Virus record (IMG/VR): IMGVR_UViG_3300020451_000293
Span: 1 to 25,812 of that record
DNA from: a virus
Strand: one strand, 5' to 3'
DNA: 25,812 bases
Shown here one piece after another: positions 1 through 25,812 of this stretch (the first letter of the stretch is position 1; every line of letters begins with the position of its first letter). The notes under the pieces were generated by a model. The model was not told the origin of the DNA, did not search any database, and saw nothing but the letters and a program-made list of their open reading frames with translations. The position numbers and the translations under genes were made by a program.

Positions 1-54
1 GCCAGTTGGTATAACATAAACTTGTGTGTCTTTATCAATCTTTACTGATTTCAT
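1..54 (-). CDS. Partial gene, hypothetical, cut by window edge
   Basis: An open frame starts at ATG 54-52 and runs off the left edge after 18 codons (MKSVKIDKDTQVYVIPTG). The start has a good ribosome binding site, AGGAG, seven bases upstream, which lies inside the upstream gene. It overlaps the 3' end of that gene (stop at 35-37) by 20 bases in another frame, the same tight packing seen through the block. I do not recognise the product from 18 residues. It would be the next gene of the lysis-side end of the operon; an endolysin or another small structural protein are both possible, and nothing visible decides it. Confidence 0.55.
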   Translation of the reverse strand, partial: MKSVKIDKDTQVYVIPTG

Positions 55-340
55 CTACTTGCTCCTTGATTTTACTAACTTCTTCTTGCAGTTGCTGAAT
101 ACGCATGTCTTGAAGTGCATCATCTGGAAGCGCACCGAACTCACCTCTCGGCCATTTAACTCTGAACTCTGAGTTAAGAACTATATCTTTATTCTTTAAC
201 TCTAACTCATGCTCAAGAAAATTTAATCTCTCAGTTAAACCAAAGTAACCATACACAGCTATACAACTACCAGCTATAAGGCTTATAAGATTTCTTAATG
301 GTATAGATATTACACTTGAGTCTGATACTTTCACCGCCAT
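35..340 (-). CDS. Single-TM coiled-coil protein, possible inner-membrane spanin
   Basis: 101 residues. One hydrophobic segment lies at about residues 14-34, followed by a hydrophilic tail with heptad-like charged helices at about 36-52 and 74-101 (rich in E, K, Q). This layout, an N-terminal anchor then a coiled coil, is what inner-membrane spanins (Rz type) look like, and a small lipoprotein that could be the outer-membrane partner is encoded two genes upstream. That pairing is inference: spanins have little sequence conservation, and the usual arrangement of the lipoprotein nested in or directly after Rz is not seen here. The ATG (340-338) directly follows the stop of the 3TM holin gene (341-343), so translation is probably coupled. 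A structural or other membrane role cannot be excluded. Confidence 0.85.
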   Translation of the reverse strand: MAVKVSDSSVISIPLRNLISLIAGSCIAVYGYFGLTERLNFLEHELELKNKDIVLNSEFRVKWPRGEFGALPDDALQDMRIQQLQEEVSKIKEQVDEISKD

Positions 341-775
341 TTATTTTTTCCTCATCATAGCTCGTTGACCAAACCAGAAAGCGATAATGCAAGACACCAT
401 ACCCTCATCAAAATCTGAATAGATAATGTGTAAGTTTTCATGCAGCTCTACACCACTAGTATATGCTTGCCATATAGTAATTGATTTTGCAGTAAGGTAA
501 GAAAACAAAAACAGATATGTAATGACTGGTCTGCATGTAGCTGAGAATGTAGTAACCCAACCAGCAGAGTTAGTAGCTAGTGTCTGATCATGCTTATATA
601 TATTTTCTGCCTCTGCTATGTCGGCTTGAGCATTAGCAATATTAATTTTATGCTTGGACTGTGCCTCAAGTAATGCCAACTGCTGACGATGAGCCTGTCG
701 TTTTTCAAAAAATCCTAGTACAGATGGAATTGTACTGGAAAAAAACCCAAGTGCTGATCCGAACAGAGCAATCAT
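341..775 (-). CDS. Holin of the 3TM gene-transfer-agent type
   Basis: 144 residues with the layout of the GTA_holin_3TM family: an N-terminal hydrophobic segment (about 1-22), an amphipathic helix rich in A, Q, E and K (about 26-62), then two membrane spans (about 83-101 and 122-138) and a basic C-terminus (MMRKK). Members make the inner-membrane lesion that lets phage or gene-transfer-agent particles out, and are common in alphaproteobacterial phages and GTAs. Next to a lipoprotein and two other small membrane proteins this supports a lysis cassette. A 109-base gap separates it from the lipoprotein gene upstream, the largest gap on this side of the window, so it may have its own transcript start. 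Family call rests on layout and remembered family features, not on a search. Confidence 0.85.
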   Translation of the reverse strand: MIALFGSALGFFSSTIPSVLGFFEKRQAHRQQLALLEAQSKHKINIANAQADIAEAENIYKHDQTLATNSAGWVTTFSATCRPVITYLFLFSYLTAKSITIWQAYTSGVELHENLHIIYSDFDEGMVSCIIAFWFGQRAMMRKK

Positions 776-884
776 GAAAAATTAATCCCATAAATGAGCG
801 TAGAAAAGAAGTTAGGTATGTCTATATAGTATAAGGTCATAAAGTTTAAATCTTTCTGTATGGCTTTCTATTCAAGCGAGAGAG
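776..884 (-). other. Noncoding gap upstream of the holin gene
   Basis: 109 bases between the lipoprotein stop and the holin start, with no ORF I can support. On the coding strand it holds TATACTATATAGA (complement of 821-833), a -10-like TATACT running into CTATATAGA. The same nine bases CTATATAGA follow the -10 of the strong promoter near 25270. I see no good -35 at the right distance, so a promoter here is only a possibility. Confidence 0.3.
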
Positions 885-1028
885 CTAACTGTCATTTTCA
901 GTAGTAGTTTTTATCTCAATAGAGATATTCTGGTCTGATGGTAGCTGAGCATTGATTCCAATGTGGCTAGACGCACAACCAGATACAGTTATTCCAAATA
1001 AAATTATAAGGGATAGTGCATACTTCAT
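885..1028 (-). CDS. Small lipoprotein, possible outer-membrane spanin (Rz1-like)
   Basis: 47 residues, ATG 1028-1026 to TAG 887-885. It has a lipoprotein signal peptide: MKYA, a hydrophobic run (LSLIILFGITV) and the lipobox VSGC with Cys18, followed by ASS, which lacks the Asp at +2 that would retain it in the inner membrane. The mature part is about 30 residues (ends TTTENDS). A GGAGGA ribosome binding site lies six bases before the ATG, inside the last codons of the upstream gene whose stop abuts this start. Small size, lipobox and position among membrane-active genes fit an outer-membrane spanin, although it is not proline-rich like lambda Rz1. An alternative is a small lipoprotein acting in superinfection exclusion. 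Confidence 0.8.
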   Translation of the reverse strand: MKYALSLIILFGITVSGCASSHIGINAQLPSDQNISIEIKTTTENDS

Positions 1029-1238
1029 TTAATTTCCTCCAAAGTAATTAGTAATAAGATTAGTAAAGCCAGCTGATATACCACCAGCTGCAAAAATAAT
1101 TCCAAATAACAATCCTCTACCTCTTGCTACTTGTGTTTCCATGTTATGTAATCTTGTGTTTAAATCTTCAACTTGATCTGTTAGCCTATTAACAGCTTCT
1201 AATAACTTACCTTGTTCAATAGGTGTAAGACCAGACAT
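1029..1238 (-). CDS. Coiled-coil plus C-terminal TM protein (XhlA-like layout)
   Basis: 69 residues. An N-terminal helix with heptad spacing (about 8-40, LLEAVNRLTDQVEDLNTRL) is followed by one hydrophobic segment (about 43-64) and a short polar tail. This is the layout of XhlA-type hemolysin/holin accessory proteins and of several small phage lysis proteins; sequence identity to a named family is not something I can show. Its ATG overlaps the TAA of the upstream gene (TAATG at 1240-1236), so it is translationally coupled to the fiber-side genes, and its own end carries the ribosome binding site of the lipoprotein gene. A role as holin, antiholin or inner-membrane partner of the lipoprotein is inferred from context. 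Confidence 0.85.
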   Translation of the reverse strand: MSGLTPIEQGKLLEAVNRLTDQVEDLNTRLHNMETQVARGRGLLFGIIFAAGGISAGFTNLITNYFGGN

Positions 1239-1540
1239 TATTCTGGTTCCTCATAGTTTTCATTCAGGGTCCATTCACCATCAATATAGTAATATTTATA
1301 TGGAGCTACATCCTCAGGAAAATTTTCTACATTTTCAACAACATCAAATCCATTTGAACCATAACCATAACCTTTAGGATAACCCTCAGAAGATTCATAA
1401 GTTAATTGTTCTTCGGTTTGTGTATATTCATACATATCTAAAGGTAATGTATCTATGTATAAATTAGTTAATGAAAATGGTAGTGGGTTACCTTCTTCAT
1501 CTTCTGTTATTGTTTTATTTAATACTACTATTGTTCTCAT
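1238..1540 (-). CDS. Hypothetical small acidic protein downstream of fiber
   Basis: 100 residues when started at the second of two adjacent ATGs (1540-1538); the first (1543) would be only two bases from the AAGGAG ribosome binding site, the second has five. The protein is acidic and tyrosine-rich (several YGYG and KYYY stretches, ending in a W-containing acidic tail) with no signal peptide or membrane segment. I do not recognise the family. It sits directly after the large collagen-repeat fiber gene with a seven-base gap, so a fiber accessory, assembly chaperone or minor virion role is plausible by position only. Confidence 0.85.
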   Translation of the reverse strand: MRTIVVLNKTITEDEEGNPLPFSLTNLYIDTLPLDMYEYTQTEEQLTYESSEGYPKGYGYGSNGFDVVENVENFPEDVAPYKYYYIDGEWTLNENYEEPE

Positions 1541-1549
1541 CATAACTCC

Positions 1550-4500
1550 TTACATTGGCATTGGACCTTTACATCCAAAGACTTTCATATATGAACCAGT
1601 ACTCCAGTAATGGCTACCGCTTCCTGTATAAATTTGTACATTTGTAGCTGGAGATGTTAACTGGTCATTTCTTATACCACCTTCCATGTGTTCATAGTGA
1701 GCAAAAGTACTTCCTTGAACTTTTGATTGGAAACTATGACCAACACCCCAGCCATAACTATTATGACTTTTACTTTGGTCAGTATTAAAATCAGGCCACC
1801 ATTGAACAAAAGCCATATAAGAACAATAAGTTTGATTGCTTAAGTTATTGTTGCCAGTTATACGCCATTCACTTCCACCTGAACTTTGATTTGTACTATT
1901 AGTACCATATCTATATCTATATTTATAATGACTTCCACTATGACCGCTTAACCTTAAGCCAGCGTTTGTTGTATTAACACCTGAGTAGAAAGAAAAGCCA
2001 GCCATAATTGCTAAGTGATCATACTTTGATGACCAGCCTGGTGTGTCTACTTGTAAAGTAGTTGTAGAATTATTAGTAAGTATATGTTCTCCAATTAAAA
2101 CAGGACCAGCGTTCATATTAGTTAATAATGATCCATCTACAGCTGGTATTTTACCCTGATCATTTAATGATAAAATATTATTTGCAGCACTTCCTACTGA
2201 ATATCCATCAAGGTCACCATCAGATAAAATAATTTCAGTAGTACTAATAGCAGTACCAACAAATCTATCTGTTGCAGTTGTTGTTAATGAACCAGCGCTG
2301 CTTAAATAATATTTTTGACCAGCAGTTAAACCAGATAATCCACTCGCAATAGAATTTTTTAATGCTGTGCTTACAGTAGCACCATTACTAGCACTTGCTA
2401 AAGCAATACCAGTAAACCTATCTCTTGATGTTGCTACAGGGTAACCTACATCTATATTATGGAATCTGTTTTCTTGACCCCAAGATGTGCCAGCAGTATA
2501 ATTATCGCCATCTCTTTTAACGGTTGCCATAAACATGTTAGCACCAGTTGTTGGATTAAATCTTAAATCAAGACCACTACCATTTTGTCCAAGAAAATCA
2601 TCACCATCGGTATCTTTACCTACTATAGTTCCACTATCTATACTATAGCTTGTAGTATCACTTGTATTATCAAAACTTCCTGTGCCTGTTAATCTATATG
2701 CAACAACTTTTTTATTACCATGTGTAGTATTTGTACTATTACTAGCACCATTATGAGCAACATAAAGAGCAACAACACGATTTGTAGCAGTATCAACATC
2801 TACAGATGGATAGCCTTGCATATCATTACCACCACCACCAATATAAGAAGTGCTAGTATCTTGTACATGAACACCATTATTATCTACATTAGCATTACTA
2901 TCTTGCCAATGATCTGTACCTGAACCCTTACATCTATATTGGAATGTCCAGTACCAAGGTCTATAGTTGTTACTATTATTGTGAAAAGGGTCTCTACCAA
3001 AAACCATTATTCTTTTTGTAACTGGATCAAGAGCCATTTGCATATTAGTCCAGTTAGGACCAGTACCACCTCTATCAACACCAGAGTTCCAACTTCTAAT
3101 TACTTTTGAATTTGAATTATTACTGGATGAATTTCTGTTTGTGTTCCAGAAAGCATAACCTATTTCGTATGGGTTACTATTTCTTTCATAGATAGCTACC
3201 ATGCTAGGACCATCACTTGATGATGCGCTACCGCTACTTGATTCATAACTTGTTGTCTTAGCTTCTGATCCTAAGTGCATCATTTTAAATCTACCATCAA
3301 GACCTGATGCGTTACTAAAGTTATTTTCATGCGCCCATTGACTCCAATAACTTGTCCATCCATGTTGTTTTGTTACCGTGTCTCCAGCAGCATTATATTT
3401 AAAGTGATACATAAACTGACCTTGACTGTTGTATGGGTAGCCACCAGAACCATGCGAAAGTACAACAACTTCTGCGTTAGTGTGGTCAAAAGCCATGTCA
3501 TAAAAAGTATGGTTACTACTTGTTAATGTGTATTCTAAATTTAAACCTAAATTACCAGTAGCATCACAACTAACATTCCATACATAAATACCGCCATTAC
3601 TATTTTTTCTACCAGCAATAATTATGTGGTCATTTACTGGATCATAATCTACAGCAAAAGATGTTACTCTACCGTTATTTACTGTAAACTCTGGACCATA
3701 TTCAAATGTTCCATTACTATTTCTTTTAACTGTTTTGCCATAAAATTTAGCATTATTATTAGCACCAGTATAAAATATAGCAATACGATCAGCATGCTCT
3801 ACATAAACACTTGATCTATGACCCATATAACTTAACTCAGCCTGAGTATTCCAAGATGACGCTGGCTCAAATAATTTATTTGGCCATGATGTGTATGTGT
3901 GATCATTATTAGATGCTGGTATATCTGTATCTTGAATACTAGTTGGTATAGTTTCTTGTACTTTTTTTACAGTACCGCCACTTGAATCAATAGCTAAAGC
4001 GTCACCAGCAGTTACAGCTTCGGATGTTGTAAAAGTTTTTCTTGATCCAAGACCACCTGATGCTGGTAAATTAGTTAATTGAGATGCGTCAATAGCTGGT
4101 AAAGCACCAGTTAATTGAGTAGCAGCTATACTTTTATTTGTTAGTGTTTGTGTTGCACTTGTACCTACTAATTCTTGATCACCACCAGCTGGTAAAGTAA
4201 GTGTGTTAGTTACATTTGCTGAGTGTGGTTGTGGTTGTATTGTTTGTGCATGAAGATTTGATGACTCACAATATAAACTAATTTTTGCAATAGTTCCTGA
4301 TCCTGTTTTTACATCTATTAAACCATCTGATATAACAACACCGCCACTTGAACCATCACCATCAATATTAACTTTACCACTACCATTAGGTAAAATATCA
4401 ATATCACCATTAGATACAGATACAATATTTTGACCATTAACATCTAAGTTACCGCCTAATTGTGGAGTTGTATCTTCAACAACATTTGCCATTGGTCCAG

Positions 4501-5182
4501 CTGGACCAGTATTACCAATACTACCTTGATCACCTTGAATACCTTGAATTCCTTGAATTCCTTGAATTCCTTGAATTCCCTGATCACCTTGAGGTCCAGT
4601 TAAATCAGGTGTTGTAATAGTATGTGTACTACCATCAGACATAGTATGAATAACATTATATGTACCAGCACTACTACCAGCTGTGCTTGATATACTGCTT
4701 ACTGATGTACCAGTAGCTCCAGTATTACCAGTATTACCAGTATTACCAGTAAGACCTTGAATACCTTGATCACCTTTTAAATTGTTAGATGTATGAGATC
4801 CACTTGTTCCATCACTAAATGTAAAATCAAATGTAATTGTTCCATTAGCATTGTTAGTTCCAGTAAAAGAATTTATTGTAATTCCAGATGTACCAGCCGG
4901 TCCAACATTACCTACATTGCCTTGAGGTCCTACATTACCATCATCACCTTTTGCTCCAGTTGATCCATCAGCACCAGCTACTCCTTGAGGACCAGTTAAA
5001 TTAGGCGTTGTTATTGTATATGTTGAACCATTAGTAGCATGAAATATAATATCAAGTGTACCGTTTCCATTGTCTGTTTTAGTAACATTATTAAATCCTG
5101 ATGTCACACCAGCTGCATCAAGATCAGCAGTTCCAATAGAACCGTCTGTTACCATTCTCCCATGTACTGTAGTTAATGCCAT
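1550..5182 (-). CDS. Large collagen-repeat tail fiber / receptor-binding protein
   Basis: 1210 residues. The N-terminus carries three repeats of one module: a short beta-rich segment followed by collagen-like Gly-X-Y triplets, with the collagen parts at about residues 64-98, 137-158 and 197-230. After these come short fiber-shaft modules (for example TQTLTNKSI and DASQLTNLP near 340-375), a large beta-rich body with many N, S, G and W residues, and a Gly/Ser/Tyr-rich C-terminal domain ending GCKGPMPM that probably forms the tip. Gly-X-Y repeats trimerise phage fibers; the C-terminal part would contact the host surface. The ATG is preceded by AAGGAG at seven bases, inside the end of the upstream gene. 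It lacks the gp17-type attachment domain, so it may be a second fiber or attach to the first one. Confidence 0.93.
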   Translation of the reverse strand: MALTTVHGRMVTDGSIGTADLDAAGVTSGFNNVTKTDNGNGTLDIIFHATNGSTYTITTPNLTGPQGVAGADGSTGAKGDDGNVGPQGNVGNVGPAGTSGITINSFTGTNNANGTITFDFTFSDGTSGSHTSNNLKGDQGIQGLTGNTGNTGNTGATGTSVSSISSTAGSSAGTYNVIHTMSDGSTHTITTPDLTGPQGDQGIQGIQGIQGIQGIQGDQGSIGNTGPAGPMANVVEDTTPQLGGNLDVNGQNIVSVSNGDIDILPNGSGKVNIDGDGSSGGVVISDGLIDVKTGSGTIAKISLYCESSNLHAQTIQPQPHSANVTNTLTLPAGGDQELVGTSATQTLTNKSIAATQLTGALPAIDASQLTNLPASGGLGSRKTFTTSEAVTAGDALAIDSSGGTVKKVQETIPTSIQDTDIPASNNDHTYTSWPNKLFEPASSWNTQAELSYMGHRSSVYVEHADRIAIFYTGANNNAKFYGKTVKRNSNGTFEYGPEFTVNNGRVTSFAVDYDPVNDHIIIAGRKNSNGGIYVWNVSCDATGNLGLNLEYTLTSSNHTFYDMAFDHTNAEVVVLSHGSGGYPYNSQGQFMYHFKYNAAGDTVTKQHGWTSYWSQWAHENNFSNASGLDGRFKMMHLGSEAKTTSYESSSGSASSSDGPSMVAIYERNSNPYEIGYAFWNTNRNSSSNNSNSKVIRSWNSGVDRGGTGPNWTNMQMALDPVTKRIMVFGRDPFHNNSNNYRPWYWTFQYRCKGSGTDHWQDSNANVDNNGVHVQDTSTSYIGGGGNDMQGYPSVDVDTATNRVVALYVAHNGASNSTNTTHGNKKVVAYRLTGTGSFDNTSDTTSYSIDSGTIVGKDTDGDDFLGQNGSGLDLRFNPTTGANMFMATVKRDGDNYTAGTSWGQENRFHNIDVGYPVATSRDRFTGIALASASNGATVSTALKNSIASGLSGLTAGQKYYLSSAGSLTTTATDRFVGTAISTTEIILSDGDLDGYSVGSAANNILSLNDQGKIPAVDGSLLTNMNAGPVLIGEHILTNNSTTTLQVDTPGWSSKYDHLAIMAGFSFYSGVNTTNAGLRLSGHSGSHYKYRYRYGTNSTNQSSGGSEWRITGNNNLSNQTYCSYMAFVQWWPDFNTDQSKSHNSYGWGVGHSFQSKVQGSTFAHYEHMEGGIRNDQLTSPATNVQIYTGSGSHYWSTGSYMKVFGCKGPMPM
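4524..4595 (-). repeat. Eight 9-bp tandem units coding Gly-Ile-Gln / Gly-Asp-Gln
   Basis: Eight consecutive 9-base units on the plus strand, four of them identical CCTTGAATT (4542-4577) with variants on either side. In the minus-strand gene they encode the third collagen-like block. Near-identical codons, not only amino acids, are repeated, which suggests recent expansion or contraction by slippage. Confidence 0.9.
4719..4754 (-). repeat. 9-bp tandem units coding Gly-Asn-Thr
   Basis: Three identical CCAGTATTA units (4719-4745) followed by one degenerate unit (4746-4754). They encode the GNT triplets of the second collagen-like block of the fiber. The unit differs from that of the third block, so the two arrays expanded separately. 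Confidence 0.85.
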
Positions 5183-5184
5183 TG

Positions 5185-5604
5185 TTATTCTCCTTTAGGA
5201 TTCCTTTCTTTAATGTCTTTTATAGTATCTCTCCATTTATCTATATCATGATAGATCATATCAAGTTGTTCTCTAATGTCTGGGTATTCTAATAGTCTTT
5301 CACCAATATAATCTAAGTCTTGTTGTTTTCTTATTCTTTGTTCTAATACACCATCATTAGCTCTTTCAATATATATTTCATTACCATCACCAATAATTCC
5401 ATCAAATCTTCTTATTAATTCAAAGTTATCATTTTCTTTTTCACCAGTTATATAGTTTCCATAAGTACCATCAGCTTTTACTTCTACATAAAAACCCTCA
5501 TAGTTTATTACTTCTTGTTCTTCTTCTGGTTGATTTCTATTTTCATACTCAATAGCATGTTGATCAACAATTTTTTGCCAATCTTGTTTATAATCTTCTG
5601 ACAT
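5185..5604 (-). CDS. Fiber-associated protein, probable tail fiber chaperone-like
   Basis: 139 residues from ATG 5604-5602, which overlaps the stop of the upstream fiber gene as TAATG and has a G-rich ribosome binding site (GGGGG) eight bases before; a start 15 bases further up (5619) has no comparable support. The C-terminal third contains the pattern YP-x-I-x-EQLDMIYHDI-x-x-W, a motif common in small proteins encoded beside tail fibers of marine phages, several of which are annotated as fiber assembly or tail-assembly chaperone proteins. The rest is acidic and hydrophilic, without membrane segments. Position between two fiber genes supports a role in fiber folding or attachment; the exact activity is unproven. 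Confidence 0.85.
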   Translation of the reverse strand: MSEDYKQDWQKIVDQHAIEYENRNQPEEEQEVINYEGFYVEVKADGTYGNYITGEKENDNFELIRRFDGIIGDGNEIYIERANDGVLEQRIRKQQDLDYIGERLLEYPDIREQLDMIYHDIDKWRDTIKDIKERNPKGE

Positions 5605-7841
5605 TAATGTAACCCCCATCCTAATATATTAGCTTTTTGTAAAGTAGCTGAGTTTGCTGTTTTCTTTGCGTATAATGTAAACCTAATAATAGCTGTAGTT
5701 CTATTAGGCAAACTGTTTAATGTTTGTACAATTCCTGTAGCAGTTCCACTTAGAATTAATTGTGAAGCATACCAATCTTCTGCTTGTTCAACAACAATTT
5801 GTTCAGTACCAGCAACACCACCTACAACAGTTCTTGCAGTTAATTTACCAGCTATACCATCTGCTTGTGAACCCCAAAACAAACTAGCTATAGCCATAGG
5901 AATATGGCCGTTAACTGTATCATCTGGTGCTGGTATATCTAATTGTAACACTTGAACATAAGATGTCGTCATAGTTGTTCCAGTACTTGTTTCTACATAC
6001 CTACCTTTATTAACATCACCTCTTAGTTTTGTTACATTTAGAGTTTGTATTGCAGCATCTCTAATATTAATGTTTCCATTAACATATTCAAATGGAGCAG
6101 TACCAGTTGTTGATTGTGTTGGATCAGATATTGTAAATACATCTGAGTTTATAGCAAACGATGTACTTGTTGATCCAGCAATTATTTTTGTTCCAGTAAT
6201 TCTACCATTAATATCAATACTTAATGTTTTTTCTGCTCCAATTAAACCACCTGGAGTTGTTGCGTTATTACCTATCAAAGATGTATGACTATTTATATTT
6301 AAAGTATTTCCACCAACAGTTAATGCTAGGTCGTTTACAGCGGTAACAGCACTATTAGCTTTACCGTCTGCTGTGTTAGCCGTAGTTTCTACAGTTGTAA
6401 ATTGTGTGCTTGTAGCTAATACTAAGTTACCACTTCCATCTTGTACTTGTGATTTTAAAACATTTATATCTGATGCTTGAGATGTATTAATTCCACTTAA
6501 AGATGAAACAGTACCATTTAACTGATTAAATGCCTGTGCTGTTGCTAACTTTAATGTGCTTCCATCAGATTCAAATACAGCAGCTTCCAAAGATGTTATT
6601 CTATTAAGATCAAGAGTTATGCTTCCTGATCCACTAATTCCTAAAGTTTCTAATGATGCTACTCTTGACACAAGTGATGTAGATTGTGAGCCATTAACTA
6701 CTGTATCTATTGTAGCATACAAGGCCTCAACATTTGTTAATCTTGTTCCTTGATCTGATATTTGATCTACGCCATTAATAGTTATTAAGTTCTCTGCTGC
6801 AATTAAACGAGTATCTAATGTTGGCACTTTGTTTATTTGATTTGATAAATTAGTAGATAAATGTGTTGAGTCAATTTTAACTGGATTTGTTGCCATATCT
6901 GATAAAAGCTGACTTATATCTACATTGGCTTGTGTTACTGTTGTACCAGAATCTACATTAACTATTGTTCCTGATCCTGATGTTTGTGTTGATGAAAAAT
7001 CTCTAATTTCTACAGCAGAGCCTACTGGTGGAGCTGTTGTAAATGTAATAACATTATCTGCTAAATCATAATTATTAGGATTCTGCATTACACCATCAAT
7101 CATAACTAATATAGACAGTTTACTACTTGGTCTTGAAGTTAAAGTCATTATTGTGTTGCCAGTTGAGGTAAAGGAAGTAGATATAGGTTGTACTCTACCA
7201 AAGACTAAATCCCAAGATGTTCCTGTCCATATTTTTGTTTCTAAACTTGTTGTATTGTAATATATATCTCCGACTTCTAATGGAGAATTGTCTGGTCTGT
7301 TAGTTAAATCAGCTGTAAAAGCTCCAAGATACTCAGTAATAGCACTTGTTTTAGTGGTGACATTACCAGATGAGTCAAAAGCCAAGAGCTTTCCAGCCCT
7401 TGAAGTCGCAATAGGTAAATCCCCTGGCGTATCTTCTTGAGGTTGTACTGAAATACTTTGATCAACTTTTAACTCCAAATCCTGTACTATTCTGGTTAGT
7501 CTTGATAACTCAACATTCAAATCTTCTATGTCAAAAAACCCACCAGTATTAAAATCACTTGTTCTTGATATAGCTGTATCTCTAATAATGTCAATAGTCA
7601 CATTACTTTGTTCTGTAGCAAATTGTACCTCAGTACTATTCATTGTACCTACATTATTTAATGTATACTTTGTTCCTGTTTGACCAACTAATGATGACAC
7701 ATAATCTGCCTTAACATCATTAACATAAACAGCTACATCTGCTTGTTGTTCAGTAGCAAACGGTACTGAAAATTGAGTTTGACCACTGCTTCCTACGGTA
7801 TAACTCTGTCTAGGAGTTGTATCTGATACACTTATTGCCAT
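5604..7841 (-). CDS. Tail fiber with T7 gp17-like N-terminal attachment domain
   Basis: 745 residues (T7 gp17 is 553). Residues 1 to about 150 match the phage T7 tail-fiber N-terminal family: polar start (MAISVSDTTPRQSY), QTQFSVPF, a VYVNDVKADY strand, and the helix DIEDLNVELSRLTRIVQDLE followed by a conserved linker with LLAFDSSGNV. This domain docks the fiber to the tail. The middle (about 300-560) is a long shaft of repeated helix/strand segments rich in N, T and S with VNDLALTVG- and IGAEK-like pieces, resembling the DUF1983 stalk of host-specificity proteins. The C-terminal 150 residues are beta-rich and end NILGWGLH. It lies just after the gp16-like gene, the T7 order. A GTGCGTTGC motif lies 33 bases upstream. 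Confidence 0.93.
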   Translation of the reverse strand: MAISVSDTTPRQSYTVGSSGQTQFSVPFATEQQADVAVYVNDVKADYVSSLVGQTGTKYTLNNVGTMNSTEVQFATEQSNVTIDIIRDTAISRTSDFNTGGFFDIEDLNVELSRLTRIVQDLELKVDQSISVQPQEDTPGDLPIATSRAGKLLAFDSSGNVTTKTSAITEYLGAFTADLTNRPDNSPLEVGDIYYNTTSLETKIWTGTSWDLVFGRVQPISTSFTSTGNTIMTLTSRPSSKLSILVMIDGVMQNPNNYDLADNVITFTTAPPVGSAVEIRDFSSTQTSGSGTIVNVDSGTTVTQANVDISQLLSDMATNPVKIDSTHLSTNLSNQINKVPTLDTRLIAAENLITINGVDQISDQGTRLTNVEALYATIDTVVNGSQSTSLVSRVASLETLGISGSGSITLDLNRITSLEAAVFESDGSTLKLATAQAFNQLNGTVSSLSGINTSQASDINVLKSQVQDGSGNLVLATSTQFTTVETTANTADGKANSAVTAVNDLALTVGGNTLNINSHTSLIGNNATTPGGLIGAEKTLSIDINGRITGTKIIAGSTSTSFAINSDVFTISDPTQSTTGTAPFEYVNGNINIRDAAIQTLNVTKLRGDVNKGRYVETSTGTTMTTSYVQVLQLDIPAPDDTVNGHIPMAIASLFWGSQADGIAGKLTARTVVGGVAGTEQIVVEQAEDWYASQLILSGTATGIVQTLNSLPNRTTAIIRFTLYAKKTANSATLQKANILGWGLH

Positions 7842-7873
7842 AATGTCCTACTTTCCTTAATGTTTATTCTATT

Positions 7874-7882
7874 GCAACGCAC
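7874..7882 (-). promoter_or_regulatory. GTGCGTTGC motif upstream of fiber gene
   Basis: On the coding strand AAAGTGCGTTGCAATAGAA sits in the 42-base gap between the gp16-like gene and the fiber gene, 33 bases before the fiber ATG. The same nine bases occur at 19080-19088 and 22329-22337, with a seven-base match at 24801-24807, always in this orientation. Candidate phage promoter or other regulatory site. Confidence 0.4.
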
Positions 7883-7883
7883 T

Positions 7884-10800
7884 TTATTTAACCACGCTTA
7901 CAGTATTATTACTATTGTACATACTTCCAGCATCTACATCTGCTCCAGTTATACCTCCATATAAATCCATAGCATTTTTAATTTGTGATTTTACAGACAG
8001 ACCACTATTATTAACAACAGGCATATCAAACCATAATAAGTTATTAAAAGGTACAGCTCTCCATAAATGTAATGCTCTTTCTTTACTCGACATTTCTCCA
8101 AACAGAATATCATGAACTAATTTTAATGGAACAATAGGAGTACCAAACATAGATAACCCAGCTTCAATTTCGTTTTGATATTCCCATTTTGGATCCATTC
8201 CTAAAGCTGGTCTTATACCAATAGGCAACTCTGTCATAAAAGCTAGAGCTTCAAGAGTATTATTCATATCCATCTGCCAGTTTGATGCGCCAGAATATTC
8301 AGCAGAAATTAATAATTGCTCTGAAAGTGATTTATATTGCCAAGCATCAGGGTTTTTTGCCCATTGAGATAAATATGCTAATGGTATTAGTGTTGCTATA
8401 CCAGCAGCAGTATGTTTTGTTCTTCCTTGCATCATAGCTAGTGTAATTTTTTGAGCAGCAGCAATTCCAAATGTTCTAAATTGAAACATAGATGATAATA
8501 ATGGTCTATATGTGTGCATAGTAGAGCTGTATTTAGCTTGTATATCTTCAAACTCTTGTTGTAGTTTTATTGCTGATGATGTATCTCCATCTTTTTCTGC
8601 TTTTGCCCACTTTTCAGCTACTCTAGCCAGCTCATTGTTCATTTGTAATCTTCTTTTTTGGTATGCTTTTGAATGTGATGTTCCTCTCCACATACCATCA
8701 AGCCACATAGGTCTTGTTGCTATTGACGGAGTCATAACTGCCATCTGTGTTTCGTTATGTATAGCTACACCAAACTTACTTTTTAATTTTTTTGATTTTA
8801 TTCCGTCTTTCCATCCATCTGTATTAGCTGTATACATAAAGTCATCTTCTGAAATTACATCTCTATCCTTTAAAGGTTTCTGGTCTTTAAAAGAAACTTT
8901 TTTCCAGTTAACTCCTTTTCTTTTTAAACCAAGATCAAGTATATCTTCTAATGTAAAACCAGAAGCATGCAATCTGGTCCAATCAGCTTGTTCTGATTTT
9001 AATATTTTGTTTCCATTTGCTGCATAACTTTTAGATAGTCGTACAGAATCTTTAATAATAGAATCAACAGATAGAATTGTGGAATATTCTTTTGCAGCAG
9101 TAGTCCATTGGTTAAGCATGTTTAATTTAAACATTGTATTAGCACCTTTTTCCAATGCGTTTTCTACCCAAGTTCCTTGACCGGGTACTACTCCATCATT
9201 TTGTATAAATCTTAAAGCAGCAGAGTGCATTACAGAATCAATAGCTGTTGCATGAATCCTAGCTTCTCTTTTTCCCTCTTGTAATACTTTGTTTAAACCC
9301 TCCATTTTAGTTACATGTGTTTTCCACATTAATCCAAATGATCTTTTAAATCCGTGATGAGCTACAATAGTTCCAGCATCAGCAATAGCATTGATAACAA
9401 ACTTACCAGCTAACAAAACGGTTGAAGCGTTCTTTAATGCTCTTGCAAAACGAGCAGATTTAGATGTAAGTTGAGGTCCAGATATTAAAGTTCCTAAAGT
9501 TCTATCTCTTAAAACTCTAGCGTTTTCTTTTGCAGCTTCTCTGCCTTCTCTTAAGACTTGTTTTTTGTCAGCGTTAGTTGTTGACATTATTAAATCATCA
9601 AAGGCATCATCAATTTCATGGAATTTTGATGTCATTGTTCTATCACCAGCATATCTGCTCATTTCAATAGCAGTAGACATTCTTCTTATGTATTGCCTTG
9701 AAACATTAGTAACATCTAAATCAATAAATTCTTCTATCCATTCTCCTTTAAATGGTAATTGTCTGTTTAATTGGTTAACAGCATTAGGATTTACATTTCC
9801 TGTACCTTGAAAATGGCCCTCTTGATCTATAAGTTCTTGCCATATTTCCTCTGCCCTTTGAGAAGCTGTTTTTTCTCCTTTGGCTAACTTACCATCAGCA
9901 GTTCTTTTTAATGCTGAGTCAGGTATTTCATCTTGTAAATCTCTTGTTGCATGATGAATAAACTTATCTTTGTTTTTAATTAGTTTTCCTGTAATCCATA
10001 TACGAGTATAATAATTTGAATCTCTACCAGCTACTTTGTTTCTTTTCTTTCCTAAACTTTCTGCAAAATCTTGTAGCTTAGCAAGTCTGTTTGTTTCGTT
10101 TGTAACATTTACTTTTGCATTATCTATTTCTTCTTTAGCTGCTTTCTTTTTTCTTAGGTTTTGCAACACTTCTTTTCTTCTTGCTAATATATCTGTTTGT
10201 CTTTCTATTTGGTTTGCAATATTTTTGTTGTTTAAAAACATTTCCAAGTTATCCATTTCAGATTTAAACTTATTCATAACAGAAGCATATCTATTTGCTG
10301 CTTCTCTAATAGGAGCTGGAGCATCATAGTCAGCATTTCTAATAGCTCTTACTAATTCTTTGTTTAAGTTTTCAAATGTATATCCTTTGTTTGCACCTAC
10401 TAATTCTTTTAATCCAGCAAATTCAATTCCTCTTTTTACTCTAGCATCTGATATACTTTTTGCATTACCATGAACAAGTTTATTCATTTTAGCATAAGCT
10501 AAATCAATAGAATCTTTAAGTTCATACATTTCCTTGTACCAATTTTTCATAGCAAGAGTGTTTACAGATGGATCAGTAGCTAAACCCTCAACATTACCTC
10601 TCATTATTGTAGACATATCTCCAGCTATCTCATCTGGCATTTTAGCTATTACATTTAATATATCTAACTTGTCAGCAAATTCTGCATCATCACTTATATC
10701 CCTAACAAGAGTTTTAATTTGTTCGTATTCGCTTTGTTGTAAAAAATATGGTCTAGTAAAATACCCTCTTAACAATCTATTGCCCATAGGTACTTGTATT

Positions 10801-11648
10801 TTTTCTCCATCTTTTGGAACAACATATTGAACATCTCCATCTTTTTCTAATTTTGCACCTCTGTGTTTTAATTCTTTTAATACTTTAGGTTGATTTTTTA
10901 AATCGCCCTTAAATGTATGATCTACACCTTTTATTATATCATTTACCAAACTCTTTGCAGACGCGCTATTTAAAGTTCCTCTTAATAATTTTGCCATTGG
11001 AGGTCCTATAACGCCACCTAAGAAAGCAGCAGTAGGTATTGTATAAGCAAGTTCATCTGGGCTTGATGTTGGATCAGCTTGTATTCTTGCTATCTCATAA
11101 GGAAGAACAGTAGCTCCAGTAACACCAGCAAATTTAGGAGCAGCTTTCAAAAATGTTTGTGATGCCCATCTTTGAGAACCAAGAGGGCTAAACATTAAAG
11201 GATCATTAACAGCATAAGCAAACATTTCATAAACAAGAGTTTTCATTACTCCCATGTTTTGTTCTTTATGTCTTTTAGCTGAAAGATTATCATCTATATT
11301 TTTTGCCAACATATCAAATTCATAAGAGTTACCAGCTTTAGCAAGTTCTTTTACATAGTTGTTATCCCAAATTAAATCAGGTCTGTTTTCTTTTAAATAT
11401 TCAAAGTTATCAAAATCAGGATCAAGACCAGGGTTATCTGGACTTAAAGCTATAGACCAATCAGTTAATGTTTCATCTAATAAATGAGATTCAAAAACAG
11501 CACCTATATCTGACCATTGTTTTTCTTCCCTACCATCAAATGTAAATTCTTTTCTGTAAAAATCTGGCATATTATTTTGAGCTATTGGTCTTGATTGATC
11601 TTGACCATAACCTAAATTAATAAAATTTATTTCTTTTTCATCCATCAT
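7884..11648 (-). CDS. Internal virion / ejection protein, gp16-like
   Basis: 1254 residues (T7 gp16 is 1318). Position after gp14- and gp15-like genes and before the fiber, size, and a C-terminal third rich in aromatic/hydrophobic helices (FQFRTFGIAAAQKITLAMMQ, LIPLAYLSQW, LPIGIRPALGMDP) identify it as the large ejection protein that crosses the envelope with the DNA. Long charged helices occupy about 400-560. Unlike T7 gp16, I see no N-terminal lytic transglycosylase motif: the first 200 residues have no catalytic-Glu context of that fold, and contain instead hydrophobic Ala/Gly-rich segments near 165-230. Two ATGs start the gene (MMDEKE); it overlaps the upstream stop as ATGA. Cell-wall opening must then come from another protein. 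Confidence 0.9.
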   Translation of the reverse strand: MMDEKEINFINLGYGQDQSRPIAQNNMPDFYRKEFTFDGREEKQWSDIGAVFESHLLDETLTDWSIALSPDNPGLDPDFDNFEYLKENRPDLIWDNNYVKELAKAGNSYEFDMLAKNIDDNLSAKRHKEQNMGVMKTLVYEMFAYAVNDPLMFSPLGSQRWASQTFLKAAPKFAGVTGATVLPYEIARIQADPTSSPDELAYTIPTAAFLGGVIGPPMAKLLRGTLNSASAKSLVNDIIKGVDHTFKGDLKNQPKVLKELKHRGAKLEKDGDVQYVVPKDGEKIQVPMGNRLLRGYFTRPYFLQQSEYEQIKTLVRDISDDAEFADKLDILNVIAKMPDEIAGDMSTIMRGNVEGLATDPSVNTLAMKNWYKEMYELKDSIDLAYAKMNKLVHGNAKSISDARVKRGIEFAGLKELVGANKGYTFENLNKELVRAIRNADYDAPAPIREAANRYASVMNKFKSEMDNLEMFLNNKNIANQIERQTDILARRKEVLQNLRKKKAAKEEIDNAKVNVTNETNRLAKLQDFAESLGKKRNKVAGRDSNYYTRIWITGKLIKNKDKFIHHATRDLQDEIPDSALKRTADGKLAKGEKTASQRAEEIWQELIDQEGHFQGTGNVNPNAVNQLNRQLPFKGEWIEEFIDLDVTNVSRQYIRRMSTAIEMSRYAGDRTMTSKFHEIDDAFDDLIMSTTNADKKQVLREGREAAKENARVLRDRTLGTLISGPQLTSKSARFARALKNASTVLLAGKFVINAIADAGTIVAHHGFKRSFGLMWKTHVTKMEGLNKVLQEGKREARIHATAIDSVMHSAALRFIQNDGVVPGQGTWVENALEKGANTMFKLNMLNQWTTAAKEYSTILSVDSIIKDSVRLSKSYAANGNKILKSEQADWTRLHASGFTLEDILDLGLKRKGVNWKKVSFKDQKPLKDRDVISEDDFMYTANTDGWKDGIKSKKLKSKFGVAIHNETQMAVMTPSIATRPMWLDGMWRGTSHSKAYQKRRLQMNNELARVAEKWAKAEKDGDTSSAIKLQQEFEDIQAKYSSTMHTYRPLLSSMFQFRTFGIAAAQKITLAMMQGRTKHTAAGIATLIPLAYLSQWAKNPDAWQYKSLSEQLLISAEYSGASNWQMDMNNTLEALAFMTELPIGIRPALGMDPKWEYQNEIEAGLSMFGTPIVPLKLVHDILFGEMSSKERALHLWRAVPFNNLLWFDMPVVNNSGLSVKSQIKNAMDLYGGITGADVDAGSMYNSNNTVSVVK

Positions 11649-14188
11649 AATCCTGGTGCTAATATTTTTCCTATTTTTAATGATTCTTGATCAGCTTGTG
11701 TTTGATCTATTAAGGTTTCTACTTTTTTGTATCTTTCTTCCCATTCTGAATTTAATAATTTTTCTCTTTTAGGAGCATAGTGTATAGCTAATGGTTCACC
11801 ATTTTTTTTAAGAATAGGACTCCAATCTCCATAAGGGTTTTTCGTCATAGGATAATAAACATTACCTAAAGTTATTTCTCCAGTTTCTAAATCTTCGTAG
11901 TTAGCTTGTGTGGTATAACCAAACCTTATGTCTTTGCCAAACTCTAAATCCTTAATATCTGTATCTGTTTGCAAATCAATTTCATTTAATATCTTTTTGC
12001 CATGTGTTGATATATTAAAACCACCTACTGTTATAGAATGATTTTTTGGTATAACACCCAAAAATGACATAGGATCAACAGTATATATTCTTTCAACCTC
12101 ATCTCTTACATAAGCCTGTGCATCATCTACCGAGCTTCCGTTAAGAAGTTGTTGCTTAAAAGTTCTTTCCATATAGTTTTTTAAACCATTATCTGTTAAC
12201 AAAAATCTATTCATAGCGCTTTGTATTTCTTTATCACCAAACCATTTTGGTAAAGTTTTTCCTTGATCATCTCTTACAGTACCTAAATTTACATAAGGGT
12301 TTCCAAATGTTGGATCACCACCAGTTGATACCTCTAAGTTGAAAAAGATTTTTTTAGCTTCGGATATATCAATATCATTTACATCGTCTATATCAAGTAT
12401 ATCTAAAAATGTAATATCCTTTAATTTAATTGGTTTGTTGTTTAATTCTATTTGTACATTTTCATTTATATTAAGTTCAGTAGGATTAGTAACTTCTGAG
12501 TATATTTCTAAATCGCTAACATCACTTCTATTTAATGTAGCCATTCTGTATCTGTTTGCTAATGGGCCAAATACATCTTTCATTTCAGAATAAAATAAAC
12601 TTCCTGTATCTGGTCTTGCACCTCCTATCCTAAACTTATTTTGCAAATCTAATATAAATGGCATAGCAACCTTAAGATTTTCTGGGCTACTGTTTACCCA
12701 TGATATAAAGTTTCTTTTATTTTTTTGATCAATAGTTACTCCTCTATACATTTTGTGGAATATGCTTTGTTCATTTCCTATTAATAATTCAAATTGATAG
12801 TTAGATAAAATTTGTTTATCTGATAATCCAGCATTTTTATTTACTTCAACATAGTTTACCATCTCTCCATCTATTTCTAACTCAACATCACTCATATCTT
12901 CTAATGTCATATTAGATACACCAGCAAAATAAACATCAGAGTATTCATGTATCTTTGTTATTGTTTCTTCTGGAAGATTAGCGTCTGTTATTCTACCGCC
13001 ATCATCTGTTATATTATTTATAGTTCCAATAATTGTAGAAAAATCATGATTGTCTACTTCTTCTCTTAGTCTTGTTTCTAAACTAGTTCTAAAAGTGGAA
13101 AAATCATTTAAGCCAGAAATATCAGGATGGGCCTCAGAAACTTTATTGTAACCAAACACTGTTACTATTTCTCCATCTATTTCTACTTCAATATCATTTC
13201 TTGCTCCTTGATCAACCCAAGCTTCTATAATTTTTTTTGCTGGTCCTGATGCTTGTCTATGTATTCTTACTATTGAATTTGTTTGATACTCAAACAAATC
13301 TCCTTGCACTCTTTTAATTTGCTCTAGGGATATTATTTCTCTATTATTTGGGTCCTGATTTTTAAAATGATCTACTGTTTTTTTGTATACATCGTATGCT
13401 TCACTAAAATTTATAATTCTATTTGTTTGTTCGTTTACCCTTAAAGAACTATTAAATACTGCTATATGGTTTTGCCCTATTTCCCTTTGTTTTTTAATAT
13501 AGTTATCTTTAGCTGCGTTGTTTGATTCTGTTTCTATTCCTTTATCAAAAGAAACTAAATTGTCTGTGTAGTTTTTTATTCTTGCTTCTGCAAAAGCTGG
13601 GCTAAGATTAACACCATCCTTTAGTTTAAGGCTTGATGTACCATCCTCATTCTCTACTTCTATTAAACCATATAATTGTAAAAGATTACCCTTGTAGTCT
13701 GATTTAAATTTTTTAAGAACATCTAATCTTCCCTTTCCATCTAACTCAAGATACTTATCTGTGCTATTCATCTGATAAAAATTTGATATATTCATGTTTG
13801 TAAGATTTGCACCTTTACTTATTATTACTGATTCACCTAAACTTAATTCGCCATAACCTAATGAGCCAATAGCACTCCTTGTCCAGTTACTTACTTGAGT
13901 TGAATCTACCTTAAGCATTTCGTCTAATACACTTTGCGCTCCAGAAACATCGCCTAGCTTTACAGAGTTTTGTATGTCTGTATACAATAGCTTTAAATCA
14001 TCTTCTGTTTCTTGATCTTGTCTTGTAACTTTATTGTTTTCTGCTGTTATTAATTTATCAACAGTAGAAGAAGTGATTTGCCCTAAACCTTGTAAGGACT
14101 GACTTACATAATTTGCTGATGAGGCTTTAGCAATACCAATGTTTCCTACAGAAGATTTATATCTTTTACTATCTTTTTGTAGAGCCAT
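11645..14188 (-). CDS. Internal virion protein, gp15-like
   Basis: 847 residues (T7 gp15 is 747). Hydrophilic, mostly helical, with an N-terminal low-complexity Ser/Ala/Gln segment (about 1-50) and several repeated acidic helices; no signal peptide, membrane span or enzymatic motif visible. Identified mainly by place and size: between the small gp14-like and the very large gp16-like genes, in the T7 order. In T7 the corresponding protein stacks in the internal core and forms part of the periplasmic DNA conduit with gp16. The start overlaps the previous stop by one base (TAATG) and its end overlaps the next start by four bases, so the three internal proteins are made in linked amounts. Confidence 0.85.
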   Translation of the reverse strand: MALQKDSKRYKSSVGNIGIAKASSANYVSQSLQGLGQITSSTVDKLITAENNKVTRQDQETEDDLKLLYTDIQNSVKLGDVSGAQSVLDEMLKVDSTQVSNWTRSAIGSLGYGELSLGESVIISKGANLTNMNISNFYQMNSTDKYLELDGKGRLDVLKKFKSDYKGNLLQLYGLIEVENEDGTSSLKLKDGVNLSPAFAEARIKNYTDNLVSFDKGIETESNNAAKDNYIKKQREIGQNHIAVFNSSLRVNEQTNRIINFSEAYDVYKKTVDHFKNQDPNNREIISLEQIKRVQGDLFEYQTNSIVRIHRQASGPAKKIIEAWVDQGARNDIEVEIDGEIVTVFGYNKVSEAHPDISGLNDFSTFRTSLETRLREEVDNHDFSTIIGTINNITDDGGRITDANLPEETITKIHEYSDVYFAGVSNMTLEDMSDVELEIDGEMVNYVEVNKNAGLSDKQILSNYQFELLIGNEQSIFHKMYRGVTIDQKNKRNFISWVNSSPENLKVAMPFILDLQNKFRIGGARPDTGSLFYSEMKDVFGPLANRYRMATLNRSDVSDLEIYSEVTNPTELNINENVQIELNNKPIKLKDITFLDILDIDDVNDIDISEAKKIFFNLEVSTGGDPTFGNPYVNLGTVRDDQGKTLPKWFGDKEIQSAMNRFLLTDNGLKNYMERTFKQQLLNGSSVDDAQAYVRDEVERIYTVDPMSFLGVIPKNHSITVGGFNISTHGKKILNEIDLQTDTDIKDLEFGKDIRFGYTTQANYEDLETGEITLGNVYYPMTKNPYGDWSPILKKNGEPLAIHYAPKREKLLNSEWEERYKKVETLIDQTQADQESLKIGKILAPGL

Positions 14189-14661
14189 TATCCTGTACCT
14201 CTAGGAGCAAACTTAGATTTTTTAATATATTTTGCACCATATACATCTGCACCACCTTGAATTGCATAACCACCCATTTGTATTAAACTAGCTGTTCTTG
14301 CTTGTTTTATTTCTTGTCTTGCAATTCTAATTTGTCTTTGAGATGCGTCTTGATTTAAAGCTAAAGATGTTTGTCCAGCTGCAACATCCATAGCAGCAAC
14401 CCTATCTCCCTCATCTAAAGTAGCCTCAAAAGATTCTCCACCAGATGACTGAGCTAAATTATATGCTTTCACATCTAATGCTTGTCCTACAATAGCATTT
14501 TGTTCTTCTGCATTACGAAGAATACTATTTTCAAAATCTATTCTTGCCTGTTCTTGCTGAGCTTTACCTTGATACTTTGCTTGTTGGTAACCCATATAAG
14601 CACCAAGAATATTAAAGCCAGCAGATACGCCCATCAAAGACATCATAATTGTTGGGTCCAT
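14188..14661 (-). CDS. Internal virion protein, gp14-like
   Basis: 157 residues (T7 gp14 is 196). It begins with a hydrophobic segment (about 4-26, MMSLMGVSAGFNILGAYMGY) then a long Gln/Ala/Glu-rich helix, a second Gln-rich helix near 100-125, a Gly/Ala-rich hydrophobic stretch (about 128-146) and a basic C-terminus. This layout is typical of podovirus internal protein B, which leaves the virion first and is placed in the outer membrane during ejection. Its ATG overlaps the stop of the tail tubular B gene by one base (TAATG at 14663-14659). The gene is followed by gp15- and gp16-like genes, as in T7. Confidence 0.88.
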   Translation of the reverse strand: MDPTIMMSLMGVSAGFNILGAYMGYQQAKYQGKAQQEQARIDFENSILRNAEEQNAIVGQALDVKAYNLAQSSGGESFEATLDEGDRVAAMDVAAGQTSLALNQDASQRQIRIARQEIKQARTASLIQMGGYAIQGGADVYGAKYIKKSKFAPRGTG

Positions 14662-17183
14662 TATATTGTTACCTCACTTACTAATTGCATTACTCCACAT
14701 GATGCTGGTAATGTCTGTGTTATTTGAATTGTTGGGTCCTGAGAATAACCTAACAATCTAAAATCCTGTTTGCCATCTACTCTAGCTGGGTCCTGTTGTA
14801 TAAGGCCAGATGCAGTAGTCCTGTTAAATAATGTTCTACCATTAACAGACATTGACAATGCTCCCTCAGTTTCTACTTTTACTCTTGTTATTCTTCTCAT
14901 GTTGCCAGTCAATTCACTTCCGGGATATTGAAAATCTACTGGCATAGTTTCCAAGTTCATAAAATATGAATATCCTATATATGCTTTATCATCATTTGAT
15001 AAGTTCAGCAAACTTGAATCCAATGTTCCTGTGCCTGATACAGTTTGTGTTCCTCTGTAAGAGCCGTCATTTTTGATTACATGGACAGTTTTGTTATAAT
15101 GATGTGCTGGTATACCTGAGATTGTATTATTGGCTACAGTAACCTCGTATGCGTCATCTAGGTGACATTCATTTGTAGAGTCTACCTCATCAAAGTTTGT
15201 AAACTTCTCTAAAGAGATAACTCCATTTCTATCTGTAACCCAAAATATATTCTCGTTAACAGCACACATAGACATAACTTTATCTAAGTGACCATCGGTA
15301 CTAGCTGTTTGTCCATCGGCATCCCATAATACCCATCCTAACACTTGTTCAGATATAACAGAATGACAAACTGCTACAGTACCATCTGTGTTTACAAAGA
15401 AAATATATTCCTCAGGTCTGGTATCAGAACCACCAGAGCTACATATATCAATAGGATTATTAATAAGATGGCGAGAGCGTATGGAAACATCTCTTGGTGC
15501 AAATGCTCCAGCAGATACTCTTTCTAAATCCCTAACAGTCCTACCATTTCTTTGTACATAAAAGGTATTACCATTAGAAATATGAGGAGTAGCTCTTGTT
15601 GATCCATATCCTGTCATCCTTTCTATTTGTATGTTAGTAGGTGTAAGAGGAGTACCAGCATCTTGTATAACAAGAAACTCTCCACCACTTGTTAATAGTT
15701 CTAATCCTTTATTAGAAACTATGTGATGTATTTCATTAAGCTGATTAGATGCTACAATAGTTTGGATGCTATCATTGTCCGCAGCAGTACCCACATCAAA
15801 GTTATAATAATCTCCTGACTGTGAACCAAATACAGCATCAGGTTGACTTACTGTTCCTCCAAACCATAATCTATTTTGATGGAATGTTATTGCTCTTGGG
15901 TAACCATTTCTTGAACAGAAAGATTGTTCTTTCCATTCTCTTGACGGAGGCATATTAGCTCCAGTTATTTTAATACCAGCACCACCAAAATCTCTGGACC
16001 CATTACCATTAGGATCAGTATTAGCTGTGTTGCCAGTATATCCAGTTACTTCATGTGATGCGTTGTATACTGCCCAATTAGTTGTAGGGCTGTTACCTAC
16101 ACTATATCCACCAGTAGCACTCCATGTAACACCAGTTGGTAAGAAGAATCCAATACCAGTACCAGTAAGTATTTGTGTAGCATTGGTTACTGAGTCTGTT
16201 CCAATTTCAAAATGATCATCATCTACTACTCTCCTAATTTGATATGATCCATTTAATCCAGCTCTTTGTATAAGCCCAGGCTCTCCAGCAAAACCACTTA
16301 ATGTAATAACATCACCAGCTTTAAAGCCATGATTAACTAATGTAATTTCTACAGAGTTTTGTCCAGCAGTAGATCTAAATGGATTTAAACCTAGTTTAAT
16401 TTCTAACACATCTTTAACTTGTCCTACTACTGTAGTTGCATTTGTGTATGATATAATCTCTATTTCTTTACCATGCCACAGTATTGACTCTCCTATCCAA
16501 TTACTGTTAAATGTATTAACGCTGGCTACTAAGTTGACTTGACCACTATTGGAGCTAGGTTTAATGGTCGTATCACTTAGAGCCAGCTTAGAGTATGGTT
16601 GATAAATTTCATGCAATACTCTCGGTGTTCCACCATCATCATATTCTGTCACATTAGATGATTTCTTAAATTCTAATTTTTTTGCAGTAAATGAAGATGA
16701 GCTTACTCTTTCTACAACAATTGGATGAAAGTCCTCATGAGTAAAAATAAATGTGTCACCTTGTTGTGCGTATGTAAATTCATGTATATTAGTGTTATCA
16801 ATAGGTATATTTGGAGTTGTTGATCCATCTGTATAAGTAGTAATAGTTGATATAGGCGTTGGCACACCAGCAACAAGGTTTTGATTTGCTACATTATAAA
16901 CAAGAATTTTTCCGTCAGTTCCATCCCATTGAAATAAAAAAACATATTCTTCTGACTCATTAAAAACAAATGGTTCTACTCTAGCATGAGTAATAGTATT
17001 ATTTAATGGACTCCAATGTAAAGTACCTGGCCTTCTGAATACTGATCCTTGTGATGTTAATATAGCGTTTCTAAGTTTTTGACACCCAGCAGAATAAGCT
17101 GGAATGTCTGTCCTTGCTTTCATACGAGGGTCTAATTCGCCTACAGTAAAATCTGTTTGTACAAATTTTATCTTCTTAGCCAT
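14661..17183 (-). CDS. Tail tubular protein B, gp12-like nozzle
   Basis: 840 residues (T7 gp12 is 794). The N-terminus has the family pattern: FTVGELDPRMKARTDIPAY, then LRNAILTSQGSVFRRPGT, the 'gives a set of measured columns' motif shared by podovirus tail nozzles. The middle carries HQNRLWFGGT near residue 435, another hallmark, followed by beta-propeller-like repeats (FWVTDRNG, VCHSV), and a C-terminal beta domain (TRVKVETEGALSMSVNGR). It forms the hexameric tail nozzle below the gp11 ring and holds the fibers. Start and stop both share one base with the neighbouring genes, so gp11-, gp12- and gp14-like proteins are translationally linked. Confidence 0.95.
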   Translation of the reverse strand: MAKKIKFVQTDFTVGELDPRMKARTDIPAYSAGCQKLRNAILTSQGSVFRRPGTLHWSPLNNTITHARVEPFVFNESEEYVFLFQWDGTDGKILVYNVANQNLVAGVPTPISTITTYTDGSTTPNIPIDNTNIHEFTYAQQGDTFIFTHEDFHPIVVERVSSSSFTAKKLEFKKSSNVTEYDDGGTPRVLHEIYQPYSKLALSDTTIKPSSNSGQVNLVASVNTFNSNWIGESILWHGKEIEIISYTNATTVVGQVKDVLEIKLGLNPFRSTAGQNSVEITLVNHGFKAGDVITLSGFAGEPGLIQRAGLNGSYQIRRVVDDDHFEIGTDSVTNATQILTGTGIGFFLPTGVTWSATGGYSVGNSPTTNWAVYNASHEVTGYTGNTANTDPNGNGSRDFGGAGIKITGANMPPSREWKEQSFCSRNGYPRAITFHQNRLWFGGTVSQPDAVFGSQSGDYYNFDVGTAADNDSIQTIVASNQLNEIHHIVSNKGLELLTSGGEFLVIQDAGTPLTPTNIQIERMTGYGSTRATPHISNGNTFYVQRNGRTVRDLERVSAGAFAPRDVSIRSRHLINNPIDICSSGGSDTRPEEYIFFVNTDGTVAVCHSVISEQVLGWVLWDADGQTASTDGHLDKVMSMCAVNENIFWVTDRNGVISLEKFTNFDEVDSTNECHLDDAYEVTVANNTISGIPAHHYNKTVHVIKNDGSYRGTQTVSGTGTLDSSLLNLSNDDKAYIGYSYFMNLETMPVDFQYPGSELTGNMRRITRVKVETEGALSMSVNGRTLFNRTTASGLIQQDPARVDGKQDFRLLGYSQDPTIQITQTLPASCGVMQLVSEVTI

Positions 17184-17809
17184 TAGAATCTCCTAGCAAG
17201 TGTCCGTGAGTTACCTCTAAACTTAGCAAATCTATCCATTCTTAATCTTTCAGATGTAGTTTGTTGTGCATCTACATTCCTTGCTAACAAATATTGTCTT
17301 TCTGCTTTTTGTTCAAAGAGTGCTGATTTGTTTTCATCTTCTGCTATTGCTCCAGCAAATACAGATGCTAAATGAAATTGTAAAGCTGTAATGAAATAGG
17401 GTGGGAATGTTGTTGTATCTGGTCTATATGTGTATTCAGCTATTACTTTGTCATTAATTCCAGCATTACAAAATAATTTTTCTGTAAATATTTCGTATTG
17501 TATTGGATTACCGTTAACAGTAACTCCGTGTATTATAATTGATTCTTGTGGTATTTGGTAAGCAGCATCATATCTATCGTCATCTATTGGAGTATCTTCA
17601 AGTCTTGATAATTGTGTTATGTTTGAGGCAAACCTCCATCGTGTCTGTGTGAGAGCTGATCTTACAATATCTTCATACAGATTTTGTGCTACTTGAGATT
17701 CAGTTGTTGTTCCAGAAAACGACGAAATCGGCGATGCACCGATTAAAACCAATCCTCTTGAGGCTATGTCTATGTCACTCCCTGAGGGAGTTGAAGTTGT
17801 TGTTGTCAT
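17183..17809 (-). CDS. Tail tubular protein A, gp11-like
   Basis: 208 residues (T7 gp11 is 196). After a Thr/Ser-rich start the conserved core begins: IASRGLVLIGASPISSF, then a helix ending in ALTQTRWRFASN, YQIPQESIIIHGVTVNG, YTYRPDTTTFPPYF and a helical C-terminus (ALQFHLASVFAGAI). These match tail tubular A proteins, which form the dodecameric ring between connector and nozzle. The ATG at 17809 has no usual ribosome binding site: a ten-base-pair hairpin (17817-17849) ends seven bases before it. No better start exists downstream before the conserved core, so I keep this one. Translation may depend on reinitiation, leaderless-like initiation after processing, or the folded hairpin. Confidence 0.94.
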   Translation of the reverse strand: MTTTTSTPSGSDIDIASRGLVLIGASPISSFSGTTTESQVAQNLYEDIVRSALTQTRWRFASNITQLSRLEDTPIDDDRYDAAYQIPQESIIIHGVTVNGNPIQYEIFTEKLFCNAGINDKVIAEYTYRPDTTTFPPYFITALQFHLASVFAGAIAEDENKSALFEQKAERQYLLARNVDAQQTTSERLRMDRFAKFRGNSRTLARRF

Positions 17810-17816
17810 GTTAATT

Positions 17817-17849
17817 ATAGGGGTAGCTGCGAACGCTCACTACCCCTAT
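17817..17849. terminator. Strong hairpin between capsid-side and tail genes
   Basis: ATAGGGGTAG (17817-17826) pairs perfectly with CTACCCCTAT (17840-17849) around a 13-base loop that contains a GCG/CGC mini-stem. It lies in the only gap between the decoration-like gene and tail tubular A, the position of the T7 late terminator between genes 10 and 11. On the plus strand it is followed by TCCTTTTT, so it reads as an intrinsic terminator for plus-strand transcripts; on the coding (minus) strand no U tract follows, so partial termination or RNase III-type processing is the more likely role there. Confidence 0.6.
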
Positions 17850-17859
17850 CCTTTTTAGG

Positions 17860-18105
17860 TTATGCTAAAGCAGTAGTTGTTACAGTTGTATTGCCAGTAG
17901 TTGATGATACAGTTAGTACATCAACAGCAGCAGTACCACCAGTAGCCGAAACAACAAGAATAATATCAAATTGTTTCAGATTAGTAGTAACATCGTTAAA
18001 ATAACCAGAGCCGGATATAGTGCCAACGGCATCAGCTGATTTGTAATACCAAATAGCTGGTGAAGCACCACCGACTTTTTTCAATTCACTTGATGATAAA
18101 GCCAT
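17860..18105 (-). CDS. Small head protein, probable capsid decoration protein
   Basis: 81 residues, beta-rich, ending in Thr/Val repeats (TVSSTTGNTTVTTTALA); the N-terminus reads MALSSSELKKVGGASPAIWYYKSAD, with a WYY cluster. Small proteins of this kind are encoded right after the capsid gene in many marine phages and are found in virions. The gene follows the capsid stop by nine bases, with GGAG six bases before its ATG. Decoration of the capsid lattice or head-surface fiber is inferred from place, size and composition. A head-tail joining role is an alternative. The strong hairpin downstream separates it from the tail genes, so it would be expressed together with the capsid. Confidence 0.85.
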   Translation of the reverse strand: MALSSSELKKVGGASPAIWYYKSADAVGTISGSGYFNDVTTNLKQFDIILVVSATGGTAAVDVLTVSSTTGNTTVTTTALA

Positions 18106-18114
18106 GTTTTACTC

Positions 18115-18942
18115 CTATACCGATTCGTCTATAACGACTTCAATAATGCCAGTAGTATCGACAGCAATCGATCCCATTGACATATATGAGGTTACAAGGT
18201 TACTAACTTTTTCTGGAATGTAATTCACTTCTGTTCTAACATCCGATCCTGTTGCAGTTCCAATAGCAGATTTATGGTAAGCAAAACATTTTCTATCATT
18301 AGTAGAAATAGGTAATGCTGAATGGATCATAAAGTTAAATCCTAGCCATTGTTTCTGTGTAAAACCACTTGGGAAAGGTTGCTCAGCCTCTTTGACATAA
18401 TCTGTGTTAACAAATTCGTCAATAGCCAACAAGTCTGCCCATCCTTCTGGTGACACTACAAAGTATCTTTGTCCGTCATCAGGGATGTCTGCTTCATTCA
18501 TGGAAACAAAAGCGTTTAATACTTTAGCTTTTGTTAAACCAGCTGAACCAGCAGCGATTGTTGTACCATTACCAGCGTCAAGAGCAGAGATGATAAGGTC
18601 ATCAGTCTTTCTTCCTAATGCGTTTGCAGCATTAGTAGCGACTACTTGTCTTTCATCAATGTTTGTCTTGAGTAGGTCAAGAGTGTCAATATAATCAGCT
18701 GCATAATAATCAGACAATGTGACATCAACATTAGTATGTGTGAGGTCCATGCTTGTTACTTCTGCATGTCTTGATTTAGTAACAGCTTCGCCTTTACCGA
18801 TTTTTTGGAATCGTGCAGTTGAACCAGTTACATTATTGACTTGGCGAGTTGTGTTTTTGAGCTTAGCACCAGCTCTTTGATAAGCAAGGTGGACTTCACT
18901 CTCGAACTGCGTAATAAACGCTTGATCTATGGATAATGCCAT
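18115..18942 (-). CDS. Major capsid protein, T7 gp10-like / HK97 fold
   Basis: 275 residues, shorter than T7 gp10A (345). N-terminal helix (SIDQAFITQFESEVHLAYQR), then the extended arm with VTGSTARFQKIGKGEA, the E-loop-like region TSMDLTHTNVDVTLSDYYAADYID, a helix with NAANALGRKTDDLI, the P-domain pattern YFVVSPEGWADLLAIDEFVN, the turn GFTQKQWLGFNFMIHSALP, and a C-terminal beta sheet (DTTGIIEVVIDE). This series is typical of podovirus capsids. AAGGAG lies nine bases before the ATG, and a 109-base untranslated stretch precedes it, with a candidate promoter motif further up, which would fit extra transcription of the most abundant virion protein. Downstream comes a decoration-like gene. Confidence 0.95.
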   Translation of the reverse strand: MALSIDQAFITQFESEVHLAYQRAGAKLKNTTRQVNNVTGSTARFQKIGKGEAVTKSRHAEVTSMDLTHTNVDVTLSDYYAADYIDTLDLLKTNIDERQVVATNAANALGRKTDDLIISALDAGNGTTIAAGSAGLTKAKVLNAFVSMNEADIPDDGQRYFVVSPEGWADLLAIDEFVNTDYVKEAEQPFPSGFTQKQWLGFNFMIHSALPISTNDRKCFAYHKSAIGTATGSDVRTEVNYIPEKVSNLVTSYMSMGSIAVDTTGIIEVVIDESV

Positions 18943-19051
18943 AAATACTCTCCTTTAGTTAGAGTTAATAAAATACCTCCTGTTATCCTAGAGTACTGAT
19001 TCCAATTATCCTAAGGAATAGGGTTGGCCATTTACCTTTGGGCAGTTAACA
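18943..19051 (-). promoter_or_regulatory. Capsid leader with TAGGATAA direct repeats
   Basis: 109 bases without an ORF. TAGGATAA occurs twice on the coding strand (complements of 19006-19013 and 18983-18990), start to start 23 bases apart, and ATTCC/GGAAT forms a small stem around the first copy. It contains the capsid ribosome binding site at its end. I see no clear -10/-35. The repeats could be part of a 5' leader that affects mRNA stability or translation; function is not established. Confidence 0.35.
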
Positions 19052-19540
19052 CTAATTAATTATTTCTTGATTATTCACGCAACGCACAAAATACATACGG
19101 TTGTCATCTTCTAAGTCTATAATATCAAACTTATGATAGAGTAAAAACTTTTTTAATCCCTTTCTTCTTGAATCTGCTATGTTAAATATCAAATCAAAGT
19201 GTGTATTAAAGACTTCTACCCATGCTTTTGACTCTCTTAAGAATATAAATTTTTCTTTTTTATTCATGTTGTTAGACATTAAAAGCCATATTCGACCAGC
19301 ATTTTTATACATCTTATTGTTAACAGGAGGTGTATCTCTAAAAATTCCCCACATCATCATAGGTCCGTTTTTGTTTACAGCTACCCATGATATATCTTGT
19401 TGATGTTCTGTTAATGCTTGGACACATGCTTCTAAAGGTGAGCATCCAAGTAATTCACATTCTGCAATATCTTCGTTAGTTAGATTGTCAGCTAGTTCTG
19501 TGACTAACTGTAGATCAGGTTTAAATATACTAATTACCAC
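19052..19540 (-). CDS. gp13-like protein, acetyltransferase (GNAT) fold family
   Basis: 162 residues. It resembles the T7 gene 13 family (DUF2833, GNAT-like): acidic N-terminal helix with CSPLEACVQAL, a strand pair around WVAVNKNGPMMMWGIF, the core GRIWLLMSN near 82-90 followed by a helix (KKEKFIFLRESKAWVEVF), then FDLIFNIAD and a C-terminal strand (NRMYFVRC). In T7 gp13 is needed for virion assembly but is not retained in quantity. Here it lies between scaffold and capsid instead of after gene 12. It overlaps the scaffold gene by 11 bases, so translation is coupled. Acyl-CoA binding residues are not obvious, and catalysis is unproven. Confidence 0.85.
   Translation of the reverse strand: MVISIFKPDLQLVTELADNLTNEDIAECELLGCSPLEACVQALTEHQQDISWVAVNKNGPMMMWGIFRDTPPVNNKMYKNAGRIWLLMSNNMNKKEKFIFLRESKAWVEVFNTHFDLIFNIADSRRKGLKKFLLYHKFDIIDLEDDNRMYFVRCVNNQEIIN
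19080..19088 (-). promoter_or_regulatory. GTGCGTTGC motif upstream of capsid
   Basis: On the coding strand TTTTGTGCGTTGCGTGAATAA lies at the 3' end of the gp13-like gene, 138 bases before the capsid ATG. Same nine bases and orientation as the copies at 7874-7882 and 22329-22337. Being inside a coding sequence it could be chance, but it falls exactly where a capsid promoter would be useful. Confidence 0.38.
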
Positions 19541-20306
19541 CTAACTTTTGAAAACCCTCGTTAACTTCTGCAACAAAAGCTTCATCCCTTTTATTAGAAT
19601 CCCAATATCTAGGATCGTTCATCATTGATCTTAAGTCACTAATAGTTTGTTGTCCTGTTCCTTTGGCTACTGCATCAGCAGTATTAACACTACCAACACC
19701 CATACCCATACACCTTTCTAAAAATCTTATACCAGAAGCAGTTGTTCCTAACTCTACAACAATATCAAGTTCTTCATTTTGAAAATTAGTTGAGGCCCAT
19801 TTAGTTACGCTATCTATTCTTGCCTCAGCATTATCACCAAGTTTACTTTTTTCTTGAGCTAAATCAACTTCTATTACATTAGATTCAGCAAATTGTTTTA
19901 TACCCTCATGGAATTGTTCATCATTAAATCCCTGTTCAAATGCTGTTTTTTTCCACCAGTCTAACATAGGATTAGCAAGTATATCTTCTTGTGTGAATCC
20001 TTCTATTTCTGGAATTGTATAAGCATTTTCATCTGCTGGTCTATCCTTCATTTGCTCTGCTTTAAGTTCACCTATCAGTTCTTCTTTAAAGTCATCTTTT
20101 CTTTTACCAATCATACCTTCTAATTCTGTATATGACTTAGCTAAAGATAAATCATCTAGCTTTCCATCTTTCCAAAATTTTTCTGGTACATGATCTGGTT
20201 TGGTTGGAGTCTGGCTTTCGGTTGGTGCAGATTGGGTGGGAGGGAGATCGCCAGACTCCGTTGTTTCTTCTACTACTTGTGGTTCTACTAATGATTCTTC
20301 TGTCAT
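19530..20306 (-). CDS. Scaffolding / capsid assembly protein
   Basis: 258 residues, acidic and mostly helical. The first 45 residues are low-complexity (E, T, P, S), then FWKDGKLDDLSLAKSYTELEGMIGKRKDDF, which matches the conserved stretch 'fwkdG..n.e.l.ksY.eLe..ig' of podovirus scaffold proteins, and a C-terminal region (about 200-258) with ISDLRSMMNDPRYWDSNKRDEAFV, the usual capsid-binding end. Place between connector and capsid is the T7 gene 9 position. Its start overlaps the upstream stop as ATGA and its end overlaps the gp13-like gene by 11 bases. It would fill the prohead and leave before packaging. Confidence 0.93.
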   Translation of the reverse strand: MTEESLVEPQVVEETTESGDLPPTQSAPTESQTPTKPDHVPEKFWKDGKLDDLSLAKSYTELEGMIGKRKDDFKEELIGELKAEQMKDRPADENAYTIPEIEGFTQEDILANPMLDWWKKTAFEQGFNDEQFHEGIKQFAESNVIEVDLAQEKSKLGDNAEARIDSVTKWASTNFQNEELDIVVELGTTASGIRFLERCMGMGVGSVNTADAVAKGTGQQTISDLRSMMNDPRYWDSNKRDEAFVAEVNEGFQKLGGN

Positions 20307-20572
20307 TTATTTTGCTCCTTAGGTTTATGTGTTCTCATTCTTGTTTCAATAATGCCTACTAAATATCTCTGGCCCTCTAAGTGAAATAAAGCATCAGCTT
20401 TTATTTCAGGTCCAGCAACTCTTTCGGTTGTTATTGATTTTAAATAAGCCAATGTTTGTTGTCCGTGTGGTGTTGAAAATGTAGTAGCAAGTAAATCATT
20501 TAAAGACTCTTGATCTTTACTGCTTCTTTCATATCCATCAGGTCCCAGTATTTTCGGTTGTTGCTTCGTCAT
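20303..20572 (-). CDS. Bbp19-like small structural protein
   Basis: 89 residues when begun at ATG 20572-20570 (GGGAG nine bases upstream); a longer frame from 20626 would extend deep into the connector gene without a site. The core FSTPHGQQTLAYLKSITT followed by ALFHLEGQRYLVGIIETRM fits the Bbp19 family pattern (F-S-T-x-x-G-x-x-x-L, then a GR-x-x-V helix), small proteins found next to portal genes of podoviruses. The start lies inside the last 35 bases of the connector gene and the end overlaps the scaffold start. Function in the family is not well known; head or tail assembly is likely from position. Confidence 0.82.
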   Translation of the reverse strand: MTKQQPKILGPDGYERSSKDQESLNDLLATTFSTPHGQQTLAYLKSITTERVAGPEIKADALFHLEGQRYLVGIIETRMRTHKPKEQNK

Positions 20573-22076
20573 TTGGTATAGCTCCCATCTGTTGTGCCTG
20601 TTGTAAAACTTGCTGTCTATCAGCATCAGTCATTAACAAATCCTCTGGCACAGAGAATTTTTTAGCTAAGAATTTAGCAACCTCATCACCTTTAACTAAC
20701 ATAGGTAACATCTGTGGTCCAAACCTAGCCATGACCAATTCTAAAAATCTATCTACTGATGCAATATCTGTTTGCATCTGTGCTTGTGCTAATGGAGAAA
20801 TACTTACTACTTTAATTTCTCTGCCATTAATCTGTGGTACTTCTATTCTACCCTGTTTTTTAAGTATATGTATAACTCGTCGTAGGATTGGAGTAACCAA
20901 CTCTGCTTGTAATCTTCCAAAGGCTGATCCAATTCTTCTTGAAAGGTCTGCCATTCTTTCTGCAATTTCTGTTGCAGAGGCTGGGGTTCTGTTCGGATCG
21001 CCCAGCATATCATTGTATAAAGCTCTCTTGATGTTGTTACGCATATCCGACAAAATAATATCAGATATTCTAAAGTCACCAGCATTTTGGATCGGCTGGA
21101 GTCCAGACGAGCCTGGTGCTTTAGGTATGACAGTACCCGGCAATAACTGTATTGTATCTGTATTAACAATACCATCATCTTCCAGTTGGTATATACCCGA
21201 GATAGCCATTTGAGCATTTTCTAATATCATCTCCACAGTTAGATTGGTAGTCTTAATTGCTGCCATAGCGTTCATCAATGGTCCACGACCATATACTTCT
21301 CCAGCACATTTACCCCAACGGAAGCAAATATATGGATTAGAACCATTACCATTCATTTCTCTGTGTACTATCTTACGCTTTTCTTCTTTAATTACTACAC
21401 AATAATGATACTTTTCATCAGGCAATACAGAGTAATCTCTATATACTGTTTCAATAATATTAATTTTTTTGTCTGGATTATCTATCATACTCTGTTTCAT
21501 TTGAGATGATAGGTCTGCATCAGGATATGCAACCATAAGGTCTTTGCAGCGAACTAATCTTTTCCTATATATCGTATCAATATCGTCTTGAGGTCCTGTG
21601 TCCAAGCAGATATGAGGGAGCGGAATTGCTGTAAAGTTGACAGGGTTAATTGCGTCACCTTCTTCAACAAGTAGGCAACCTGTTCCAACAGCCAAGTCCA
21701 AGAAGCTTTCATGTACTTCTTGATTAAAGTTGGAATTTTGCAGAACTTCAAATACATATTCTGTAACATCATCGAGAGCTTTGTTAACATCTAATCTTTC
21801 CTCCTCAGGAACTTCTTGTCCTCCTACTAAGTCAGCCCATCTGGCAAAGTTTGGAACAATTCCAGCTTGTAGTCTTGATGCAAATTCTTGTACACCTACT
21901 ACAGCTGTTTCATCAAAAATTTTGTCATGTCTATTTGCACCTTGAGATTCTTGATAAAAGCTTTCTCTTTGTGGTAGCGCATATTCATAACATTCTTCAA
22001 AGGTAGTACTCCATAATTGTTTGGTAGCTTCTGCTTTCGCATACCTTTCAAGTATTTGTTTAACACTATCTGCCAT
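20538..22076 (-). CDS. Head-tail connector (portal), gp8-like
   Basis: 512 residues (T7 gp8 is 536). It shows the family series: an N-terminal helix with WSTTFEECYEYALPQRESF, FDETAVVGVQEFASRLQAGIVPNFARWADL, the helix FNQEVHESFLDLAVGTGCLLVEEG, IPLPHICLDTG, PYICFRWGKCAGEVYGRGPLM, the wing/crown transition RTPASATEIAERMADLSRRIGSAFGRLQAEL and a Gln-rich C-terminus. It forms the dodecameric portal through which DNA is pumped by the terminase and on which the tail is built. The gene begins four bases after the upstream small gene and its end overlaps the Bbp19-like gene by 35 bases. Confidence 0.96.
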   Translation of the reverse strand: MADSVKQILERYAKAEATKQLWSTTFEECYEYALPQRESFYQESQGANRHDKIFDETAVVGVQEFASRLQAGIVPNFARWADLVGGQEVPEEERLDVNKALDDVTEYVFEVLQNSNFNQEVHESFLDLAVGTGCLLVEEGDAINPVNFTAIPLPHICLDTGPQDDIDTIYRKRLVRCKDLMVAYPDADLSSQMKQSMIDNPDKKINIIETVYRDYSVLPDEKYHYCVVIKEEKRKIVHREMNGNGSNPYICFRWGKCAGEVYGRGPLMNAMAAIKTTNLTVEMILENAQMAISGIYQLEDDGIVNTDTIQLLPGTVIPKAPGSSGLQPIQNAGDFRISDIILSDMRNNIKRALYNDMLGDPNRTPASATEIAERMADLSRRIGSAFGRLQAELVTPILRRVIHILKKQGRIEVPQINGREIKVVSISPLAQAQMQTDIASVDRFLELVMARFGPQMLPMLVKGDEVAKFLAKKFSVPEDLLMTDADRQQVLQQAQQMGAIPNDEATTENTGT

Positions 22077-22079
22077 TAA

Positions 22080-22283
22080 TTAAGAACCCAGAGGATAACC
22101 TCTACCTCCCCCTACACCAGTAATGAGAGATCGTCTACCAAAACCAGATTGAAGCAATCTTTGTGCTTCGGTAGCTTCAGTCTTAAGTCTAGTACGCTCG
22201 TCTAGCTCTCCCTTTAGTTGGGCTGCTCTTGCTGCTTTTGCGTCTTGACTTTCCTTTGGTGGCTTTGGTGTTTTTATACACAT
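22080..22283 (-). CDS. Hypothetical small charged protein upstream of portal
   Basis: 67 residues, highly charged, with a Lys/Pro-rich start (MCIKTPKPPKESQD), a helix of A, R, E, L and Q (about 16-47) and a conserved-looking end GFGRRSLITGVGGGRGYPLGS. The Gly/Arg-rich tail resembles those of many small proteins encoded just before portal genes in marine podoviruses, but I cannot name the family. Ribosome binding site AAGGA lies nine bases before the ATG. Three bases separate it from the connector gene. A candidate promoter motif sits 46 bases upstream, so it may head a transcript for the head genes. Confidence 0.82.
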   Translation of the reverse strand: MCIKTPKPPKESQDAKAARAAQLKGELDERTRLKTEATEAQRLLQSGFGRRSLITGVGGGRGYPLGS

Positions 22284-22328
22284 ATTTTTTCATCCTTATT
22301 GCATTGGTATTTGTAAATAGAATATGAG

Positions 22329-22337
22329 CAACGCACA
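22329..22337 (-). promoter_or_regulatory. GTGCGTTGC motif upstream of head gene cluster
   Basis: On the coding strand GGAATGTGCGTTGCTCATATT lies in the 59-base gap between two small genes, 46 bases before the ATG at 22283. It is one of four copies of a shared motif that all face the head or tail genes. A role as internal promoter would let portal, scaffold and capsid be made apart from the terminase genes. Confidence 0.42.
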
Positions 22338-22342
22338 TTCCA

Positions 22343-22459
22343 TTATTTTTTCCAACCCTTCTTCATTTGAGAGTATGCTTTTTTACTTATTGTTGTTTTT
22401 TTCTTTGACCTAGAAATACCTTTTCTTTGTCTTTTTTTTATGTTTGCTAATAAACTCAT
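22343..22459 (-). CDS. Small basic protein, 38 residues
   Basis: Starts at ATG 22459-22457, one base after the stop of the upstream gene, and ends at TAA 22345-22343. The product (MSLLANIKKRQRKGISRSKK, then KTTISKKAYSQMKKGWKK) has 14-15 Lys/Arg in 38 residues. The pattern 'MSL-x-ANI-x-KR-x-x-x-G-x-SRSK...STIS-x-KAY' is one I associate with small basic proteins encoded near terminase and portal genes in marine podoviruses. It may bind nucleic acid during packaging, but that is inference from charge and place only. Coupled translation with the 85-residue gene explains the lack of its own strong site. Confidence 0.75.
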   Translation of the reverse strand: MSLLANIKKRQRKGISRSKKKTTISKKAYSQMKKGWKK

Positions 22460-22460
22460 G

Positions 22461-22718
22461 TTACCATTTTACCTTATTTGCCCAGTAAGCTGCGGACAAT
22501 TTTCCTTTCTTTATGTTGCTTGCGTGCCTTGCTTTAAATGATCTGCTTCTTGCAGTATTATCTTTATCGCCTGACACTCCTTGTTGACCAAACCTAATTG
22601 TTTTTATTACATCCCCTACTTTAGCTAAGACTACATGTGATTTAGTTTTATGCCCAGGTGTTCTTTTTGGTTTGTTATATCCACTAAGTTTTAATCTTTT
22701 TAATAATGACTCACTCAT
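22461..22718 (-). CDS. Small basic conserved phage protein
   Basis: 85 residues from ATG 22718-22716, chosen over a TTG five codons up because AGGA lies seven bases upstream and the conserved part begins at MSESLLKRLKLSGYNKPKRTPGH. The centre THKTKSHVVLAKVGD- and VIKTIRFGQQGVSG-like strands and the end FKARHASNIKKGKLSAAYWANKVKW are characteristic of a conserved small protein of cyano- and other marine phages with no assigned function. The ends are strongly basic, and a beta hairpin is likely in the middle. Its start overlaps the stop of the 26-residue membrane peptide as ATGA. Part of a cluster of four tiny genes between large terminase and portal. Confidence 0.88.
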   Translation of the reverse strand: MSESLLKRLKLSGYNKPKRTPGHKTKSHVVLAKVGDVIKTIRFGQQGVSGDKDNTARSRSFKARHASNIKKGKLSAAYWANKVKW

Positions 22719-22795
22719 TTTTTTCCTGTCCAATAATTTAACAGTAGAGATATTAACGCAGCAATACCGAATATGTCAAAGTACGATAGGTGCAT
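22715..22795 (-). CDS. 26-residue membrane micropeptide
   Basis: ATG 22795-22793 overlaps the TAA of the large terminase gene (TAATG), and the TGA (22717-22715) overlaps the ATG of the next gene (ATGA). A GGAG site lies nine bases upstream, inside the terminase gene. The product is MHLSYFDIFGIAALISLL followed by LNYWTGKK: a single hydrophobic span of about 17 residues with a Lys-Lys end, so N-out or N-in anchoring in the inner membrane is possible. Both junctions have the coupling form used elsewhere in this block, which argues for a real gene despite its size. Function unknown; alternatives are a translation bridge between its two neighbours or a lysis or exclusion peptide. Confidence 0.6.
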   Translation of the reverse strand: MHLSYFDIFGIAALISLLLNYWTGKK

Positions 22796-24315
22796 TAAAA
22801 CTTACTCCAGAAACTTTTTTCTTTTTTTCTAGCTCTTTGTTTATCAAATGGATTAAAAGATGCTTTTGCTTGAAAGGCATTTCTTAATGCTCCCCCATGT
22901 GTTATGCTTCGCCCTTCTCCTGATCCTAGCATCAGGTATTGTAAAGCATCATGCACATGGGAGAATCTATTTTTGTTAGGGCTTTCTTGGTATCTTTCCT
23001 GTCCTGTTACTTGTAATCTTCTATAGTGATAGCCACCATCAAATCCAGCTATAAGTTCTTTACATCTTTTATCTATGATTACTCCAGACTGGCCTTCAAG
23101 CATACGAGTTAGTCCAGCGTTTACAGACTCTAACCTTAGGCTTACATCATTACTAGGTGCTGGATAGACTTGTACTCCAGCTCCTCTCATTATTTGGAAT
23201 GGTGTACTCTCATCAGTCTGCGCTCTAAAGTCACCAGCTGGATCACCCCACATTTGTAGGTCACAACCCTGATAATTCTGTGCAATCTCTTGTCGCATTA
23301 GCTCAGCAAAGCGTACGATACCCATGTCAATACACACAACTTCCTTTAAGATGTGCCATCTTCCGCGAATTTTTTGGGCAAATACGGCAGCTGGAGTCAA
23401 TCCAAAGTCCATACCTACATAGACTGTATTACCATTTGCTACTGGTATATGTTCTTCTGCTACATGAATGAGCTTATTAAAGTCTGGATATACTGGCTTA
23501 CCATCATCTAATCTACCTAATCGGTTCATAACATAGATGTCTATCCAAGATTTAGTCTTACCATTAACTATATTATTGTAGTATTCTGGGGTTAAATGCT
23601 TTTTGTTTTCTGCTTTATCATTAGACTTATATCCTATTATTTCATTCTCATTGTTTCTATTTTCTACCATACCTCCTGGCTGATTCCAAAACATCCAGTT
23701 ATCAGGCTTCACTAACATCAACGCTTCTTCTCGTGATATATGTTCTGGTACTATAGAATCTCCTGACATAACAGCCCACCAATGATCTTCTTCTGGAGCG
23801 TTAGTATCACATATAACTCCATACCAAGTAGGTCCACCATCTTTCATAGAGGGGAATCTACCTACTCTCATAGTACACGCATCAATAATAGACTTAGGAA
23901 TCTCTCTTGCCTCGTTCACCCATATACCAGTTAGCTCTAATGAAAGCAGCTTCTTTACATCTTCTGGTCTATCTAGGGCTAAAAAAATTATCTCAACATC
24001 TATATTACCTTTCTTGATATGGTGTGTAAAAGGAACAGACCAGCGAAAATTTCCCCAGTCATTCTCAGGAAACCAGTCAAGCCAAGTCTTTATTGTTGTT
24101 GTTCTAAGCTGTGGATTAGTGTTTCTTATAACTGCCCAGCGACTTTTCTTAATACCATCTTCATTGGGCTTTTGCATTAAGGCACGCCTAAAAATTTCTA
24201 TGCAGCATGCTACAGATTTGCCAGAACCTACTGGACCACGAAGCCCACGAAAGAACGAATCATCTTTCATAAAGGTTTTCAAGGTGTCGCCATCTGGTTT
24301 GTATTTAAGTTGCAC
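22795..24315 (-). CDS. Terminase large subunit (ATPase-nuclease)
   Basis: 506 residues. ATPase half: Walker A GPVGSGKS at 27-34, Walker B GIWVNE with the catalytic Glu at 135, and the coupling motif VICDTNAP near 167-174. Nuclease half (RNase H fold): GMDFG at 301-305, WGDPAGD near 356-362 and HDALQY near 455-460, giving the three expected acidic positions. It cuts and pumps DNA into the prohead through the portal. The start is GTG 24315-24313, with AAGGA about ten bases upstream, inside the 3' end of the zinc-ribbon gene. Unlike T7, where the terminase genes come last, here they open the late block, next to the noncoding region. Confidence 0.96.
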   Translation of the reverse strand: MQLKYKPDGDTLKTFMKDDSFFRGLRGPVGSGKSVACCIEIFRRALMQKPNEDGIKKSRWAVIRNTNPQLRTTTIKTWLDWFPENDWGNFRWSVPFTHHIKKGNIDVEIIFLALDRPEDVKKLLSLELTGIWVNEAREIPKSIIDACTMRVGRFPSMKDGGPTWYGVICDTNAPEEDHWWAVMSGDSIVPEHISREEALMLVKPDNWMFWNQPGGMVENRNNENEIIGYKSNDKAENKKHLTPEYYNNIVNGKTKSWIDIYVMNRLGRLDDGKPVYPDFNKLIHVAEEHIPVANGNTVYVGMDFGLTPAAVFAQKIRGRWHILKEVVCIDMGIVRFAELMRQEIAQNYQGCDLQMWGDPAGDFRAQTDESTPFQIMRGAGVQVYPAPSNDVSLRLESVNAGLTRMLEGQSGVIIDKRCKELIAGFDGGYHYRRLQVTGQERYQESPNKNRFSHVHDALQYLMLGSGEGRSITHGGALRNAFQAKASFNPFDKQRARKKEKSFWSKF

Positions 24316-24505
24316 GCTTACTGATCCTTTTTTCGTAACATGGTGTACAAAGTATTATATCACCACCAGTAATAATAAAGCTATCTCCTTGATGCACAGA
24401 CCTTTCGCATATACGACACGGCCCGATAAGTCCTCCCCTTTTGTTTTGGTGTAGCTCCTGAGGTGTCATATCCCTCTTTAACTTCTTCTTCTTTACTCCT
24501 ACCAC
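24305..24505 (-). CDS. Small zinc-ribbon protein
   Basis: 66 residues from a GTG (24505-24503) that overlaps the stop of the previous gene (TAGTG) and has GGAGGA four to five bases upstream. After a strongly basic start (VGVKKKKLKR), two CxxC pairs, Cys30/Cys33 (GPCRICE) and Cys53/Cys56 (LCTPCYE), are separated by 19 residues with a beta-hairpin-like stretch (DSFIITGGDIIL), the spacing of a zinc ribbon. Binding of DNA or RNA or of a partner protein is likely for this fold. Location between small and large terminase suggests a packaging accessory. Its end overlaps the large terminase start by 11 bases. No named family recognised. Confidence 0.8.
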   Translation of the reverse strand: MVGVKKKKLKRDMTPQELHQNKRGGLIGPCRICERSVHQGDSFIITGGDIILCTPCYEKRISKRAT

Positions 24506-24765
24506 TATTCCTCCGTGTAGTGTTCCACCCTATCGCTAAATGCTTTTCGGACAAAATAATCCAAAAAATTTTTCTGGAATAAGAGAGTATAGATGTCCTT
24601 ATCCTCCGCATATACTCCAACCCTACCATCGCCATGCTCAACAACACAAGTGAGAGATACAATGTCATCCCTATACTTGATAAGGTGATCCAGTACAGAA
24701 TCAGTTGTATGCCCTGTGTTATCATCATTTGTTGTAAACTCTATTATGTTGTCATCATTTGACAT
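24505..24765 (-). CDS. Hypothetical acidic protein between terminase genes
   Basis: 86 residues from ATG 24765-24763; a GTG 18 bases up (24783) would add six residues and neither start has a clear ribosome binding site. The protein is acidic, with an Asp/Asn/Thr-rich start (MSNDDNIIEFTTNDDN), a central pattern IVSLTCVVEHGDGRVGVYAED that looks like two beta strands, and a helical end (FLDYFVRKAFSDRVEHY). I do not recognise it. Its stop overlaps the zinc-ribbon start. A GTGCGTT motif and a T tract lie just upstream, so transcription may be boosted or attenuated here. Confidence 0.75.
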   Translation of the reverse strand: MSNDDNIIEFTTNDDNTGHTTDSVLDHLIKYRDDIVSLTCVVEHGDGRVGVYAEDKDIYTLLFQKNFLDYFVRKAFSDRVEHYTEE

Positions 24766-24893
24766 GATGTTGTAACTATACACCAGTATTAACGAACCCT
24801 AACGCACAAAAAAAAAGAAGAACCTTTTTAGAAAATAATGTTTGAGCAGCATCTATTACACGATTGAAACCACCAATTTTGACCCCCCACTAC
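24766..24893 (-). other. Noncoding gap after small terminase
   Basis: About 110-128 bases without a supported ORF. On the coding strand it has a weak AAAAAG/CTTTTT stem followed by a long T run (complement of 24808-24830), then GTGCGTT. The stem is nearly all A-T, so a strong intrinsic terminator is unlikely; a leaky attenuator is possible. Confidence 0.4.
24801..24807 (-). promoter_or_regulatory. GTGCGTT motif upstream of zinc-ribbon gene pair
   Basis: On the coding strand TTTTTGTGCGTTAGGGTTCG. It matches seven bases of the GTGCGTTGC motif and diverges after GTT. It is placed 36 bases before the ATG at 24765, after a T tract that may end transcription from upstream. The weakest of the four copies. 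Confidence 0.33.
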
Positions 24894-25256
24894 CTAATCC
24901 AAGTCTATACTTATCTTCACATCACCAGCAAGAACATTGATTGCTTTGTCTGGTGGTTTAAATCCAGCTCTATCTAATATATCCTTAGAAGCTTCTAACT
25001 GAACATACTCTGACTTAGCTGAATCACTTAGATTTATAATCTTACCTAGTGCTTGTACTGCGGATATAGAAAACTGCTCACTTGTTAATCGAATCAGCTC
25101 TTGCTGTATATGGGGTAACTTAAGGAGTTGACTACCTTGAACTGAAGCTGTCTTTTCGCTATATCCTGCCATCTTCGCTGATTCTGTAGCGTTTCCACCA
25201 GTACTTATAAAGTTAAGGACAAAATTCTGTTGTTTACTTGTTAGCGCAGTTTTCAT
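24894..25256 (-). CDS. Terminase small subunit
   Basis: 120 residues of the Terminase_2 type: LTSKQQNFVLNFISTGGNATESAKMAGYSEKTA (about 6-38) is the helix-turn-helix core with the signature 'GNATES/A-x-x-AGYS', followed by QGSQLLKLPHIQQELIRL. The C-terminal half has an oligomerisation-type helix (VQLEASKDILDRAGF) and ends in a short strand (VKISIDLD). It recognises phage DNA and recruits the large subunit. GAGG lies six bases before the ATG and a strong sigma-70 promoter just upstream (25273-25302) gives a leader of only about ten bases. This is the first gene of the block; its target site may be the structured region next to it. Confidence 0.93.
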   Translation of the reverse strand: MKTALTSKQQNFVLNFISTGGNATESAKMAGYSEKTASVQGSQLLKLPHIQQELIRLTSEQFSISAVQALGKIINLSDSAKSEYVQLEASKDILDRAGFKPPDKAINVLAGDVKISIDLD

Positions 25257-25272
25257 TTATACCTCTATATAG

Positions 25273-25302
25273 ATTATACACAACTGATTCGTTTTGTGTC
25301 AA
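25273..25302 (-). promoter_or_regulatory. Sigma-70 promoter for the terminase / late operon
   Basis: On the minus strand a perfect -35 TTGACA (complement of 25297-25302), an 18-base spacer and a perfect -10 TATAAT (complement of 25273-25278) point at the small terminase gene 17 bases downstream. Start of transcription is expected near 25265. With such a match the host RNA polymerase should read it strongly, so it was probably kept under repression or used late by other means: a palindrome and DnaA-box-like repeats overlap or flank it. Confidence 0.85.
25274..25282 (+). repeat. DnaA-box-like repeat, copy 1 (TTATACACA)
   Basis: TTATACACA equals the R2 type of the E. coli DnaA box. It covers the -10 element of the promoter. 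A second identical copy lies 34 bases further at 25308-25316, in the same orientation. Host DnaA or a phage repressor could occupy both; an AT-rich chance pair is also possible. Confidence 0.45.
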
Positions 25303-25307
25303 TACAG

Positions 25308-25316
25308 TTATACACA
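25308..25316 (+). repeat. DnaA-box-like repeat, copy 2 (TTATACACA)
   Basis: Second exact TTATACACA, just upstream of the -35 element relative to minus-strand transcription. The two copies bracket the promoter, about three helical turns apart. Confidence 0.45.
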
Positions 25317-25327
25317 TACATTCTAAT

Positions 25328-25347
25328 ATATATGTGGACACATATAT
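25328..25347. promoter_or_regulatory. Operator-like 20-bp perfect palindrome
   Basis: ATATATGTG and CACATATAT face each other across GA, a perfect nine-base inverted repeat 26 bases upstream of the -35. Such a site suits a dimeric regulator. In RNA it would be a poor hairpin because of the two-base loop, so a protein-binding site is more likely than an RNA element. Confidence 0.5.
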
Positions 25348-25376
25348 TTATTCAATAAAGTCTTTTTTGTAACAAG

Positions 25377-25526
25377 GCATATCTGATAGACGATATGCAA
25401 CAAAAAAGGGCTGGTCCATGCGAACAAAAGCTTTAATATATAGTATGTCACCTTGGTAGGGCGGTGACCTTTTTCTACTAAAGTAAAAAAAGCTTATATT
25501 AATAGCTTTCGTCTATCGCACAGCCC
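25377..25526. ncRNA. Candidate structured RNA with pseudoknot-like core
   Basis: Four helices can be drawn. GCATAT (25377-25382) pairs with ATATGC (25393-25398). Its loop base run GATAGACGA (25385-25393) is complementary to TCGTCTATC (25509-25517). GGGCTG (25408-25413) pairs with CAGCCC (25521-25526), crossing the previous helix. Inside lies a long arm AAAGCTTTAATATA (25427-25440) with TATATTAATAGCTTT (25495-25509), capped by GTCACC/GGTGAC (25447-25452, 25463-25468). There is no ORF worth calling. On the minus strand CAGCCC is followed directly by six T (25407-25402), so a minus-strand transcript could end there, just before the terminase promoter. Strand is not certain. I match it to no known RNA family. 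Confidence 0.5.
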
Positions 25527-25556
25527 AGCCTACTCTCTCATCAATCTACCCGGCAT

Positions 25557-25599
25557 TAGCAATACTTAACCTTTGCAAATGCAAAGGTAAGCATAGCTA
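25557..25599. other. Long bulged hairpin in the noncoding region
   Basis: CCTTTGC (25570-25576) and GCAAAGG (25581-25587) form a perfect stem with an AAAT loop. It continues as CTTA/TAAG with one bulged A, a four-by-four internal loop (AATA/CATA), then TAGC/GCTA. Fifteen paired positions with a symmetric internal loop look like a folded RNA arm rather than chance. Confidence 0.55.
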
Positions 25600-25683
25600 G
25601 ATAGAAGTTGGTCTTAAAACTGTCATTGTTTTTGTGTCGAAAATTAACATCCTATTAGTGCTTTCGGCAGTAGCCTACAGCGT

Positions 25684-25735
25684 GCCACCTATAAAGCGGT
25701 GGCGATTATATGAAATCGCTTTTGATGGCGATTTC
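25684..25735. other. Chain of three overlapping, competing hairpins
   Basis: GCCACC/GGTGGC (25684-25689 with 25698-25703), GCGATT/AATCGC (25702-25707 with 25714-25719) and GAAATCGC/GCGATTTC (25712-25719 with 25728-25735) share bases with one another, so they cannot all form at once. This is the form of a switchable or strand-exchanging structure. It lies in the same gene-free stretch as the pseudoknot-like element. Confidence 0.5.
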
Positions 25736-25812
25736 GGACGGATATTAATTTGTCGATATTCACAAGAGCAACATTCCAATCGGACTACACCGCCATAATT
25801 TTATTTCTTAGT

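Follow-up and report, generated by a model that had tools for sequence, protein, structure and literature searches.

Few large ornate RNAs encoded by phages have been described, to our knowledge, and their functions are poorly understood; we know of no established function for either GOLLD or ROOL. GOLLD is frequently encoded near tRNA genes and forms a homo-oligomeric RNA cage, and ROOL is a large phage RNA with multiple pseudoknots. The put RNA of HK022 suppresses termination in cis, and the pRNA of phi29 (~120–174 nt) serves a different packaging motor. GOLLD RNAs are large (many over 800 nt), ornate, and phage-encoded, one part being less conserved than the other, and one characterised example comes from a marine metagenome (PMC12286853). 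ROOL is also large and ornate, with many arms and no known protein partner (PMC12286853). HK022 put is ~70 nt long and consists of two stem-loops downstream of its promoter (PMC9378689).

The region analysed here lies beside the terminase small subunit gene (terS) of a phage, on a stretch of 25,812 nt (IMG/VR record IMGVR_UViG_3300020451_000293, positions 1–25,812; hereafter, the window). Like GOLLD, its putative RNA is large, ornate, and phage-encoded, with parts that are unequally conserved. Unlike GOLLD, it matches no Rfam model (including that of GOLLD), is accompanied by no tRNA gene in the window, which covers one side of the locus only, and is placed between the early and late operons. 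With ROOL it shares large size and many arms; it differs in its locus, in having neither an Rfam match (the ROOL model included) nor a tRNA gene in the window, and in the swapping of sequence modules between close relatives. The window RNA is large and branched, with one possible, weakly supported pseudoknot. GOLLD and ROOL are the nearest in kind, and membership is not claimed because no Rfam family matches. The nearest cis-acting precedent would be HK022 put, also a structured RNA near phage early transcription, but the window region, at ~740 nt, has ten times its length and a large number of arms, and a put-like promoter order was not found. In common with put, no T7-like RNA polymerase (PF00940) was found in the phage, a weak negative since the control matched nowhere. 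As with phi29-type packaging RNAs, the region adjoins a packaging gene, but it is far larger and matches no Rfam family, so that the "packaging RNA-like" character proposed by the first-pass annotation lacks specific support.

The terS gene (24894–25256, minus strand) is the first gene downstream of the structured region. Relatives were collected via TerS, DNA patterns, and the adjoining early gene. In those with TerS 97–99% identical (L001, L002, and L088), the structured region spans the entire ~740-nt early/late gap (745 nt in L001, between a divergent early gene and terS), which shows that the window end truncates it. The gap has no ORF over its full length in L001 and L002, and the structured stretch is gene-free in the window too, in agreement with the first-pass annotation. 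Only five contigs besides the window contain this family, representing ~3 independent alleles. L084 is a nearly unchanged copy of the window allele and L087 carries its 5′ part; the window-type allele was assembled by joining two contigs that share 211 nt with a single mismatch. No Rfam family matched the region at gathering score, and permissive searches (E up to 10 for the window end, E up to 1 for L084, L087, and L088) gave merely chance miRNA-like and other weak matches, so the earlier statement that no known family is recognised holds. BLASTN of the region against phages returned just chance 30-nt matches, and a literature search on pelagiphage ncRNA found nothing on this locus among the papers covered. 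Because its TerL shares 66.7% identity with the TerL of Pelagibacter phage EXVC031P Hodr, a phage isolated on HTCC1062, the window phage likely has a SAR11 host. Two further observations concern the neighbouring genes. The first early gene of L001 (3275–4255, minus strand, 326 aa) has no relative among 50,697 phage records and occurs in only four contigs of the viral collection, and the gap separating terS from the next gene contains, on its minus (coding) strand, a run of nine Ts (24808–24816), a possible slippage or termination signal.

The four alleles, folded independently by minimum energy, agree on most helices. The main domain is closed by helices P1 and P2 and contains a long arm P3, a junction with hairpins P4 and P5, a long arm P6, and a hairpin P7; its closing helices extend past the window end. 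The window holds the 3′ part (25534–25812, minus strand, as for all features below; z = −7.4 for 25546–25812), and the 5′ part is seen in L087 (window allele), L001, L002, and L088. P1 pairs UCUCUAAAUCUACCC with GGGUAGAUUGAUGAGAGA across the architecture; its 3′ strand, GGGUAGAUUGAUGAGAGA (25534–25551), closes the domain with UCUCUAAAUCUACC outside the window (folds and covariation helices 3–4). The 3′ strand of P2, CAACUUCUAU (25601–25610), has its partner AUAGAAGUUG ~380 nt upstream, also outside the window (covariation helix 5, with three two-sided changes). The 3′ strand of P5, GAAAUAAAAUUAUGG (25790–25807), likewise pairs with a partner beyond the window, CCCCAGAAUUAUUAUUUC, present in L084/L087 (covariation helix 10). 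In P6 the fold pairs the 5′ strand GACAAAUUAAUAUCC (25740–25754) with the 3′ strand GGAUGUUAAUUUUCGAC (25636–25652) and includes two hairpins, GAAAUCGC-loop-GCGAUUUC (25712–25735) and GCCACC-loop-GGUGGC (25684–25703); in L001, L002, and L088 the P6 domain has a different sequence and an equivalent arm. P7 (25557–25599) is the hairpin UAGCUAUGCUUACCUUUGC...GCAAAGGUUAAGUAUUGCUA (folds and covariation helices 17–18). After the main domain come a domain D2, a hairpin H2, and the −35/−10 pair of the terS promoter. H2 (25328–25347) has an invariant GUCC loop, and its stem (covariation helix 25) is AUAUGU/ACAUAU in the window and AUCGGU/ACCGAU in L001, with two of the six pairs changed on both sides.

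The folding is much stronger than that of shuffled sequences. For 25300–25812, z is −9.85 on the minus strand and −5.55 on the plus strand, compared with −2.8 to +1.4 for three control regions (two coding and one intergenic). Full-length folds of the terS strand in the four alleles reach z of −9.3 to −17.4 (rough values, from 15 shuffles each), the main domain −12 to −13.5, and the full-length early strand −6.5 to −11. The terS strand is ahead by 12–38 kcal/mol in energy minus shuffled mean in all four alleles, and by z in all domains tested except a hairpin H; the coding controls lean to this strand too, by 1.6–1.9 z units. Single-sided exceptions to pairing (13 G-U versus 11 A-C) do not settle the strand. 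The minus strand assumed by the first-pass annotation is thus the more likely one without being proven, and from these models we would place the RNA on the terS strand with modest confidence.

Two-sided compensatory changes affect 25 of the 219 pairs in alignment A2, which has four rows and a structure derived from folds of the same sequences, and about five of these should be discounted since the D2 alignment of the window allele with L001 is unreliable. Shuffled alignments average 8.5 such pairs (none of 500 reached the observed count), and sliding the partners gives 5–11. The clearest case needs no statistics. Between L001 and L088, both P2 strands, ~350 nt apart, differ wholesale (55.6% and 41.2% identity around them), whereas the bulk between them (P3–P6) is 84–98% identical. 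P2 is thus replaced on both sides together in L088.

The alleles are also mosaic in other respects. The window allele and L001 are 87–100% identical in the flanks and 91–93% in P2 and P7, but only 39.5% in D1/P6 and 24% in D2, and the D1 and D2 of the two are unrelated in sequence. L088 and L001 show the converse, with D1 97.7% and D2 84% identical, and P2/P7 not shared. The coding DNA beside the region is 91–96% identical between the window and L001. Because blocks differ between close relatives while flanks and coding sequences stay alike, modules appear to be exchanged as units that retain their closing helices. In sum, compensatory changes preserve the fold of this non-coding region, and its modules vary blockwise among close relatives. 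Since the fold beats shuffles, compensatory changes agree across alleles, and both P2 strands are replaced together, the sequences indicate that the architecture is under selection, most likely as RNA.

The first-pass annotation centred on a smaller feature, a pseudoknot-like structure, whose elements are all present. On the minus strand, GAUAGACGA (25517–25509) forms nine Watson-Crick pairs with UCGUCUAUC (25393–25385), the latter in the loop of hairpin H, and is crossed by the six pairs of GGGCUG (25526–25521) with CAGCCC (25413–25408). The AT-rich arm with a GC cap noticed between these helices is part of D2 (25408–25530), which has a base helix (25516–25530 with 25408–25424), the arm, and a GC-capped hairpin; for 25408–25545, z is −6.8 on the terS strand and −4.4 on the opposite strand, and D2 folded with hairpin H reaches −7.6. 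Hairpin H (25362–25408) has an outer stem CUUUUUUGU / ACAAAAAAG, an inner 7-bp stem GCAUAUC/GAUAUGC, and an 8-nt loop that carries the pseudoknot strand, of which only seven of the nine bases are free when the inner stem is closed. Only the window allele has this insertion between D2 and H2. When the 150 nt are dinucleotide-shuffled, a 9-bp helix arises in 5.4% of cases and one crossed by a 6-bp helix in 2.5%, which makes the crossing pair by itself evidence of modest weight. The claim that such helices are unlikely to be accidental is accordingly supported only modestly for the crossing pair, and the region as a whole, in view of its minus-strand z, is far from chance. The pseudoknot helix contributes −7.4 kcal/mol with 7 bp and −11.7 kcal/mol with 9 bp, and 9.3 kcal/mol is needed to release its strands from the nested fold; the pseudoknot is predicted to be close to energetically neutral. 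No exact counterpart was found in the other alleles, L001, L002, and L088 offering at most a 7-bp bulged pairing. On these three grounds the pseudoknot, weakly supported in itself, was rejected as the core of the finding.

The T6 tract (25407–25402), from which an RNA ending just before the terminase promoter had been proposed, fits that role poorly. It is 100 nt away from the −35 box, precedes the pseudoknot 3′ partner, forms one arm of the outer stem of hairpin H, and is absent in L001, L002, and L088, so that a conserved terminator was rejected. Terminator and pseudoknot are mutually exclusive, because an RNA ending there would lack the 3′ partner; a hairpin arm is the better reading of T6.

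The promoter itself (25273–25302) is a perfect sigma-70 consensus for terS, TTGACA-18-TATAAT (12/12 matches), and the region is indeed upstream of it, as the first-pass annotation had placed it. Its pattern TTGACANNAAACGAATCANNNNTGTATAAT is kept in relatives; this spacer is conserved ahead of terS even in phages whose TerS identity drops to ~60%, and an inverted repeat (ACTG...CAGT) on either side of it suggests an operator or activator site. Because this perfect host-type promoter follows the RNA, the latter is not simply a late leader. At the 5′ end of the RNA, a search for promoters reading toward terS gave no clear candidate. A conserved promoter-like TAGACA-17-TTTATT separates the structured region from the early gene in all alleles covering this stretch (read by eye, not a tool match).

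Among homologues with TerS at 45–61% identity, several have large, folded, ORF-free gaps of unrelated sequence at the same place, e.g., L056 (754 nt, z = −13.1), L045 (452 nt, z = −10.6), L026, and L074. A different non-coding stretch of 519 nt is found upstream of terS in L214 (12471–12989, minus strand) and L215 (z = −4.7/−6.4), closed by a long helix GCGAUUU.UGUGUGUGAU / AUCACACACAAAUCGC. Pelagibacter phage Hodr also carries a structured region at the locus, one distinct from the window RNA. In L045, L026, L074, L101, and L172 there are long structured early leaders upstream of terS, the 5′ end of which is complementary to the Shine-Dalgarno sequence of the early gene (both read by eye) and can, as judged from this complementarity, mask it in some of these distant relatives; in L003–L010, L211, and L213 the structured leaders are on the terS strand.

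A separate observation is a two-strand, RNA-like motif, CUGCCCGC[A/U]CCACU-[hairpin]-CCGUGUUG, stem-closed and conserved in a structured leader upstream of terS. It is found in L022 (minus, ~1715), L074 (minus, 1113), L101 (plus, 2899), L172 (minus, 912), and L082 (Hodr, minus, 3713), lying in some phages on the early strand; a permuted form, GCCGUGUUG-[hairpin]-CUGCCCGCACC, is on the terS strand in L003–L010 and L211. By exact pattern, the motif also occurs in 19 bacterial genome contigs, mostly of Alphaproteobacteria and some beside relaxase-like genes; 13 bacterial loci tested against Rfam gave no match. A pattern search of the window family for a core motif common to its RNA and these leaders found none.

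The reading we favour, although we hold it at slightly below an even chance, is that of a large (about 0.5–0.7 kb), modular, structured ncRNA in the gap between the divergent early and late operons, acting in trans and perhaps GOLLD/ROOL-like. It would most likely be read toward terS; the long-range helices P1 and P2 would close the main domain and gather several arms, with D2 and H2 then preceding the late promoter. The folded RNA itself would be the product, serving as a trans-acting scaffold or decoy during infection, as proposed for GOLLD and ROOL, and phages would exchange entire helical domains as cassettes while retaining the fold. We infer an RNA rather than a DNA structure, its strand, its free-standing nature, and every functional step. 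A structured 5′ leader is a possible alternative to which we give real but smaller weight: transcribed toward the early operon, or into terS from a start farther upstream, it would control translation or termination in cis. Its strongest argument is provided by the early leaders of L045, L026, L074, L101, and L172 with their complementarity to the Shine-Dalgarno sequence, to which are added the terS-strand leaders of L003–L010, L211, and L213 and the strong folding of the early strand. However, the centroid fold of the early strand does not sequester the early Shine-Dalgarno site of the window family, TAGACA-17-TTTATT would exclude the region from the early transcript, and the energy advantage of the terS strand in four of four alleles, with the tilt of the coding controls in mind, points the other way. 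We narrowly prefer a free-standing RNA on three grounds: the window family shows no evident masking of a start site, its late promoter comes after the RNA, and conservation is of the fold rather than of the sequence.

A DNA-level element, such as a replication origin or packaging site with hairpins acting as single- or double-stranded DNA structures, seems improbable. Both strands fold well, a location beside terS, flanked by divergent operons, would fit an origin or packaging site, and G-U and A-C exceptions are about equal; yet the closing helices join strands ~400 nt apart and covary, and multibranch folds of such range typify RNA rather than DNA cruciforms. Very unlikely is the small RNA that the first-pass annotation had in mind, compact and pseudoknotted, ~150 nt in length, and terminated at T6. 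The complementarities and T6 exist and D2 with H folds well, but the crossing arises in 2.5% of shuffles, its energy is near-neutral, an end at T6 would sacrifice the 3′ partner, hairpin H and T6 are missing in L001, L002, and L088, and strong structure extends far upstream. The structured RNA that it announced is a genuine folded region, and probably an RNA, of ~0.7 kb, of which the stretch first noticed belongs to the 3′ domain. As for the wider family, a tentative proposal, somewhat less secure than that of the trans-acting ncRNA, is that the latter represents a new class of large phage ncRNA with exchangeable helical modules at a dedicated early/late junction, a site that distant relatives would fill with other large structured RNAs (e.g., that of L214/L215).

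SAR11, which the closest isolated relative infects, is among the most abundant marine bacteria. If the large ncRNA is real, devoting ~0.7 kb to it would be expensive for a phage as compact as this (~34 kb), and the RNA would hence probably be important. The swapping of modules would supply natural, structure-preserving variants for finding which parts matter, and in Hodr, with its different structured region at this locus, a cultivated relative exists.
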